A DNA stretch of 64,000 bases. Origin: Pseudomonas putida. GTDB lineage: Bacteria > Pseudomonadota > Gammaproteobacteria > Pseudomonadales > Pseudomonadaceae. The DNA lies in contig CP047152.1 of the NCBI GenBank assembly GCA_041879295.1, positions 2,857,501-2,921,500 on the forward strand, written 5' to 3'. The position numbers were made by a program, and so were the translations under genes. Below the pieces are notes generated by a model, which saw nothing but the letters and a program-made list of their open reading frames with translations, was not told where the DNA came from and did no database searches. Position 1 is the stretch's first letter. Each line of letters opens with the position of its first letter. Positions 1-64,000 of the stretch are shown piece after piece.

Positions 1-116
1 CGAGCGGGCACCTCAAGTACCTTACTGGCCTGCAGGCATTGACCGGCCTGGTGTTGATCACCTGGACCGCTTCGTTCCTCTTCCTGGAAATGCAGAAGTA
101 CTGGAAAGCCAAATAA
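1..116 (+). CDS. C-terminal end of a membrane protein, probably an ion-channel family protein (partial)
   Basis: Only the last 37 codons are inside the window, in the frame ending at the TAA at 114-116. The peptide has a hydrophobic stretch (LTGLVLITWTASFLFLEM) followed by a short polar tail ending KYWKAK. This resembles the last membrane helix of small two-pore or Ion_trans_2 channel proteins found beside stress genes in pseudomonads. That assignment is from memory of the family and cannot be confirmed from this fragment. The 5' part lies upstream of the window. Confidence 0.45.
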   Translation, partial: SGHLKYLTGLQALTGLVLITWTASFLFLEMQKYWKAK

Positions 117-244
117 TGGAGTACCGGGTGCGGCGGTGACCACAAGCCGGCTGCCTGTTTACCATCGGCCAATTGGGCTGTGCGAACCGGTAACATCCGC
201 TCTTCCCTCAAATTGACAGCAAAATCCAGTTGTCAGCCGAGCAA

Positions 245-258
245 TTGACAACTATCAA
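245..258. promoter_or_regulatory. Candidate ANR/FNR box
   Basis: TTGACAACTATCAA differs from the FNR/ANR consensus TTGAT-N4-ATCAA at one position. Its centre lies about 74 nt upstream of the ATG at 326, a spacing that fits activation from about -41.5 with a short leader. Its position inside the longer open frame from 230 supports the downstream start. Confidence 0.6.
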
Positions 259-325
259 GTCGGTGCAAGGCCACGCAACGAAACTGTATCTCCACTGTTC
301 ATTCCAGACGTGTGAGGATACCGCC

Positions 326-895
326 ATGGCTCCAGTCAACCCCTCCCCTCAACCTGCCCCCACCTCATTTCCGGTGCCCGCCGGCGAGCATTGGATCGAT
401 GCTTTGGACAATGGTACCCATGTACTGATCAGGCCGTTGCAAGCCAAGGACAGGCAGCGCGAAAGAGCCTTCATCGAACGGTTGTCACCTGAATCACGGC
501 ACTTTCGCTTCCTGTGCCAGATCAAGGAGCCCGGTGAAGCCATGCTCGACCAGTTGATGGCGGTCGATCAGGACCGACAAGCGGCCTTCGTCGCCCTCGC
601 GCATGTCGACGGCGAACTGCAAGAAGTGGGCATTTCCCGTTACGCTGCCTGTGACGCCAAGGATGAATGCGAATGTGCGGTCACGGTCCTCGACAGCTGG
701 CAACACCATGGCCTCGGCCGCTTGCTGCTCAAGCACCTGACTGATCATGCACGGGCAAAAGGATTTCGGCAGATGTATTCGATCGATTCCGCCGCCAATC
801 AGGCAATGCGTGACATGGCCAAGGCAGCAGGATTTACCACGACCACCGACCCTGATGATCCGAGCCAGGTAATCCACCGGCTTGTACTGAGCTGA
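326..895 (+). CDS. GNAT family N-acetyltransferase (paralogue 1)
   Basis: A 189-residue protein with a GNAT fold. Its signature is GLGRLLLKHL (the acetyl-CoA pyrophosphate loop, R/Q-x-x-G-x-G/A type), preceded by the strand CECAVTVLDSWQ. The N-terminal block HWIDALDNGTHVLIRPL is shared with the paralogue at 4133-4681. The ATG at 326 is preferred over the open-frame ATG at 230 because a GAGGA ribosome site precedes it and an ANR-type box lies between the two. The substrate is unknown. Relatives lie beside universal stress proteins and are sometimes fused to acyl-CoA synthetase-type protein acetyltransferases, so a protein-lysine acetylation role is possible but unproven. Confidence 0.8.
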   Translation: MAPVNPSPQPAPTSFPVPAGEHWIDALDNGTHVLIRPLQAKDRQRERAFIERLSPESRHFRFLCQIKEPGEAMLDQLMAVDQDRQAAFVALAHVDGELQEVGISRYAACDAKDECECAVTVLDSWQHHGLGRLLLKHLTDHARAKGFRQMYSIDSAANQAMRDMAKAAGFTTTTDPDDPSQVIHRLVLS

Positions 896-901
896 ACCAA
901 A

Positions 902-935
902 GCCGCCGCGGCATGACTTGTCCTGACGCGGCGGC
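902..935. terminator. Bidirectional hairpin between convergent genes
   Basis: Perfect 9-bp GC stem (GCCGCCGCG at 902-910 with CGCGGCGGC at 927-935) and a 16-nt loop. It lies in the gap between the convergent GNAT gene and the membrane-protein gene. It has no strong T-run. Confidence 0.5.
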
Positions 936-946
936 CAGCATCTGAT

Positions 947-1591
947 TCAAGGCATGGTTGCCTGAGGCTCCTCGGGCAACAGGTCGAACTGTTTGAGGCA
1001 GCGCTGCTCATCATCGGGTGTGAGTACCTTCAAGCCGCTCACCTCCTGCATGGGCGTTTCGAACAAAGCCATGCGTAGCACCCCGTTGCGCTTCATGAAG
1101 GTCTGTGCCAGACACGTGCACACCGGTTTGCCGACAAGTGTGGAGAGTTTTTCATATTCGGGTACGTCCACTTGAGCCTGCAGGTTGGCCTCGCAGTTCG
1201 CCACGATCTGCGTCACTGAGCGTCCTGCCAACCACAAGGCGCCTGTGCCCAGCAGCCCCAGGCACAACAGCACCACCAGCAGGATGTTCGACTCCCGGGC
1301 CACCGAGCGAAGGAACGCCAGCCTGGCCTGCCAGCCTGTCTCCTGGCCGTTGAAAATGGCCCTGCCGACAGTGCGCTTCACGCCTCGCTGCACCGCCCAG
1401 CCTAGCGCCACACTCAGGGCCAGCAAGGCCAGTATCACGGCCGGATCGTGCATGGGCAGGCGCCAGGTCGGGCTCAGCCCGTGGTAGGCCGATGCGGCGA
1501 GTAGCAAGACCAGAATCGCCACGATCCAACCCAGGCTGCCCTTTGGACGATGCATCCAGGCTCTGAGTTTTGCCCTTGCTTGTGTGTTCAT
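947..1591 (-). CDS. Hypothetical inner-membrane protein
   Basis: A 214-residue protein. Three hydrophobic segments can be seen: about residues 22-38 (WIVAILVLLLAASAY), 50-67 (AVILALLALSVALGWAV) and 100-120 (ILLVVLLCLGLLGTGALWL). The C-terminal half is soluble and contains VCTCLAQTFMKRNG, with paired cysteines. No family is recognised. It lies 74 nt downstream of the metallo-beta-lactamase gene on the same strand, so it probably belongs to the USP/MBL transcription unit controlled from the 4019-4032 region. Function unknown. Confidence 0.65.
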   Translation of the reverse strand: MNTQARAKLRAWMHRPKGSLGWIVAILVLLLAASAYHGLSPTWRLPMHDPAVILALLALSVALGWAVQRGVKRTVGRAIFNGQETGWQARLAFLRSVARESNILLVVLLCLGLLGTGALWLAGRSVTQIVANCEANLQAQVDVPEYEKLSTLVGKPVCTCLAQTFMKRNGVLRMALFETPMQEVSGLKVLTPDDEQRCLKQFDLLPEEPQATMP

Positions 1592-1665
1592 GAATACCTC
1601 CCGCGCCGACCCAGGCTCTGTATGAGAAGCCTTGAAACTCGTTGATGCTGCGTTGAAAGCAGCCC

Positions 1666-3033
1666 CTAGCGCACTGGGTCGATGGCAACCGTTTCCTGAT
1701 ACTCAGGCACGCACACCTGCCAGCCGAGTTCGAGGCTGATCCGCCGCCGCAAGGTATCGGCAGCGTGTGGCTCGCCATGAATGACATAGGTCTGACGGGG
1801 CGGCCGGGTGAACCCGCGCAACCATTCCATGATTTCGTCGGCATCGGCGTGCGCAGAAAGATTCTCCATCGCATGCACCTGTGCACGGATGGGCACATCC
1901 TCGCCGTGCAACCGCACACTGTGGGCACCCGCTACAATATCGGCTCCCCGCGTACCCCCGGCTTGAAAGCCCGAGAACAGAATGCTGTTGCGTGGGTTGG
2001 GGGCCAGCGCCTTGAGGTGGTGAAGCACCCGTCCGCCGGTCGCCATACCACTGGCGGCGATGATCACTGCGGGCTCGCGCAGTTGGTCCAGGTGCCTGGA
2101 CTCATCGACCGTCCGGATGATGTGCGTGCCTATGCACATGGCGGCGCACTCGGCTGCGGTCAGCCGGTGTTCACTGCGGTACTGCTGGTACAAGACGGTG
2201 GCGTCGGTGGCCATCGGGCTGTTCAGGTAGACCGGGATATCAGGGATCAGCCGGTCGCGCTTGAGCGTGTACAGGTAGTACATGAGCAGTTGGGCACGGC
2301 CGACGGCGAATGACGGCACGAGGGTAATGCCGTGGCGCAGGAGCGTTTCGTTGATGATCTTGGCCAAATACTGCTCGGTCGATTCGGCGGGATGCTGGCG
2401 ATCCCCATAGGTAGATTCGATCAACAGCACGTCGGCCGTCCTGACCAGCTCAGGCGCACGCATGATCGGATCCTGAGGGCGCCCGAGATCACCCGAAAAC
2501 AGCACGGTCTGCCCCTCGGCGCTGATCTGGACCGTGGCCGCCCCCAGAATATGCCCGGCGGTACGCAACAGCAACTCCATGCCCTCGGCGATCATGGTCA
2601 CCTGATGCAACTCTACGGGGTGAAACAATGCCAGGACCCTTTTGGCATCCTGCTCTGTATAGAGCGGTTGCGCCGGTGCATGCTTGGAGTAACCGTGGCG
2701 ATTGGCATGGTCGGCCTGCTCCTCCTGCAGCCGCGCACTGTCGAGCAAGAGGATTTCCGCCAGGGCGCAAGTCGCCGGCGTGGCGTAGATCGGCCCGCGG
2801 TAGCCTTCCCGAACCAGCACCGGCAGATAACCACTGTGGTCAAGGTGGGCGTGGGTCAGTACCACGGCATCGAGTGCCCGCAACGCCGGGGGCAGTGGCT
2901 GCCAGTTGCGCAGGCGCAGTTGCTTGAACCCCTGGAAGAGTCCGCAGTCGACCAATATCCGCGTGCTGTCACGGGTCAACAGGAATTTGCTGCCGGTAAC
3001 GGTGCCGGTACCGCCAAGAAAAGTCAGTTGCAT
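1666..3033 (-). CDS. Metallo-beta-lactamase / beta-CASP family ribonuclease-like protein
   Basis: A 455-residue protein. The N-terminal MBL domain has the zinc motif HAHLDHSGYLP and a later GHILGAA histidine. A beta-CASP region follows (FAVGRAQLLMYYL, then SGMATGGRVLHHL), and the C-terminal motifs are LSAHADADEIMEWL and YVIHGEPHAAD. This layout is typical of CPSF73/RNase J-like nucleases of the YSH1 (COG1236) group, which hydrolyse RNA using two zinc ions. The start at 3033 (MQLTFLGGTG) matches the family's usual N-terminus and overlaps the end of the upstream USP gene by about 10 nt, implying translational coupling. Linkage to USPs and ANR boxes suggests a role in low-oxygen adaptation (inference). 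Confidence 0.85.
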   Translation of the reverse strand: MQLTFLGGTGTVTGSKFLLTRDSTRILVDCGLFQGFKQLRLRNWQPLPPALRALDAVVLTHAHLDHSGYLPVLVREGYRGPIYATPATCALAEILLLDSARLQEEQADHANRHGYSKHAPAQPLYTEQDAKRVLALFHPVELHQVTMIAEGMELLLRTAGHILGAATVQISAEGQTVLFSGDLGRPQDPIMRAPELVRTADVLLIESTYGDRQHPAESTEQYLAKIINETLLRHGITLVPSFAVGRAQLLMYYLYTLKRDRLIPDIPVYLNSPMATDATVLYQQYRSEHRLTAAECAAMCIGTHIIRTVDESRHLDQLREPAVIIAASGMATGGRVLHHLKALAPNPRNSILFSGFQAGGTRGADIVAGAHSVRLHGEDVPIRAQVHAMENLSAHADADEIMEWLRGFTRPPRQTYVIHGEPHAADTLRRRISLELGWQVCVPEYQETVAIDPVR

Positions 3034-3950
3034 GGCCAAGGCTCCCAACTTTCGGCTATTTGGGGATGAACGGCGAGCACGCTGCACGGTGGGCGGCTGA
3101 CGATACGCTCGGTGGTGTCTCCCAACAGTTTGTCCAGGCCTTTGGGCTGCACCACGCCCATCACCACCGCGTCGATGTCCAAGGCCGCGACCTGTTCACG
3201 GATCACCTGTACCGGGCCTCCTTCCATGAAATGTCGGCGGTCCGGCGCGACGCCTTCGGCATCGGCCAGCGCCTCGAAAGGCTCCTGCAGTGCCTCACGC
3301 ATCTCGTCGATCCACGCCTGGGTGACATTCATGTCCGAGGCGAATACCCCTGCCAGGTTGTAGGCCGATAGCAGATGCAGGTGCGCGTCACACTGCAAGG
3401 CCAACGCCTGGGCAGCACGAATCAGTCCACGGTTGAAGCACGCCTGCACAGCAGGCGTCTCGCTGAACGCCGTATCCACTGCGACCAGGACACGCCGCGG
3501 CAATGAGATGGCCCCCGCCGGCACGAAATGGCTGACGCCTTTGAAACCTCGCATCAGCGCACAATCCAGTGGGGTGCCGAACACGCGCGCCAGGGCCGAT
3601 GCGGCCTCGCTGTCCTTGATGACCATATCGGGCTGCAGTTCACTGATGTAATCGATCGCCTGGCTGCGGATATCCTCCGCATTCAGGCTGTCGACCGTCA
3701 GCGTTATACCGCTGCCGCGATGCCGCTCGACCAATCCCGTCAACTGAACGCGATAGTGTTCGTACTGGCGCTTGATATCGGCCTCATTCAGCCGCTCTTC
3801 GCGCAGAAGGTGCTGATCGCTCGGCTCGAACAAACCCAGTACATGCACGCTGGCGCCGCTGACATGCGCCAAGGCAAGGGCTCTGCGCAAAGCGGCGGAA
3901 TGCGGATCTACCTCGGTCAGCAGCACCAGCAATTGTCGATATTGCCCCAT
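3024..3950 (-). CDS. Tandem-domain universal stress protein
   Basis: A 308-residue protein with two UspA-like domains. The first (residues about 5-145) is degenerate. The second begins LPRRVLVAVD and ends with a G-x2-G-x9-G-(S/T)-like nucleotide-binding stretch (MGVVQPKGLDKLLGDTTERI) and CSVLAVHP. GGAGG is well spaced before the ATG. It shares length and organisation with the USP at 4898-5824. The gene leads an apparent operon with the MBL protein and membrane protein, and an ANR-type box lies about 75 nt upstream of its start. A cytoplasmic role in anaerobic or energy-starvation survival is inferred from the family. Confidence 0.85.
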   Translation of the reverse strand: MGQYRQLLVLLTEVDPHSAALRRALALAHVSGASVHVLGLFEPSDQHLLREERLNEADIKRQYEHYRVQLTGLVERHRGSGITLTVDSLNAEDIRSQAIDYISELQPDMVIKDSEAASALARVFGTPLDCALMRGFKGVSHFVPAGAISLPRRVLVAVDTAFSETPAVQACFNRGLIRAAQALALQCDAHLHLLSAYNLAGVFASDMNVTQAWIDEMREALQEPFEALADAEGVAPDRRHFMEGGPVQVIREQVAALDIDAVVMGVVQPKGLDKLLGDTTERIVSRPPCSVLAVHPQIAESWEPWPCN

Positions 3951-4018
3951 GGTGAACCTCCGCGCTTGCGTCAGTGGATGTGATGCTGACGATGTTCCGC
4001 GCGCAGGGTCGATGTTGC

Positions 4019-4032
4019 TTGATGCAGATCAG
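4019..4032. promoter_or_regulatory. Candidate ANR/FNR box in a divergent promoter region
   Basis: TTGATGCAGATCAG matches TTGAT-N4-ATCAA except for the last base. It lies between the divergent USP (start 3950) and GNAT (start 4133) genes, with its centre about 75 nt and 107 nt from the two start codons, so it could serve both. A weaker match (TTGATGATTGTCAG, 4055-4068) lies beside it. Confidence 0.6.
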
Positions 4033-4132
4033 AAAACCGCTACCCAGGCTGAACTTGATGATTGTCAGAACCGAAACGGCCCGCCACGTTAAAACGGCTG
4101 CACCAGGTACTGATCAAGCAACGGGAGGCGTC

Positions 4133-4681
4133 ATGAACGGGCAGCAAACAGCACAGCCACAGACCTGCGAACACTGGGTCGAAAACCTCGAGGACGGTTC
4201 GGCGGTGCTGATCCGCCCACTGCGCGAAGAAGACCGCGAACGGGACAAGCGTTTTCTGAGCACCATCGCTTATGAATCACGGCGTTTTCGTTTCATTGCC
4301 GGGCTCAGCGGCGGCTTGCCTAGCTTGGACACGCAAGACATGCCCGTGGACTATCACCAGCGCATGGCCTATGTCGCCTTGGTTCATGTAGACGGTCAAT
4401 TGCAACAAATCGGCGTCAGCCGCTATGCAGGCATACCTGGCAGTCAGCGGTGCGAATGTGCAGTAGCGGTCAGCGAAGACTGGCAGCGCAAGGGGTTGGG
4501 CAAGCGCCTGATGCAACACCTGATTGAAGCCGCACGACGAAATGGCTTTCAGTGCATGGTCTCCAGGGATCTGGCCAGCAACTATGCCATGCACCGGCTG
4601 GTCAAGGCTCTGGGCTTCACTTCAAGATACCCTGGCGGGGATGTGAGCGAGATCCTGCACGAACTTGACCTGCGGCCATGA
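4133..4681 (+). CDS. GNAT family N-acetyltransferase (paralogue 2)
   Basis: A 182-residue protein. The GGGAGG ribosome site 7 nt before the ATG at 4133 decides the start; the open frame extends upstream to 3974. It shares the N-terminal pattern HWVENLEDGSAVLIRPL with the protein at 326-895, and has the acetyl-CoA loop KGLGKRLMQHL and the strand CECAVAVSEDW. The two genes flank the USP/MBL unit and both lie near ANR-type boxes, which suggests duplication within one regulon. Substrate unknown. Confidence 0.8.
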   Translation: MNGQQTAQPQTCEHWVENLEDGSAVLIRPLREEDRERDKRFLSTIAYESRRFRFIAGLSGGLPSLDTQDMPVDYHQRMAYVALVHVDGQLQQIGVSRYAGIPGSQRCECAVAVSEDWQRKGLGKRLMQHLIEAARRNGFQCMVSRDLASNYAMHRLVKALGFTSRYPGGDVSEILHELDLRP

Positions 4682-4685
4682 AAAA

Positions 4686-4894
4686 ACAAGGCCCTTGCGT
4701 AATGCCGGTCAGTTAAGCCAAATGGGGCTGCTTTGCAGCCCTTCGCGGGCAAGCCCGCTCCCACAGGATTGCGCAAAATCTCAAGCTTGCGCTGTACCTG
4801 TGGGAGCGGGCTTGCCCGCGAAGGGCCGCAAAGCGGCCCCAGTTAATGAGGATGAAACCTTAACTGACTGGCATTAGGCCCTTGCGGGCCTTGT
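4686..4894. repeat. Long palindromic REPIN-like element between convergent genes
   Basis: An inverted pair of P. putida-type REP sequences forms the core (CTTCGCGGGCAAGCCCGCTC at 4741-4760 and its reverse complement at 4805-4824). Outer arms extend the symmetry: ACAAGGCCC plus TAATGCCGGTCAGTTAAG on the left matches the reverse complement of CTTAACTGACTGGCATTA plus GGGCCTTGT on the right with few mismatches. It fills almost the whole gap between the ends of the GNAT and USP genes and probably acts as a bidirectional terminator or RNA stabiliser. Confidence 0.85.
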
Positions 4895-4897
4895 GCT

Positions 4898-5824
4898 TCA
4901 GCCTTGGGACCGCTCCGGAGAAATCACCAGCACACTGCTGGACAACCGATGCAAAACCCGCTCGGCAGTACTGCCGATGAACCAGCCGATGCCATGGTGG
5001 TGATAACTGCCCATGACCAGCACGTCGATATCATTGTTATCCATGAAGATCGCCAGGGCCTTTGCCGGGTCGCCTATGCGCATATGGCGGTGCTCGGCGG
5101 CGATCCCGTTGCGTTCGGCAAGCTCCTGGAAGGCAGCACTCTGAGCGTCATGCAAGGTCTGGGCGTGGTTCGAATCGAACAGAAACGAATGTTCCCGGCT
5201 GCCGCCTGCGTCCAGGTACATGGAACCCAAGTCGTAGGCATACAGCAGCTCGATCTGGGCATTGCACTGCAATGTCAGTTTCAACGCTTCGCTGATGATC
5301 TGGTCGTTGAAACCTTCGAACTGATCCTCAGGCCTGGACAGGTCCACCGCCGCAAGAATCCTTCGTGGCAACGCGTGGCTGGCCTTGTGTACCAAGTGCA
5401 AGGGGGTTCGCGTTTCACGCAGCAACTGGATATCCAGCGAGGTGAACATTGCGCGCATCCACCAGGGCTCATGCTCGAACGCCTTGATCAGCATGGCGAA
5501 CGGCTGCTCACGCAAGTGCACCAGGATCTCGTTCAAGGGGTGCTGCACCCACACCACCTCGGTTGTGACGATGACACCGCTGCGGCGCATCGATGTCGCC
5601 TGGGTTTCCAGCCACTCGCGGTGCTGCTGCACATACCCCTCGCGCATGACTGCCAGCGCCTGGTCATTCACCAGGCCCGCCGTTGCAAGCCCTTCCACGT
5701 AGTCGAAAGCGACAATGTGCAGCGCCATCCCCTTGGCCTTGGCCAGCGCGGCAGCCCTGTCATAGACCGGGGTTCGGCGCATCAGGGGGGAGGCAATCAG
5801 CAGCAGTCTTTGCGGAGTTTCCAT
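4898..5824 (-). CDS. Tandem-domain universal stress protein
   Basis: A 308-residue protein with two UspA-like halves. The second half starts at LPRRILAAVDLS and carries the nucleotide-binding pattern MGSYHHHGIGWFIGSTAERVL followed by SSVLVISPE. This is the intact G-x2-G-x9-G-S type motif. The ATG at 5824 has GAGG upstream; the longer open frame from 5857 lacks support. A perfect FNR/ANR palindrome lies about 60-73 nt upstream of the start. Family members in Pseudomonas are induced under oxygen limitation and support anaerobic survival, which fits. Confidence 0.87.
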   Translation of the reverse strand: METPQRLLLIASPLMRRTPVYDRAAALAKAKGMALHIVAFDYVEGLATAGLVNDQALAVMREGYVQQHREWLETQATSMRRSGVIVTTEVVWVQHPLNEILVHLREQPFAMLIKAFEHEPWWMRAMFTSLDIQLLRETRTPLHLVHKASHALPRRILAAVDLSRPEDQFEGFNDQIISEALKLTLQCNAQIELLYAYDLGSMYLDAGGSREHSFLFDSNHAQTLHDAQSAAFQELAERNGIAAEHRHMRIGDPAKALAIFMDNNDIDVLVMGSYHHHGIGWFIGSTAERVLHRLSSSVLVISPERSQG

Positions 5825-5883
5825 GGCACACCTCTGAGGTTGCGATATGTAGCTCAAGCATCTGCCACGCAGGTCTTGCGAAT

Positions 5884-5897
5884 TTGATGTTTATCAA
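5884..5897. promoter_or_regulatory. ANR/FNR box, perfect consensus
   Basis: TTGATGTTTATCAA matches TTGAT-N4-ATCAA exactly, and its arms are perfectly symmetrical. It lies 60 nt upstream of the USP start at 5824, at class II activator spacing. It is also upstream of the plus-strand unit at 6113, though 216 nt away. The rest of the 5825-6112 gap holds no supported gene; a weaker partial box (CTGACGCAGATCAA) occurs at 5942-5955. Confidence 0.8.
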
Positions 5898-6112
5898 CTG
5901 GAGCGCCTTCTGACAAACGGCATTGCCCATGGCGCAAGAACCTGACGCAGATCAATGTCTCGACCCTTCGCTGGCGCACCCTGTACCCAGATCAACAACA
6001 ACTTCAGGCGCCGCAGGCGTGCCATGGCGATAACGCCCTGAGCTTCACCTCCGCTGCCGGCAGGGACGCCTTCATTCTGCATTGTCTATCGATACATGCT
6101 TTGGAGGCCCTG

Positions 6113-6361
6113 ATGAACATTTACGTCGAGAAGAACACTGAGCAGGGACGCTGTTGGGTGCGCATGGATCACTGGCGGGTGAGTTTCAGTACGGCTGCCG
6201 AAGCCGAGCGGTTTGTCGAGCGACTTACAATCCGCCTCAATGCCCCCCACTCGCGTGACATGCTGGCCGATTGGTCGCCCCATACCGGGGATGCCGCCGG
6301 GCACGGTGCGCTTAATGGCGCGGGGGCCCAAAGCGGCCTCCGAAGTGCAAAGGAGGCCTGA
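6113..6361 (+). CDS. Small hypothetical protein upstream of the FNR-type regulator
   Basis: An 82-residue protein starting MNIYVEKNTEQ, with GGAGG 6 nt before the ATG at 6113. No family is recognised. It has no signal peptide or membrane segment; the N-terminal half reads as a compact alpha/beta fold (GRCWVRMDHWRVSFSTAAEAERFVERL) and the C-terminus is glycine- and alanine-rich. Its stop is 2 nt before the regulator's ATG, so the two are almost certainly co-transcribed and perhaps translationally coupled. Function unknown. Confidence 0.6.
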   Translation: MNIYVEKNTEQGRCWVRMDHWRVSFSTAAEAERFVERLTIRLNAPHSRDMLADWSPHTGDAAGHGALNGAGAQSGLRSAKEA

Positions 6362-6363
6362 AG

Positions 6364-7161
6364 ATGCCTGGCCAGCTGAAGGTCGTACTACTCGACTCGT
6401 CCAACGAATCGTGCAAGGCAAACCCTATTCACCTGAAACCGCTGGCGACCCACTGCATGGATTGCCGGGTCAGCGGCCTGTGCCTCCCCACCGGCCTGCC
6501 GGTTCACGACAACAGCTGTCTGGACGCGTTGATAGGCCCACGCATACGCATTCGCAAGGGCGCCGCGCTATTCAACGCCAACGATCCGCTGACCATGCTC
6601 TATGCCGTACGCTGCGGCAGTTTCAAGACCAGCCTGAACACCGCTGAGGGGCAAGGCGTGGTGATCAACTTCTGGATGCCGGGCGATGTACTCGGCCTCG
6701 ATGCCATTGCCACAGAGCACCATGTCTGCGACGCCATTGCCCTGGAAGACAGCGAAGTCTGCCCAGTCCCCTATCGCCGCTTGCAAACCCTGGCGCGTGA
6801 CTTTCCGGTCCTGCAGCAAAGCCTCAATCGCTTGATGAGCCGGGAGATCGTGCGTGAGCACGGGCGTGTACTGATGCTGTGCAACCTCACAGCAGAACAG
6901 CGGCTGGCCAGCTTTCTGGTGGGGCTCTCCAGGCGCTTCGTCAGCCGCGGTTATTCTGCCCATGGCTTCATGTTGCGGATGTCCCGAGAAGACATGGCTT
7001 CGTACCTGGGATTACGCCTGGAAACCGTGTGCCGATCCATCGCGCACCTGCGGGCGCTGGGTCTCGTCGACCTGCATGGCAGGTTGGTGGAAATTCTCGA
7101 TATGCCTGCACTCATGGCACTGGAACAAGGCGGCGGTGAATGTGAGGTCAAGGGCCCCTGA
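6364..7161 (+). CDS. FNR/ANR-type oxygen-sensing transcriptional regulator (4Fe-4S)
   Basis: A 265-residue Crp/Fnr family protein. The N-terminus has the FNR cluster pattern C31-x2-C34-x5-C40, and the fourth ligand Cys133 lies in EVCPVP, equivalent to E. coli FNR Cys122. A cyclic-nucleotide-like barrel follows, then a C-terminal helix-turn-helix (MSREDMASYLGLRLETVCRS) with the E-x3-R pattern that reads TTGAT half-sites. AGGAGG lies 7 nt before the ATG. P. putida KT2440 has three FNR-family proteins, one of them encoded next to paaX; this is probably its orthologue. The ANR boxes in the first 6 kb are likely targets of this or of ANR itself. Confidence 0.9.
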   Translation: MPGQLKVVLLDSSNESCKANPIHLKPLATHCMDCRVSGLCLPTGLPVHDNSCLDALIGPRIRIRKGAALFNANDPLTMLYAVRCGSFKTSLNTAEGQGVVINFWMPGDVLGLDAIATEHHVCDAIALEDSEVCPVPYRRLQTLARDFPVLQQSLNRLMSREIVREHGRVLMLCNLTAEQRLASFLVGLSRRFVSRGYSAHGFMLRMSREDMASYLGLRLETVCRSIAHLRALGLVDLHGRLVEILDMPALMALEQGGGECEVKGP

Positions 7162-7219
7162 AGGCACCCGGTTCGACGCCGTAGATGTTGGCCACGGCGC
7201 TGTCACGCAAGCACTCCCC

Positions 7220-8143
7220 TCAGGCCAAACCGCCAAAACGCTTGTAGAAACTCTCGCTCACATCCGGCAATGGACCGTCTGCCGTCTCCAGCGCTGCATT
7301 CAACCATTCTTCAGCCTTGGCAAACACCAGTCGGTAGAGGTTACGGCACAACTGTCGCGCTGCCCTTCCCTCCCAGTCCCCTGGCAGTAGCTCGTCGGGT
7401 AGTTGCGGGTCGCGCAGCAGCAGGCGGCGGTATTCGTGAATCAGCAGCGTACGCGCCAGGAAGCAATCTTGAGCATCAAGCAACGGCTGCTCTTTCAAAC
7501 CTTGCCACAGTGGCCTGAACAGCTGGATAAACTCGCTGTATTGCTGCCCCAGTTCGTCGATACGCCAGCTTTCCCGCACCTGGGCGCGCATGGCCTTGGA
7601 CGCGAGTACCTCCTGGGTGTGGGTTTCGAAGACGATGCTATCGTCGCCGGCCTCAAGGTCACGCAGCGTGGCCACCAGGTCGGCACGGTCTGCCCGCGGG
7701 CAACCTAGCAGGTTCGGCGCCATGACACCAAAGCCCTGCCACTCCAGCTCTTCACGCACGGCCTTGCGTTTACCCGCCTCGAGTTGCGACAGCAACACCA
7801 GCGTCCAGGCCCCGTCCCAGGCTGGCTGGCTCGGGCTATAGACGCGCTTGAAGGCTTTTTCGAAGCGCCGACGGCCAGTGCCTGTCAGGCTGTAATAACT
7901 GCGTCGCCCCACCTTTTCTGAAGTGAGCCAACCTTCTTTGGTAAGGCGAAAGATCGACGTGCGTATCAGCCGTTCATTAATGCCTATCGGTTCCAGCAGG
8001 TTGATCAGGCTACCGAGCCAGACTGTACCGCCGTGCGGCTCGATGGCATCGCCGTACAACGTGATGATCAGGGAGCTGGCGCGGATTGGCGTCTGCTCCT
8101 GAAAGCGGGTGATCAAGTGGTTCAGTGGGGCGAGATTGCTCAT
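7220..8143 (-). CDS. paaX: PaaX, phenylacetyl-CoA-responsive repressor
   Basis: A 307-residue protein, the usual PaaX length. The N-terminal winged helix (residues about 10-85) contains WLGSLINLLEPIGINERLIRTS, characteristic of the PaaX family. The central and C-terminal regions carry the effector domain (SQPAWDGAWTLVLLSQ). The ATG at 8143 is used because the much longer open frame to 8443 runs antiparallel through paaY. PaaX represses paa promoters, and phenylacetyl-CoA relieves repression. It is downstream of paaY on the same strand (77 nt gap) and convergent with the FNR-type gene. Confidence 0.92.
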   Translation of the reverse strand: MSNLAPLNHLITRFQEQTPIRASSLIITLYGDAIEPHGGTVWLGSLINLLEPIGINERLIRTSIFRLTKEGWLTSEKVGRRSYYSLTGTGRRRFEKAFKRVYSPSQPAWDGAWTLVLLSQLEAGKRKAVREELEWQGFGVMAPNLLGCPRADRADLVATLRDLEAGDDSIVFETHTQEVLASKAMRAQVRESWRIDELGQQYSEFIQLFRPLWQGLKEQPLLDAQDCFLARTLLIHEYRRLLLRDPQLPDELLPGDWEGRAARQLCRNLYRLVFAKAEEWLNAALETADGPLPDVSESFYKRFGGLA

Positions 8144-8220
8144 GGGCGAACTGTGCGCGGATAAAGCACCGACTATACCTGTGCGGTGGGCCGCCTGGCC
8201 ATTGCGTGTCGCTGCCAGGC

Positions 8221-8820
8221 TCATGCGCTCGCCTGGCCCTTGGGCCTGACCCCGGTGTCTTCCATGCGCGGGCGTCCCGGCTCTGCCTCGGTCAGCGGCG
8301 GACATTCGACCATGCTGTTCATGCAGCGCTGCGCCAGGTGCTGGTACTCCGCCGTCCCGCGCTGTTTCCAGGCCAGTTCCTGATCGGTCAGCGGGCGTTT
8401 GACCTGGGCTGGCGACCCCATCACCAGGCTCTGCGCCGCACATTCGAAGCCAGCTTTGACGAAGGCGGTGGCCGCAACGATGCTGCGTGGTGCTACATGG
8501 GCGCCATCCATCACCACGGCGTTCATGCCGATCAATGAATCTTCGCCCACGCGACAGCCGTGCAGCACGGCGCCATGGCCGACATGCCCATTACGTTCCA
8601 CTACGGTGTCGCCCCCCGGGAAACCATGCATCACGCAGGTGTCCTGCAAGTTGGCGCCCTCCTCCAGCACGATGCGGCCGAAATCGCCCCTGAGCGATGC
8701 CAGCGGGCCAATGTAGCAGCGGGGGCCGACGATGACGTCGCCGATCAGGACTGCGCTGGGGTGCACGTAGGCTGTCGGGTGAACCACAGGCGTCAGGCCG
8801 TCCAGTCGATAGCAAGGCAT
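8221..8820 (-). CDS. paaY: PaaY, hexapeptide-repeat thioesterase of phenylacetate catabolism
   Basis: A 199-residue left-handed beta-helix protein of the gamma-carbonic-anhydrase-like family. Hexapeptide repeats run from about residue 14 to 130 ([19 protein letters not shown], then [20 protein letters not shown]). Histidines suited to metal binding sit in VMHGF and [10 protein letters not shown]. coli PaaY hydrolyses CoA esters formed by spontaneous rearrangement of ring-opened intermediates, preventing CoA trapping. It is transcribed divergently from paaF, with paaX downstream. Confidence 0.92.
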
Positions 8821-8859
8821 GGCAACACTCTTGAAATGATTTGAAATGTCAGTCGATCT

Positions 8860-8895
8860 TGTATCAGAACCTAGTTGGTCGTCAATCGTGTATCA
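8860..8895. promoter_or_regulatory. Candidate PaaX operator pair upstream of paaY
   Basis: Two copies of TGTATCA (8860-8866 and 8889-8895) lie 29 nt apart in the same orientation. Each sits in a longer shared context, GTCRATCKTGTATCA. The reverse complement TGATACA recurs upstream of paaA. They start about 40 nt and 69 nt upstream of the paaY start. A PaaX role is inferred from this recurrence only at paa promoters. Confidence 0.5.
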
Positions 8896-9046
8896 CTTGT
8901 GCCGAGTCAATACTGCAAGGCAGAAACCCTCTGTAAATGCTCAAAAACGCCTAGATTAAACGATTCTTCTACAACTATTGCACTGGAGCCGTGATCACAG
9001 GAAAACGAAAAAGAGATACGTAAAATATCATTTAGGCTTGCATAGC

Positions 9047-9053
9047 TGTATCA
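9047..9053. promoter_or_regulatory. Candidate PaaX half-site upstream of paaF
   Basis: Third TGTATCA copy in the 346-bp paaY-paaF gap, 114 nt upstream of the paaF ATG. A weak inverted pair GATAC...ATATC lies just upstream (9015-9029). The rest of the gap is AT-richer than its surroundings, as expected of a divergent promoter region, and shows no gene. Confidence 0.4.
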
Positions 9054-9166
9054 CATGGGGCATATACTGACCTCACCTGGTCGTGATCCCGCATTACGCC
9101 CCTGCAAACAATTCCAAGAAATGCCGGCCCCGCGATGTGCCGTGCGTGCAGCCAGAGGAACCCGAG

Positions 9167-9940
9167 ATGCCGCGATATATCGATGTGCAGGCGCCCGAAC
9201 ACGGCGTTCAGCTCATTACCCTGCAACGGCCCGAGGCCTTGAATGCCCTGTGCACCGAGCTACTGGCAGAACTGGCTGCTGCGCTGCAGGCTGCCGGGGA
9301 CGACGAGCCTGTCCGAGCTGTAGTGATTACGGGCAGTGCCAAGGCATTCGCCGCAGGCGCCGACATCCGCGAGATGGCTGATCGCGACCTGGTCGGCATC
9401 CTCAATGACCCGCGCGTAGCGCATTGGCAAAGCATCGCCGCATTCGCCAAACCGCTGATTGCCGCAGTCAACGGCTATGCCCTGGGTGGCGGCTGCGAAC
9501 TGGCAATGTGCGCCGACATCGTCATCGCCAGTACCGACGCCCGTTTCGGCCAGCCGGAAATCAACCTTGGCATCATCCCCGGTGCTGGCGGCACCCAGCG
9601 CCTGTTACGTGCCGTCGGTAAGCCGTTGGCCATGCAGATGGTGCTGACGGGGGAAGCCATCACTGCCCTCCGCGCCCAGCAGGCGGGCCTGGTCAGCGAA
9701 ATCACCCAGCCCGAACTCACCGTAGAACGCGCCATGCAGGTTGCCCGCAGCATCGCCGCCAAAGCGCCGCTGGCCGTTCGCCTGGCCAAGGAGGCGTTAC
9801 TGAAGGCCGGTGATACCGACCTGGCCAGCGGCCTGCGCTTCGAGCGCCATGCCTTCACCCTGCTGGCGGGCACCGCCGACCGCGATGAAGGCATCCGCGC
9901 CTACCAGGAAAAGCGCCAGGCCCGCTTCCAAGGGCGCTGA
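9167..9940 (+). CDS. paaF: PaaF, 2,3-dehydroadipyl-CoA hydratase
   Basis: A 257-residue crotonase. The catalytic glutamates are E111 (GGGCELAMCAD) and E131 (FGQPEINLGIIPGAGGTQRL), and the oxyanion-hole region is FAAGADIREM. Both glutamates are expected for a hydratase. The ATG at 9167 has AGAGGA 7 nt upstream; the open frame starts earlier at 9083 without a ribosome site. It hydrates 2,3-dehydroadipyl-CoA to 3-hydroxyadipyl-CoA in the lower pathway. First gene of the paaFGHIJK unit; paaG follows after 34 nt. Confidence 0.92.
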   Translation: MPRYIDVQAPEHGVQLITLQRPEALNALCTELLAELAAALQAAGDDEPVRAVVITGSAKAFAAGADIREMADRDLVGILNDPRVAHWQSIAAFAKPLIAAVNGYALGGGCELAMCADIVIASTDARFGQPEINLGIIPGAGGTQRLLRAVGKPLAMQMVLTGEAITALRAQQAGLVSEITQPELTVERAMQVARSIAAKAPLAVRLAKEALLKAGDTDLASGLRFERHAFTLLAGTADRDEGIRAYQEKRQARFQGR

Positions 9941-9974
9941 ACATCATTCTCTCGACTGACGGAGCGAGTCTGTC

Positions 9975-10766
9975 ATGACTTTCCAGCACATCCTGTTTTC
10001 CATCGAGGACGGCGTTGCCTTCCTTTCATTGAACCGCCCCGAGCAGCTGAACAGCTTCAATACGGCCATGCATCTGGAGGTGCGCGAAGCGCTCAGGCAA
10101 GTGCGCCAGAGCAGTGACGCGCGGGTGCTGCTGCTGACGGCTGAAGGCCGCGGCTTCTGCGCCGGGCAGGACCTGTCCGACCGCAACGTTGCCCCAGGCG
10201 CCGAAATGCCGGACCTGGGCCAATCGATCGACAAGTTCTACAACCCGCTGGTACGTACCCTGCGCGACCTGCCTTTGCCGGTGATCTGTGCGGTCAACGG
10301 CGTGGCGGCCGGTGCCGGTGCCAACATTCCCTTGGCCTGCGACCTGGTGCTGGCCGCCCGCTCGGCCAGTTTCATCCAGGCCTTCTGCAAGATCGGCCTG
10401 GTGCCGGACTCCGGCGGTACCTGGCTGCTGCCGCGCTTGGTCGGCATGGCCCGAGCCAAGGCGCTGGCCATGCTGGGCGAGCGCCTTGGCGCCGAACAGG
10501 CCGAGCAATGGGGGCTGATCTACCGCGTGGTAGATGATGCCGCGCTGCGTGATGAAGCCCTCACCCTCGCCCGCCACCTCGCCGCCCAACCCACCTACGG
10601 CCTGGCACTGATCAAGCGCAGCCTCAATGCCAGTTTCGACAACGGTTTTGAGGCGCAGCTGGAGCTGGAGCGCGACCTGCAGCGCCTGGCCGGGCGCAGC
10701 GAGGACTACCGCGAAGGCGTGAACGCCTTCATGAACAAACGCACGCCAGCCTTCAAGGGGCGCTGA
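9975..10766 (+). CDS. paaG: PaaG, 1,2-epoxyphenylacetyl-CoA isomerase
   Basis: A 263-residue crotonase-fold isomerase. It has the oxyanion region FCAGQDLSD and the catalytic aspartate D145 in KIGLVPDSGGTWLLPRLVG, replacing the second glutamate of hydratases, which is diagnostic of PaaG isomerases. It converts ring-1,2-epoxyphenylacetyl-CoA to oxepin-CoA and also shifts double bonds in later intermediates. It ends 2 nt before the paaH ATG. Confidence 0.92.
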   Translation: MTFQHILFSIEDGVAFLSLNRPEQLNSFNTAMHLEVREALRQVRQSSDARVLLLTAEGRGFCAGQDLSDRNVAPGAEMPDLGQSIDKFYNPLVRTLRDLPLPVICAVNGVAAGAGANIPLACDLVLAARSASFIQAFCKIGLVPDSGGTWLLPRLVGMARAKALAMLGERLGAEQAEQWGLIYRVVDDAALRDEALTLARHLAAQPTYGLALIKRSLNASFDNGFEAQLELERDLQRLAGRSEDYREGVNAFMNKRTPAFKGR

Positions 10767-10768
10767 AC

Positions 10769-12286
10769 ATGGGCGCACTCGCAAGCAATGTGCAGGTGGC
10801 GGTGATTGGTGCCGGCGCCATGGGCGCCGGTATCGCCCAGGTCGCGGCCCAGGCCGGTCACCCCGTCAAGCTCTACGATAACCGCCCGGGTGCTGCCGCC
10901 CAGGCGGTGACGGGTATCGATCGGCAACTGGCCCGGCTGGTGGACAAAGGAAAGTTACTGGCCGCTGAACGCGAAACAATCAATGCCCGCCTGTGCCCGG
11001 TCGATACACTCGAATCCTTGGCAGATGCCGGCCTGGTGATTGAAGCCATCGTCGAAAACCTGCAGGTGAAGCAGGCGTTGTTCAACCAGCTCGAAACCCT
11101 GTGCGCAGCCGACTGTATCCTTGCCAGCAACACTTCGTCACTGTCCATCACCAGCCTCGCCGCTGGCCTTGAACGCCCGCAGCACGTGGTCGGTATGCAC
11201 TTCTTCAACCCGGCACCGCTGATGGCGCTTGTCGAGGTGGTGTCGGGCCTGGCAACCGACCCGGCAGTGGCCGCATGCATCTACGCCACTGCCCAGGCCT
11301 GGGGCAAGCAGCCGGTACATGCACGCTCTACACCGGGTTTCATCGTCAACCGTGTAGCGCGGCCGTTCTATGCCGAGAGCCTGCGCCTGATGCAAGAGGG
11401 TGCCGCCGATTGCGCCAGCCTGGATGCGCTGATGCGAGACTCGGGTGGCTTCCGCATGGGGGCGTTCGAGCTGACCGACCTGATTGGCCATGACGTCAAT
11501 TACGCTGTCACGTGTTCAGTATTCGATGCTTTCTATGGCGATTTCCGCTTCCAGCCTTCGCTGGTGCAGAAGGAACTGGTGGACGCCGGTCGCCTGGGGC
11601 GCAAGACCGGCCAAGGCTTCTACCGCTATGCCGAAGGCGTCGAGCGTCCGCAGCCGGCCGAACTGCACAGCTCCGCCTGCGCAGAGGCCTGCGTTGTCGA
11701 GGGCAACCTGGGGGTGATGCAGCCGCTGGTCGAGCGCCTGCGCCAACGCGGTATTGCCGTGACCCAACGCGCCGGTAGTGGCCTGATTCAGGTGGGCGAT
11801 GCCACCCTGGCCCTGTCCGATGGCCGTCTGGCCAGCCAGCGCGCCCGCGAAGACGGCCTGCGCAACCTTGTGCTGCTCGACCTGGCGCTGGACTACAGCA
11901 GCGCCACCCGCCTTGCCATCAGCTGGTCCGCCGATACCACTGACAGCGCCCGTGACCAGGCCGTAGCCCTGTTGCAGCGCGCCGGCCTGAAAGTGACCGG
12001 CATCGCCGACCTGCCCGGCCTAGTGGTCCTGCGTACCGTGGCAATGCTTGCCAACGAGGCCGCCGATGCGGTGCTTCAGGGCGTCGGCAGCGCCGCCGAC
12101 ATCGACCTGGCCATGCGCGCCGGCGTCAATTACCCCTGCGGCCCGCTGGCGTGGGCGGCGAACATCGGTATTGCCCATACCCTGCGCGTGCTCGACAACC
12201 TGCAGCGCAGCTACGGTGAAAGCCGCTATCGCCCTTCCCTGCTGTTACGTCGCTGCGAAGCCAAAGGAGGCACCCTTCATGACTGA
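10769..12286 (+). CDS. paaH: PaaH, 3-hydroxyadipyl-CoA dehydrogenase
   Basis: A 505-residue protein. It has an N-terminal Rossmann fold with GAGAMGAGIAQVAAQAGH, a 3HCDH domain with the active-site region VVGMHFFNPAPLMALVEVV, and a second C-terminal 3HCDH-like domain (GVNYPCGPLAW). It oxidises 3-hydroxyadipyl-CoA to 3-oxoadipyl-CoA with NAD+. The length matches paa-type two-domain enzymes. Its end overlaps the paaI start by 8 nt. Confidence 0.92.
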   Translation: MGALASNVQVAVIGAGAMGAGIAQVAAQAGHPVKLYDNRPGAAAQAVTGIDRQLARLVDKGKLLAAERETINARLCPVDTLESLADAGLVIEAIVENLQVKQALFNQLETLCAADCILASNTSSLSITSLAAGLERPQHVVGMHFFNPAPLMALVEVVSGLATDPAVAACIYATAQAWGKQPVHARSTPGFIVNRVARPFYAESLRLMQEGAADCASLDALMRDSGGFRMGAFELTDLIGHDVNYAVTCSVFDAFYGDFRFQPSLVQKELVDAGRLGRKTGQGFYRYAEGVERPQPAELHSSACAEACVVEGNLGVMQPLVERLRQRGIAVTQRAGSGLIQVGDATLALSDGRLASQRAREDGLRNLVLLDLALDYSSATRLAISWSADTTDSARDQAVALLQRAGLKVTGIADLPGLVVLRTVAMLANEAADAVLQGVGSAADIDLAMRAGVNYPCGPLAWAANIGIAHTLRVLDNLQRSYGESRYRPSLLLRRCEAKGGTLHD

Positions 12287-12719
12287 AGTGCAACTGGCAC
12301 AAGCCTGTGCCGACGCCATGTACGCCCGCGACCCAGCCACTCAGGGCCTGGGCATCAGCCTGCTGGCTGCCGGCCCAGGCCGGGCCAGCCTGCGCATGCC
12401 GGTGCGTGCCGACATGATCCAGGGCCATGGCACCTGCCATGGCGGTTTCCTGTTCGCTTTGGCTGATTCGGCGTTTGCCTTCGCCTGTAACAGCTACGAC
12501 CAGGCCACGGTGGCGCTGGGGTGCAGCATCGACTACCTGGCCCCGGCGCTGCGCGATGACGTGCTCACCGCCCACGCCAGCGAAGTCAGCCGCAAAGGCC
12601 GCACCGGCCTGTACGACGTGCGCATCGACAACCAGCGCGGTGAGCTGGTGGCGATGTTCCATGGCAAATCCTACAAAGTGCGCGGCACCGTGCTGGCGCA
12701 GGAGACGCAAGATGAATGA
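12279..12719 (+). CDS. paaI: PaaI, hotdog-fold hydroxyphenylacetyl-CoA thioesterase
   Basis: A 146-residue single-hotdog protein. The motif [20 protein letters not shown] holds the catalytic Asp63 and the HGG turn typical of PaaI. GGAGG lies about 8 nt upstream of the ATG at 12279, inside the end of paaH. It hydrolyses dead-end aryl-CoA esters to recycle CoA. It overlaps paaJ by 8 nt (ATGAATGA), so translation of H, I and J is coupled. Confidence 0.92.
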
Positions 12720-13932
12720 ACCGACCCACGCCGATGCCTTGATCATCGACGCCGTGCGCACCCCCATTGGCCGCTATGCCGGGGCCCTGAGCAGCGTGCG
12801 CGCCGACGACCTGGCGGCCATCCCGCTCAAAGCCTTGATCCAGCGTCACCCCGAACTGGATTGGAAAGCCATTGATGACGTTATCTTCGGCTGTGCCAAC
12901 CAGGCCGGCGAAGACAACCGCAACGTGGCTCACATGGCGAGCCTGCTGGCCGGGCTACCACTCGAAGTACCAGGGACCACGATCAACCGCCTGTGCGGTT
13001 CCGGCCTGGATGCCATCGGCAATGCGGCGCGCGCCCTGCGCTGTGGTGAAGCGGGGCTTATGCTGGCCGGTGGCGTGGAATCCATGTCGCGTGCACCGTT
13101 TGTGATGGGTAAGTCGGAACAGGCATTCGGCCGTGCGGCCGAGCTGTTCGACACCACGATAGGCTGGCGTTTCGTCAACCCGCTGATGAAGGCCGCCTAC
13201 GGCATCGATTCGATGCCGGAAACCGCCGAAAACGTGGCCGAACAGTTCGGCATCTCGCGCGCCGACCAGGATTCGTTTGCCCTGCGCAGCCAGCACAAGG
13301 CTGCAGCCGCTCAGGCCCGCGGCCGCCTGGCACAGGAAATCGTGCCGGTCGAAATCCCGCAACGCAAAGGCCCGGCCAAAGTGGTCGCGCATGACGAGCA
13401 CCCACGCGGCGACACCACGCTGGAGCAGTTGGCTCGGCTCGGCACGCCGTTTCGTGAAGGCGGCAGTGTAACGGCTGGTAATGCCTCCGGCGTGAATGAC
13501 GGCGCTTGCGCCCTGCTGCTGGCCAGCAGCGCCGCAGCCCGCCGCCATGGCTTGAAAGCGCGCGGGCGCATCGTCGGCATGGCGGTGGCCGGGGTCGAGC
13601 CCAGGCTGATGGGCATCGGTCCGGTGCCTGCGACCCGCAAGGTGCTGGCACTCACCGGCCTGACACTGGCTGACATGGATGTCATCGAACTCAATGAGGC
13701 CTTTGCCGCCCAAGGGCTGGCTGTGTTGCGCGAGCTGGGCCTGGCCGACGACGACCCGCGAGTCAACCGCAACGGCGGCGCCATTGCCCTGGGCCATCCA
13801 CTGGGCATGAGCGGTGCCCGGTTGGTGACCACTGCCTTGCACGAGCTTGAAGAAACGGCCGGCCGCTACGCCCTGTGCACCATGTGCATTGGCGTAGGCC
13901 AAGGCATCGCCATGATCATCGAGCGCCTCTGA
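12712..13932 (+). CDS. paaJ: PaaJ, 3-oxoadipyl-CoA / 3-oxo-5,6-dehydrosuberyl-CoA thiolase
   Basis: A 406-residue thiolase. The nucleophile is Cys95 ([13 protein letters not shown]). The C-terminal active-site residues are His362 ([13 protein letters not shown]) and Cys392 ([12 protein letters not shown]). It releases acetyl-CoA twice, finally giving succinyl-CoA plus acetyl-CoA. The start at 12712 overlaps the paaI stop; the open frame extends upstream within paaI without meaning. Confidence 0.92.
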
Positions 13933-14053
13933 GCGGTTCAGGCCCTGCGCTTGTTACCGAACTGAACGCAGCCGTATATGCTGCCTCCATGACACTCACC
14001 GCGTGGCCTGCAACCGCTGGCGCGCGGCGTACAAGAACAATTCGAGTGAAGCC

Positions 14054-15373
14054 ATGAACATGTACCATGATGCCGATCGTGCCCTGCTGGACCCGATGGA
14101 AACCGCCAGCGTCGATGCCCTGCGCCAACACCAGCTGGAGCGCCTGCGCTGGAGCCTGAAGCACGCCTACGACAATGTGCCGCTGTACCGCCAGCGCTTT
14201 GCCGAGTATGGCGCCCACCCCGATGACCTCAAGTGCCTGGAAGATCTGGCGAAGTTCCCCTTCACCGGCAAGAACGACCTGCGCGACAACTACCCCTACG
14301 GCATGTTTGCCGTGCCCCAGGAAGAGGTGGTACGCCTGCATGCCTCCAGCGGCACCACCGGCAAGCCGACGGTGGTCGGCTACACCCAGAACGATATCGA
14401 CACCTGGGCCAATGTGGTTGCCCGTTCCATTCGTGCGGCCGGCGGGCGCAAAGGCGACAAGGTGCATGTGTCCTACGGCTACGGGCTGTTCACTGGCGGG
14501 CTCGGCGCGCACTACGGCGCCGAGCGCCTGGGTTGCACCGTGATCCCCATGTCCGGTGGCCAGACCGAAAAGCAGGTGCAGCTGATTCGCGACTTCCAGC
14601 CCGACATCATCATGGTCACCCCGTCCTACATGCTCAACCTGGCTGATGAAATCGAGCGCCAGGGCATCGACCCACACCACCTCAAGCTGCGGCTGGGGAT
14701 TTTCGGTGCTGAGCCCTGGACTGATGAACTGCGCCGCTCGATCGAGCAGCGCCTGGGTATCGATGCCCTCGATATCTATGGCCTTTCGGAAATCATGGGG
14801 CCCGGGGTGGCAATGGAGTGCATCGAGACCAAGGACGGCCCGACCATCTGGGAAGACCACTTCTATCCCGAGATCATCGACCCTGCTACCGGTGAAGTGC
14901 TGCCGGATGGCCAACTGGGCGAGCTGGTATTCACCTCGCTGAGCAAAGAGGCATTGCCGATGGTGCGCTACCGCACCCGCGACCTCACCCGGCTGCTGCC
15001 CGGCACCGCTCGGCCGATGCGGCGGATCGGCAAGATCACCGGCCGCAGTGACGACATGCTGATCATTCGCGGGGTCAACGTGTTTCCGACCCAGATCGAG
15101 GAACAGGTCCTAAAAATAAAACAGCTATCTGAGCTTTATGAGATTCATCTGTATCGCAACGGCAACCTGGATAGCGTCGAGGTGCATGTGGAATTGCGTG
15201 GCGAGTGCCAGCACCTTGATGAGGGCCAGCGCAAGCTGGTGATCGGCGAGCTGAGCAAACAGATCAAGACTTACATTGGCATCAGCACCCAGGTTCATCT
15301 GCAGCCCTGCGGCACGCTCAAGCGCTCCGAGGGCAAGGCGTGCCACGTGTTCGACAGACGGTTGGCCAGCTGA
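14054..15373 (+). CDS. paaK: PaaK, phenylacetate-CoA ligase
   Basis: A 439-residue ANL-superfamily enzyme. The P-loop is LHASSGTTGKPTVVGYT, the adenylate motif is IYGLSEIMGPGVAMEC, the hinge region is RYRTRDLTRLL, and the C-terminal domain contains ITGRSDDMLIIRGVNVFPTQ. It activates phenylacetate to phenylacetyl-CoA, producing the PaaX inducer. The ATG at 14054 gives the family length. A 121-nt gap separates it from paaJ, and a strong terminator follows its stop. Confidence 0.93.
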   Translation: MNMYHDADRALLDPMETASVDALRQHQLERLRWSLKHAYDNVPLYRQRFAEYGAHPDDLKCLEDLAKFPFTGKNDLRDNYPYGMFAVPQEEVVRLHASSGTTGKPTVVGYTQNDIDTWANVVARSIRAAGGRKGDKVHVSYGYGLFTGGLGAHYGAERLGCTVIPMSGGQTEKQVQLIRDFQPDIIMVTPSYMLNLADEIERQGIDPHHLKLRLGIFGAEPWTDELRRSIEQRLGIDALDIYGLSEIMGPGVAMECIETKDGPTIWEDHFYPEIIDPATGEVLPDGQLGELVFTSLSKEALPMVRYRTRDLTRLLPGTARPMRRIGKITGRSDDMLIIRGVNVFPTQIEEQVLKIKQLSELYEIHLYRNGNLDSVEVHVELRGECQHLDEGQRKLVIGELSKQIKTYIGISTQVHLQPCGTLKRSEGKACHVFDRRLAS

Positions 15374-15392
15374 CCCATTCGGCTGCCATTTC

Positions 15393-15422
15393 GGCCCCGG
15401 CATTGTCCGGGGCCTTTTTTTT
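15393..15422 (+). terminator. Rho-independent terminator after paaK
   Basis: Perfect 8-bp stem GGCCCCGG / CCGGGGCC (15393-15400 and 15407-15414), 6-nt loop, then eight T residues. It ends the paaFGHIJK transcript and separates it from paaABCDE. Confidence 0.93.
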
Positions 15423-15477
15423 GCCTGCGTTCTGCTGGGCACACGCTGCTGCCCGACAGCCCTCTTGGCTGTCAATG

Positions 15478-15542
15478 TGATACATAAATCTTACTTGATA
15501 CACATAAATGTGTTTGACGTTATGTTTTGTATCGCTTACAAA
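15478..15542 (+). promoter_or_regulatory. paaA promoter region with candidate PaaX operators
   Basis: TGATACA occurs at 15478-15484 and 15496-15502, and an inverted near-copy TGTATCG at 15528-15534. A sigma70-like promoter fits here: TTGACG (15514-15519), a 17-nt spacer, then TACAAA (15537-15542). The downstream operator copy falls in the spacer, so bound repressor would block polymerase. The promoter ends 31 nt before the paaA ATG. Confidence 0.55.
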
Positions 15543-15572
15543 TGACTCATGCCTTAGCAGGAGTCGCAGCAC

Positions 15573-16562
15573 ATGTACGCACAGCTAGTGGAAACCGGAG
15601 TCAAGCGCGTCAAGACGCTGGAAGAAATGTCCCCCGAGGAACGCAACTTCCAGGAAAAGATCGACGCCGAAATCAAGATCGAAGCCAAGAACTGGATGCC
15701 CGAGGCCTACCGCCAGACCCTCATCCGGCAGATCTCCCAGCACGCCCACTCTGAAATCGTCGGCATGCTGCCCGAAGGCAACTGGGTCACCCGTGCCCCC
15801 AGCCTCAAGCGCAAACTGCAGCTGATGGCCAAGATCCAGGATGAAGCCGGCCATGGCCTGTACCTGTACAGCGCCATGGAAACCCTGGGGGCTGACCGCG
15901 ACGAAGAAATCGCCAAACTGCACAGCGGCAAGGCCAAGTACTCGAGCATCTTCAACTACCCCACCCTCAGCTGGGCCGACATGGGCGCTGTGGGCTGGCT
16001 GGTGGATGGCGCCGCCATCGTCAACCAGGTGGTACTGCAGCGCACCTCTTACGGCCCCTACTCCCGCGCGATGATCCGTATCTGCAAGGAAGAGAGCTTC
16101 CACCAGCGCCAGGGCTACGAAATGCTCCTGACCATGATGCGCCAGGGCACCCAAACCCAGCGCGACATGGTTCAGGACGCCATCAACCGCCTGTGGTGGC
16201 CGGCACTGATGATGTTCGGCCCTAGCGATGAACACTCGCCCAACAGCGCCCAGTCGATGGCCTGGAAGATCAAACGCCAGACCAACGACGAACTGCGCCA
16301 GCGCTTCATCGACCAGACCGTGCCGCAGCTGGAACTGCTTGGCTGCACTGCGCCTGACCCTGAGCTGAAGTGGAACGCCGAGCGCGGCCACTACGACTTC
16401 GGTGAAATCCAGTGGGACGAGTTCTACGAAGTGATCAAGGGCAATGGCCCGTGCAACCTGGAACGTGTCGCCACCCGGCGCAAGGCCATCGAGGATGGCG
16501 CCTGGGTACGCGAGGCCGCCGTGGCCTATGCGCGCAAGCAACAGAACAAGAACGCCGCCTGA
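15573..16562 (+). CDS. paaA: PaaA, catalytic subunit of phenylacetyl-CoA 1,2-epoxidase
   Basis: A 329-residue bacterial multicomponent monooxygenase alpha subunit. Carboxylate-bridged di-iron ligands are visible in two E-x2-H motifs: E91-x2-H94 ([10 protein letters not shown]) and E174-x2-H177 (EESFHQRQG). With PaaC it forms the oxygenase that epoxidises phenylacetyl-CoA using O2 and electrons from PaaE. AGGAG lies 9 nt before the ATG. First gene of paaABCDE, behind its own promoter. Confidence 0.95.
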
Positions 16563-16587
16563 GCGGCGATTGATGCGGAGATCGAAA

Positions 16588-16869
16588 ATGTCTGTCTGGA
16601 CCCTCTACGAAGTGTTCGTGCGCAGCAAGCACGGCCTTAACCACAAACATGTCGGCAGCGTGCACGCCGCCGATGCCGCCATGGCCATCGAGAACGCCCG
16701 CGAGCTCTACACCCGCCGTAGCGAAGGTGTGAGCCTGTGGGTGGTGCCTTCGGCGCTGATCACCGCCTCCTCCCCCGACGAGAAAGACCCGCTGTTCGCC
16801 CCCTCGGACGACAAGGTCTATCGCCATGCCAGCTTCTACGAGCTGCCCGACGAAGTCGGACACATGTGA
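16588..16869 (+). CDS. paaB: PaaB, epoxidase small subunit
   Basis: A 93-residue protein starting MSVWTLYEVFVRSKHGLNHKHVGS, typical of PaaB, with the downstream VHAADAAMAIENARELYTRR block. It bridges PaaAC heterodimers in the epoxidase complex. The ATG at 16588 is 25 nt after the paaA stop, and its stop is 8 nt before paaC. Confidence 0.93.
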   Translation: MSVWTLYEVFVRSKHGLNHKHVGSVHAADAAMAIENARELYTRRSEGVSLWVVPSALITASSPDEKDPLFAPSDDKVYRHASFYELPDEVGHM

Positions 16870-16877
16870 GGTGGGCC

Positions 16878-17636
16878 ATGCATAAAGAAGCCCTTATCCC
16901 CTATCTGCTGTTGCTCGGCGACAGCGCCCTGGTCCAGGGCCAGCGCCTCTGTGAGTGGTGTGGCCGCGCCCCGGCCATCGAGGAAGAGCTGGCCCTGATG
17001 AACGTCGGCCTCGATCTGGTCGGCCAGGCCCGCAACTGGCTGGAGTATGCCGCCGAGCTGCTCGACGATGGCCGGGATGCCGATGCCCTGGCGTTCCGCC
17101 GTGACGAGCGCGCCTACCGCAACCTGCTGCTGGTCGAGCAACCCAACGGTGATTTCGCCGTGACCATGAGCAAGCAGTTCCTCTACGACGCGTGGCACTT
17201 CGCCGTGCTGCAGGGGTTGGTCGAGTCCAGCGACGCGCGAATCGCGGGGATTGCCGCCAAGGCCCTGAAGGAAGTCACCTACCACCTGCGCCGGTCCAGC
17301 GAGTGGGTACAACGGCTGGGCGGTGGTACCGATGTCAGCCGCCAGCGCATGCTCGCCGCTATCCCGGCACTGTGGCGCTTCACCGTCGAACTCGCTGCTG
17401 GCAGCGACAACGAAGTCCGTCTGGCGGAATGCGGTATCGCCGCCGACCCAGCGACCGTCGGCGCCACCTGGCTGAAGCAGGTCACGGAGACCTTTGCTTC
17501 GGTCGAACTGCCGCTGCCCAAGGCCGCCAGCCACTTCTACCTGGATGGCCGCAAAGGCCTGCACACCGAGCATCTGGGCCTGCTGCTGGCCGAAATGCAG
17601 TTCCTGCCAAGGGCCTACCCCGATGCAACCTGGTGA
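16878..17636 (+). CDS. paaC: PaaC, epoxidase structural subunit
   Basis: A 252-residue ferritin-like protein that pairs with PaaA but does not bind the catalytic di-iron centre. It starts MHKEALIPYLLLLGDSALVQ and has the helical core LMNVGLDLVGQARNWLEYA. The last 14 nt overlap the paaD start, so translation is coupled. Confidence 0.93.
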   Translation: MHKEALIPYLLLLGDSALVQGQRLCEWCGRAPAIEEELALMNVGLDLVGQARNWLEYAAELLDDGRDADALAFRRDERAYRNLLLVEQPNGDFAVTMSKQFLYDAWHFAVLQGLVESSDARIAGIAAKALKEVTYHLRRSSEWVQRLGGGTDVSRQRMLAAIPALWRFTVELAAGSDNEVRLAECGIAADPATVGATWLKQVTETFASVELPLPKAASHFYLDGRKGLHTEHLGLLLAEMQFLPRAYPDATW

Positions 17637-18156
17637 ACTGATTGCCGGTGACCGCGGCGCGCGGGCACAGCAAGGTGACGACCTGACCCGGGCCTGGGCG
17701 GTACTGGGCCAGGTCATGGACCCTGAAGTGCCGGTGGTCAGCGTGGTCGACCTGGGGATCGTGCGCGATGTCGATTGGCGCGCTGGCCACCTGCACTTGG
17801 TGGTTACCCCTACCTACTCTGGCTGCCCGGCCACCGAAGTCATCGAAGGGGATATCCGCCAGGCGCTGGAGCAGGCCGGTTTCACCGCGCCAGACCTGGA
17901 GCGCCGGCTGACCCCGGCCTGGAGCACTGACTGGATCACCGAACTGGGCCGCGAGCGCCTGCGCGCTTATGGCATTGCGCCGCCGCAAGGCAGCGCCAGC
18001 AAGCGCAGCCTGCTCGGCGAAGCGCCCCAGGTGTGCTGCCCGCAATGCGGCAGCGCCCATACCGAATTGCTCAGCCAGTTCGGCTCCACGGCCTGCAAGG
18101 CGCTGTACCGCTGCCGCGAGTGCCTGGAGCCATTCGACTATTTCAAATGCATTTGA
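17623..18156 (+). CDS. paaD: PaaD, Fe-S maturation protein of the epoxidase
   Basis: A 177-residue protein. The MIP18/DUF59 domain (DPEVPVVSVVDLGIVRDV, then TPTYSGCPATEVIEGDI) is followed by a C-terminal zinc-ribbon-like part with CCPQCGS and CRECLEPFDYFKC. PaaD is needed for assembly of the epoxidase system, probably for the PaaE cluster. The ATG at 17623 lies inside the end of paaC. Confidence 0.92.
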   Translation: MQPGELIAGDRGARAQQGDDLTRAWAVLGQVMDPEVPVVSVVDLGIVRDVDWRAGHLHLVVTPTYSGCPATEVIEGDIRQALEQAGFTAPDLERRLTPAWSTDWITELGRERLRAYGIAPPQGSASKRSLLGEAPQVCCPQCGSAHTELLSQFGSTACKALYRCRECLEPFDYFKCI

Positions 18157-18171
18157 GCCGTGGAGACCACC

Positions 18172-19248
18172 ATGAGCCAGTTTCACAGCCTGACCATCAA
18201 GCAAGTGCGCAATGAGACCCGTGATGCGGTATCGATTGCCTTCGATGTGCCCGAGCACCTGCAGGACCAGTTCCGCTTCACTCAGGGCCAGTACCTGGTC
18301 ATGCGTACCCAGCTGGACAACGAAGAAGTCCGCCGTTCCTACTCCATCTGCAGCGCCGTGCAGGACGGCGAACTGCGCGTGGCCGTCAAGCGCGTACCGG
18401 GCGGGCGCTTCTCGGCGTTTGCCAATGAGGTGCTCAAGGAAGGCCAGCAGCTGGAAGTGATGCCGCCATCGGGCAGCTTCTTCGTGCCGCTGGACCCGGC
18501 TCGCCAGGGCAACTATCTGGGTGTGGCCGCCGGCAGCGGCATCACCCCGATACTGTCGATCATCGCCACTACGCTGGCCAGCGAGCCGCACAGCCGTTTC
18601 ACCTTGCTGTACGGCAACCGCTCCAGTTCGGGGGCGCTGTTCCGCGACAAGCTCGAGGACCTGAAGAACCGTTACCTCGACCGCTTGAACCTGATTTTCG
18701 TGTTCAGCCGCGAACAGCAGGACGTCGACCTGTACAACGGCCGCATCGACGCCGACAAATGCGGCCAGCTGTTTTCGCGCTGGCTGGACGTTGCCGGCCT
18801 GGACGCAGCATTCATCTGCGGCCCGCAGGCGATGACCGAGACCGTGCGTGACAGCCTGCAGGCCAACGGCATGGCCAAGGAACGCATCCATTTCGAGCTG
18901 TTCGCCGCCGCCGGCAGCGAGGCCCGCCGCGAAGCCCGTGAGGCGGCACGCCAGGCGGATTCGGCGCTTAGCCATATCACCGTGATCAGCGATGGCCGGG
19001 CACTGAGCTTCGACCTGCCGCGCAACACACAGAACGTGCTGGACGCCGGCAACGCCATTGGCGCCGAGCTGCCGTACTCGTGCAAGGCCGGTGTGTGCTC
19101 CACCTGCAAGTGCCGGGTGATCGAGGGCGAAGTGGAGATGGACAGCAACCATGCCCTCGAAGATTACGAAGTGGCGGCCGGGTATGTGCTGTCGTGCCAG
19201 ACCTACCCGGTGAGCGACAAGGTGGTGCTTGACTTCGACCAGTTGTAG
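18172..19248 (+). CDS. paaE: PaaE, epoxidase reductase
   Basis: A 358-residue ferredoxin-NADP reductase. It has an N-terminal FAD domain with RRSYSICSA, an NAD(P) domain with GVAAGSGITPILSI, and a C-terminal plant-type 2Fe-2S domain with C304-x4-C309-x2-C312-x29-C342. It passes electrons from NADPH to PaaA. The ATG at 18172 has GGAG upstream; the GTG at 18160 also opens the frame but has no ribosome site. Confidence 0.93.
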   Translation: MSQFHSLTIKQVRNETRDAVSIAFDVPEHLQDQFRFTQGQYLVMRTQLDNEEVRRSYSICSAVQDGELRVAVKRVPGGRFSAFANEVLKEGQQLEVMPPSGSFFVPLDPARQGNYLGVAAGSGITPILSIIATTLASEPHSRFTLLYGNRSSSGALFRDKLEDLKNRYLDRLNLIFVFSREQQDVDLYNGRIDADKCGQLFSRWLDVAGLDAAFICGPQAMTETVRDSLQANGMAKERIHFELFAAAGSEARREAREAARQADSALSHITVISDGRALSFDLPRNTQNVLDAGNAIGAELPYSCKAGVCSTCKCRVIEGEVEMDSNHALEDYEVAAGYVLSCQTYPVSDKVVLDFDQL

Positions 19249-19261
19249 ACCGAATCGACTG

Positions 19262-19304
19262 CTTCGCGGGTAAACCCGCCCCTGCAAGGCCTGCGCAAGG
19301 CCTT
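19262..19304. repeat. REP-like half element and hairpin after paaE
   Basis: A single P. putida REP-like core (CTTCGCGGGTAAACCCGCC, 19262-19280) is followed by a separate hairpin, AAGGCC-N7-GGCCTT (19286-19304). Together they may end or stabilise the paaABCDE transcript before the transport genes. No obvious gene lies in 19249-19399. Confidence 0.5.
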
Positions 19305-19399
19305 GGGGCAGCATCCTACCTGCGAAGAGGGCCTTAGCAACAACGCAATACCCCGCGTGACCTCAACAAAACAATTACAAAACCAAGAGATCGCTTGCC

Positions 19400-19708
19400 A
19401 TGACACCCGAACGCATAGAAAGCATCGCCAACCACCCCGATTTCCAGCACCTGGTACGACGCAAACGCCGCCTGAACGGCAGCCTGACCCTGGCCATGCT
19501 GGTGGTCTACTACGGCTTCGTCCTGCTGGTCGCGTTCTCGCCCAGCACCCTCGGCCAGTCCCTCAGCGGCGGCGTGACCACGGTCGGCATGCTGGTGGGC
19601 GTGCTGATGGTGCTGCTGTCCTTTGCCCTGACCGGCATCTACGTGCACCGCGCCAACAACGTGCTCGACCCGCTCAACGACAAGGTCAAGCAGGAGTGCG
19701 CACAATGA
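19400..19708 (+). CDS. DUF485 family inner-membrane protein (symporter partner)
   Basis: A 102-residue protein with the N-terminal block [18 protein letters not shown] and two membrane helices (about residues 31-49 and 59-80), as in YjcH, the protein encoded before the acetate permease actP in E. coli. Its stop overlaps the symporter ATG (ATGA), the same arrangement as yjcH-actP. A helper role for the permease is inferred from this pairing. Confidence 0.87.
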
Positions 19709-21267
19709 ATTGGACAGCCATTTCGATGTTCATGGTGTTTGTCTGCTTCACCCTGCTGGTCACCCGCTGGGCTGCCCTGCGTACCCGCTCGGCCAGCGAC
19801 TTCTACACCGCCGGCGGCGGCCTGACCGGCATGCAGAACGGCCTGGCGATCGCTGGGGACATGATCAGTGCCGCTTCGTTCCTGGGCATTTCCGCGATGA
19901 TGTTCATGAACGGCTACGACGGCCTGTTGTATGCCCTCGGTGTCCTGGCAGGCTGGCCGATCATCCTGTTCCTGATTGCCGAGCGCCTGCGCAACCTGGG
20001 CAAGTACACCTTTGCCGATGTGGTCAGCTACCGGCTGGCGCAAACCCCGGTGCGCTTGACCTCGGCTTTCGGCACTCTGGTTGTGGCGCTGATGTACCTG
20101 GTGGCGCAAATGGTCGGTGCCGGCAAGCTGATCGAGTTGCTGTTCGGCATCAGCTACCTGTACGCCGTGATGCTGGTTGGCGTGCTGATGGTTGCCTATG
20201 TCACCTTCGGTGGCATGCTCGCCACCACCTGGGTGCAGATCATCAAGGCGGTATTGCTGCTGTCGGGTACCAGTTTCATGGCTTTCATGGTGCTCAAGCA
20301 CTTCGGCTTCAGCACCGAGGCCATGTTTGCCAGCGCCGTGGCCGTGCATGCCAAGGGCCAGGCGATCATGGCCCCAGGCGGCTTGTTGTCCAACCCGGTG
20401 GACGCTATTTCACTGGGGCTGGGCATGATGTTCGGTACCGCTGGCCTGCCGCATATCCTGATGCGCTTCTTCACTGTCAGTGATGCCAAGGAAGCACGCA
20501 AGAGCGTGTTCTACGCCACCGGTTTCATTGGTTACTTCTACCTGCTGCTGATCGTTGTCGGCTTTGGCGCCATCGTCATGGTCGGCACCGAGCCGTCCTA
20601 CCGCGACGCCACCGGCGCAATCATCGGCGGCGGCAACATGGTCGCCGTGCACCTGGCCCAGGCCGTGGGTGGCAACCTGTTCCTCGGCTTCATCTCTGCC
20701 GTGGCCTTCGCCACCATTCTGGCGGTGGTCGCCGGCCTGGCGCTGTCCGGGGCTTCGGCAGTGTCCCACGACCTGTATGCCTGCGTGATGCGCAAAGGCA
20801 AGGCTACCGAGCAAGAGGAAATGCGCGTGTCGCGCATTGCCACACTGGTCATCGGCCTGCTGGCAGTGATCCTGGGCCTGATGTTCGAGTCGCAGAACAT
20901 TGCCTTCCTCTCCGGCCTGGTACTGGCGGTGGCCGCTTCGGTCAACTTCCCGGTGCTGCTCCTTTCGATGTTCTGGAAAGGCCTGACCACTCGCGGCGCG
21001 GTGTGCGGCAGCATGGCCGGGCTGGTCTCGGCGGTGCTGTTGGTGGTGCTGGGCCCGGCGGTGTGGGTCAACGTGCTGCACAACGAAACGGCGCTGTTCC
21101 CCTACAGCAACCCGGCGCTGTTCTCCATGAGCCTGGCTTTCCTCAGTGCCTGGGTATTCTCGGTTACCGACAGCTCCGAACGTGCCGTTGAAGAGCGTGG
21201 TCGCTACCTGGGCCAGTTCATCCGCTCCATGACCGGTATCGGCGCAGCTGGCGCCAGCAAACACTGA
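19705..21267 (+). CDS. paaL: Sodium:solute symporter, probable phenylacetate permease
   Basis: A 520-residue SSS-family protein with about 13 membrane helices. Family signatures include [21 protein letters not shown] and the ActP-like block [19 protein letters not shown]. It is close to acetate permeases in sequence, but its position between paaE and the porin and paaZ genes points to phenylacetate uptake, as described for PhaJ/PaaL of other pseudomonads. Overlaps the DUF485 gene by 4 nt. Confidence 0.85.
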
Positions 21268-21285
21268 CTTCAAGGACGAACAGAC

Positions 21286-22539
21286 ATGTCGGGTAAAACA
21301 ACAACAATGAACCGCACACACTTCCTGTCAGCCGCCTGGCTGGCCACCCTCGCCCTGCCCATGCCCGCGCTGGCCGACTTCATCGGCGACAGCCATGCTC
21401 GCCTGGAGCTGCGCAACCACTACTTGAACCGCGACTTCCGCCAAAGCAACGCACCGCAGGCCAAGGCCGAGGAATGGGGCCAGGGCTTTACCGCCAAGCT
21501 GGAGTCGGGCTTCACTGAGGGCCCGGTCGGCCTTGGCGTGGACGCCTTGGGCCAGTTGGGCATCAAGCTCGACTCAAGCCGCGACCGTCGTAACACCGGC
21601 CTGCTGCCGTTTGGCCCGAACAGCCACGAACCGGTCGACGACTACAGTGAGCTGGGCCTGACCGGCAAGGTTCGTGTGTCCAAGAGCACCTTGCGCCTGG
21701 GCACCTTGCAGCCGATCCTGCCGGTGGTGGTGTACAACGACACCCGCCTGCTGGCGTCCACCTTCCAGGGGGGGCTGCTCACCAGTCAGGACCTTGATGG
21801 CCTCACCTTCAATGCCGGACGCCTGACCAAGGCCAATCTGCGCGATTCCTCTGGTCGCGATGATATCGGCTATGGCGCAGCCAGCAGTGACCACCTGGAC
21901 TTTGGTGGTGGCAGCTACGCCATCACCCCGCAAACCACGGTCAGCTATTACTACGCCAAGCTTCAGGACATCTACCGTCAGCAGTTTGTCGGGCTGATCG
22001 ATACCCGCCCACTGGCAGAAGGTGTGAGCCTGCGCAGTGACCTGCGCTACTTCGACAGCCGCAACGACGGTGCCGAGCGTGCCGGCAATATCGACAACCG
22101 TAACTTCAACGCCATGTTCACCCTGGGCGTGCGGGCGCACAAGTTCACCGCCACCTGGCAGCAGATGTCCGGTGACAGCGCCTTCCCGTTCGTCAACGGC
22201 GGCGACCCGTTCACCGTCAACCTGGTCACCTACAACACCTTCACCCGGGCCGGGCTGGACTCTTGGCAGGTGCGCTACGACTACGACTTCGTAGCCATGG
22301 GCCTCCCCGGCCTGAGTTTCATGACCCGCTACACCGACGGTCGCCACGCCGAAACTGCCACCGTGACCAATGGCCGCGAGCGCGAGCGCGATACCGACAT
22401 CGCTTATGTCATTCAGAGCGGTCCGCTCAAGGACGTCAGCCTGCGCTGGCGCAATGTCACCTTCCGCTCCGGCAACGGCCTGACCAACGCCGTGGACGAA
22501 AACCGCCTGATCATCGGCTACACCCTGGCGCTGTGGTAA
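21286..22539 (+). CDS. OprD-family outer-membrane porin, probable phenylacetate channel (PhaK-like)
   Basis: A 417-residue protein with a signal peptide ending near PMPALA (residues about 26-31). The mature part starts DFIGDSHARLELRNHYLNRD, the usual OprD/Occ beginning, and ends in the aromatic residue W of YTLALW, as expected of a beta-barrel. AAGGA precedes the ATG at 21286; the ATG at 21307 is an alternative start with a more compact signal. Context indicates a phenylacetate-specific channel. Confidence 0.87.
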   Translation: MSGKTTTMNRTHFLSAAWLATLALPMPALADFIGDSHARLELRNHYLNRDFRQSNAPQAKAEEWGQGFTAKLESGFTEGPVGLGVDALGQLGIKLDSSRDRRNTGLLPFGPNSHEPVDDYSELGLTGKVRVSKSTLRLGTLQPILPVVVYNDTRLLASTFQGGLLTSQDLDGLTFNAGRLTKANLRDSSGRDDIGYGAASSDHLDFGGGSYAITPQTTVSYYYAKLQDIYRQQFVGLIDTRPLAEGVSLRSDLRYFDSRNDGAERAGNIDNRNFNAMFTLGVRAHKFTATWQQMSGDSAFPFVNGGDPFTVNLVTYNTFTRAGLDSWQVRYDYDFVAMGLPGLSFMTRYTDGRHAETATVTNGRERERDTDIAYVIQSGPLKDVSLRWRNVTFRSGNGLTNAVDENRLIIGYTLALW

Positions 22540-22576
22540 CAGCGCCCCTCACATTTTGAACAGCATGGAGAACAGC

Positions 22577-24631
22577 ATGTCTGCCGCCCCTACTCTGCAA
22601 AGTTTCATCGCCGGCCGTTGGCTCGGCCAGCACGGCGCCCAGGCCCTGCGTAGCGCCCTCGACGGCCACGTGTTGGCCTACAGCCATGAAGAGCGCCCTG
22701 ACTTCGCCGAAGCCGTGGACTACGCGCGTGCACGCGGTCTTGCCTCGCTGATGGGCATGGATTTCCAACAACGTGCCCAACGCCTCAAAGCCCTGGCCCT
22801 GTACCTGGCCGAGCACAAGGAGCAGCTCTACGCCCTGTCGCACCACAGCGGCGCCACCCGGGCCGACAGTTGGATCGACATCGAAGGCGGCAACGCCACG
22901 CTGTTCTCCTATGCCGGCATCGGCAGTCGCGAGCTGCCTTCGGGTAACCTGGTGCACGAGGGGCCTGCCATACCGTTGGGCAAACAAGGCCATTTCGCCG
23001 GTAGTCACATCCTGGTGCCACGGGCAGGCGTTGCGGTGCACATCAACGCGTTCAATTTCCCCATCTGGGGCATGCTGGAAAAGTTTGCCCCGACGTTTCT
23101 CGCCGGTATGCCCTGCATCGTCAAGCCGGCGACCTCGACCAGCTATTTGACCGAGGCCGTGGTGCGCCTGATGAATGCCTCCGGCCTGCTGCCCGAAGGC
23201 AGCCTGCAGCTTGTGATAGGCAGCACCGGCGATCTGCTTGATCGCCTGCAAGGCCAGGACGTGGTGACCTTCACCGGTTCTGCCGATACCGCTGCCAAAT
23301 TGCGCGTGACGCCCAACCTGATTCGCAACTCGGTGCCGTTCACTGCCGAGGCCGACTCGCTCAACTGCGCCATCCTCGGCCCGGACGTGACACCGGACAG
23401 CGAAGAGTTCGACCTGTACATCAAGGAAGTGGTGCGTGAAATGACCACTAAAGCCGGGCAGAAATGCACCGCCATCCGCCGCGCGATCGTTCCGGCCAGG
23501 CACCTGGATGCCGTTGCCACCCGCCTGCGCGAGCGCCTGAGCAAGGTCGTGGTTGGCGACCCGTCGCTGGAAGGCGTGCGCATGGGGGCCCTGGCCTCAC
23601 ATGACCAGCAGCGCGACGTTGGCGAGCGGGTGCGCAGCCTGCTGCAGAGTTGTGATCAACTGTTTGGCGCCAGCGATGGCTTTGCCCCACGTGGTGAAGG
23701 CGTGGCTGAAGGCGCGTTCTTTGCCCCGACCTTGTTGCAGGCCCGCGACCCACATGCCGAGGGCGGCGCCCACGACATCGAAGCGTTCGGCCCGGTCAGT
23801 ACGCTGATGGCCTATGACGACCTCGACGAAGCCTTGGCACTGGCTGCCCGTGGCAAAGGCAGCCTGGTGGCGACCCTGGTTACCGCCGACCGCAGCGTGG
23901 CCGCCAAGGCTATCCCGGTGGCTGCTGCCTGGCATGGCCGTCTGCTGGTGCTCGATAGCCAGGCCGCCAAGGAGTCCACCGGTCACGGCTCGCCGCTGCC
24001 GCAGCTCAAGCACGGTGGCCCGGGCCGCGCCGGTGGTGGTGAAGAGCTGGGTGGCCTGCGTGCGGTCAAGCACTACCTGCAGCGCGCCGCAGTACAAGGC
24101 TCGCCGAGCATGCTCACGGCGGTCACCGGCGAGTACGTGCGCGGCGGCGAAGTGATCGAAACCGAAGTGCACCCGTTCCGTCGCTACTTCGAGCAGCTGC
24201 GTGTCGGCGAGTCGCTGCTCACCCATCGCCGCACCGTGACAGAAGCTGACCTGGTCAATTTCGGCTGCCTGTCAGGCGACCATTTCTACATGCACTTCGA
24301 CGAAATCGCCGCCAAGGCCTCGCAGTTCGGTAAACGCATTGCCCATGGTTACTTCGTACTGTCGGCAGCGGCCGGGCTGTTCGTGTCGCCCGGCGCCGGA
24401 CCGGTATTGGCCAACTATGGGCTGGACACCCTGCGCTTCATCAACCCGGTGGGCATTGGCGATACCATCCAGGCGCGCCTGACCTGCAAGCGCAAGATCG
24501 ACCAGGGCAAGACCAGCCCGCTGGGGCAGCCGCAGGGGGTGGTGGCATGGGATGTGGAGGTAACCAATCAGCTGGGTGAACTGGTGGCCAGCTATGACAT
24601 CCTGACCTTGGTGCTGAAAAAGCCAGAATGA
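22577..24631 (+). CDS. paaZ: PaaZ, oxepin-CoA hydrolase / semialdehyde dehydrogenase
   Basis: A 684-residue bifunctional protein (PaaN or PhaL in some pseudomonad papers). The aldehyde dehydrogenase domain, residues 1 to about 520, has E258 (AEADSLNC) and the nucleophile C297 (GQKCTAIRR). The MaoC-like hydratase domain, residues about 540-684, has D568 (SGDHFYMHFDE) and H590 (RIAHGYFVL). It opens the oxepin ring and oxidises the aldehyde to 3-oxo-5,6-dehydrosuberyl-CoA. Both active sites look intact. GGAG lies 6 nt before the ATG at 22577. Last gene of the cluster. Confidence 0.94.
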   Translation: MSAAPTLQSFIAGRWLGQHGAQALRSALDGHVLAYSHEERPDFAEAVDYARARGLASLMGMDFQQRAQRLKALALYLAEHKEQLYALSHHSGATRADSWIDIEGGNATLFSYAGIGSRELPSGNLVHEGPAIPLGKQGHFAGSHILVPRAGVAVHINAFNFPIWGMLEKFAPTFLAGMPCIVKPATSTSYLTEAVVRLMNASGLLPEGSLQLVIGSTGDLLDRLQGQDVVTFTGSADTAAKLRVTPNLIRNSVPFTAEADSLNCAILGPDVTPDSEEFDLYIKEVVREMTTKAGQKCTAIRRAIVPARHLDAVATRLRERLSKVVVGDPSLEGVRMGALASHDQQRDVGERVRSLLQSCDQLFGASDGFAPRGEGVAEGAFFAPTLLQARDPHAEGGAHDIEAFGPVSTLMAYDDLDEALALAARGKGSLVATLVTADRSVAAKAIPVAAAWHGRLLVLDSQAAKESTGHGSPLPQLKHGGPGRAGGGEELGGLRAVKHYLQRAAVQGSPSMLTAVTGEYVRGGEVIETEVHPFRRYFEQLRVGESLLTHRRTVTEADLVNFGCLSGDHFYMHFDEIAAKASQFGKRIAHGYFVLSAAAGLFVSPGAGPVLANYGLDTLRFINPVGIGDTIQARLTCKRKIDQGKTSPLGQPQGVVAWDVEVTNQLGELVASYDILTLVLKKPE

Positions 24632-24640
24632 TGGGTTGAA

Positions 24641-24730
24641 GCTACCGGCCTCTTCCCGGGCAAGCCGCCTTTGCCCGGTACTGCACAGCGCCCTCTTAGG
24701 AGCGGGTTCACCCGCGAAGAGGCCAGTAGC
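24641..24730. repeat. REPIN after paaZ
   Basis: Inverted REP pair. GCTACCGGCCTCTT (24641-24654) pairs with AAGAGGCCAGTAGC (24717-24730) with one mismatch, enclosing CCGGGCAAG and GCGGGTTCACCCGC cores. It starts 9 nt after the paaZ stop and may act as a terminator or mRNA stabiliser. The remaining gap to 24880 shows no other feature. Confidence 0.75.
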
Positions 24731-24880
24731 TGCCCAAGGCACTTGGGAAGTGCGCGTACGTGGTTGTAGTGAAGTACTCAGGCAACTGAAACCGTTGGTC
24801 AGCGACTGCCATTGCCCAGTGGATCTCTGGCGTGCACCTGTCGATCACAATTCATGAGGATCATGAACGAGGACTGCACA

Positions 24881-25051
24881 ATGGATTTCCTACTGCGAAT
24901 GGGCGGCGGCAATGTTGAAGATGATTGGCCGGAGCTGGAGCCTGATAGACGCAACGATCGGGCAGACGATCCTGATGCCGACCCCAATGTGACGGATGAC
25001 GATGAAAACCGCCCTGGCGTCCCAGCCAGCGACCCTGAGTCCGGCGCATGA
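24881..25051 (+). CDS. Small acidic hypothetical protein
   Basis: A 56-residue protein starting MDFLLRMGGGNVEDDWPELE. The rest is dominated by D, E, N and P (DADPNVTDDDENRPG), so it is strongly acidic and probably disordered. CGAGGA lies about 8 nt upstream of the ATG at 24881; in-frame ATGs at 24854 and 24863 are possible alternatives. A strong terminator follows 22 nt after the stop, supporting a real transcript. No function assigned. Confidence 0.5.
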   Translation: MDFLLRMGGGNVEDDWPELEPDRRNDRADDPDADPNVTDDDENRPGVPASDPESGA

Positions 25052-25072
25052 CAACATGAGCATCATCGTATC

Positions 25073-25102
25073 CTGCAGGAGCGGGCACGTCCGCTCCTGC
25101 AG
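25073..25102 (+). terminator. Strong hairpin terminator
   Basis: Perfect 12-bp stem (CTGCAGGAGCGG at 25073-25084 with CCGCTCCTGCAG at 25091-25102), 6-nt loop, then a short TTT. It lies between the convergent small acidic gene and the gene ending at 25130, so it may serve both. Confidence 0.75.
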
Positions 25103-25129
25103 TTTCCTGTTCCAAGTGCAGGCGAGGTA

Positions 25130-25399
25130 TTAAACCACCGCCGCCGGACCACCCACCGACTGGTTGGGCTTGCTCCCCGAAATCCGCCAACTCACGGCGG
25201 TAACGCCATAACGCTCGGCCATCGGCCGACTGACTTTCCTGATCTTCTCGCGACCGAACTTGGGAATGATGCCGATGCCCGCATCACAACTTGCCCAATG
25301 CCAGGCCTCGGCATTATCCAGGCGTTCCAGGCGAATAATGAAACTGCGCGGCTGGCCATGCAGTTTGTAATCAATTATGTACAGCTGTGGGCTAGGCAT
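25130..25399 (-). CDS. Small conserved Pseudomonas-type hypothetical protein
   Basis: An 89-residue protein starting MPSPQLYIIDYKLHGQPRSF, with the conserved-looking centre AEAWHWASCDAGIGIIPKFG. GGAGG lies 9 nt before the ATG at 25399. Upstream in-frame ATGs (for example 25423) are less well placed. It has no membrane segment or signal. It resembles short stress-associated proteins of this genus; no function is known to me. The gap 25400-25695 upstream holds only its promoter region and that of the Nudix gene, with no gene seen. Confidence 0.65.
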   Translation of the reverse strand: MPSPQLYIIDYKLHGQPRSFIIRLERLDNAEAWHWASCDAGIGIIPKFGREKIRKVSRPMAERYGVTAVSWRISGSKPNQSVGGPAAVV

Positions 25400-25695
25400 C
25401 GCAGGGGGCCTCCTCTTCTCCATGGATGACATTCTGATTGATCGGGCCGTGACCAGAAGATTCAAAATTTTGTCGAACCTTTGGTACCAGTGGCCGAACG
25501 TGTGCCCTGCCTAGGTTCCGAGAGTCCAGCTCCTCGTTGCGCTCATTGCCTTTGCAGTCAGCTGACCGATGGCACGAAAAACACGCAGGCAAGATGTTTG
25601 CGTCACGGAGGTGACCGTTCGTCAGCTTCAACGCAACGTTTATTGCCAGCCAGGGCCGAAACTTCATGCAATAAAGGAATTGCCCAGGAGCCGGA

Positions 25696-26094
25696 ATGAA
25701 GCCAGTCAAGCATCGCGCCACCATCATTTGCCGACATGGCAAGCAGCGCCATAAATGGTTGTGGGTGAGAAAGCCCAACGCGCCCTGGACCCTTCCAGGC
25801 GGCAAGATCGAGGCCGGCGAGACGCCAATGCAGGCCGCTGAGCGGGAGTTGCTGGAAGAGACCGGCCTGCAGGCTGAGTCGCTGATTTTGCTGATGCGCC
25901 ACGAAACGCCAGAGCGGATGCATTACGTGTTCGCAGCGGAATTTGCCGACGCACCGCAACCCAAGGCCCGGCATGAAATTTCCGATTGCCGCTTTGCTCA
26001 CTTGGACCAGGTGGCTACGGTAAAGGGCGAGATCAAGTCCCTGATCCGCTCCTTGCTGGCTTGTGACCCGGGCACTGCGGCGTCAGTTCGTTAA
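25696..26094 (+). CDS. Nudix hydrolase
   Basis: A 132-residue protein. The complete Nudix box is visible from residue 36: G36-x5-E42-x7-R50-E51-L-L-E54-E55-x-G57, so the metal-binding and catalytic glutamates are present. Members cleave nucleoside diphosphates linked to another moiety, and the substrate cannot be told. AGGAG precedes the ATG. It is convergent with the Clp-like gene, with stop codons almost touching (26094 and 26096). Confidence 0.9.
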   Translation: MKPVKHRATIICRHGKQRHKWLWVRKPNAPWTLPGGKIEAGETPMQAAERELLEETGLQAESLILLMRHETPERMHYVFAAEFADAPQPKARHEISDCRFAHLDQVATVKGEIKSLIRSLLACDPGTAASVR

Positions 26095-26095
26095 A

Positions 26096-26647
26096 CTAAG
26101 CGTGCACACTCCATTGAGTTGCATCCGTCTCGATCGGCATTTCATCGATTGTATGGATCATCCCGGCTTCCAGCGCCTCCTGCGGCCCCAGTATCCGTGG
26201 ATAGGCCATTAGATACCGCGTTACATCCAGTACCTCGGTCGCGCCTTTTGTACGCTCGGCCACGATCTGCGCATACAGACGCAAGTCGTAATCCAGGCTC
26301 ATTGCATACTCGGACATCCGCGAATGGTCTACCGAGCCATGCAAGGTCCAATGAAACGGGTGGAAAAGAAACTTGCTGAAACTGCAAGCCGTGCGTCGCT
26401 CTCCGGCCAGGAAGAGGATATTGCCCATGGATTCCACCGTGCCCAGGTTGTGGGTATGCACCTCCACGGGTAACGCCCGCAGAAAGTTGTACAGGGTAAA
26501 CCCATAGCTGCACTCGCCGCCCATCGTGGCGATGTTCAGTTGCAGTGTTTCGGCACCCTGTTGCAATGCTCGCGAGCAGGTATTGATCAGGTTGCCGCAG
26601 GTGGACGAATTGATCGGTCCGGTGAAGTGGATGATATGTCTGGCCAT
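26096..26647 (-). CDS. ClpP-like serine protease, atypical catalytic triad
   Basis: A 183-residue ClpP/crotonase-fold protein starting MARHIIHFTGPINSSTC. The nucleophile region is GTVESMGNILFLAG (Ser73) and the histidine region is FLFHPFHW (His96), at about ClpP spacing. At the position expected for the catalytic Asp (RDRF in ClpP), the aligned segment reads AYPRILGPQEALEAG, with proline instead. It may therefore use a dyad or act on peptides differently. It is shorter than housekeeping ClpP and not beside clpX, so it is an accessory paralogue. GGAGG is well placed before the ATG at 26647. Confidence 0.78.
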   Translation of the reverse strand: MARHIIHFTGPINSSTCGNLINTCSRALQQGAETLQLNIATMGGECSYGFTLYNFLRALPVEVHTHNLGTVESMGNILFLAGERRTACSFSKFLFHPFHWTLHGSVDHSRMSEYAMSLDYDLRLYAQIVAERTKGATEVLDVTRYLMAYPRILGPQEALEAGMIHTIDEMPIETDATQWSVHA

Positions 26648-26906
26648 GCTTGCCTCCAGGGGTGGCAGGTCATTGCTTGTTCTTCTGCACATCGTCACCC
26701 TGCCCGGCCATTTGCCAGAAGGCGAAACGGTCGAACTTGGTCCTGGCACCCTGCCATGAAGCGGGTATGCGGTGGAGACGCCAGTTGCCGCAAAGTTCAA
26801 CTCGGCGTCAGCAGTTCCGTTGGTCAAGCGTTGTGAACCCTTGCCGGCCCTTGCCGGTCGCACTTTCAGAGCGACCGAACAAGGAACCGGCAGTGAGGAC
26901 GGCAGC

Positions 26907-27824
26907 GTGAGCGATATTCGCATCGGTATCTCCGGGTGGCGCTATGGCCCCTGGCGCAAGGATTTCTACCCCAAAGGCCTGAAGCAGGACGATGAACTGG
27001 CATTCGCTTCACGGGCGGTGAACAGCATCGAGATCAATGGCTCGTTCTACAGCCTGCAAACGCCCGAGCGTTATCTGGGCTGGCGTGAACAAACACCGGA
27101 CGGCTTCGTGTTCGCGGTCAAGGGGCCGCGCTATATCACCCATGTGCGGCGGCTGAAGGACATCGAAGAGCCAGTAGCCAACTTTTTTGCCTCCGGGCCG
27201 CTGCTGTTGGGCGAAAAGCTCGGGCCATTCCTGTGGCAGTTCCCTCCCAGCATGAAGTTCGATGAAGACCGTTTTGCCCGGTTTTTCGAGCTGCTGCCTC
27301 ACACCCGCAAAGCGGCCCGTGAACGCGCCCAAGGCTGCGCCGAACGCCTCAAGGGCAATGGCAGCCTTGCCATCAAGGGCAATGCACGCTTGCGTCACGC
27401 CGTGGAAATCCGCCACGAGAGTTTTCTCTGCGAAGCCTTTATCAAGCTGTTACGCAAGCATCGCGTGGCACTGGTAGTTGCCGACAGCGCCGGCAAGTGG
27501 CCCTGTGTCGAAGATGTGACCGCCGACTTCGTCTACATGCGCCTGCACGGGGATGTGGAGTTGTACAGCAGCGGATATACCGCACGCGCGCTGCGGCGCT
27601 GGAAGCAGCGTATCCAGCAATGGAGCGAAGGTACCCAGGCGGACGATGCCCACCTGGTCGTGCCGGGGCCGCCGCCTCGGCGTGCGGCACGGGATGTATA
27701 CTGCTACTTCGACAACGACCAGAAGGCTCACGCGCCATACGACGCCAGGCGCTTGCTGCAAAAGCTGTCGTTGGATCATGAGCTGATGACCGAGCCTGGC
27801 ATGGTGCCGGAGGTGGCCTTGTGA
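26907..27824 (+). CDS. DUF72 family protein (YecE-like)
   Basis: A 305-residue TIM-barrel-like protein starting at GTG 26907 with GAGGA upstream. DUF72 signatures include [42 protein letters not shown] and the late [15 protein letters not shown]. The molecular function of the family is not established. The GTG of the next gene overlaps its stop codon, so it heads the DUF72-ybhP-clsB-ybhN operon. Confidence 0.85.
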
Positions 27825-28594
27825 ACAAGCCCCTGCCCACCCCACGCTGCATCATCGACAAGGTAACCGCTGTACGCCGGCTCAATGTGTTGACGCTGAA
27901 CGTGCACAAAGGCTTCACCTTCTTCAACCGGCGCTTCATCTTGCCCGAGTTGCGCGAGGCCGTAAGGGCCACCGGCGCCGACCTGGTGTTTTTGCAAGAG
28001 GTGCACGGCAGTCATAAGCAGCATGCCCTGCGCCACCCTGCCTGGCCAGAAACGCCGCAATACGAGTTTCTGGCCGACAGCATGTGGCCGCAGTTCGCCT
28101 ATGGCCGCAATGCCGTGTATCCCCATGGCGATCACGGCAACGCGCTGCTGTCAAAATTCCCCATCAGCCGCTTCGACAACCTGGATGTCTCGGTGCAGGG
28201 CAATGAACAGCGTGGCCTGCTGCATTGCCAGCTGGAGGTGCCGGGCCATGACGAGGTGCATGCGGTATGCGTACACCTGGGCCTGCGGGAGGCCCACCGG
28301 CAGAGCCAGGTAAAGCTGATGCTGGACCTGCTGGCCAGCCTGCCGCCCAAAGCACCGGTCATCATCGCCGGCGATTTCAACGACTGGCGGCTGAAGGCGG
28401 ACGCGGTGCTGAGCGAACACCTGACAGAGGCCTTCGGCACCCCGGCGCGCAGTTTCCCGGCGCGCCTGCCGTTGTTGCGCCTGGACCGCATCTACGTGCG
28501 TAACGCCATACCGGGCGCTGCTCAGGTGCTGTCCAAATACCCGTGGTCGCATCTGTCCGACCACGTACCACTGGCTGCGGAGATCAACTTGTGA
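27821..28594 (+). CDS. Endonuclease/exonuclease/phosphatase family protein (YbhP-like)
   Basis: A 257-residue EEP-fold protein. Motifs include LTLNVHKGF (metal Asn), FLQEVHGS (metal Glu), [10 protein letters not shown] (Asp and Asn) and the final [10 protein letters not shown] (catalytic His). It starts with GTG at 27821, overlapping the DUF72 stop. In E. coli the homologue ybhP precedes clsB and ybhN, as here. The substrate is unknown; a phosphodiesterase acting on phospholipid head groups is possible. Confidence 0.87.
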
Positions 28595-29793
28595 ACCGAC
28601 CTTGGGTAGAAGGCAACAGCGTGCAGTTGCTCATCAACGGCGAACAGTACTACCCCCGCGTATTCGAGGCCATGGCCAAGGCGCGGGAAGAAATACTGCT
28701 GGAAACCTTCATCATCTTCGACGACAAGGTGGGTCAGCAATTGCAGCAGGTGTTGATCGACGCTGCCCGACGCGGGGTGCGCGTGGAAGTGGCCGCGGAC
28801 GGTTACGGCACAGCCGACCTGCCGGCGGCCTTCATTTCAGCGATGACCGACGCGGGCGTAAGCTTTCACGCGTTCGATCCACAACCCCGGTTATTGGGCA
28901 TGCGAACCAACCTGTTCCGCCGTTTGCACCGCAAGATCGTGGTGGTCGATGGTGAGCGGGCCTTCATCGGCGGTATCAACTACAGCGCCGACCATTTGGG
29001 CGACTTTGGTGCCATGGCCAAGCAGGACTATGCCGTGGAGGTCACCGGCCCGGTGGTCGCGCAGGTACATGCCTCCAGCAAGCGCCTGATGTCCCCCGTG
29101 CTGCAGCCCCCCAGTGCTGTACGCCCGGTTACCGAGCCTGCCGGGGGTAGCGACGCTGTGCTGATCGAGCGCGACAACGGGATGCGCAGTAACGATATAG
29201 AAGCGCACTACCTTCAGGCTTTTCGCAAGGCCAGGCAACGCATCGTGGTCGCCAATGCGTACTTCTTTCCAGGCTATCGGTTGATGCGTGAGTTGCGTAA
29301 CGCGGCCCGGCGTGGCGTGGAGGTTCACTTGATCTTGCAGGGCCAGCCTGACATGCGCTGGGTACGGGCATTGTCGCGCCTGCTGTACAACTACCTGCTG
29401 CGCGACGGCGTGATGATTCATGAGTACTGCCAGCGGCCGTTGCACGGCAAGGTGGCACTGGTGGACGACCAATGGGTCACCGTTGGCTCCAGCAACCTCG
29501 ATCCTCTGAGCCTGTCGTTCAACCTGGAGGCCAACCTGTTCATTCGTGATCGGGCCTTCAACCAGCAACTGCACCAGCATTTGCAGGCTCTGGCCAGCGA
29601 GCAATGCAAACCGGTCACCTTGGAGCGCATGATTCGCGGCTACTGGTGGCGGGCACCGTTGATCTTCGCGTGCTTCCACGTGATCCGCCACTTCCCGCGC
29701 ATTGCGGGCTGGTTCCCTGCGCATCGGCAGCGTTTGCGCTCGTTGCAGCCGGAGGTCGAACCCCAGGGCAAACTGCACGAGGGCAACTCCTGA
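28591..29793 (+). CDS. clsB: Cardiolipin synthase B-type phospholipase D protein
   Basis: A 400-residue phospholipase-D superfamily protein. The two HKD motifs are H-R-K-I-V-V-V-D with GGINYS, and H-G-K-V-A-L-V-D with GSSNLDPLS. It starts with GTG at 28591 overlapping the preceding TGA. ClsB condenses phosphatidyl groups to form cardiolipin and can also make phosphatidylglycerol. The ybhP-clsB-ybhN order of E. coli is preserved. It lacks N-terminal membrane helices, as expected for ClsB. Confidence 0.88.
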
Positions 29794-30746
29794 TGGCGCG
29801 CAAAAGCTGGCAAACCTGGGGCAAACGCTTGTTTACGCTTGCGTTCCTGATCCTGATCCCTGTGCTGTTGTACCTGCTGGCGCGTAATCTGGACTGGAAT
29901 GAAGTACGCCAGTCTTTGCTGGCCTACAAACCTGGCACCCTGGCCATCGGCTTGGCGATCGCGTTGTGCAGCTATCTCGCGTTCGCCAGTTACGACCTGC
30001 TGGCCCGGGCTTACACCGGCCATACACTACCTGCCCGACAGGTATTGCCAGTCGCGTTCGTGTGCTATGCCTTCAACCTCAACTTCACAACCTGGGTCGG
30101 CGGGGTCGCCTTGCGCTACCGGCTCTATGGCCGACTGGGCCTGGATACCGCGACCATTACGCGAATCCTCACATTGGGCCTGTTGACCAACTGGATGGGT
30201 TATATGCTGCTTGCCGGCACCGTCTTCGCCCTGGGCCTGGTCGAGATGCCCGGCAATTGGGCGGTAGGCACTACAGGCCTGCGCCTGATCGGGCTGCTGT
30301 TGCTGGCAATTGCGGGCGGCTACCTGCTGGCCTGTGGTGTTGCCAAGAAGCGCACCTGGAGCTGGCGCGATCACGAAGTGACGCTGCCTTCGCTGCGACT
30401 GGCGCTGTGCCAGGTGGCGTTGGGTGCCAGCAACTGGGCACTGATGGCGCTGCTGATCTTCTGGTTGCTGCCGGGCGAAGCGTTCTACCCGTCGATTCTG
30501 GGCATATTGCTAATCAGCTGCGTCGCCGGCGTGGTGGCGCATATTCCGGCGGGGCTGGGTGTGCTGGAAGCGGTGTTTCTGGCCTTGCTGCACGAGCAGA
30601 TGGCCCAAGGCACGCTGGTGGCTGCCCTGCTCGGCTACCGCACGCTGTACTACCTGATTCCGCTGCTGTTGGCGGTGGTGACCTACCTGATCCTGGAAAA
30701 GCGCGCCAAGGCCATGCGCCTACGCGACAAGCCTGCTCAGACCTGA
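29793..30746 (+). CDS. YbhN-like (UPF0104) membrane protein
   Basis: A 317-residue integral membrane protein with about eight helices, of the lysylphosphatidylglycerol synthase transmembrane / UPF0104 group. Typical blocks are FNLNFTTWVGGVALRYRLYGR and VVAHIPAGLGVLEAVFLALL. It starts at ATG 29793, sharing a base with the clsB stop (TGATG). It is probably a lipid transporter or flippase partner of ClsB (inference from context). A hairpin terminator follows. Confidence 0.87.
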   Translation: MARKSWQTWGKRLFTLAFLILIPVLLYLLARNLDWNEVRQSLLAYKPGTLAIGLAIALCSYLAFASYDLLARAYTGHTLPARQVLPVAFVCYAFNLNFTTWVGGVALRYRLYGRLGLDTATITRILTLGLLTNWMGYMLLAGTVFALGLVEMPGNWAVGTTGLRLIGLLLLAIAGGYLLACGVAKKRTWSWRDHEVTLPSLRLALCQVALGASNWALMALLIFWLLPGEAFYPSILGILLISCVAGVVAHIPAGLGVLEAVFLALLHEQMAQGTLVAALLGYRTLYYLIPLLLAVVTYLILEKRAKAMRLRDKPAQT

Positions 30747-30777
30747 TGTGCCCTGGGGCAAATGTGACGCGTTGCGT

Positions 30778-30798
30778 GGCACCGGCAAAGCCGGTGCC
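30778..30798. terminator. Hairpin between convergent operons
   Basis: Perfect 9-bp stem GGCACCGGC / GCCGGTGCC with a 3-nt loop, located between the end of the ybhN-like gene and the end of the metallothionein gene. Confidence 0.7.
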
Positions 30799-30854
30799 AG
30801 AGCACCTTGTGCCCTGATGGGCGAGCGCCTGCAAGGGCAGCCCGCCTATCGGCT

Positions 30855-31079
30855 TCAGGGCGAGATCGGATCACTCGCCGGGAAGGTTTCATCCAGCGCA
30901 TTGTCCACCGCGCTCTCGCCCGGCTTGTCACCACAATGGCAGTCCTGCATCCGGCATGGCTCACCATTGCGGTGGCCGGTGGCGCAGGCCTCGCAGCAAT
31001 ATGCCTTGCCGTCGCGCTCCAAGGCATTGGCATCCACCGTGCAGGAACAGTGCGTGCACGCGCAGCGTTGATCGTTCAT
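30855..31079 (-). CDS. Bacterial metallothionein (SmtA/BmtA family)
   Basis: A 74-residue protein with ten cysteines: C6, C8, C11, C13, C28, C29, C32, C42, C47 and C49. Histidines are at H10 and H48. The CACTHCSC start and YCCEACATGH block are diagnostic of Pseudomonas metallothioneins. It binds Zn and Cd in the cytoplasm. The C-terminal tail (DNALDETFPASDPISP) is acidic and resembles a separate conserved tail. It overlaps the upstream acidic gene by 4 nt (ATGA). Confidence 0.92.
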   Translation of the reverse strand: MNDQRCACTHCSCTVDANALERDGKAYCCEACATGHRNGEPCRMQDCHCGDKPGESAVDNALDETFPASDPISP

Positions 31080-31540
31080 GGCTTGCTCTCCTCGTCGTCA
31101 ATCACATCATCGGTCCAGGGCACCCCATCCAGCGGCGCGGATCGGGCCAGTTCGGCCTCGTCCAGGCCAATGCCGCCACCAATCTCATCGGCATCCACCT
31201 GCCGCAGGCGTTGGTCTGTCGGGCCGCCTCTGCCGCCCGGCTCGTGGGGATCGCGGGCACCGGTTTCGTCCAGCAGCGTGTCCGGGCTCAAATCGTCGTA
31301 GGTGACATTGTCCTCATGCAGGCTGTCACTCAGCGCCTCGCCGCCGGTCATGCCACTCTGCGCCACGCGTCGGGGGGGAAACTCACGGGCGACTTCGGCG
31401 GCCGGTCGTTCGTCGCCCACACGCCCTTCACGCTCATCCAGGCGTTCATCGAAATCCAGCTCATGCACGCTGCCCATGCGGTCTTCGGTGTCATCGATTT
31501 CGGTGGGTGTGTACGGCTTAGGTTCATCGGGTCGGGCCAT
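31076..31540 (-). CDS. Acidic conserved hypothetical protein co-transcribed with metallothionein
   Basis: A 154-residue, strongly acidic, probably disordered protein. Recognisable blocks are IDDTEDRMGSVHELDFDERL, DDLSPDTLLDETGARDPHE and VDADEIGGGIGLDEAELA, which recur in a family widespread in Pseudomonas. Some databases label such proteins serine kinase/phosphatase or HPr-related, but no kinase motif is visible. The 4-nt overlap with the metallothionein gene suggests a joint role, perhaps in metal or desiccation stress. Confidence 0.65.
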   Translation of the reverse strand: MARPDEPKPYTPTEIDDTEDRMGSVHELDFDERLDEREGRVGDERPAAEVAREFPPRRVAQSGMTGGEALSDSLHEDNVTYDDLSPDTLLDETGARDPHEPGGRGGPTDQRLRQVDADEIGGGIGLDEAELARSAPLDGVPWTDDVIDDEESKP

Positions 31541-31667
31541 GTGCGTTCTCCATCAGTTGGCTTCATTCGGTCGACTGCGCCAGCTCACGGAAGATTCAGA
31601 GTTTTTTGAACTACCGCCTCGGCCGACGCCTCCCACCTTAGAGACTGTGATCTGCCCGGAGCCCGCC

Positions 31668-34169
31668 ATGGCCAAGCCCCTGCAGGAATACACGCGCAAG
31701 CGCAACTTCAACGCCACACCCGAGCCCAGCGGCAAACGCATCCGGGGCAAGCGGGCTCATGCGCTGCAGTTCTGCATCCAGAAACACGACGCCAGCCACT
31801 TGCACTACGACTTCCGCCTGGAACTCGATGGCACCTTGAAAAGCTGGGCGATCCCCAAAGGCCCATCGCTGGACCCCAAGGTGCGCCGCCTGGCAGTGCA
31901 TGTGGAGGACCACCCGTTGGACTACGCCGATTTCGAGGGGCATATCCCTGAAGGCAACTATGGTGCAGGCGATGTGATCGTCTGGGACCGTGGCATTTGG
32001 GAGCCTGAAGGCGATGCGCATGAAGCCTACGCCAAAGGCAAGCTGCGTTTCCGCCTGCAAGGTGAGAAGCTTGGCGGCGTGTGGAACCTATTCCGCACCC
32101 AGTTGGCCGGCAAGAAAGAGCAATGGATGCTGGTCAAGTCACACGATGCCCAGGCGCGCAGCGAAGCGGAGTACAGCATTGTCGAGGCCCTGCCCGACAG
32201 CGTGCTCAGCGAGCGCACGCTGGTGCCGCGCAAACCCGCTGCAAAAAAAGCCGCTACACCGCGCAGTAGTCGTAAACGCCCCGGCAAAGCTCAGACTGCA
32301 CCGTTGCCAGCGCAGTTGCAGCCGCAGCTGGCCACGCTAGTGGATTCTCCACCCAGCGGCGACTGGCGCTACGAAGTCAAGTTCGATGGCTACCGTATCC
32401 TGGCCCGCATCAAGGGCCAGGACATCCGCCTGTTCACCCGCAACGGCCATGACTGGAGCAGCAAGATGCCCCGGCAGGTTGCCGCCCTGCGCGCGCTCGG
32501 TATCGACTCGGCCTGGCTCGACGGTGAAATGGTGGTGGCTGATGAGAATGGCATGGCTGACTTCCAGGCGTTGCAGAACGCCTTCGATACCGAGCACGAC
32601 GAACACATCACCTATTACCTGTTCGACCTGCCATTTCTGGGCGGTCAAGACCTGCGGCAGCTAACGCTACAAAATCGCCGCGATACATTGCGCCAACTGC
32701 TTGAGCACAACCATTCCGACGTCATCAAGTACTCCGCCGACTTCGACGAACCTGTCGAGTCACTGCTCGAAAGTGCCTGCCGGCTGAAGCTGGAAGGCCT
32801 GATCGGCAAGCGTGCTGACAGTGTTTACAGCGGCCGCCGCAGCCCGGACTGGATCAAGCTCAAGTGCAAGCAACGCCAGGAATTCGTGATCGTCGGCTAC
32901 ACCGACCCCAAAGGCAGCCGGAGCGGCTTTGGGGCCCTGCTGCTGGCCCTGCACGACAATGACAGTGGCGAGCTGCGCTATGCCGGGAAGGTAGGCACCG
33001 GCTTCAATTCCACGACACTGGCCAGCATCCACGCGCGGCTCAAACCCCTGGAAATCGCCAAGCCAGCCCTGCCCTCGCCGCCCGCCGGTGCCCAGGCGCG
33101 TGGTGTGCACTGGCTGCGGCCGCAGCTGTTGGCCGAAGTTGCCTATGCCCAAATGACCCGTGACGGCATCGTGCGCCATTCGGTATTCCACGGCCTGCGC
33201 GATGACAAGGCAGCAACCGCCATTGACCTGGAGCGCGCCATGCCCGCCAAGACTGTATCCAACCGCAACAAGCAGGCCAAGGCGCCTGAAAACTTGGGTG
33301 AACTGCGGCTGACCCACCCCGACCGGGTCATCGATCCTTCAACTGGGGTGACCAAGCGCGAGGTTGCCGAGTATTACGCCGGCATCAGCCAGTGGATCCT
33401 GCCCCAGCTCAAGCACCGCCCGGTGGCATTGGTGCGCGCCCCGGACGGCTTGGGCGGAGAGCTGTTCTTCCAGAAAAACGCGGGCCAGCTGCATATACCC
33501 AACGTACTCAGCTACGAAAAGGACGAGGCAGGCCAGGCGGCGATGGTCATCAATCGCCCGGACACGCTGCTGGGCGCGGTGCAAATGAACATGCTGGAAC
33601 TGCACACCTGGAACGCCACGGACAAGAATTTCGACAAACCGGACCGTTTCGTGCTCGACCTGGACCCTGACCCCGCGCTGCCCTGGAAGGCGATGGTGGA
33701 GGCGACCCAACTGACCCTCACCCTGCTAGACGAACTGGGCCTGAAGGTGTTCCTGAAAACCAGTGGTGGCAAGGGTATTCACGTCGTTGTCCCCTTGACC
33801 CGGCGAGCCGGCTGGGACGAGGTCAAAGACTTCAGCCACGCCATCGTCGGTAACCTGGCCAAGCTGTTTCCGGAGCGCCTGAGCGCGGTGTCGGGGCCGA
33901 AAAATCGCGTGGGACGCATCTTCATCGACTACCTGCGCAACGGCAAGGGCGCCACCACGGCGTGCGCCTACTCACTGCGTGCCCGTGAGGGGCTGCCTGT
34001 ATCGGTGCCTATCTGGCGTGATGAGCTGGCGCACATCAAAGCCGCCAACCAATGGAACATCACCAACCTGCGCGAGCGCCTGGCGGAGGTCGACGACCCT
34101 TGGGCCGACATGGGCAAGGTACGCCAGTCGATCACCGCGCGCATGCGCAAGCAGCTAGGGCTCGAATGA
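31668..34169 (+). CDS. ligD: LigD, multifunctional NHEJ DNA ligase
   Basis: An 833-residue protein in PE-Lig-Pol order. The phosphoesterase domain (about 1-190) includes FCIQKHDASHLHYDFRLELD. The ATP-dependent ligase domain (about 215-520) has the nucleophile K238 in EVKFDGYR. The primase-polymerase domain (about 550-833) has the metal-binding D664-x-D666 (LDLDPDP) and SGGKGIHVVVPL. It repairs double-strand breaks with Ku. The ATG at 31668 gives the usual Pseudomonas length; the longer open frame from 31302 runs antisense to the acidic gene. Confidence 0.95.
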   Translation: MAKPLQEYTRKRNFNATPEPSGKRIRGKRAHALQFCIQKHDASHLHYDFRLELDGTLKSWAIPKGPSLDPKVRRLAVHVEDHPLDYADFEGHIPEGNYGAGDVIVWDRGIWEPEGDAHEAYAKGKLRFRLQGEKLGGVWNLFRTQLAGKKEQWMLVKSHDAQARSEAEYSIVEALPDSVLSERTLVPRKPAAKKAATPRSSRKRPGKAQTAPLPAQLQPQLATLVDSPPSGDWRYEVKFDGYRILARIKGQDIRLFTRNGHDWSSKMPRQVAALRALGIDSAWLDGEMVVADENGMADFQALQNAFDTEHDEHITYYLFDLPFLGGQDLRQLTLQNRRDTLRQLLEHNHSDVIKYSADFDEPVESLLESACRLKLEGLIGKRADSVYSGRRSPDWIKLKCKQRQEFVIVGYTDPKGSRSGFGALLLALHDNDSGELRYAGKVGTGFNSTTLASIHARLKPLEIAKPALPSPPAGAQARGVHWLRPQLLAEVAYAQMTRDGIVRHSVFHGLRDDKAATAIDLERAMPAKTVSNRNKQAKAPENLGELRLTHPDRVIDPSTGVTKREVAEYYAGISQWILPQLKHRPVALVRAPDGLGGELFFQKNAGQLHIPNVLSYEKDEAGQAAMVINRPDTLLGAVQMNMLELHTWNATDKNFDKPDRFVLDLDPDPALPWKAMVEATQLTLTLLDELGLKVFLKTSGGKGIHVVVPLTRRAGWDEVKDFSHAIVGNLAKLFPERLSAVSGPKNRVGRIFIDYLRNGKGATTACAYSLRAREGLPVSVPIWRDELAHIKAANQWNITNLRERLAEVDDPWADMGKVRQSITARMRKQLGLE

Positions 34170-34209
34170 TGACGACCAAGCGATTGGACACGACCCGGGA
34201 GGCCCGACC

Positions 34210-35253
34210 ATGAGCATCGTTCAGGACTTCAATCTGACCACCCTTGACCGCCTTCTACGCACCTTTGGCGAACGCCAGTTACCGCTCAATCTGGATACCC
34301 AATTGCGGCAACTGATCCAGGCGCTGCAAGCTGATCACCTCGACCTGCTGCCGCTGCCGGGGCAAGGCAACACCTTGCGTCGCTGGCAGACCTTGGCACG
34401 GGTGGCCGGTTGCGACCTGGCGCTGGCCAAGCTCTATGAGGGCCATACCGATGCCCTGGCGATCCTGGCGGAATGTGGCGCAGCGCACCACGCCAACGAC
34501 GGCATTTGGGGCGTGTGGGCGGCAGAGCCGCCCGATGCACGTGTCCACATCACTGCGCGTGAAGGCGACCAGGTGCGCCTGAACGGCACCAAAGCCTGGT
34601 GTTCAGGTGCCTTGCAGATCGATCGCGCGCTGATTACCGCCTGGGATGAGGCCGAGCAGCCGCAATTGGTGGCAATCGAGCTGTCACAGCCAAGCCAGGG
34701 GCTGAACATCGAACACTGGCAGGCCGTTGGCATGGCCACCACCGCCAGTGTCGAGGTGGCTTTCAACGATACTCCAGGCACGCTCATTGGCACGCCAGGC
34801 CAATACCTCTCGCGTCCTGGTTTCTGGCAAGGCGGTGCGGGTATCGCCGCTTGCTGGTACGGCGCGGCCGAGGCGCTGGCGGATTACCTGCGTGAGCATT
34901 GCCGCAAACCCCGCCCAGACCCGCATGCCGATGCGCATCTGGGGGCTGTGGACGCTGCGTTGCATGGCGCCCGTGCATCACTGCGTGAATGCGCTGCCTG
35001 GATCGATCAACAGCCCGGCGTGGATGCCAGTTTCGAAGTTCGCCGCACCCGCGCCCAGGTAGAACAGGCCGTAGAGCAGGTTATCAGCCACGTCGGTCGT
35101 GCCTTGGGGGCCACGCCGTTCTGTCGCAGCAGTCATTTTGCCCGGCTGAGCGCCGACCTGCCGGTGTTCCTTCGCCAGAGCCATGCCGAGCGCGATCTGG
35201 CGATGCTGGGCCAGCAGTTGGTCCACTTGCCAGCGGGGGTATGGCAGCTATGA
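34210..35253 (+). CDS. Acyl-CoA dehydrogenase-like flavoprotein of an orphan operon
   Basis: A 347-residue protein, shorter than typical acyl-CoA dehydrogenases (about 380). It has the LNGTKAWCSGA block of the middle beta domain and a C-terminal FLRQSHAERDLAMLGQQL. A usual catalytic glutamate is not evident in the region around 215-260, so it may catalyse a different oxidation or bind a non-CoA substrate. It starts 40 nt after ligD and overlaps the PIG-L gene by 4 nt. Probable first gene of a four-gene unit. Confidence 0.8.
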   Translation: MSIVQDFNLTTLDRLLRTFGERQLPLNLDTQLRQLIQALQADHLDLLPLPGQGNTLRRWQTLARVAGCDLALAKLYEGHTDALAILAECGAAHHANDGIWGVWAAEPPDARVHITAREGDQVRLNGTKAWCSGALQIDRALITAWDEAEQPQLVAIELSQPSQGLNIEHWQAVGMATTASVEVAFNDTPGTLIGTPGQYLSRPGFWQGGAGIAACWYGAAEALADYLREHCRKPRPDPHADAHLGAVDAALHGARASLRECAAWIDQQPGVDASFEVRRTRAQVEQAVEQVISHVGRALGATPFCRSSHFARLSADLPVFLRQSHAERDLAMLGQQLVHLPAGVWQL

Positions 35254-36005
35254 ACCAGAACCTGATCCAGTCCGCCGGTGGCACGCCCTGGACAGCCTGG
35301 CAGCATAGCGCGCACCTGGCGCGTGCAACCTGGCTCGACGCACGCCAACTGTGCCCGCCGGGGCGCCGGCTGGTATTGATTGCGCCGCATCCGGATGACG
35401 AAATTCTCATGGCCGGCGGCCTGCTGGCAGGCTTCAAAGGGCGCGAGGATGAGCTGGTGCTGATCTCCGCCACCGACGGCGAAGGCAGCCACCCCGGCTC
35501 CAGCCATTGGACCGAGCATCGCTTGCGCCGCCAACGCCCTCAGGAAAGCCGACAGGCCCTGCAACAGCTCGACCTTGACCTTGAGCGCCTGGACTGGCGC
35601 AGGCTCCATCTGAAGGACGGCCAGTTGCCGCGCGAAGAAGCGTTTCTGGCCAGTCACCTCACGCAGTTACTTCGCCCCAATGATCTGCTGATGGCCACCT
35701 GGCGCAGTGACGGCCATTGCGATCACGAGGCCGTCGGCCGCGCTGCTGCGCAGGCGGCTGCAGCCCGTGGGGTGCAATTGGCTGAGGTACCGGTCTGGGC
35801 CTGGCACTGGGCTGAGCCTGACGACCCGCGCCTGCCATGGCCCCGTGCGCACCGTCTGCAGCTCGATGAAAGCCATTTGGCACGCAAGCGCAAAGCCTTG
35901 GCCGCTCACGTCAGCCAGCTGCAGCCGGACGGCGAGCAGCCGCCGGTGCTACCGCCGCACCTGTTGGATTGCCTTCTGCAACCTTTCGAACTGGTGTTCC
36001 TTTGA
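35250..36005 (+). CDS. PIG-L family N-acetylglucosamine-type deacetylase
   Basis: A 251-residue LmbE/PIG-L protein. The zinc motif PHPDDE (H47, D49, D50, E51) and the later DGHCDHEAVG (with H159) give the His-Asp-His metal site. Relatives remove acetyl from GlcNAc linked to lipids, inositol (mycothiol) or malate (bacillithiol). The ATGA overlap with the upstream dehydrogenase and the short gap to the methyltransferase place it in one operon. Substrate unknown. Confidence 0.88.
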   Translation: MNQNLIQSAGGTPWTAWQHSAHLARATWLDARQLCPPGRRLVLIAPHPDDEILMAGGLLAGFKGREDELVLISATDGEGSHPGSSHWTEHRLRRQRPQESRQALQQLDLDLERLDWRRLHLKDGQLPREEAFLASHLTQLLRPNDLLMATWRSDGHCDHEAVGRAAAQAAAARGVQLAEVPVWAWHWAEPDDPRLPWPRAHRLQLDESHLARKRKALAAHVSQLQPDGEQPPVLPPHLLDCLLQPFELVFL

Positions 36006-36016
36006 ATGGAGCTGTC

Positions 36017-36616
36017 ATGAGCCTCGATCCTCAGTATTTTGCCGAGCTATACGCCACCAATGAAGATCCTTGGGCCTTTCGCACCCGCTGGTATGAGAAG
36101 CGCAAACGCGAGCTGGTGATGGCCAGCTTGCCACGGCAGTGCTATCAGCGTGTGTTCGAGCCAGCCTGCGCGAATGGCGAGCTCAGTGCGCTGCTGGCCG
36201 AGCGCTGCGCTGACCTGCTATGCCAGGACCTGGACCCGACGGCCGTAGGCCTGGCCCGGGAACGCCTGGCGCACCTGCACAATGCTACGGTCGAGCGGGC
36301 CCGGCTACCAGGGGACTGGCCGGGCGGCCGCTTTGACCTGATCGTGCTCAGCGAGGTCGGCTATTACCTTGATCCCACCGACTGGCTGCAGGTGATCGAA
36401 CAGTCGGTGGCCAGCCTTGGCTACGACGGCACGCTACTGGCCTGCCACTGGAAGCACCCTATCGCGGGTTGCCCGCAGGATGGTCGCGAGGTGCACCGTA
36501 TGTTGACCCGGCATTTGCCGTTGCATCAGCAGTTCCGGCATGAGGAGGCGGACTTTTTGCTGGAGTGCTGGTCATGCCAGCCAAGCGTTGTCGATCTCGA
36601 TGAGACGTGCCCATGA
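36017..36616 (+). CDS. Class I SAM-dependent methyltransferase (NodS-like)
   Basis: A 199-residue protein starting MSLDPQYFAELYATNEDPWAFRTRWYE, the opening typical of NodS-type methyltransferases. The SAM loop is VFEPACANGELSALLAERC and the post-loop acidic residue lies in LCQDLDPTAV. NodS methylates a deacetylated glucosamine nitrogen, so following a PIG-L deacetylase is suggestive. It overlaps the glycosyltransferase ATG by 4 nt. Confidence 0.85.
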   Translation: MSLDPQYFAELYATNEDPWAFRTRWYEKRKRELVMASLPRQCYQRVFEPACANGELSALLAERCADLLCQDLDPTAVGLARERLAHLHNATVERARLPGDWPGGRFDLIVLSEVGYYLDPTDWLQVIEQSVASLGYDGTLLACHWKHPIAGCPQDGREVHRMLTRHLPLHQQFRHEEADFLLECWSCQPSVVDLDETCP

Positions 36617-37272
36617 TCGCCGTTGTCATCCCTGCGCATAACGAAGCCCGCCGCCTTGGGCGATGCCTGCGGGCGGTGCTGGTGGCTGCCCGGCAGATGC
36701 AGCAAGCGGGACTGCGCGTGGAAGTGCTGGTAGTGCTGGACCGCTGCAGCGACGGCAGCGCCGCCGTGGCGCGGCGTTTCGGCGTACACACGCTGGAGGT
36801 GGATGCCGGTAATGTCGGCATGGCACGTCGTGTTGGGGCGGCGCACATGGTCGAGCGTGGCGCCACGTGGCTGGCGTGCACCGATGCGGACAGCCAAGTC
36901 CCTGCGCACTGGCTGCTGTCGCAGCTGGCCTGTAGCGCCGAGGTGGTTTGCGGCACCGTGCATGTCGATTACTGGCAACCCTGGCAGACCGCCGCGCTGC
37001 GCAAGCTGTACCAGAGCCGCTACCAGGCGTGTGAAGGGCATCGGCATGTGCACGGCGCGAATCTGGGGGTATGTACCGATGCTTATGAGCGTGTAGGTGG
37101 CTTCCAGCCCCTGGCGGCGCATGAAGATGTGCAACTGGTCAGCGACCTGCAGGCCAGCGGTGCCCAGATCGTCTGGACCGCCAGGCATAGTGTGGCCACC
37201 AGCAGCCGGCGCGATAGCCGCGCCCGCGAGGGGTTTGGGGATTATTTAGCCGGGTTACAGGCGCAGTCCTGA
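36613..37272 (+). CDS. Family 2 glycosyltransferase
   Basis: A 219-residue GT-A protein. It starts MIAVVIPAHNEARRLGRCL and has LVVLDRCSDGS and the metal motif CTDADSQVP, followed by AHEDVQLVSDL as acceptor region. The ATG at 36613 overlaps the methyltransferase TGA; the GTG at 36607 is an alternative. No membrane helices, so the acceptor is probably cytoplasmic or membrane-peripheral. Last gene of the orphan operon, convergent with ku. Confidence 0.85.
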   Translation: MIAVVIPAHNEARRLGRCLRAVLVAARQMQQAGLRVEVLVVLDRCSDGSAAVARRFGVHTLEVDAGNVGMARRVGAAHMVERGATWLACTDADSQVPAHWLLSQLACSAEVVCGTVHVDYWQPWQTAALRKLYQSRYQACEGHRHVHGANLGVCTDAYERVGGFQPLAAHEDVQLVSDLQASGAQIVWTARHSVATSSRRDSRAREGFGDYLAGLQAQS

Positions 37273-37295
37273 AATCACTGGGATTTCGGCAGTGT

Positions 37296-38117
37296 TCATG
37301 AAGCTTTGCGCGCTTTTTTCACCGGTTTCTTGCCACCCAGGCTGCGCTTGAGCAGTTCGGTAAGGTCGAGGATGTCCGCACCTTTCTCGGCCCCACCTGC
37401 GTCGCCCTTCTCCACCGCCTCGATCTTGCCCTTGCTGGCTTTCTCTTCCACCAGGTCCATGATCGTCTGGCGGAAGGCGTCATGATAATCCTCAGGCTTC
37501 CAGGGCCCGCTCATGTCCTCTACCAGGCGCTTGGCCATCTCCAGCTCGCGCTTCTCCACCTTACTGTCGGTGACGCTGGAGTCCAGCTCCAGCGTTTCCA
37601 GCCCTCGCACCTCCTCAGGCCAGCGCAAGGTGATCATCACCAGCGCATCGTCCAGGGGCCGCAGCAGCGCCAGGTGCTGCCGGGTATGCAATACCACGGT
37701 GGCCAGGGCCACCTTGCCGGTCTTTTCCAGCGTCTCGCGCAGCAAGGCATACACCTTGCCGCCACGGCGGTCCGGTGTCAGGTAGTACGGCGTATCGAAA
37801 TGCTGCAGCGGAATGTCGCCCGCTTCTACAAAGGAAAAGATATCGATGGTCTGGGTCGCTTCGGGCCGGGCCTTACGGATCTCCTCCTCACTGATCACCA
37901 CGTAGCGGCCCTTCTCGAACTCTACGCCCTTGACGATATTGTCCTTGTCGATTTCCTTGCCGGTCACCTTGTTCACCCGCTTGTAGCCGACCGGCTCCAT
38001 GCTGCGCTTGTCCAGCCAGTCGAAATCCACACGCTCGGTGCGCACGGCGGTATTGAGTGCCACGGGGATGTGCACAAGGCCAAAACTGATGGCGCCTTTC
38101 CAGATTGCCCGAGCCAT
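37296..38117 (-). CDS. ku: Ku, NHEJ DNA end-binding protein
   Basis: A 273-residue protein starting MARAIWKGAISFGLVHIPVAL, the signature of bacterial Ku. The core contains YLTPDRRGGKVYALLRETL and the lysine-rich C-terminus (LGGKKPVKKARKAS) contacts DNA and LigD. It forms a ring-shaped homodimer on DNA ends and recruits LigD. It is separated from ligD by the four-gene glyco-operon rather than being adjacent. Confidence 0.94.
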   Translation of the reverse strand: MARAIWKGAISFGLVHIPVALNTAVRTERVDFDWLDKRSMEPVGYKRVNKVTGKEIDKDNIVKGVEFEKGRYVVISEEEIRKARPEATQTIDIFSFVEAGDIPLQHFDTPYYLTPDRRGGKVYALLRETLEKTGKVALATVVLHTRQHLALLRPLDDALVMITLRWPEEVRGLETLELDSSVTDSKVEKRELEMAKRLVEDMSGPWKPEDYHDAFRQTIMDLVEEKASKGKIEAVEKGDAGGAEKGADILDLTELLKRSLGGKKPVKKARKAS

Positions 38118-38202
38118 GAGGGTGCTCCCAGGGTTGCCTGCTGATACCAGAAGTGACTGCGCCCGGCGACAAAGGTTTAGCTGCCCTGCCCTGCGGCAAC
38201 CG

Positions 38203-38790
38203 TTACGCCTGGCTGAACAGCACCCGCTTGAACGCTTCGGCCGCCAGGTGCACCTGTACCGCCCAATCCCCCGCGGCTTCGCTGCCCGCATCATCGGAAA
38301 TGTATTTCAGGCACACGAACGGAATACCTTCGTCACGCGCGATCAATGCCAGCACGTAGGCTTCCATGTCGACCACGTCGTAAGGCGCGTCGCCATGGTT
38401 GATTTCGAAGCTGTCACCGCTTCCACAGGTTTCCACCGCCAGGCCGGGAATTATCGCCCCGTGCTCGAGTACCACCGGGGTATCGGACAAGGGCGTTTCA
38501 TAGCGGGCAAAGCCCAGCGCGGTCACATCCATGTCGCGTTGTACGAAGCGGTTACAGCACACGACTTCGCCCTTGCCATGACGCTGGCTGCCAGCCGAGC
38601 CCAGGTTGACGATAAGTCTGGGCCTGCGCGTTGCAATCGCCTTGGTCAGGGCGATAGCGGCATTGACCTTGCCAATGCCGGTGAACACGGTGTTCACCTC
38701 GGTAAAGACATCGCCAGCCTCGGCCTCGAGGGCAAAGACGAACAGCGTGTCATCCAGGGAAATGTCGGGGAATCGCTTGATCAGCATCAT
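38203..38790 (-). CDS. MTA/SAH nucleosidase-like phosphorylase superfamily protein
   Basis: A 195-residue protein. The nucleoside-phosphorylase fold shows FTGIGKVNAAIALTKA, LIVNLGSAGS and the active-site block VVDMEAYVLALIARDEGIPF followed by KYISDDAG (catalytic Asp), as in 5'-methylthioadenosine/SAH nucleosidases. It is shorter than Pfs (about 232), so the substrate is uncertain. Two consecutive ATG codons (38790 and 38787) may serve as start. It lies upstream of ku on the same strand. Confidence 0.8.
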   Translation of the reverse strand: MMLIKRFPDISLDDTLFVFALEAEAGDVFTEVNTVFTGIGKVNAAIALTKAIATRRPRLIVNLGSAGSQRHGKGEVVCCNRFVQRDMDVTALGFARYETPLSDTPVVLEHGAIIPGLAVETCGSGDSFEINHGDAPYDVVDMEAYVLALIARDEGIPFVCLKYISDDAGSEAAGDWAVQVHLAAEAFKRVLFSQA

Positions 38791-38978
38791 GGAGCAGGTG
38801 TTTCCGAGTGGCTGCAAAGGGCGCGGCCATTGTCGGTCAACCCGGGCTAAATGCAAGTCCCGGCAGCCACCACGGCGCTTAACGCCTGCCCTTTGCCAAG
38901 CCCGTCTGCCCTGGCCTGTGCCAGGCAGAGCGGCATGGGTACCATGACGCAGCACGTGCAGGGCCGTATCATGCTGCC

Positions 38979-39932
38979 TCAGCGGCTGCGGGTAACGGTG
39001 AGCGCCACGGCGGCGATGCGCTCGACCTGTTCGTAGCCTGGCTCAGCCAGTTGCTCGCCAAATACGTCGGGGTCGATTTCCCGATACACCCAAGCCCAGT
39101 CCGGACCGGCCAGGCGCAGGCGGATGGCTTCGAGCAGGGCGTCGCGGCCTTCGACAATGGCCACGCCGGTGTACAGCAGCAATGTACCGTGGCGGCTCAG
39201 CCGTTCGCGAGCCTGCTCCACGATACGCAGTGACAGGTCGACGCCTAGCGCGCCGCCACCGTGACGGTAGATGCGGGCGTTGGGGTCAAGCATGTAGGGC
39301 GGGTTGGCAACGATCAGGTCGAACGTACCGCTGATACCGTCCAGCAAGTCGCTGGGCTCGACCGAAAGGTTACTCACACCCGCCAAGGCTGCATTGATTG
39401 CCGTATAGCGCAGCGCCAGAGGGTTGATGTCAACGGCGCTGACCCGCGCGTGCTGGGCGGCGCGGGCAATCAGCAAGGCGCCCACCCCGCTACCACAACC
39501 GATATCCACTGCATGCTCGACCCGCTCGGTGCAGTGCTGGAGGTGATCGCGAATGACCTGGGCAAAGCGGTAACTGTCCGGGCCGAAGAACACGGCATCG
39601 CTGGCGTCGGTTGGATACGCCGAATGCAGCAACAGTAATTCATCCAGGCTGGACCAGCGTACCGTGCTGATCAGCCGTTCACCCTGTGCAACCAACGCCT
39701 GCGCACGTTCGAGCAACAGTAACTGATCTGCCGACAGCAAACCTGGCTCGAAAGGTCGGCTCCAGCCGAATATATCGCGCAGGGTGCTGGCCTGCACGCA
39801 GCCCTCGCGGGCATTGACGCGCGCGTGAGTGGCGGGTGTCACGCAGGTAAAGCGGTATCCATCGGCGCGCAGGCGCTGTCCCAGTTGTAGCAACGCCTGG
39901 TCTGCCTCGATTTGCCTGTGAGCGAGCATCAT
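38979..39932 (-). CDS. HemK/PrmC-like SAM-dependent methyltransferase
   Basis: A 317-residue protein. The N-terminal half is a family-specific helical domain. The methyltransferase domain shows AVDIGCGSGVGALLIARAA (SAM loop), VSAVDINPLAL and the catalytic tetrad NPPY in LIVANPPYML. NPPY marks methylation of glutamine, adenine or similar planar amino groups. AGGAGG lies before tandem ATG codons at 39932, which overlap the stop of the upstream gene, so the two are translationally coupled. Not the housekeeping prmC, which accompanies prfA. Confidence 0.8.
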   Translation of the reverse strand: MMLAHRQIEADQALLQLGQRLRADGYRFTCVTPATHARVNAREGCVQASTLRDIFGWSRPFEPGLLSADQLLLLERAQALVAQGERLISTVRWSSLDELLLLHSAYPTDASDAVFFGPDSYRFAQVIRDHLQHCTERVEHAVDIGCGSGVGALLIARAAQHARVSAVDINPLALRYTAINAALAGVSNLSVEPSDLLDGISGTFDLIVANPPYMLDPNARIYRHGGGALGVDLSLRIVEQARERLSRHGTLLLYTGVAIVEGRDALLEAIRLRLAGPDWAWVYREIDPDVFGEQLAEPGYEQVERIAAVALTVTRSR

Positions 39933-41263
39933 CAACGTGGTTCCTCCTGGCGCAGCCCGGTTACGCGCATGTAGGCGCGCGTGGCACACAAGCCGTCCGG
40001 CGTGGCGTGGTGGTTGCCGGCCATCCTCTGGATCAAGGCCTTGGGGGGCACATTCAAAGCGTCCTTGGGTATATCTTCAGGCACCTCGGGCAGCCCCCAA
40101 CTGCCAGGGGACACGCGGCGGATGGACGGCTGCCAATCGTCGGCGATCCAGTCATGCCATAGCTGTTTTTCATAGGCGTTGAACACCCCGAACATCGCCG
40201 CGGTCGGCCCGTCGATCAGCGTCCACCAGCGACTGTTTACTGGCGGCTGCCCTCTGCGGATCCAACCCTGAGCCTGCAATGCGGCAACGAATGCGGGCAT
40301 GGCGCCGGGTTCGGCCAGCCATTGATTGATCGTGCGCTGCTGCAGGCGGCAATGGTCGGCATGCATCAACTGGCCATAGACCCGCTTGCGCTCAAGGGCT
40401 GCAAACAATTCGCCTTGCAGGTCGAACTGGCGGATGAGGTCTGGCGTGGCGATACCCCGGTCATTCAGGCGGTAGCCTATGCGCGCCCTGGCGTAGAACG
40501 CCTGCGTATCATGCGCGGGGCTTAGCTGGTTCAGCGCCTGAATTGCCAGGCGGGCGTGGCCGCTGGCGGCATTGTCGATGGTCACATGCAGCTGAAAATA
40601 CTGCGCGTCGATGCCCAGTTCGGCCAGTTCGTACGTAGTGATCAGCAAATGCAGCGGTGGCTGCTCATAACCGAGGTTGTAGCCAACCAACTCTGGCAGG
40701 TAAGTGTCGCAGTGCCGCCCCAAGGCAAGTTGCAGGACCCCTTGCAGATAACGTGTGTCATCCAGGGGCATGGCCTCTACGCAACCCAGGCGACCAAGCA
40801 GGCGCTGATAGATCAGCACATGGTTGCAGCGTGGATCACCGTTGCCGAGCTCTTCCAGATAGGTGCGAATCAGCCCGTGATAACGTGGATCGCGCCAGTG
40901 ATACAGGGTGCCCTGCAGCCAGGCGCCGTCCACGGCCTTGGTCGGCGCAACCTGTTGCAGGAACCACAATGCGTGGGCGCGGTTGGAAAAGTAGCGCCGT
41001 GGCATGCCTTGACGGCGTTGTGCCCGGTAATGGGTGTAGGCCTTGGCAACCTTGGCAGTGTGCATCCTGCTCCAGGCCGGCAACTCGGACGGTGTGTCGG
41101 GCAAGTCGTCCGGCATGCTCGCTGCACCCGCCAGTTGCTCCTCCAGCCATGAGGCGCTGCCAGCATCCTGGCCTGCGAGCATTGCTTGGTAGCGTTGTCG
41201 CAGGCTGGTCGATTCGATGGCCACTTGCGCAGCGCCTGCGGTGTTGCGGTTCATCACCGTCAT
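39932..41263 (-). CDS. Iron-containing redox enzyme family protein (haem-oxygenase-like diiron fold)
   Basis: A 443-residue protein. The central helical region LHLLITTYELAELGIDAQ then FQLHVTIDNAASGHARLA carries the E..H..D..H spacing of haem-oxygenase-like diiron oxidases. Histidines elsewhere (DPRCNHVLIYQRLL) may complete the site. It is longer than UndA or BesC-type enzymes, with a C-terminal extension of about 150 residues. Known members do unusual oxidative chemistry on amino acids and fatty acids. The overlap with a methyltransferase gene suggests a two-step modification. Strong AAGGAG before the ATG. Confidence 0.75.
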   Translation of the reverse strand: MTVMNRNTAGAAQVAIESTSLRQRYQAMLAGQDAGSASWLEEQLAGAASMPDDLPDTPSELPAWSRMHTAKVAKAYTHYRAQRRQGMPRRYFSNRAHALWFLQQVAPTKAVDGAWLQGTLYHWRDPRYHGLIRTYLEELGNGDPRCNHVLIYQRLLGRLGCVEAMPLDDTRYLQGVLQLALGRHCDTYLPELVGYNLGYEQPPLHLLITTYELAELGIDAQYFQLHVTIDNAASGHARLAIQALNQLSPAHDTQAFYARARIGYRLNDRGIATPDLIRQFDLQGELFAALERKRVYGQLMHADHCRLQQRTINQWLAEPGAMPAFVAALQAQGWIRRGQPPVNSRWWTLIDGPTAAMFGVFNAYEKQLWHDWIADDWQPSIRRVSPGSWGLPEVPEDIPKDALNVPPKALIQRMAGNHHATPDGLCATRAYMRVTGLRQEEPR

Positions 41264-41281
41264 GCCGTGCTCCTTGTCTAC

Positions 41282-41479
41282 TTATTGGCTCGGCTTTTGG
41301 CCCGGCATCGGCTCGGGGTCGGGCGCAGGCTGCGGTGCAGGCTTGGAATCAGGTTGCTGCATCTGCAGCGAAGGTTTGCTGGGGTCGGAATCTTTGCCGG
41401 GGTGGTCATTGTCGCGGTCGAAACAGCCGCCGACCAAGCTCAGCGAGCCCATCAGGATGATCAGTGGAGTCAGTCGCAT
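41282..41479 (-). CDS. Small proline-rich lipoprotein
   Basis: A 65-residue protein. The signal peptide MRLTPLIILMGSLSLVGGC ends in a lipobox (LVGGC), so Cys19 is probably lipidated. The mature part is short and rich in P, D, K and Q (KPAPQPAPDPEPMPGQ), consistent with an unstructured linker tethered to a membrane. Function unknown. It lies just upstream of the redox-enzyme gene on the same strand. Confidence 0.7.
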   Translation of the reverse strand: MRLTPLIILMGSLSLVGGCFDRDNDHPGKDSDPSKPSLQMQQPDSKPAPQPAPDPEPMPGQKPSQ

Positions 41480-41548
41480 GGGTACCCCCTTCGATGATTG
41501 CAGTGCCAGGTCGCCCCGGCACTGCGCCTCGGTCAGTTACAAACACAG

Positions 41549-41731
41549 TTACGAACGGCCGCCCTTGTGCCCCGACTCGCGGTCGTGGGGCATGTTGCCG
41601 CCCGAGGACTGGCCGCCCTTGCGACCGGCTTCGGAAGCTTTTTCACGGTCATTGGCGAAATTGCCCGGGTTCTTGTTGCCGCCTTGGCTCCCTTGCTGAT
41701 TGCCGGTGCGGCTGTTGTCTTTAGTGGCCAT
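41549..41731 (-). CDS. KGG-repeat stress-induced hydrophilic protein
   Basis: A 60-residue, very hydrophilic protein with two KGG blocks (ASEAGRKGGQSS and ESGHKGGRS) and a GNKNPGNFANDREKA segment. This is the pattern of YciG/ConA10-type stress proteins. The ATG at 41731 is used; the frame extends only to an upstream TTG. A role in desiccation or stationary-phase protection is inferred from the family. Confidence 0.85.
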   Translation of the reverse strand: MATKDNSRTGNQQGSQGGNKNPGNFANDREKASEAGRKGGQSSGGNMPHDRESGHKGGRS

Positions 41732-41878
41732 GGTGTTCAAACCTCATATGACTTCGGAATGCACGGCAAGCTGCCGTACACAGATTCGGAGTTCGGCGAT
41801 ATCGGCAGATTCGCTTTATTACGAGAGGTTCGGACCGGTGGCATTAAATAAGCGACATTGCCATATTTGGCGCGCGTG

Positions 41879-43159
41879 TCAGTGGTGCGGCGGGCTATCC
41901 ATGCGCGCCTGGCGGCGACCCAGCCAGCCACCTGTCGCGGCCCAGCCCACGGCAAGCAGCGCACCGATCAGCATCGCCAATTGCGGGTGCTCGCCCAACA
42001 CGTCCAGCGCACGCTTGACCCAGCCGCTCAGGGCATCGCCGCCACGGTAGACCACCGTGTCGATGAAGTTCTTGGCTTTGTACTTGTCCTCGGCGGGCAG
42101 CACGGTGAACAGCATCTCCCGCCCCGGCCGTACCAATGCGTATTCACCCGCCCGACGCACCACCATTACCACCACGAACAGGGCGAAAACCGGGGCCAGT
42201 GCCAGCCACAAGAAACCGGCAGCCATCACCAGCGGCACTGCAACCAGCAACACACCGACCCCCAGCCGACGGGCCAGGCGCCCGGTAACAAAGACCTGGG
42301 TAAGGATGGCCAGGGCCTGCACAACTGTGTCGATCAGGCCGAACACCTGTGTCTGCCGGGTGCGGTCAGTGAAGGTTTCGCTGACAATACGCGCCTGCTC
42401 GAAGTACAAGAATGTGCTGACGCTGGCCAGCAACACCACGAACAAAGCGATGCCTAGCAGATAGGGCGAGCGCAGGACGGCGGTGGCGCCGGTAAACGGG
42501 TTGCCGCCCAGCGGCCGAGAGTCCTGGTGCCGGGTTTGCATCGGCACGGGCTGGCGTGCTCGCCAACGTTGCAGAAACAGTGTCGCGCCGACACTGCCCA
42601 GCAGCAATAGCGCCGCCAGCACCAGCAACCCGGCATGGCCGAGCGGCGCCACCAGCAAGGTGCCAAGCATGGGACCACTGAGCCCGCCCAGGCTGGCCCC
42701 GGCTGCCAGCAGGCCGAACAGCCGCTTGCCTTGGGCGGTGGAAAACAGATCGGCGAGCACGCTCCAGGCCAGCGAGATCGTCAGCAAATTGAACACCGAC
42801 AGCCAGATGTAGAAAGCCCGGGCGGTCCAGAGATCGTCAGGGTTACCGGCCAACAGTGCCGCGAACAGCAACAGGTTGCTGACGAAAAAACCATAGGTCC
42901 AAGGCAGGATATGCCTGCGCTGCACCTTGGAGGCCAGCCAGCCAAACAGCGGCAGGCACGCCAACGTGGCAATGAAGGTGCCGGTGAACAACCACTGCAG
43001 GTTTTCCACGCCACCGGCAACGCCCATGGTTTCGCGGACCGGGCGCAGCATGAAGTAACCGGTGAACAGCAGGTAGAACACAAGCAAACCGGCGACTACC
43101 GCCGGCCCCTCCCCAGGCTGGATGTTCAGCGCTTGGTCCAGGCGCCGCCAGGCTTGCAT
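41879..43159 (-). CDS. Major-facilitator-type membrane transporter
   Basis: A 426-residue protein with about 12 membrane helices. The early motif YFMLRPVRETMGVAGG and the later VRRAGEYALVRPGREMLFTVLP resemble the NTP/NDP-exchange or translocase-like branch of MFS proteins found in many Gram-negatives, not classic drug pumps. Start at ATG 43159 (MQAWRRLDQALNIQPGEG); an upstream TTG at 43171 is less likely. It begins 4 nt after the aldo/keto reductase stop, so the two form an operon. Substrate unknown. Confidence 0.78.
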   Translation of the reverse strand: MQAWRRLDQALNIQPGEGPAVVAGLLVFYLLFTGYFMLRPVRETMGVAGGVENLQWLFTGTFIATLACLPLFGWLASKVQRRHILPWTYGFFVSNLLLFAALLAGNPDDLWTARAFYIWLSVFNLLTISLAWSVLADLFSTAQGKRLFGLLAAGASLGGLSGPMLGTLLVAPLGHAGLLVLAALLLLGSVGATLFLQRWRARQPVPMQTRHQDSRPLGGNPFTGATAVLRSPYLLGIALFVVLLASVSTFLYFEQARIVSETFTDRTRQTQVFGLIDTVVQALAILTQVFVTGRLARRLGVGVLLVAVPLVMAAGFLWLALAPVFALFVVVMVVRRAGEYALVRPGREMLFTVLPAEDKYKAKNFIDTVVYRGGDALSGWVKRALDVLGEHPQLAMLIGALLAVGWAATGGWLGRRQARMDSPPHH

Positions 43160-43163
43160 GGTG

Positions 43164-44075
43164 TCAGGCAAACTGCTTGATCAGCGCCTGTTGCTGCGCC
43201 TGGGTGAGCATTGGCCCATGCCCCGCCTTGAGCTGATCGAGCTGGCGATCAGGCCGACTGGTAGCAGGTATGACCGTGGTCACTGCCGGGTGGCTGATGG
43301 CGAACTTGAGAAATAGCTGTGCCCAGCTGCCTATGCCTGCTTCGGCAGCCCAGCCCGGCAAGGCCTGGCCCTTGACCCGGGCGAATAGTCGGCCATCGTC
43401 GAAGGCCCGGTTGATCAGTACCGCAACACCCTTGTCCTGACACAGTGGCAGCAGTTCACGGGCGGCGGCGGGGGCGTTGACCGCGTAGTTGATCTGGATG
43501 AAGTCAAGCGGCTCGCTGCGCACGATACGGGCGACGTCATCGTGGCCGCTGTTCAGGTAATGGGTGATGCCGACATAACGTGTCCCGCCCTGCTGCTTCA
43601 GCTCGCGGGCATAAGGCAGCTGGGTCTGCCAGTCACGCAGGTTGTGAATCTGCAGCAAGTCCACCTTGTCGGTACGCAGGCTCTTGAGGCTGCCGACCCA
43701 CTGCGCCTGGGCTTCAGCCCGGCTATTGGCGGCGATCTTGGTGGCAATGAAGCACTGGCGGTGCCAGCCGCCCTCTTCCAGCAACTGGCCGAGAATGCTG
43801 TCGGCCCCCCCGTAGTTGGGCGAGGTGTCGATCACCCGGCCGCCGCCTTCGAAGAACGCCTTCAGCACGGTTTTGAGCTGAAGATATTGGGGGGAGCCGC
43901 TTTCTACCTCGAAACTGCCGGAAGTACCGGCACCGATCACCGGCAACGCTTCGCCGGTGGACGGTACTTTACGGGCCAGCAAACCCGCTGGCACCGCAGC
44001 GTGCAGCCAACGGCTGGCGGCAGCCAGCAACCCCAAAGCTGCACCTGCGCGTAGGACATCACGACGTGCGTACAC
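43164..44075 (-). CDS. Aldo/keto reductase family protein with Tat-like signal
   Basis: A 303-residue protein. The N-terminus MYARRDVLRAGAALGLLAAA carries a twin-arginine motif and hydrophobic core, suggesting Tat export. The AKR tetrad appears as Asp and Tyr in RVIDTSPNYGGAD, Lys in CFIATKI and His in LLQIHNLRDW. The C-terminal cofactor region VTTVIPATSRPDRQLDQL is present. A periplasmic AKR is unusual, because NADPH is cytoplasmic. It precedes the transporter gene by 4 nt. Confidence 0.82.
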   Translation of the reverse strand: MYARRDVLRAGAALGLLAAASRWLHAAVPAGLLARKVPSTGEALPVIGAGTSGSFEVESGSPQYLQLKTVLKAFFEGGGRVIDTSPNYGGADSILGQLLEEGGWHRQCFIATKIAANSRAEAQAQWVGSLKSLRTDKVDLLQIHNLRDWQTQLPYARELKQQGGTRYVGITHYLNSGHDDVARIVRSEPLDFIQINYAVNAPAAARELLPLCQDKGVAVLINRAFDDGRLFARVKGQALPGWAAEAGIGSWAQLFLKFAISHPAVTTVIPATSRPDRQLDQLKAGHGPMLTQAQQQALIKQFA

Positions 44076-44164
44076 GGAAAATCTCCCGTCACGAACCGGA
44101 AACTTTCAAGGCTAGCCGCTCTGTCACTCGCCTGCGGGTGTTTCTGTATCTGGATGTTTAATGA

Positions 44165-45028
44165 TCAGGCATGCAGCAATGGGCCCAGATCAACCCCCGT
44201 CTCGCCCATCGGCGGGCACCAGTAGTAGCCACCCGTCAGCGGGCGGCTAAAGCGGTACAATCCGTCGATGATGCCGTCTTCCAGGCCACTCATGCGCCGC
44301 AATTGCACTTCGAATGCATCGAAACTCTTGCCCAAGGCGACGAAGGCCAGGCCGGCGCCGCGCTGGTCGGCCCAGGCTACCGAGCGACGGACCATGAACG
44401 CTTCGGGTTCAAAGCTTTCCTGGGCAGTGCGCTTGACGTGCGCGGACTCGGGGGCATCGTCGAGCTCTTCGTTGTCGCTCAGGCGGCGGCCGATGATATT
44501 GTCCTGGTCAGCCTGGGGCAGCGACTTGAAGTATTCCAGGTCGTGCTTCCACAGCTGGAACGCGGCAAAGCTGGAACCATCGGCGGCAATGGCCGCCTGT
44601 ACGGCATCTTCGTCCACCGGGTTTTCGGTGCCGTCTTCGTAACCGGTAAGGTCATGGCCACCGCGGTGCAGGAAGCCATCAACGCTGTCGGCCAACTGCA
44701 GGGCGGGTGCCAGCGCCTGCTCCAGGGCCTGGGCGCGCAGCAGCAGGTCGCCACGTTCGTCGCCACGCAGCCACAGCCACAGGGCGTGTTGGGTGCTGGG
44801 GTTCTCCACTGCGGCATCCAGCAGCGGGAAAGCGCGCAGGCCTGGTACTTCACGGCCCAGAGCCTTGACCAAGGGGGCGCCTATGCCGAGCAACAGTTGT
44901 TCGCCATCGACCTGCGGCAGCAAGGCATCCAGCGCGGCAGGCAACGCCTCGGGCGACTGCAGGGTGAAGAACAGGTGACGGGCGTGGGCCGGCACCGGGG
45001 TGGCAAGCAGACCTTGCTGGAACGGCAT
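44165..45028 (-). CDS. Dye-decolourising (DyP-type) haem peroxidase
   Basis: A 287-residue protein. The distal motif GYEDGTENP carries Asp132, and His197 (SAHVKR) is the predicted proximal haem ligand, with Arg at FMVRRS on the distal side. No signal peptide, so it is probably cytoplasmic or encapsulin-loaded, though no encapsulin gene is near. The length matches P. putida DyP enzymes. Divergent from the SBF transporter across a region with a perfect palindrome. Confidence 0.92.
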   Translation of the reverse strand: MPFQQGLLATPVPAHARHLFFTLQSPEALPAALDALLPQVDGEQLLLGIGAPLVKALGREVPGLRAFPLLDAAVENPSTQHALWLWLRGDERGDLLLRAQALEQALAPALQLADSVDGFLHRGGHDLTGYEDGTENPVDEDAVQAAIAADGSSFAAFQLWKHDLEYFKSLPQADQDNIIGRRLSDNEELDDAPESAHVKRTAQESFEPEAFMVRRSVAWADQRGAGLAFVALGKSFDAFEVQLRRMSGLEDGIIDGLYRFSRPLTGGYYWCPPMGETGVDLGPLLHA

Positions 45029-45114
45029 ATCAGGCTAATCCTAGGGTAAAAGCGGAATGCTACTTCGCCTGCATGCCTGCTGCAATGCGGCATGCAGCCT
45101 CGGCAGCAGCTGTG

Positions 45115-45137
45115 CTTGGTAACAAACGGTTACCAAG
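45115..45137. promoter_or_regulatory. Operator-like palindrome in the DyP/SBF divergent region
   Basis: Perfect 9-bp arms CTTGGTAAC and GTTACCAAG separated by 5 nt. It lies 87 nt from the DyP start and 76 nt from the SBF start, where a dimeric repressor or activator could control both genes. No regulator gene is adjacent. Confidence 0.55.
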
Positions 45138-45212
45138 AGCTGGCCCTTTGCAATTAGCTATCAATCAAGGGTGACCTACACTGCTGCAGATCCTTCGCCC
45201 GAGAGTCCACTC

Positions 45213-46106
45213 ATGACCGCCTCGCCCCTGCTTACTGCGTTTCTCCCGCTAGCCTTGGGCATCATCATGCTTGGCCTTGGTTTGTCACTGACCCTGGCTG
45301 ACTTCGCTCGTGTAGTGAAGTACCCAAAGCCCGTGGTGGTGGGCCTGGTGTGCCAGATCCTGCTGTTGCCGCTGGTGTGCTTCCTGATCGCCAACGGCTT
45401 TGGCCTGGAATCTGCCCTGGCAGTGGGGTTGATGCTGCTGGCTGCTTCGCCGGGCGGTACCACGGCCAACCTGTTCAGCCATCTGGCCCACGGTGACGTG
45501 GCGTTGAACATCACCCTGACGGCGGTCAACTCACTGATCGCGATCCTGACCATGCCGTTGCTGGTGAACCTGTCGCTGAGTTGGTTCATGGCCTCGGACC
45601 AGGCTATTCCACTGCAGTTCGCCAAGGTCATGCAGGTGTTCGCCATCGTCTTGCTGCCGGTGGCGCTGGGCATGCTGATTCGCCATTTTGCCCCGGCGTT
45701 CGCTGCGCGCATGGAAAAGCCGATGAAGCTGGTGGCTGCGCTGTTCCTGGCCTTCACCATCGTCCTGGCACTGGCCAAGGACTGGCAGACGGTGGTCGAG
45801 TACGCACCGGTGGTGGGCCTGGCGGCGCTGCTGTTCAACCTGCTGAGCCTGACGGTGGGCTATTGGGTGCCGCGGCTGTTGAACATTCCCAAGCGTCAGG
45901 CGATTGCCATTGGTATGGAGATTGGCATCCATAACGGGACCTTGGCGATTGCCCTGGCGTTGAGCCCTTCGCTGCTGAACAACGCGACCATGGCGGTGCC
46001 GGCTGCGTTGTACAGCTTGATCATGTTCTTTACCGCGGCCGGTTTTGGCTGGTGGGTGAGCCGCGGGCATGTGGCGGCAGACCCCAAGGGTGAACCAGTG
46101 AACTGA
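45213..46106 (+). CDS. Bile acid:sodium symporter (SBF) family transporter
   Basis: A 297-residue protein with about nine or ten membrane helices. Signature blocks are LMLLAASPGGTTANLFSHLAHGD and AIGMEIGIHNGTLAIALALS, containing the sodium-binding loops. Bacterial members move organic anions such as bile acids, pantoate or unknown carboxylates. The ATG at 45213 follows GAGAG; the longer frame from 45171 enters the promoter palindrome region. Confidence 0.88.
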   Translation: MTASPLLTAFLPLALGIIMLGLGLSLTLADFARVVKYPKPVVVGLVCQILLLPLVCFLIANGFGLESALAVGLMLLAASPGGTTANLFSHLAHGDVALNITLTAVNSLIAILTMPLLVNLSLSWFMASDQAIPLQFAKVMQVFAIVLLPVALGMLIRHFAPAFAARMEKPMKLVAALFLAFTIVLALAKDWQTVVEYAPVVGLAALLFNLLSLTVGYWVPRLLNIPKRQAIAIGMEIGIHNGTLAIALALSPSLLNNATMAVPAALYSLIMFFTAAGFGWWVSRGHVAADPKGEPVN

Positions 46107-46148
46107 CGTCACTCAATGCCCGGAGGTGCCGGGCCTGTCAGGGATGCG

Positions 46149-46616
46149 TCACGATTGGCTGCGCCTGCTGCGCAGTTGCTGCTTCAACACCTTCAGCGGC
46201 GGCGCATAGAAAAAACCGAACGACACACCCCCCGTGCGCCCCTTCACCGCATGATGCAAGCGGTGCGCACGGTGCAAGCGTTTCAGGTAGCGATTGACCG
46301 GCCGCGGCTTACGCGGCCAATGCCGGTGAAAGAAGCCGTCGTGGGCCAGCACATACAGCGCCCCATAGCCTGCCACACCACCGCCCACCCACTGCAAAGG
46401 CGCATACCCACTTTTACCCAGTGCCACCAGCGCCGTGGCGATCAGCCCCAGGGCCACCAGGTACAGGTCGTTGGTTTCGAGCATGCCCAGGTGTGGCTCA
46501 TGGTGCGAGCGGTGCAGCCACCAGCCCCAGCCATGCATGATGTACTTGTGAGCTAGCGTACCAACGCCCTCCATGGCCACCAGGGTGCCGAACAATACGG
46601 CGAGATTGAACAGCAT
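46149..46616 (-). CDS. CrtZ-like beta-carotene hydroxylase / fatty acid hydroxylase family protein
   Basis: A 155-residue membrane di-iron hydroxylase. Histidine boxes are HKYIMH, HRSHHEPH, HDGFFHRHW and HRAHRLHH, arranged exactly as in CrtZ. Two or three hydrophobic helices lie between them. In carotenogenic bacteria CrtZ makes zeaxanthin, but no carotenoid genes are nearby and P. putida is not pigmented by carotenoids, so the natural substrate here is uncertain. Isolated gene with its own upstream region. Confidence 0.82.
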   Translation of the reverse strand: MLFNLAVLFGTLVAMEGVGTLAHKYIMHGWGWWLHRSHHEPHLGMLETNDLYLVALGLIATALVALGKSGYAPLQWVGGGVAGYGALYVLAHDGFFHRHWPRKPRPVNRYLKRLHRAHRLHHAVKGRTGGVSFGFFYAPPLKVLKQQLRSRRSQS

Positions 46617-46804
46617 GGAACGGTCCGGGTGATGGCAAAGGGAGGCGCAAGGTTACCGGCTGCCCAGGTTTTTTTCCATGTGGGCGTGACCGGCTGCAGG
46701 CCGTTCCCGCATGAAGCCATTGTCATGTTTTTGCCCTTGACCTGCTCTGCCACGCGGCGTATGGTCCGCGACGCAATTTTGCCTTCCTCAACAGGAGACC
46801 TGCC

Positions 46805-46852
46805 TTGGACAGTAGCCCCAGTCGCTTGCGACAGGCCCGCGTGGCGCGCTAG
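46805..46852 (+). CDS. Possible 15-residue leader peptide upstream of mgtC
   Basis: A TTG start with AGGAG 7 nt upstream opens a 15-codon frame reading MDSSPSRLRQARVAR. It is followed by a small hairpin (CAGTG-N5-CACTG just downstream). Salmonella and E. coli mgt genes have short Pro/Arg-rich leader peptides that control elongation into the structural gene, so this may be an analogue. Evidence is circumstantial. The rest of the 395-bp gap (46617-47011) shows no other gene. Confidence 0.3.
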   Translation: MDSSPSRLRQARVAR

Positions 46853-47011
46853 CCCGGCAGTGTTCTGCACTGTCTGGCCGCTCCGGCAAGACGGTGGTTT
46901 CCTGTAACCCCGCTTCTCCTTCCCTCCTCGTGGTCCTGCGCAATTTCTGGTTTTTCAACCGCGCCAACTGATGGCGTTCATGCGGGCGTATGCCTGCGGA
47001 AGAGGTTTGCT

Positions 47012-47725
47012 ATGGATTGGAAAGTATTTCTGCTGCGCGTCAGCATTGCCTTGGTGCTGGGGGCGCTGATCGGTGCCGAGCGGCAATTGCGCCAGCGCCT
47101 GACCGGCCTGCGCACCAATGCGCTGGTCAGTACCGGTGCCTGCCTGTTCGTATTGATGACCCAGGCGGTGCCAGGCATGGCGCCTGCCGATGCGTCGCGC
47201 GTCGCAGCCTATGTGGTGTCGGGCATCGGCTTTCTCGGCGGTGGTGTCATCATGCGCGATGGCTTCAATGTACGTGGCCTGAACACCGCGGCCACCTTGT
47301 GGTGCACGGCTGCGGTCGGCGTGCTGTGCAGCCTCGGGCTGATGATGGAGGCGGCACTGGGCAGCCTGGTGGTGCTCTGCGCCAACATCTTGTTGCGTGA
47401 TATCGCCCAGCGCCTCGACCGTCAGGATGTGGTGCCGGCCAACGAGGTGGAACAGCATTTCGAAGTCCGTATCGTCTGTCGCGGCGAGGATGAGATCCAG
47501 GTGCGTAGCCTGATGTTGCATAGCCTGGGCGACCCACAACTGCGCCTGCAGTCGTTGCAGAGCCAGGACCTGGACAACCCTGCGCGCCTGGAAGTGCGCG
47601 CGGAGCTGTTGGGCACCGCGCAGGCGCCGGCGCAACTGGAGCGCCTGGTCAGCAGGGTCAGCCTGGAGAAAGGTGTAAGCTCGGTGCGCTGGCAATTAAA
47701 GCCGCAGGTGCTGGCGACGGATTAG
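47012..47725 (+). CDS. MgtC/SapB family membrane protein
   Basis: A 237-residue protein. The N-terminal membrane domain (four or five helices) contains the signature LRTNALVSTGACLFVLM and SGIGFLGGGVIMRDG, and GLNTAATLWCTAAVG. The C-terminal soluble ACT-like domain (about 140-237) resembles MgtC of pathogens. In other bacteria MgtC supports growth at low magnesium and inhibits F1Fo-ATPase. GGAAGAGG precedes the ATG. The long leader suggests 5'-UTR regulation. Confidence 0.9.
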   Translation: MDWKVFLLRVSIALVLGALIGAERQLRQRLTGLRTNALVSTGACLFVLMTQAVPGMAPADASRVAAYVVSGIGFLGGGVIMRDGFNVRGLNTAATLWCTAAVGVLCSLGLMMEAALGSLVVLCANILLRDIAQRLDRQDVVPANEVEQHFEVRIVCRGEDEIQVRSLMLHSLGDPQLRLQSLQSQDLDNPARLEVRAELLGTAQAPAQLERLVSRVSLEKGVSSVRWQLKPQVLATD

Positions 47726-47742
47726 AACGACAGGAGTGATTC

Positions 47743-48264
47743 ATGCTTATCCGCCCTACCCTTGAACAGGACATAGAGTGGCTGCCGGACGTCGAGCGCT
47801 CGGCAGCCCAGGCATTTGTCAGTTGGCCGGCACTGGCCTGGCTGGCGCAAGGCGAAGTCATGGACTGTTCGGCGCACAGGGCTTTCGTCGAGGCAGGTGG
47901 TAGTTGGGTGGCGCAGGACGGGGCTGGGTGCATTGTGGGTTTTGCATGCGCCCGGCTGGCGGATCATGCATTGCACCTTCATGAAATATCGGTGCGCCAG
48001 GAGGCCCAAGGGCAAGGTGTCGGGCGCCAGTTGCTGCAGCAAGTGGTCGATGCAGGGCGCTGCGCCGGTGTACGTGAGCTGACACTGACCACCTTTGTGG
48101 ATGTGCCTTGGAATGCGCCGTTCTATGCACGTTTCGGGTTTGAGATGCTTCAGGAAAGCCGGCTTTGCGAACGACTCCAGAGCATCCTCGCGAGCGAGCA
48201 TGCTCACGGTCACAGTGGGCGTTGTGCAATGCGTCTGCGCGTTTCGCCGCCTCTCACCCTATAG
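47743..48264 (+). CDS. GNAT family N-acetyltransferase
   Basis: A 173-residue protein starting MLIRPTLEQDIEWLPDVERS. The acetyl-CoA loop is RQEAQGQGVGRQLLQQVV, and the C-terminal strand NAPFYARFGFE is typical of small-molecule GNATs. It begins 17 nt after mgtC with GGAG upstream, so the pair is probably co-transcribed. Substrate unknown. Confidence 0.87.
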   Translation: MLIRPTLEQDIEWLPDVERSAAQAFVSWPALAWLAQGEVMDCSAHRAFVEAGGSWVAQDGAGCIVGFACARLADHALHLHEISVRQEAQGQGVGRQLLQQVVDAGRCAGVRELTLTTFVDVPWNAPFYARFGFEMLQESRLCERLQSILASEHAHGHSGRCAMRLRVSPPLTL

Positions 48265-48266
48265 TT

Positions 48267-48345
48267 CAGTGTCGCGCGGTCTAAACCGGCAGCGAAAAAG
48301 ATTAAACCTTTGCCACGCCTTCACCCTCAACCGTACGCGACACTG
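48267..48345. promoter_or_regulatory. Inverted repeat in the DUF4142 5' region
   Basis: CAGTGTCGCG (48267-48276) and CGCGACACTG (48336-48345) are perfect 10-bp inverted arms, 59 nt apart. The right arm lies 29 nt before the DUF4142 start. The pair could form a long hairpin in the upstream RNA or be paired protein sites. Confidence 0.4.
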
Positions 48346-48374
48346 AGGTCGCGCCACGGTTTAAGGAGTGAAGC

Positions 48375-48875
48375 ATGAATAGTCTCTTCATCAGACGCGT
48401 TGGTTTCTCCATGGTGCTGGGCCTGGCATCGGTACACGCAATGGCGGCGACTTCCGATGATTTCGTCGAAGCGGCCACCGAGGCCGGTATTGCCGAAGTG
48501 GTGACTGGCAAGCTGGCTCAGGAGAAAAGCCAGAACGCCGAGATCAAGACATTCGCCCGGCAAATGGTCACCGACCACACCCAGGCCAACCAGAAACTCA
48601 GCGACATAGCCGTCAAACTGGACATTTCCGTGCCGGATGAGGCCGCAATGACCGACAAGGTCAAGAAAATGATCCTGGAATGGCGCGATGAATCCTTCGA
48701 CAAGGCGTACCTCAACAATCAGGTCGACGCTCACGAAAAAGCGGTGGAACTGTTCAAGAAGGAGGCTGCTTCGTCCGACAAGGCCGAGCTGAAAGCCTTT
48801 GCCAGCGAAACGCTGCCCAAACTCGAACAGCACCTGGAGCAGGCCAAGGCTCTTCAGTCCAAGCACGGCAAGTGA
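48375..48875 (+). CDS. DUF4142 secreted helical protein
   Basis: A 166-residue protein. A signal peptide ends at VHAMA, and the mature chain is an all-helical ferritin-like bundle with the DUF4142 blocks EAATEAGIAEVVTGKLAQEK, FARQMVTDHTQAN and QVDAHEKAVELFKKEA. Probably periplasmic; family function is unknown but it is commonly stress-induced. AAGGAG precedes the ATG. A decayed copy of its early region is found at 52163-52219. Confidence 0.9.
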   Translation: MNSLFIRRVGFSMVLGLASVHAMAATSDDFVEAATEAGIAEVVTGKLAQEKSQNAEIKTFARQMVTDHTQANQKLSDIAVKLDISVPDEAAMTDKVKKMILEWRDESFDKAYLNNQVDAHEKAVELFKKEAASSDKAELKAFASETLPKLEQHLEQAKALQSKHGK

Positions 48876-48883
48876 GGCCCCTC

Positions 48884-49135
48884 ATGAGTAACGATGCATT
48901 GAAGACCGAAGTACTTACCCGCCTGCTGCATGCCCACCCCGAAGGGCTGGGTAAGGAAGTGCTGGACAACTACCGCGGCGAAAAGGCGGTGGCCGGCATG
49001 CTCAAGACGCTGCAGGAAGCCGGTCTGATTCACGACGGTAGCGTGGCGGTAAGCAGTGATCATCAGATCAGCGTGCACTACCCGATCAAGCTGTCGGCGG
49101 CAGGCGTAGAGGCCGCCAGGCGCGCCGAGGGCTGA
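48884..49135 (+). CDS. Small hypothetical protein, winged-helix-like
   Basis: An 83-residue protein starting MSNDALKTEVLTRLLHAHPEG. The helix pattern and the VSSDHQISVHYPIKLSAAGVEAAR end look like a small winged-helix domain, but no DNA-binding signature is certain. It is 8 nt after the DUF4142 stop and likely co-transcribed. Function unknown. Confidence 0.65.
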   Translation: MSNDALKTEVLTRLLHAHPEGLGKEVLDNYRGEKAVAGMLKTLQEAGLIHDGSVAVSSDHQISVHYPIKLSAAGVEAARRAEG

Positions 49136-49156
49136 CACTTACCTGGTCTGGTCTTG

Positions 49157-49202
49157 TCGCCAGCAAGCCCGCCCCGAGGGATAGCGCATGGCTTGCCGGC
49201 GA
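49157..49202. terminator. Hairpin between convergent genes
   Basis: TCGCCAGCAAGCC (49157-49169) pairs with GGCTTGCCGGCGA (49190-49202) with one mismatch. It lies between the plus-strand gene ending at 49135 and the minus-strand gene ending at 49228. Confidence 0.6.
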
Positions 49203-49227
49203 TGAGGCCAGTCATCAAGGCCGTGGT

Positions 49228-49392
49228 TCACTGCTTTTTCTCAATGTCTCTAGGCGGCTTGGCCGGGCCCTGCGGGTCGACTTGAGGGTCTTCGACATCC
49301 GGGGAGTCGGGGTCGAAACCAAGGCCTGTCTTTTTATCGGCCTGCTCGGTCGAGTGAGGCCCCTCTTTACGTGGTGGTTGAGATCCAGGCAT
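49228..49392 (-). CDS. Small hydrophilic hypothetical protein
   Basis: A 54-residue protein starting MPGSQPPRKEGPHSTEQADK and ending PPRDIEKKQ, with many P, D and K residues (FDPDSPDVEDPQVDPQG). Composition suggests disorder, like other small stress-associated Pseudomonas proteins. CGGAGA precedes the ATG. Function unknown; the call rests on start signal and composition. Confidence 0.45.
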   Translation of the reverse strand: MPGSQPPRKEGPHSTEQADKKTGLGFDPDSPDVEDPQVDPQGPAKPPRDIEKKQ

Positions 49393-49447
49393 GGCGTTGT
49401 CTCCGGTGAGTGTCTAAGGAAGAAACCACCCGCCAGGAAAAGTTTGA

Positions 49448-50434
49448 TTAATCTGCAACCGAGCCCAATTGCGCCCGACACTGCGCCAACGCCTCGTCGC
49501 GTGCCTTCAACTGTTCCTCGAGCCACTGCAACTGCCGCGCCTGCTCGGCGCACACGTCCCGTCTGGCTTCCAGACTCTGGGCTTGCACATCCAACTGGCG
49601 GCGCATCTCTTCGCTGGCGCCTTGTGCCTGGGCCAGGATCGTGCGCAGGCCCTGGATCTGCGCATCGCGCTGTTCCAGCAACTCATCCTGCGCCCGGCAT
49701 TCACTGGCCGCCTGACGATGCTCTCCCAGCAACCGCTCATTGTCACGGTGCAAGCGGGTAAGTTCGTCCTGCTTGATGATCATGCCCTGCTGCAACTGGC
49801 GTAATTCCACCTGCATCTGCTGCAACTGCGCTTCGTGGCGGCGCTGTTCCTGCTCACGCTGTTCACGGCTGGCATTGCGGTAGTGCTCCAAGGCGTCACG
49901 GGCATGGCGGTGCTTGTCTTCCAGCGATTTGACCTGCTCGTCCTTGTCAGCCAGGCGCACCTGCAACTCACCCAGCGACTGGTTGAGGCTGGCACTGCGC
50001 AGCTGTTCGGCTTGCAGCGTGCTCTGCGTGGACAACAGTTTTTCTGTCTCTGCAGCCAATGCTGCTGCATCGATCTTGTGTTGCTGGTGCGCTGCAGCCC
50101 GTGCCTGCTGGGCGATTTCCAGCTGCGCCTCAAGCGTCTCGCGCTGTTGCGTGAAAGTGCTCTCGGCCTGTTCGATCTTCAGATCGGCCTCGTCCTGCAG
50201 CTGGGTTGCCAACTGCCCGACCAGCCGACTAAGCACATCGCTGAGCGCGGCGCCCCCTTCGGAAGCCATCGGCTGCTGGCCGTTCAGTTCCTTCAGGTAG
50301 CGGTGAATCGTGGTCTTGGAGCCGGTATTGCCCAGCTCGATACGTATGGCATCAATGCTGGGGTTCTCGCCCCGGGCAATCAGCGCCTGACGCGCTTGCT
50401 GCACTACCACCTTGTTGATACCGCCCCGGGCCAT
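49448..50434 (-). CDS. KfrA-like DNA-binding protein with long coiled coil
   Basis: A 328-residue protein. The N-terminal KfrA domain (about 1-110) contains RQALIARGENPSIDAIRIEL and GSKTTIHRYLKEL, a helix-turn-helix. From about residue 85 to the end it is almost continuous heptad-rich coiled coil dominated by Q, E, R and A. Plasmid KfrA proteins aid partition; chromosomal copies in Pseudomonas often mark accessory or recently acquired regions. AGGAG precedes the ATG at 50434. The 235-bp upstream gap to 50670 is AT-richer and holds no other gene. Confidence 0.85.
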   Translation of the reverse strand: MARGGINKVVVQQARQALIARGENPSIDAIRIELGNTGSKTTIHRYLKELNGQQPMASEGGAALSDVLSRLVGQLATQLQDEADLKIEQAESTFTQQRETLEAQLEIAQQARAAAHQQHKIDAAALAAETEKLLSTQSTLQAEQLRSASLNQSLGELQVRLADKDEQVKSLEDKHRHARDALEHYRNASREQREQEQRRHEAQLQQMQVELRQLQQGMIIKQDELTRLHRDNERLLGEHRQAASECRAQDELLEQRDAQIQGLRTILAQAQGASEEMRRQLDVQAQSLEARRDVCAEQARQLQWLEEQLKARDEALAQCRAQLGSVAD

Positions 50435-50669
50435 GCGTGCTCCTAAAAATTCGTACTATGTTATGTACCACGTAATGACATGCCAATTATGGAGATAACG
50501 CATGGCACCTGCAAATAATTCCTACCGCCTCATAATCACTTTTTTGCATGCGCGCGCCTGGTGCCTTGGTCGCAAATATGCCCCTCTGTCAACTGCCATT
50601 TCTAACGGTTTACTGCAATCCACTTTCGGGAGTTAATCGGCTACAAGTACACAACAGTGGTGAATCGCG

Positions 50670-52142
50670 ATGCTCCCCAAGGACTTGAGTCAACCCTCGA
50701 TCATGACGATATTGTCCAAGCCAGATTTAAACGAGTACTGGGAGCGCCATGCGTCACGCAAACGCAACACCCTCAGCGAAAAAATCATCTATGACGAGGA
50801 GGCCGACTTCGGCGTTTACAAGTTTGGAGCGCTCGATCTAGGCACCGCCTTCATGCGCTTCGGCGAAGACCTGTTACTGGTCGTTCAGCGCGTCTTGAGG
50901 TACATGGGGTTTCGCACAAGAATACGCTCAGGCACCATCACCCAGCGCATTTATGAAATCAATCAGGCTTGGTATTCTGACGCCGACGTTGTCGTGATGA
51001 TGACCTTGTCAGCGCCACTCAAGTATACAATCGACAATGAAGGAAGCCTTACGCTTAGGCTGCCCGCTGGGGCTACAATTCACCATAACGGCAGTGGTTA
51101 CCCTAAAGAAATGGTGGACGACCTCATACAAGAGCGCGGTATTAAACTACCCTCTGCCGTGCCACCCACCGGGATACTATTGGGTGATACCATCGGCCAG
51201 TTCACAGACGGCGACCCCCTCATGCTGTTCCAGGTTCCAGCGCCCTCGACGCCCTCAAGCCCGGACACCTTGAGCGTTAACGGCGAACGACTAACCGGAC
51301 CTGTGGGGTTTGGGATTATCTATCAGGACACCGCCTTCCCCGAGCTGAAGCAGGGTCACCCACCCCGAGACAGGGACACAGCTGTGTCATTGTTCGCGCC
51401 GAAGGAAATGATAGATTTCATGAATGGCGCCTACTATCCAGCGAGCGGTGCTTATTCTGCCGAATTCGCGCTGAATAGCGCGTTCGAGGCTACAGATAGC
51501 GCCTCTGAACCTGCAGTGCCTGCGTCAATCTACCCACTACTGAAGGAAGTGTATGCGGGTGCTGAAAAGCAGGCGCTCACGTTGGAGCCTGCAACCCCCA
51601 ATAGCCAATTCACCTTTGACGGTGAGGCACTGGGTGAGCTGAAACAAGAGAGCGGAAGCTGGTTTTACTACCCACCCGCCCCTCTTGACCCTGCTGTCAT
51701 ACTTGAGGTAAACAACAAAACCAATGTCCCCGCAGCGTTGTCGGCGACAGTGCCTGAATACCCATTGGTCGCCGATGTAATCAAGGCGCAAGTTGGCAGT
51801 CAATACGCGACGTCGACGTTCTTGACACCCTTGTTCGGGGAGACCCACTTTTTTAAAGCATCCCTTTCTTCAGGAAAAGTCAAACTCACCCTGTTCTACT
51901 CAAGTTTCGAACACGATGAACCGATTGAAGTCAGTGCGGAAAATACCCAATGGGTCAGAATCACAGGGAATGGCAATATCGATAAAAGTGGCGTTTTCAC
52001 CCCTGCCGCTGACCAACCTAGCCCTTTTACCGTCTGGCTGGCGAGAGACATTGAGGACGATCATTATTATTATTGGGCATCTGTCGTTTTGCCGCTGCCG
52101 ATACTCGAGCCTGCTAAAGTGCTACAACTCATCAATGGTTGA
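50670..52142 (+). CDS. Orphan protein of unknown function, probably acquired
   Basis: A 490-residue protein with no family I recognise. The visible base composition is lower in GC than the neighbours, with codons such as ATA, AGA and TTA more frequent, which suggests horizontal transfer. The middle has proline- and serine-rich spacers (PAPSTPSSPDTLS). The C-terminus (about 400-490) looks like a bacterial Ig-like (Big_2-type) domain with ITGNGNIDKSGVFTPAA. No signal peptide or membrane helix. ATG at 50670 is weakly supported; ATG at 50703 is possible. Confidence 0.75.
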   Translation: MLPKDLSQPSIMTILSKPDLNEYWERHASRKRNTLSEKIIYDEEADFGVYKFGALDLGTAFMRFGEDLLLVVQRVLRYMGFRTRIRSGTITQRIYEINQAWYSDADVVVMMTLSAPLKYTIDNEGSLTLRLPAGATIHHNGSGYPKEMVDDLIQERGIKLPSAVPPTGILLGDTIGQFTDGDPLMLFQVPAPSTPSSPDTLSVNGERLTGPVGFGIIYQDTAFPELKQGHPPRDRDTAVSLFAPKEMIDFMNGAYYPASGAYSAEFALNSAFEATDSASEPAVPASIYPLLKEVYAGAEKQALTLEPATPNSQFTFDGEALGELKQESGSWFYYPPAPLDPAVILEVNNKTNVPAALSATVPEYPLVADVIKAQVGSQYATSTFLTPLFGETHFFKASLSSGKVKLTLFYSSFEHDEPIEVSAENTQWVRITGNGNIDKSGVFTPAADQPSPFTVWLARDIEDDHYYYWASVVLPLPILEPAKVLQLING

Positions 52143-52162
52143 AGTCAGCGCCAGACCCACAC

Positions 52163-52219
52163 TCCGATGATTCCGTCGATGCAGCCACCGAAACCGGCAT
52201 TGCTGAAGTGGTGACCGGC
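52163..52219 (+). pseudogene. Remnant of a DUF4142 gene
   Basis: The stretch translates as SDDSVDAATETGIAEVVTG, matching SDDFVEAATEAGIAEVVTG of the intact DUF4142 protein at 48375-48875. Nucleotide identity is also high over this span, then similarity ends abruptly on both sides. It is a decayed fragment of a duplicated DUF4142 gene, lying directly after the orphan acquired gene. Confidence 0.8.
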
Positions 52220-52301
52220 AACGGAAGCTGCAGGCTCGCCACCTTGTGTCGGTAACGCTTTGCCGCCACCATGGAAGTCCAGCACCGATCACCGACAGAA
52301 A

Positions 52302-52907
52302 ATGACCCTGGAAAACTACAAGGCAATCGCCGACAGCATCGCCCTGCTGCTGTATCCGCACGCTGAAGTCATCGTCCATGAACTGCACAGCCAGACGGTC
52401 GTGCACATCGCCAACAACTTCTCCCGGCGCAAGCTGGGCGATGATTCGGCGATCGATCACGAACTGGACGATGTGCTTGCCGGTGCCAACCTTGGCCCTT
52501 ACGAGAAGCTCAACTGGAACGGCCAGAAGATCCGCTCTATCAGTACCGTACTGCGCAACTCGCAGGGCGACCCCGAATACCTGATGTGCATCAATCTGAA
52601 CGTGTCGGTACTGGAGCAAGCCCGCGTGGCGCTCGATGCGTTCTTCCAGATGAGCCGGCTGGTACCGCAACCTGACTCGCTGTTCCGCAATGACTGGCAG
52701 GAACGTATCAACACCTTCCTGCATGCCTGGCTGCAAGAGCGCAGCTTGTCGCTGCAGACTTTACAGATGAAGGATAAACGCAGCCTGGTGCAGGCGCTGT
52801 ACGCTGAAGGCGCGTTCGAAGGGCGAAGTGGTGCTGACTATGTCGCGAACGTTCTGAGCATGGGTCGAGCCACCGTTTACAAGTACCTGAAAGAGCTCAA
52901 GGGCTAA
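52302..52907 (+). CDS. YheO/DauR-like PAS and HTH transcriptional regulator
   Basis: A 201-residue protein. The N-terminal YheO-type PAS-like domain has YPHAEVIVHELHSQTVVHI, and the C-terminal helix-turn-helix is QALYAEGAFEGRSGADYVANV then GRATVYKYLKELKG. DauR of Pseudomonas controls D-arginine use, and relatives sit beside amino-acid catabolic genes. It is transcribed toward the dehydratase/reductase pair, with two palindromes between. The ATG at 52302 matches the usual length. Confidence 0.85.
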   Translation: MTLENYKAIADSIALLLYPHAEVIVHELHSQTVVHIANNFSRRKLGDDSAIDHELDDVLAGANLGPYEKLNWNGQKIRSISTVLRNSQGDPEYLMCINLNVSVLEQARVALDAFFQMSRLVPQPDSLFRNDWQERINTFLHAWLQERSLSLQTLQMKDKRSLVQALYAEGAFEGRSGADYVANVLSMGRATVYKYLKELKG

Positions 52908-52979
52908 CTACCCGCCGCTTGGCCGAACTGGCAGCCTGTCAGGGTGTTGCCAGCGATTGCCCTCGCCCACTTGCCTTGA

Positions 52980-53014
52980 GTAGATTGATATTCTACTGTG
53001 GATAAATATTCCAC
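52980..53014. promoter_or_regulatory. Two tandem 17-bp palindromes
   Basis: GTAGA-N7-TCTAC (52980-52996) and GTGGA-N7-TCCAC (52998-53014) are perfect palindromes with identical geometry, AT-rich spacers and 18-nt centre spacing. They fit the consensus GTRGA-W6/7-TCYAC and end 12 nt before the dehydratase ATG. They look like a double operator, most simply for the adjacent regulator. Confidence 0.65.
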
Positions 53015-53026
53015 AAGGAGCGCAGC

Positions 53027-54028
53027 ATGCCAGTCGCTACTGTTTCACCGACCGTTGTCGATGCCCGATACCTCGATGCACTGTACACGTCCATAAGGGA
53101 AGCCCACGGCGCGCTGCGCCCCGCCGTCAGCATCACGCCGCTGACACGCAGCGCCCGTCTGTCGGCACTGACCGGCTGTGAAGTGCTGCTCAAATGCGAA
53201 CACCTGCAGCACACCGGTTCATTCAAGTTTCGCGGTGCCAGCAACAAGGTGCGCCTGCTGCCGGCTGAGGTGCGCAAGCAGGGGGTGATAGCCGCCTCTT
53301 CCGGCAACCATGGGCAGGCACTGGCCTTGGCCGGCAAGATGGCTGGCGTGCCAGTGAAGGTCTACACCACCACGGGCGCATCGGCATACAAAATAGAGGC
53401 AATGCGCGCGCTGGGCGCCGAAGTGGTCTGCCTGCCTACCGACCCGCTGAGTGCAGAGCTGGAAGCAGCCAGGCAAGCCGAGGCCCACGGCGTACCCTTC
53501 GTGTCCCCCTACAACGACCTGCAAGTCATTGCCGGCCAGGGCACCATCGGCATGGAGTTGTTCGAGCAGGCGCCAGACCTGGACGCGGTGTTCGTTGCCG
53601 TGGGCGGTGGCGGGATGATTTCCGGCATCGGCGCCGCCCTGCGCGTCCTCAAGCCGGGCACTGAGATCATCGGCTGCTGGCCGGCGAATGACCCAACGCT
53701 GCAGCAATCACTCAAGGCTGGTGAAATCATCGAATTGGATGCCTGCGAAACGCTGTCGGACGGCACGGCTGGCGGCGTCGAGCCAGGCTCGATCACCTTC
53801 CCGCTTTGCCAGGCGCTGCTCACCGATACTGTGCTGGTCAGCGAGGACGAAATCCGCTGCGCCATGCGCGACATCGCCAGCAGTGAGCGCTGGATCATCG
53901 AAGGCGCTGCAGCGGTTGCGGTCGCCGGCATGCAAAAGCTCGCCGAGCGCTATCAGGGCAAGCGTGTCGCGGTGATCCTGTGTGGCCGTAACATCCTGCT
54001 GGAAAAGTTCCTCGAGGCCGTTCAATGA
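53027..54028 (+). CDS. PLP-dependent threonine/3-hydroxyaspartate dehydratase-type enzyme
   Basis: A 333-residue fold-type II PLP enzyme. PLP lysine K67 lies in GSFKFRGASNK, the phosphate-binding loop is VGGGGMISG, and the substrate Asn/Gly block is ASSGNHGQALA. It lacks the C-terminal ACT domain of biosynthetic IlvA, so it is catabolic. Close relatives are 3-hydroxyaspartate ammonia-lyase (BhcB) and EutB. AAGGAG precedes the ATG. It overlaps the next gene by 4 nt. Confidence 0.85.
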   Translation: MPVATVSPTVVDARYLDALYTSIREAHGALRPAVSITPLTRSARLSALTGCEVLLKCEHLQHTGSFKFRGASNKVRLLPAEVRKQGVIAASSGNHGQALALAGKMAGVPVKVYTTTGASAYKIEAMRALGAEVVCLPTDPLSAELEAARQAEAHGVPFVSPYNDLQVIAGQGTIGMELFEQAPDLDAVFVAVGGGGMISGIGAALRVLKPGTEIIGCWPANDPTLQQSLKAGEIIELDACETLSDGTAGGVEPGSITFPLCQALLTDTVLVSEDEIRCAMRDIASSERWIIEGAAAVAVAGMQKLAERYQGKRVAVILCGRNILLEKFLEAVQ

Positions 54029-54972
54029 AGGTCTTCAGCAAGGCGCAGATCATCGCCCGCTTCAACCCGGAGCTCGCGGTCAGCCAACTGGAGGAAGGCT
54101 TCATCGCCTATTCCGAAGGCAAGGTGCAGGTGCCGCCCGTGCAGGGCTTCGCATTCAAGGGCGCGAACGGTGACTGTTGCGTGAAGTCGGCCTACATCGA
54201 AGGCAGCCCGACCTTCACCGTCAAGCTTTCGACAGGCTTCTACGACAACCCGTCCAAGGGCCTGCCGAGCAATGACGGTCTGATGCTTGTGTTGTCTGCA
54301 CACACCGGTCAGCCGCTGGCACTGCTGCAGGACCAAGGCTGGCTGACTGCCATGCGCACCGCATTGGCCGGGCGTATCGCTGCCCGGCTGCTGGCGCCGG
54401 CCCAGGTCAAGGCCATTGGCATCCTCGGCACCGGCATGCAGGCGCAGATGCAGCTTGAGCAGCTTCGCGCTGTTACTGATTGTCGCCAGGTGATTGTCTG
54501 GGGTCGGCATGAACGCGGGCTTGCGGCCTATACGGCATTTGCCCGCGAGCTGGGCTTCGCAGTGCACAGCACGCAGGATGCTGCCGAGGTTGCGGGCGCG
54601 GCAAACCTGATCGTCTGCACCACGCCTTCTCGCCAGGCGCTGTTGCACAGCGATTGGGTCCAGCCGGGCACGCATATCACCGCCGTCGGTGCCGATGCGC
54701 CCGGCAAGCAGGAACTGGACCCGGCACTGGTGGCCAGGGCGGACCGCATCATCGTCGACGCCATCGCGCAGTGCAGCCAGTACGGCGAAGTGGCCCATGC
54801 CCTCGGCAGTGGCCAGATCGACGCTCACCAGCTGATCGAGCTGGGTACGCTGCTGGCTGGCCGTGCCAAGGGGCGTGAGCACGACAGCCAGATTACCTTG
54901 GCGGACCTGACCGGTGTGGCAGTGCAGGATGCACAAGTCGCAAGCTACGCCCTGGCAGCCCTGTGCACCTGA
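54025..54972 (+). CDS. Ornithine cyclodeaminase/mu-crystallin family reductase
   Basis: A 315-residue protein. N-terminal substrate domain with CCVKSAYIEGSPTFTVKLSTGF; Rossmann domain with AIGILGTGMQAQMQLEQLRAV. Family members include ornithine cyclodeaminase, ketimine reductases and iminosuccinate reductase (BhcD). The ATGA overlap with a dehydratase that would release an imino- or keto-acid suggests consecutive steps, for example 3-hydroxyaspartate to iminosuccinate to aspartate (inference). Confidence 0.83.
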   Translation: MKVFSKAQIIARFNPELAVSQLEEGFIAYSEGKVQVPPVQGFAFKGANGDCCVKSAYIEGSPTFTVKLSTGFYDNPSKGLPSNDGLMLVLSAHTGQPLALLQDQGWLTAMRTALAGRIAARLLAPAQVKAIGILGTGMQAQMQLEQLRAVTDCRQVIVWGRHERGLAAYTAFARELGFAVHSTQDAAEVAGAANLIVCTTPSRQALLHSDWVQPGTHITAVGADAPGKQELDPALVARADRIIVDAIAQCSQYGEVAHALGSGQIDAHQLIELGTLLAGRAKGREHDSQITLADLTGVAVQDAQVASYALAALCT

Positions 54973-54985
54973 GGCGACAACAGCG

Positions 54986-56227
54986 TCAGCGCAAACGTTG
55001 CACCTGCGCTGGCGTGCGCTGCATCAGCACCTTGCCATTGCGTACCGATACCAACGCGTGCCCCTGGCTGCGCACCATCTCGTAATCATCCGGCGCCGAC
55101 AGCAGCAACAGGTTCGCCGGCCGACCCACCTCGATGCCATAGCGCTCGCCCAGGTTCAGGGTGCGGGCGCTGTTGTCGGTAATCAGGTCCAGGCAGCGCT
55201 GCAGGTCTTCATAGCCGAGCATGTGACAGATGTGCAGGCCGGCTTCGAGAATGCGCAGGATATTGCCATTGCCCAGTGGGTACCACGGGTCGACGATGGA
55301 GTCCTGGCCGAAGCACACGTTCATGCCGGCGCGGTCGATCTCGGCGACGCGGGTAACGCCACGACGTTTCGGGTAGTTGTCAAAGCGCCCTTGCAGGTGA
55401 ATGCTCTCGGTCGGGCACGACACAAAGTTGATGCCCGACAGCTTGAGCAGGCGGAACAGCTTGTAGCAATACGCATTGTCATACGAGCCCATGGCCACGG
55501 TGTGGCTGGCCGTGACCCGGGCCCCCATGCCGCGTACCCGCGCTTCTTCGGCCAACACTTCGAGGAAACGTGATTGCGGGTCGTCGGTCTCGTCGCAGTG
55601 CACGTCCACCAGGCAGCCGGTACGCTCGGCCAGGTCCATCAGGAACTTCACCGACGATACCCCTTGGTCGCGGGTATTTTCGAAATGCGGAATGCCGCCG
55701 ACGACGTCGGCGCCAATCGCCACGGCTTCAGTCATCAGCGCCCGGCCGTTGGCGTACGACTCGATACCCTCCTGCGGGAAGGCGACAATCTGCAGGTCGA
55801 TCAGCTCACGCACCTCGTCACGTACCTCGACCATGGCCTTGAGCGCAGTGAGTTTCGGGTCGGTCACATCGACGTGGGTGCGCACATGCTGGATACCGTG
55901 GTCCACCAGCATGCCGATGGTTTTTTTCGCACGGGTCTTGATGTCGTCGTGGGTGGTGATTTCCTTGCGCTCGGACCAGCGCTCAATGCCTTCGAACAAC
56001 GTGCCGCTCATGTTCCACTTCGGCTCGCCCGCGGTCAGCGTGGCATCAAGATGAATGTGCGGCTCGACAAAAGGCGCGACCACCAGGTTTTGCCCGGCGT
56101 CCAGATCATTGACCGTAGCGGGCGTCACGACGTCGGGCTGGGGCACGATGGCGGCAATGCGCTCGCCGTTCAGTTCGACGCGGAACAGGCCAGGCTTGCC
56201 GCGCAGGCGTGCGTTGATGATGTTCAT
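54986..56227 (-). CDS. codA: CodA, cytosine deaminase
   Basis: A 413-residue amidohydrolase. Metal ligands appear in HIHLDA (H-x-H), [19 protein letters not shown] and [15 protein letters not shown] (Asp). These and the length match E. coli CodA (427). It deaminates cytosine to uracil with a single Fe or Zn ion. It starts 4 nt after the pucR-like stop, in a codB-pucR-codA operon. Confidence 0.92.
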
Positions 56228-56231
56228 GCTG

Positions 56232-57449
56232 TTACTCCTTGCCGTGGGCTTCGCTCATGCGCCATACCAGCATGGCGACCGAAGCATTCATGCGAAAAAG
56301 CGGGTCGTCCAGCGACTGCCCGCTCAGTTGTTCGATGCGCTGGATGCGCTGATTGATCGTGTTGCGGTGCAGCCCCAGACGCTGTGCGGCCTTGAGCCCG
56401 TTGCCATTTTCCATGAGCAAGGCGTCGAGGGTATGCACCAAAGCATGGGCGTGTTTGCGCCCAGGGGCGATCAGCGGGCCGAGGGTGCGGCTGACGAAAT
56501 CGTCAACCAGCGAGCGGTCGACAATACCTTGCAGCAGGCGCAACACGCCGAGCTCGCTGAAGTTGCAATAGCCGTTGGCCGGGCGCAGATGCTGCGCCAC
56601 ATCCAGCGCCTGGCGTGCCTCGTTGAGGGCCTGGCGGTAGTGCGCGCAATCGTCAGCGAGGCTCGACAGGCCCATGTAAAGGCCCAGTTCACCTGTCGCG
56701 GCTTGCAACTGCCGGTACAGTGCACCCAACGTCTCGGGTAAGTCGTGCGTATCGGCCAGCAGCACCACGAACAGGTCGCCCGGCAGCTGCGCCGTCACAC
56801 TGTCAGGCCGCTGGCGGCACCAGGCTTCCAGCTGGTCTTCCAGGGCCTGCCGGGTGGCTTGCCAGGTACGCTCGCCGTGTGCGAGCCCGTGGCGCTCGAA
56901 CAAGCCGTCCACGCCTGTCAGGCGCAATGCCAGCAGGCGCTGCGGCTTGTCCAGGGCGAGTTGCAGGTGCGCTGCACGCTGCCGGGCAATCGCCAGGCTC
57001 GGGTAGTCGCCCGTGAGCAGTTGGCCAAGGATGTCGTTGCGCGAGCGGCGCACCTGGCTCATCTGCACCAGTGCAGTGCCGATCAGGTGGGTGACCACCA
57101 CCATCTTCAGCGCGTAGGGTTGCTCGATCAGTGGTAAGCCCAATTGCTCGGCGCGCGCGATTACGGACGCCGGGATGCTCTGGATGAAACTGCCGCCGGT
57201 GAGAATTACCATGCCGGCAATGCCCACAGCGTCGCCATCCTCCACCAGGCTCAGCAGGTTGGCTTCGCCGCGCGGGTGGTTGATGCCGGTGACGAATACC
57301 AGCTCACCGCCCATCACCCATTCAGCGATACCCTCGTTTTCCGCCACGTAAGGCCAGCGTACCCGCCGTTGCAGGTTGCGCGCCCCGGCCCGCACATGCA
57401 TTTCGTGCAGGCCGGGCAAATGCAAGATCTCGTCCAGCGCCAGGCTCAC
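56232..57449 (-). CDS. PucR-family transcriptional regulator
   Basis: A 405-residue protein. The N-terminal PucR domain includes [20 protein letters not shown], the central region is GGDEF-like, and the C-terminal helix-turn-helix is [24 protein letters not shown]. The GTG at 57449 overlaps the codB stop (GTGA); the open frame further upstream lies inside codB. PucR proteins activate purine and pyrimidine catabolic genes in response to the substrate. Its place inside the cod operon suggests autoregulation. Confidence 0.87.
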
Positions 57450-58711
57450 GGCTCGACACCCGCCTGGCCTGGCGCCCGGCGGCGTGCGCCCAGCTCCAGA
57501 ATGACGATGTAGCACACTGCCGAGGCGGCGATGCCCACCAGCGGCGCGACCCACGGTGAGGCATAGGCCAGTACAGCGCCCACGGCATAGGCAAGCAGCC
57601 CGGTGAGGTTGTAGCGTGGCAGGTTTGCCGCACCCAGCGCCGGGTATTTGCCGCGGTGGCGATACCAGAAGTCAGCCATGATTACTCCACCCACCGGCGG
57701 AATGATCGACCCCAGCAGCACCAGGAACGGGATCAGCATTTCGTACATGCCACCCATCGCCAGCACAATGCCAACCCCGGCTGCCACCAGCGTTGCCGTG
57801 CGCCGGCGCTCGCTGCGCAACAAGTGGCAGGCGGCGGCCGACACGTTGTAGATGGTCGGACCCTGAATGGTCCACAGGTTCAGGCACAGCATCACCACCG
57901 CCGCGAACGACAGCCCCTGCAGCATCATCACGTCGACGATATCGGCCTGCTGGTAAACCATCGCGCACCACGCGCCGGCCACCACCATCAGGCCGTTGCC
58001 AAGGAGGAATGCCACCACGCTGGCGGTCACCGCTACCCGGCCACTGCGTGCCAGCCGTGTCCAGTTGGTGGCCTGGGTGGCGCCACTGGCGAAGGTGCCG
58101 AAAACCATGGTGACTGCCGCCGAAAAAGTCATGGTTTCATGCGGTACAACGGCAGCCAGGCCGGCAAAGCCACCGGCATCGCGGGTGGCGATGTACATGG
58201 ACACCAACAGCAGCACGAACATCAATGGCACCGACACCCGCGACAACACATCCAGCCCCTTGAAACCGATGATGGCCGTAATGCTGAAACCCAGCCCGAA
58301 CAGCACCATCAAAGGCATGCCGAAGCCATCCGCCAGCCCCAGCAGCTTGACCAGCACGATGGCCACCGTGGCCGTGCCCCAGGCATACCAGCCCAGTTCG
58401 GCAAAACCCAGCAGAAAATCCGAGAGCCGGCTCCCTGCTTCACCAAAACAGAAGCGCCCCATCAGCACGGTGTTCAGCCCGCTGCGCGAGGCGATGAAGG
58501 CCAGCACTGCGGCATACAAGGCAAGCAGGCTGTTGCCGAGGGTGGCCACCCACAGCATGTCGACAAAACTGAATGCCATGCCCAGCTTGCCGCCGGCGAA
58601 CATCGTGCCGGTAAAGAAGGTGAAGCTGAACAAGACCATCGCGATCGGCAACAGGCCCCTACGGGCGGACTGCGGGGCTTCGCTGAGGGGGAATTCGCTG
58701 GGTGAGCTCAT
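57446..58711 (-). CDS. codB: NCS1-family cytosine permease (CodB/CytX-like)
   Basis: A 421-residue membrane protein with about 12 helices of the NCS1 family. Signature regions are FCFGEAGSRLSDFLLGFAELGWYAWG and IIPPVGGVIMADFWYRHRGKY. With codA downstream it is probably a cytosine permease. However, NCS1 proteins next to tenA and TPP riboswitches can instead import hydroxymethylpyrimidine (CytX), so the substrate is not certain. ATG at 58711 (MSSPSEFPL) chosen; the longer frame lacks support. The 58712-58940 gap upstream shows no gene. Confidence 0.82.
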   Translation of the reverse strand: MSSPSEFPLSEAPQSARRGLLPIAMVLFSFTFFTGTMFAGGKLGMAFSFVDMLWVATLGNSLLALYAAVLAFIASRSGLNTVLMGRFCFGEAGSRLSDFLLGFAELGWYAWGTATVAIVLVKLLGLADGFGMPLMVLFGLGFSITAIIGFKGLDVLSRVSVPLMFVLLLVSMYIATRDAGGFAGLAAVVPHETMTFSAAVTMVFGTFASGATQATNWTRLARSGRVAVTASVVAFLLGNGLMVVAGAWCAMVYQQADIVDVMMLQGLSFAAVVMLCLNLWTIQGPTIYNVSAAACHLLRSERRRTATLVAAGVGIVLAMGGMYEMLIPFLVLLGSIIPPVGGVIMADFWYRHRGKYPALGAANLPRYNLTGLLAYAVGAVLAYASPWVAPLVGIAASAVCYIVILELGARRRAPGQAGVEP

Positions 58712-58940
58712 TGCACGGGGGCTCCGGGTTTGTAGTTGGGAGCTGAAAGAGCAATATGCGGGCCGCTTTTTTACTGCGCCGCCACCCGGAAAAATCGGGC
58801 TGGTCGCCCAGAAATCTATATGCACTGTGCACATTAAAGCCGCAATCTGACGATAGGGAGTGTGCGGGACGACTTATTTTGAGGCGTTCATGCACCAAAG
58901 CGGGCTCAGGCTGGGTAGTAATCACCCAGCCCACGGCGGT

Positions 58941-59606
58941 TTACACAGCTCCGTCCAGCCCCATCTGCCAGAAATCAGCCTCCAGGCTCGATGCCTGGCC
59001 AAAAATCCCTGCCAGTTCGGCGAACCGCTGCTCGGTCATGCTGCGCGCCGCCAGTTCATCCAAGTGCTTGCGCGCTGCCGCTGCCACCCCTTGGTAGCCC
59101 TCCCCGGCATACTCGCCAATCCACTCGCGGTAGGGGTGATTGCTCAAGTCACCAATGCGCTCGGCCAGGGTCCGGCCGATTTCGGCATAGCCGATCACGC
59201 AAGGTGCCAGTGCCACATGCAGCTCCAGCAGGTCGCCGGCAGCGCCGCAGTCCAGCACGTAACGGGTGTATGCCACCGTGGCCTGGTGCTCTGGCGCGGC
59301 TTCGATGTCTGCCTGGGTCAAGCCCCAGCGTGCGCACAGCCGCAAGTGCAGCTCGGTTTCATCCAGGATCGCCGCCAGCCCGGCCTGCGCCGCGCGAATG
59401 TCGGCCGGGCGGCGGCTTTTGTAGGCGGCCAGCGCCCAGGCGCGGGCGAACTGGATCAGGAACAGGTAATCCTGCACAAGGTAGGTCCGGAACGCTTCCT
59501 CACTCAGCGTACCCTCGCCCATCTGACGTACGAAGTCATGGTCTACGTAGCTGTTCCATTGTGGCGTGGCGGCGGCCTTGAGGCGCTCGAAGATATCCAT
59601 GCTCAT
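58941..59606 (-). CDS. tenA: TenA-C type thiaminase II / aminopyrimidine aminohydrolase
   Basis: A 221-residue TenA-fold protein. Catalytic Cys136 lies in LAPCVIGYAEIG, with Asp46 (YLVQDYLFL) and Glu209 (SSLEADFW) completing the site. Hydrolyses aminopyrimidines from degraded thiamin for salvage. It overlaps the upstream tenA-E gene by 4 nt and lies under the same TPP riboswitch. Confidence 0.9.
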   Translation of the reverse strand: MSMDIFERLKAAATPQWNSYVDHDFVRQMGEGTLSEEAFRTYLVQDYLFLIQFARAWALAAYKSRRPADIRAAQAGLAAILDETELHLRLCARWGLTQADIEAAPEHQATVAYTRYVLDCGAAGDLLELHVALAPCVIGYAEIGRTLAERIGDLSNHPYREWIGEYAGEGYQGVAAAARKHLDELAARSMTEQRFAELAGIFGQASSLEADFWQMGLDGAV

Positions 59607-60250
59607 TTGCCCTCCGGATACACTGCATCGAAGAAAGCCAGCTCCAGCGCCACGGTGCGCTGGTAGAAGTCACTGGCCAATGCGGCCTCCTGCGGGCCGA
59701 CGCGGTCCAGCTCGGCCTGCAGGAAAGCGACGAATGCCTGGAACGCCGGGTTGTCGTGCAGGGTAATCCACTCGGCATGGACGAAGTTGTCCGGCATCGG
59801 TTTTGGCGCCTTGAGCGCCCAGTCCAGATACAGCCCTTCGGCGACGTTCAGCACCGCCAGTGCCGCTGCGTAGGAACGGGTGGCTGCCGCTTCGCGCATG
59901 ATCGCCTTGAAACCTGCGGTAGGCGCGGTATCGGCCGGTTCACTGCGTTGCGCCGGGCTGACACCCAGGGCCTCGAAGGCACGCAGGAAATAGGTGTTCT
60001 CGTCACTGGAGATCATCCCGGCAAAGCGGCCGAAGCGCAGGCGGGCTTCAAACGTATCAGCGGTGGCAATGGCCGCGCCCAGCAGGGTCAGGAAGCTGTC
60101 GAGGAAACGGTGGTCCTGGACCAGGTAGTCGACCATGATCGGGTCAGGCAGGCTGCCGTCGCACAATCGGGTCACGAAACGGTGGCCAACGGCCGCCGAC
60201 CAGGTCGGCTCGCACTGGCGGCGCAGGGACTGGCTGAAACGTTCGGTCAT
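59603..60250 (-). CDS. TenA-E type thiamin salvage protein
   Basis: A 215-residue TenA-fold paralogue of the next gene. It has Asp in DYLVQDHRFLDSF and Glu in RTVALELAFFDAV, but the catalytic Cys is absent; the equivalent block reads LAVLNVAEGLYLDWA. TenA-E proteins act on other pyrimidine derivatives such as N-formyl-aminopyrimidine. First gene after the TPP riboswitch; AGGA precedes the ATG at 60250. Confidence 0.88.
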   Translation of the reverse strand: MTERFSQSLRRQCEPTWSAAVGHRFVTRLCDGSLPDPIMVDYLVQDHRFLDSFLTLLGAAIATADTFEARLRFGRFAGMISSDENTYFLRAFEALGVSPAQRSEPADTAPTAGFKAIMREAAATRSYAAALAVLNVAEGLYLDWALKAPKPMPDNFVHAEWITLHDNPAFQAFVAFLQAELDRVGPQEAALASDFYQRTVALELAFFDAVYPEGK

Positions 60251-60344
60251 GTTGCTGTCCTTGATGAGGGTGACAGCGAGACCGTGGCAATTGACATGGA
60301 CTGGCCTCGCAGTGAGGCCGGCAAAAAGGCAGGTTACAAGCCCC

Positions 60345-60440
60345 ATCCCTTCGCCGGCATGATCCGGATCAGGTTCGAAGGGTCACCGCGCTGTAGCGTT
60401 CAGCGGTTTCTCAGCCCATTGCCGGGCTCCCCTTGGTGGC
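60345..60440 (-). ncRNA. TPP riboswitch (THI element)
   Basis: On the minus strand the sequence contains, in order, GGGGAGCC, the CTGAGA box, GACCCTT, GAACCTGATCCGGATCATGC and GGCGAAGGGA, the conserved parts of the thiamin pyrophosphate aptamer. It lies 95 nt upstream of the tenA-E start. A downstream stem (GGCCTC-N5-GAGGCC, 60303-60319) without a T-run may belong to the expression platform, favouring translational control. Confidence 0.96.
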
Positions 60441-60693
60441 GCTCAGGTATACCCGAGGGCGCCACGTCTGTCACTAGTCCAGCTTCCCAAACTGTGGGCA
60501 ATGGTGACCCGCTAATGGGCATCTGTCCCCATTCTTGACGCGCCATCATTTAGTGCACGCCAGGCGCTGCAAGGTTTTGTATGTCAAAGCATTACTGAAA
60601 TATCTGTTGGCATAGCTGTTGCTGATGGCCATTTAACGGGCAAAACGCCATTGATGGCTTAAGGCCGTAAGGCCGCAAAAGAGGCTTAAGCCA

Positions 60694-63600
60694 ATGAAAA
60701 CATCCGCCATGAGCCACGCGTCCAGGCGCGCGTTCCATCTGTCCTCCGTCACTGCGCTGATGATCAGCCTCGGGTTGATCACGGCCATGGCATCCCCCCT
60801 CGACGACAACAGCATGCCACCGCCGACCGACCCGTCGGCCTACACCGACCAACCGGACGACCCGACCCCTGCCTTGCTTGAGCTGAACACCTTGCCGGAG
60901 GCCAACGAAGGCTCGTTGGAGCTGACCGATGGCGTGTATGGCGACCGCAGCACGGTACGCACCGACAACGTGCTGCCGCCTGCCCTGCAAACGTCGGACA
61001 AGTACCCTACCAACGGCAAACCCAGCCCGTTGTTCGGGGCGCAACCTTTCACCCAGCAACTGTTGCTGTTCGAAGAATTCGGGCCAGAGAAGCTCGACCC
61101 GACCACGCCGGCGCCCGATCTGACCTTCCCGGTCCCCACCCTCGGCGCGGCCCCCGCGCAAGACCCCAACGTGGTGGCACGCAGCGGACCCAGTGGCAGC
61201 GCTCTGGAAGCGTTCCTCAAGCAACCCGGCCTGTACCCGTTCCCGACCCAGTACGCCAACGTGCTGGACCGCAACCCATGGAAGGCGCAGATCGAGATGT
61301 TCCTCAACCGCCAGCCGGTCGGCTCGCCCGCTGAAGGCCGGCCACCAGGAAAAGGCTGGTCGCACCAGCGCTGGAACGAGTTTTACCCGCAGGCAGCGTT
61401 CAAGACCGCCCAGGCCGGTGCGCGCATCAACCTCGGCCTGCGCGACCGTAAGCAACTGCACAACTATGCCGTCGGTGAATTTGCCCCGGGAGGCCTGTAC
61501 TACCAGACGTCGGACATTCCGACCACGCTGGGCACCACCAAGGGTATCGACATACGCTTCCACCCGAACATGCCGCTGCAAAACCACAAATCGTTGTGGA
61601 CCTTCGACGGCACTTTCCCGCCCAAGCTGCTGATGGTGCGCTACGGCCAGCCAATCCTGATGCGCCATTACAACGCCCTGCCGATTGACCCGTCGGCCAA
61701 CGGCGGCTTTGGCCTGCATACCATCTCGACCCACGAGCACAACGGCCACTCGCCGGCCGAAAGCGACGGCTTTGCCAACGCGTACTTCTTCCCCGGCCAG
61801 TACTACGACTACCGCTGGCCGGTGCAGCTGGCCGGCTACGACACCATCAACACCCGTGCCCAGGACCCGCGAGCAGCTTTCCCCTGCTCGCCGGGTGAAA
61901 CCTTGTTCGTCAACGATGGTTCACCGGGCCTGAAAACCTGCGAGAACGGCAGTATCAAGATTCGTGGCGACTGGCGCGAAACCATGAGTACCCACTGGTT
62001 CCACGACCACATGATGGATTTCACAGCGCAGAACGTCTACAAAGGCAACGCCGTGATGATGAACTACTACAGCGCCCTGGACCGCGGCAACGAGGCCCTG
62101 CAGGACGGTGTCAACCTGCGTTTCCCAAGCGGTTCGGGCATGCCCTGGGGTAACCGTGACTATGACGTCAACCTGGTAATAGCCGACAAGGCCTGGGATG
62201 CAAACGGCCAGCTGTGGTTCAACCCGTTCAACACTGACGGCTTCCTCGGTGACCAGATCCTGGTCAACTGGCAGTACCAGCCCAGGCTCAAGGTGCGTGC
62301 GCGCAGTTACCGTTTTCGTATCCTCAACGGTTCGGTTTCACGCTACTTCAAGTTCGCCGTGGTGCGGGAAATTGCCGGTAACAGTGGTGAGTTCAAAGGC
62401 CCGTCCGGCTCCAACGTGTCGTATGCGCGGGTGCCGTTCCACATGATCGCCAACGACGGCAACATCATGGAACACGCGGTGCCATTCGACGGCACGATGG
62501 ACCTCAATGGTGACGGCAACCTGCAAGACAACAACGGCATCCTGCCACTGCAGGGCATTGCCGAGCGCTACGACATCATCATCAACTTCGCCAGGAATGG
62601 CATCAAGGCAGGCGACAAGCTGTACTTCGTCAACCTGATGGAGCACGACTCCGGCAAAGGTCCGAAGCAAGCTATCCCGTTGGCCGACGTGCTGTCGGAA
62701 AAATACAAGGCGGTAATCAAGCAGACCAGCAAAGGCCCGCAGTGGGACAACGGCGATCCGGCAGTCGGCAAGTTTCTGCAACTGTGGGTGCAACCGTACA
62801 CCGGCCAGGACCTGAGCATGGACCCGGTAGCCTATGAGCCGGCCAAGCCAGGCAAGGCTGCAGGCCTGAAAATGCTGCCCCTGCCAATTGACCGCGATGC
62901 CGCAGCCGACCAGGCCAAGCTCAAGGATGCCCGCCACCGCGAGTTCATCTTTGGCCGCTCCGACGGTACGGACACCACCCCGTGGACCATCAAGACCGAC
63001 GGCGGCTTTGGCTACAGCATGGACCCACGCCGCATCAGTGCAGCACCGCAACTGGCCAACCAGTCCACCGACGCTGGTTTCAGCGGCGACGGCACCCTGG
63101 AAGTGTGGAAAATCGTCAACGGCGGTAATGGCTGGAGCCACCCGGTACACGTGCACTTCGAGGAAGGCGTGATTCTTAGCCGCGACGGCAAGGCCCCACC
63201 AGAATGGGAAAAATGGGCGCGCAAGGATGTGTACCGAATCGGGCCGGATACTGATTCGTCCATCGAGGTGGAAATGGCCATTCGCTTCCGCGAGTTTGCT
63301 GGCACCTACATGGAGCACTGCCACAACACACAGCACGAGGACTCTTCGATGCTGCTGCGCTGGGATATTGAGCACCCAGGGCAGTTCCAGGTGATGCCGA
63401 CCCCGCTGCCGGGATGGGATGGTGTGCATTACATGGCCTCGGTAGGCCTGCCAACGTTCCGCACCAAAACCCACGACGACAATGACGACCCGGCCAACAA
63501 ACCACCCGTCGCGGCCAATGACAGTGCCGCAACGACGGCTGGCACGCCGATCACCCTGAACGTGCTGGCCAACGACAGCGACCCGGACGGCAATGTACCG

Positions 63601-64000
63601 CTCACGGTAACCGGCCTCAGCCAGCCGGACTCCGGCCAGGGTGCCGTCAGCACCGACGGTACCGCCGTAACGTACAGCCCGCCCGCTGCGGTCGCCACGC
63701 CATTCACGGCCAGCTTCAATTACACGGCGCGTGATACCAAGGGAGCCGAGTCGCTGGCCCCGGCCACGGTCAGCATCGCCGTTACCGCAGCAGCGGCGGC
63801 CGACGAACTCAAGGTCACCAGTGCCACGGTGCAGGAACGCAGCGGCAACCGTTTCACCTGGGATGTGCAGGGGACTACTACGGTGGCCACGGGCAACAGC
63901 ATCAGCGTGACTGCAGCAACCACCGGTGGTCCGGTAAGCCTGGGGAACGCGACGCTGACTGCCACGACTTCGGGGGCCCGTTGGCGGGTAGCGGTGACCA
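60694..64000 (+). CDS. Large multicopper oxidase with C-terminal Ig-like repeats (partial, runs off the window)
   Basis: The frame is open from ATG 60694 to the window end (at least 1102 residues). An N-terminal signal-like stretch (LMISLGLITAMA) suggests export. Copper-ligand motifs: HEHNGH (H347, H349, H352), HWFHDH (H434, H437, H439), HPVHVH (H816, H819, H821) and HCHNTQHEDSSML (H875, C876, H877, H881). From about residue 930 the chain turns into Thr/Ala/Asp-rich Ig- or cadherin-like repeats (PVAANDSAATTAGTPITLNV). It resembles Mn(II)-oxidising MCOs such as McoA or MnxG in scale, but the substrate is not known. GAGG lies about 9 nt before the ATG. Confidence 0.87.
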   Translation, partial: MKTSAMSHASRRAFHLSSVTALMISLGLITAMASPLDDNSMPPPTDPSAYTDQPDDPTPALLELNTLPEANEGSLELTDGVYGDRSTVRTDNVLPPALQTSDKYPTNGKPSPLFGAQPFTQQLLLFEEFGPEKLDPTTPAPDLTFPVPTLGAAPAQDPNVVARSGPSGSALEAFLKQPGLYPFPTQYANVLDRNPWKAQIEMFLNRQPVGSPAEGRPPGKGWSHQRWNEFYPQAAFKTAQAGARINLGLRDRKQLHNYAVGEFAPGGLYYQTSDIPTTLGTTKGIDIRFHPNMPLQNHKSLWTFDGTFPPKLLMVRYGQPILMRHYNALPIDPSANGGFGLHTISTHEHNGHSPAESDGFANAYFFPGQYYDYRWPVQLAGYDTINTRAQDPRAAFPCSPGETLFVNDGSPGLKTCENGSIKIRGDWRETMSTHWFHDHMMDFTAQNVYKGNAVMMNYYSALDRGNEALQDGVNLRFPSGSGMPWGNRDYDVNLVIADKAWDANGQLWFNPFNTDGFLGDQILVNWQYQPRLKVRARSYRFRILNGSVSRYFKFAVVREIAGNSGEFKGPSGSNVSYARVPFHMIANDGNIMEHAVPFDGTMDLNGDGNLQDNNGILPLQGIAERYDIIINFARNGIKAGDKLYFVNLMEHDSGKGPKQAIPLADVLSEKYKAVIKQTSKGPQWDNGDPAVGKFLQLWVQPYTGQDLSMDPVAYEPAKPGKAAGLKMLPLPIDRDAAADQAKLKDARHREFIFGRSDGTDTTPWTIKTDGGFGYSMDPRRISAAPQLANQSTDAGFSGDGTLEVWKIVNGGNGWSHPVHVHFEEGVILSRDGKAPPEWEKWARKDVYRIGPDTDSSIEVEMAIRFREFAGTYMEHCHNTQHEDSSMLLRWDIEHPGQFQVMPTPLPGWDGVHYMASVGLPTFRTKTHDDNDDPANKPPVAANDSAATTAGTPITLNVLANDSDPDGNVPLTVTGLSQPDSGQGAVSTDGTAVTYSPPAAVATPFTASFNYTARDTKGAESLAPATVSIAVTAAAAADELKVTSATVQERSGNRFTWDVQGTTTVATGNSISVTAATTGGPVSLGNATLTATTSGARWRVAVT

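Follow-up and report, generated by a model that had tools for sequence, protein, structure and literature searches.

A four-gene cassette between ligD and ku in Pseudomonas that may make an N-methylated amino-sugar glycoside

In rhizobia, the Nod-factor steps carried out by NodC, NodB and NodS form N-methyl-glucosamine. In mycothiol synthesis (MshA/MshB) and bacillithiol synthesis (BshA/BshB), a glycosyltransferase and a PIG-L/LmbE deacetylase give a glucosamine glycoside. Here we describe a four-gene cassette, located in a 64,000-nucleotide stretch of Pseudomonas putida DNA (contig CP047152.1, hereafter the window), that shares features with both. We found no description of it in the open-access literature (PMC titles and abstract openings).

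The locus and its four genes

The first-pass annotation had placed four genes between the end-joining genes ligD and ku, and all four open reading frames (ORFs) were found there on the plus strand:

31669..34169, plus strand: ligD (DNA ligase D), ORF with its ATG start read, 40 nt upstream of the cassette
34210..35253, plus strand: flavoprotein of the acyl-CoA dehydrogenase (ACAD) fold, ORF of 347 aa, nearest to flavin monooxygenases of the DszC/TdsC/MsuC type
35241 or 35250..36005, plus strand: PIG-L/LmbE-type de-N-acetylase, ORF, PF02585, with HPDDE and HxDH motifs
36017..36616, plus strand: NodS-family SAM-dependent methyltransferase (MT), ORF, PF05401
36613..37272, plus strand: small family-2 glycosyltransferase (GT2), ORF, Glycos_transf_2
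37296..38117, minus strand: ku, ORF, convergent neighbour whose stop lies 23 nt past the cassette

Overlaps of 4 nt had been proposed at three joins. Two are present, both reading ATGA: one between MT and GT2, and one between the flavoprotein and PIG-L if the second ATG is taken as the PIG-L start (otherwise the overlap is 13 nt). The third is not, as PIG-L and MT are separated by an 11-nt gap. LigD and the cassette lie on the same strand and are probably co-transcribed. A scan for sigma-70 promoters and terminators returned 0 and 3 sites, compared with 1.2 and 4.7 in shuffled sequence.

PIG-L matches PF02585 with 92 bits (cut-off 28.2) and its HPDDE and HxDH metal motifs are intact. Of 39 cassette PIG-Ls, one from the window and the others from 38 of 44 selected loci, all 39 have HxDD and 37 have an HxDH-type motif. 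The protein scores below the equivalog cut-offs for MshB (18.2 vs 224 bits), BshB1 (35.7 vs 182.5 bits) and BshB2 (35.1 vs 195 bits). The MT matches PF05401 (NodS) with 38.3 bits (cut-off 24) and the NodS structure 3ofj with an E-value of 4e-9, has a close relative of solved structure (4ISC), and falls well short of the NodS equivalog cut-off of NCBIfam (50.9 vs 300 bits). GT2 matches Glycos_transf_2 with 47.5 bits (cut-off 23.3), with its DxD and H-x-H-G-A-N-L motifs conserved.

The flavoprotein had been read as a dehydrogenase, possibly acting on an acyl chain. All three domains of the ACAD fold are present, with a partial match to PF02770 (26.3 bits, below the cut-off of 33.3) and no other ACAD Pfam domain at E-values up to 0.01. 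Two Deinococcus relatives exceed the Pfam cut-offs for the ACAD N- and C-domains; the N-terminal domain gave sub-threshold GH53 matches (E 0.01–0.02) in two of three Deinococcus proteins and no PDB sequence match in the one protein tried. The fold and the PF02770 match would suit a true dehydrogenase, with a non-sugar amide or acyl intermediate as the substrate of PIG-L and the MT, but the putative active site and the nearest relatives make this reading quite unlikely. In ACADs the catalytic Glu usually lies 8 residues after a conserved Asp, at a C-terminal position. In ColB1 and TdsC this conserved Asp corresponds to D316 of the flavoprotein, and the residue 8 further on is S324, invariant in 45/45 aligned proteins (alignment A2). 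In alignment A1, four of the five most distant proteins (L034, L036, L040 and L041) have Pro there. The catalytic Glu is absent from this usual position, the one compared here, as distinct from the alternative position of isovaleryl-CoA dehydrogenase.

The flavoprotein profile placed DszC and TdsC first among 56 PDB sequences (E about 3e-16) and also matched DnmZ, the nitrososynthase 3mxl and 3m9v (KijD3). Foldseek ranks 1–10 were DszC, TdsC and MsuC, and VIA-align tied DszC-types with ACADs. Identity to DszC-types is 19–22% over the model, the motif GTK-x-x-CSG is common to the flavoprotein and DszC, and the score against the NCBIfam DszC equivalog is far under its cut-off (23.5 vs 850 bits). 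Judged by sequence, the protein is a distant relative of DszC, not DszC itself, and by analogy it would use reduced flavin and O2 in the manner of group D monooxygenases. A plain fatty-acyl dehydrogenase role was rejected as unlikely because of S324 at the Glu position and the proximity to DszC/TdsC.

Joint inheritance and gene fusions

The counts below rest on tblastn; ORFs called with a GC3-based caller were used only for the layouts of loci L089, L138, L145 and L148. The label "orphan", given to the operon earlier, does not fit its distribution. The flavoprotein occurs in 92 of 149 Pseudomonas genomes and the MT in 91 of those 92 and never without it, the two sets differing by one fragmented assembly; this count covers these two proteins only. 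In genomes outside Pseudomonas, the MT and the flavoprotein are no more than 5 kb apart in 28/28 and all four genes are together in 22/28, rather than being scattered without co-occurrence. A genome contig scan confirmed at least 552 loci, and all four genes are present in 68 of the best 80 of these (the named loci), of which 78 are titled Pseudomonas, a bias to near relatives. Relatives of the cassette also occur on plasmids of Actinomycetota, Deinococcota and Cyanobacteriota. Because order, strand and membership are kept across genera, the cassette is more than a chance arrangement. The distance matrices of the four proteins at 36 loci correlate with r of 0.47–0.81, with 0/2000 permutations as high, which shows no more than common descent.

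Natural fusions argue for one pathway. PIG-L+MT fusions make up 88 of 93 proteins among the matches listed, one such fusion lies inside a cassette (L148), and a natural 702-aa protein joins PIG-L, MT and GT2. Together with the joint occurrence, these support the earlier suggestion of a real pathway. Fused PIG-L/MT proteins had been named for actinobacteria and cyanobacteria; the first part stands, such proteins occurring in actinobacterial genera, but in Nostoc, the one cyanobacterial case examined, PIG-L and MT are unfused and in different reading frames. A Rubrobacter locus has a NodB-type deacetylase beside the flavoprotein and MT and no PIG-L, and this replacement suggests an N-acetyl-sugar substrate. 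With the MT above the Pfam NodS cut-off, it favours the Nod-like amino-sugar logic proposed at first.

Genomic settings of the cassette

The setting in the window raises the question of DNA end joining. LigD is 40 nt upstream, a LigD homologue is directly upstream in 34 of the 80 named loci (best 80 of at least 552), and Ku and LigD are close to the cassette in L123, L145 and Bradyrhizobium. Within Pseudomonas, Ku is found in 85/92 cassette carriers and 25/57 non-carriers (Fisher p = 8e-11, without phylogenetic correction). Against a direct service to end joining, for example as an accessory of a ligD operon, Ku lies within 10 kb in only 17/92 Pseudomonas carriers (coordinates read by eye), 7/92 have no Ku match, the cassette enzymes are of carbohydrate type, and at other loci the neighbours are trehalose or catalase genes; we consider such a role extremely improbable. 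The ku/ligD site is one of several cassette settings, and a function specific to it was rejected because gene contexts differ among loci.

Trehalose, glycogen/trehalose, catalase or end-joining genes are present in 9/28 neighbourhoods and in 0/40 control windows, or in 11/28 if a sucrose-phosphate-synthase-like gene is included. Two Comamonas plasmids carry a single gene run in which otsA and otsB flank the cassette, and in Legionella lytica the cassette follows otsB-GH65. In some loci treY-glgX is beside it, glgX is directly upstream in 32 of the 80 named loci (best 80 of at least 552), and catalase genes are close by in several. At L138 the cassette follows two glycosyltransferases and a sucrose-phosphate-synthase-like gene whose matches are below curated cut-offs (446.6 vs 576 and 164.5 vs 209.8 bits). 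The hint of a stress or desiccation role, first drawn from ku and ligD, is better backed by these trehalose and catalase contexts. According to PMC10325922, otsA, otsB and katE drop in an A. baumannii dksA mutant; the words 'deacetylase' and 'acyl-CoA dehydrogenase' are absent from the main text of that paper.

The Comamonas, Legionella and L138 arrangements would also suit a cassette whose substrate is trehalose, sucrose or a precursor of either and whose product is an amino, N-methyl derivative of that sugar. Disaccharide genes are missing from most of the 28 neighbourhoods, however, and a shared regulon accounts for the linkage equally well, so this reading is unlikely. As trehalose-type and sucrose-type loci both carry the cassette, a single fixed disaccharide acceptor is also unlikely.

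Proposed product and comparison with known systems

The best reading of the product is a small N-methylated amino-sugar glycoside, probably oxidised by a flavin enzyme. GT2 would transfer an N-acetylhexosamine onto an acceptor, PIG-L would then remove the acetyl group, the NodS-like MT would methylate the freed amine (at nitrogen rather than oxygen, we infer), and the ACAD-fold protein would oxygenate the product with reduced flavin and O2, perhaps at nitrogen. The gene neighbourhoods point to possible general-stress control by RpoS or an ECF factor. We give an even chance to the broader proposal of a conserved, partly plasmid-borne general-stress cassette whose small, soluble product stays inside the cell and, alongside non-reducing disaccharides and catalase, serves survival of drying or oxidation.

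A surface or lipid-linked glycan (LPS, exopolysaccharide or glycolipid) could be decorated instead, or the product exported. In Novosphingobium, Sphingobium and L145 the cassette is accompanied by extra glycosyltransferases, a UDP-galactopyranose mutase follows it in Deinococcus gobiensis, and MFS transporter genes are near it in Acinetobacter, Sulfitobacter and Bradyrhizobium. In Sulfitobacter indolifex, a GT/MT/polysaccharide-deacetylase protein with a related MT lies beside an ABC transporter and a sulfotransferase. The four-gene run of the window has no polymerase, flippase or lipid gene, however, and the annotation shows no such gene inside the runs of Acinetobacter johnsonii and the two Comamonas plasmids, which have trehalose-making neighbours; overall, this alternative is credible but rather unlikely.

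A more specific form of the soluble glycoside reading is very improbable as a whole: PIG-L, the NodS-like MT and then N-oxygenation by the DszC/nitrososynthase-like flavoprotein would give an N-methyl-N-oxygenated amino-sugar glycoside (a hydroxylamine or nitrone), a radical-trapping, low-molecular-weight xeroprotectant alongside trehalose/sucrose, catalase and end joining, carried on plasmids in several phyla. If a soluble protectant is made, a route to a new protective amino-sugar is present in many environmental bacteria, in some cases on plasmids, and is embedded in loci of trehalose/sucrose synthesis, catalase and end joining. This would explain four conserved genes so far annotated by family only, and offer a short gene list for one cause of drying survival.

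Two of the cassette proteins have an already named architecture in fused form, the NCBI 'bifunctional PIG-L family deacetylase/class I SAM-dependent methyltransferase'; in the window they are separate genes, and the NCBI name gives neither pathway nor function. The flavoprotein shares the ACAD fold with the amino-sugar nitrososynthases and with its top profile and Foldseek matches, DszC/TdsC/MsuC, and differs from DszC/TdsC/MsuC in its low identity, a shortened N-terminal domain and the lack of a flavin reductase in the window's cassette. Compared with mycothiol and bacillithiol synthesis, the window's GT is of family 2, PIG-L is far below the MshB/BshB cut-offs, and neither a GT4 (MshA/BshA) nor a cysteine-adding enzyme is among the four genes; the likeness lies in pairing a GT with a PIG-L/LmbE deacetylase, and beside the L145 cassette lies a GT4 weakly similar to MshA/BshA. 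Compared with the Nod factor, the window has PIG-L in place of NodB, an MT far below the NCBIfam NodS cut-off, an extra flavoprotein and no acyltransferase among the four genes. Both combine a GT2, a de-N-acetylase and a NodS-family MT, probably in the same order of chemistry, and at the Rubrobacter locus the deacetylase itself is of the NodB type.

Layout and conservation of the cassette

Four genes fill the following stretch of the window:

34210–37272, forward strand: ACAD-like flavoprotein (ACAD), PIG-L deacetylase, NodS-family methyltransferase (MT) and small GT2 glycosyltransferase (GT)

The cassette lies 40 nt downstream of the end of ligD, with ku convergent on its 3′ side at a spacing of 23 nt. 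Of the 4-nt overlaps claimed in the first-pass annotation at three joins or near-joins, those at ACAD/PIG-L and MT/GT are present (both ATGA), whereas PIG-L and MT are spaced by 11 nt. A DUF72-like ORF, assigned by reading the sequence, is found upstream of ligD (26772–27824), and an annotated DUF72 gene adjoins the ligase and Ku genes of a Bradyrhizobium plasmid (L163).

A survey of 149 Pseudomonas genomes for these two genes, the flavoprotein and MT, matched the flavoprotein in 92 and MT in 91, with MT never present without the flavoprotein; the sole flavoprotein genome lacking MT is a 650-contig assembly. The flavoprotein was matched in 8 of 194 genomes sampled from the order and 33 of 398 from the phylum, 28 of the latter outside Pseudomonas. 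MT lies within 5 kb of the flavoprotein in all 28, and 22 carry the complete set, where GT matches in distant genomes may be one of several GT2s. The order is ACAD-PIGL-MT-GT in 15 of these sets, GT-ACAD-PIGL-MT in five, and GT is reversed in two; PIG-L was not detected in five of the 28 carriers and GT in three. All four genes occur in 68 of the best 80 of 552 confirmed loci (78 of the 80 titled Pseudomonas). The genes stay together in other genomes, and the cassette is a conserved unit.

Individual loci vary. At L055 (Pseudomonas wayambapalatensis), PIG-L alone is absent, the flavoprotein match ending at 9038 and MT starting at 9111, with GT, LigD and Ku matches all in place. In G052 and G080, both Pseudomonas genomes, the flavoprotein match is broken in two, suggesting decaying copies or sequencing errors. 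A second PIG-L gene (PF02585) follows GT at locus L089 (10982–11902), with an autotransporter next, and a second PIG-L is tagged among called ORFs in many loci with glgX upstream.

Fused PIG-L/MT homologues, anticipated at first pass, were also found. Using the fusion from the L148 cassette as query (7999 candidates scored), both domains were present in 88 of 93 proteins among the matches listed, an architecture already named by NCBI; some of the proteins are named from Jiella, Aureimonas and Fulvimarina, others from Intrasporangium, Herbiconiux and Arthrobacter. One 702-residue chain (P0207) comprises PIG-L, MT and GT2 in cassette order. Judged from sequence, the cassette genes probably form one pathway.

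Stress genes around the cassette

Among the best 80 of 552 loci, ligD is directly upstream in 34 (with ku too in 28 of these), a glgX homologue in 32, and neither in 14. The Pfam run upstream at L089 comprises GH77, an alpha-amylase-family protein, DUF2934 and a CBM48/alpha-amylase protein; family, length and order would read as malQ, treY and glgX for the GH77, alpha-amylase-family and CBM48 members. L123, which belongs to the family of Pseudomonas, unites both settings: a single stretch carries Ku and LigD, the cassette, and glgX with DUF2934 and treY. In the window's own genome (three contigs), 2.75 Mb separate the cassette from katE and 0.87 Mb from DUF2934, the marker of the tre/glg locus.

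The stress hint drawn from the end-joining flank is supported, though better by other gene contexts than by the ligD and ku that flank the cassette in the window: Ku is within 10 kb in only 17 of 92 Pseudomonas carriers (coordinates compared by eye). Anywhere in the genome, and ignoring kinship, Ku occurs in 85 of 92 carriers versus 25 of 57 non-carriers.

Outside Pseudomonas, we scored catalase KatE, OtsA, OtsB, GlgE, GlgX, TreY, MalQ, GH65, Ku, LigD and DUF2934, a list drawn from previously inspected plasmid and Pseudomonas loci and so not chosen blind. At least one marker was present in 9 of 28 neighbourhoods (16 kb in most) versus 0 of 40 control windows of 16 kb (Fisher p = 1.4e-4), the controls being taken from 20 of the same genomes and two of the 40 overlapping each other. 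Adding a sucrose-phosphate-synthase-like gene, itself taken from one of the 28 and matching below the curated cut-off, gave 11 of 28 versus 0 of 40. In 7 of the 28, whole-genome family searches, with coordinates compared by eye, gave OtsA or a KatE-type C-terminal domain no further than 10 kb away. L145, which belongs to a different class of the phylum, has a divergent KatE-type catalase as well as Ku and LigD, each less than 7 kb from the cassette.

Plasmid-borne relatives

PLSDB plasmids matched the flavoprotein in 75 records and MT in 84, with carriers including Acinetobacter, Sulfitobacter, Cupriavidus, Comamonas, Deinococcus, Streptomyces, Kitasatospora, Rubrobacter and Nostoc. Trehalose genes, GH65, catalase or Ku/LigD are annotated in 10 of 23 hand-picked regions; two of the 23 lack annotation and three hold a partial cassette or another protein only, one of which (Paraburkholderia) is counted in the 10. 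Two Comamonas plasmids carry otsA-ACAD-PIGL-MT-GT-otsB, Novosphingobium and Sphingobium carry catalase-GT-GT-GT-ACAD-PIGL-MT-GT, an Acinetobacter johnsonii plasmid has otsBA, catalase and DUF421 near the cassette, and a Bradyrhizobium plasmid has ligase, Ku and LigD near ACAD-PIGL-MT. No such genes are annotated in the three Deinococcus regions or in those of Roseomonas, Paracoccus, Pandoraea, Kitasatospora and Jiella, among others.

Another gene interrupts the run in two Deinococcus loci, where no GT match was found. Deinococcus flavoproteins (L160, L161, L212) have an extra N-terminal domain of ~400 residues, with a sub-threshold glycosyl hydrolase family 53 match in two of the three. Flavoproteins of the Streptomyces (L210) and Kitasatospora (L152) plasmids are 46–49% identical to the window's and their MTs 43–46%, nearer than those of Sulfitobacter or Novosphingobium. 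A ferritin-like gene follows both cassettes, 49% identical to one from Comamonas (L151); the resemblance looks like transfer between phyla.

Proposed product and relation to known pathways

On a Rubrobacter plasmid, the gene directly upstream of the flavoprotein encodes a polysaccharide deacetylase of NodB type (PF01522, 92 bits). After the flavoprotein come a NodS-like MT, an FAD oxidoreductase of the pyridine-nucleotide type and a GT; PIG-L was neither annotated nor detected in the inspected stretch. Two unrelated sugar de-N-acetylase families thus share one setting, and on this one genome an N-acetylamino-sugar is the likely substrate. GT2 would transfer an N-acetylhexosamine onto an acceptor, PIG-L would deacetylate the transferred sugar, the NodS-like enzyme would N-methylate it, and the flavoprotein would oxygenate.

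The product may be a glycolipid, surface glycan or exported compound, given further glycosyltransferases alongside the cassette in Novosphingobium, Sphingobium and L145, UDP-galactopyranose mutase at the D. gobiensis cassette and, at three cassettes, nearby MFS transporter genes. However, the window's four-gene run has no transporter or lipid gene, and a soluble, cytosolic product is therefore favoured. The recurrence of trehalose, catalase and end-joining genes around it suggests that the cassette protects during drying or in stationary phase, and we infer control by RpoS or its analogues.

Every family in the cassette is already known, but full-text searches of an open-access library turned up neither the cassette nor its stress-gene setting. 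In membership tests made for the Nod-factor and for the mycothiol pathway, the cassette fell outside both. It would be filed as a Nod-factor- or mycothiol-like amino-sugar pathway plus a flavin enzyme.
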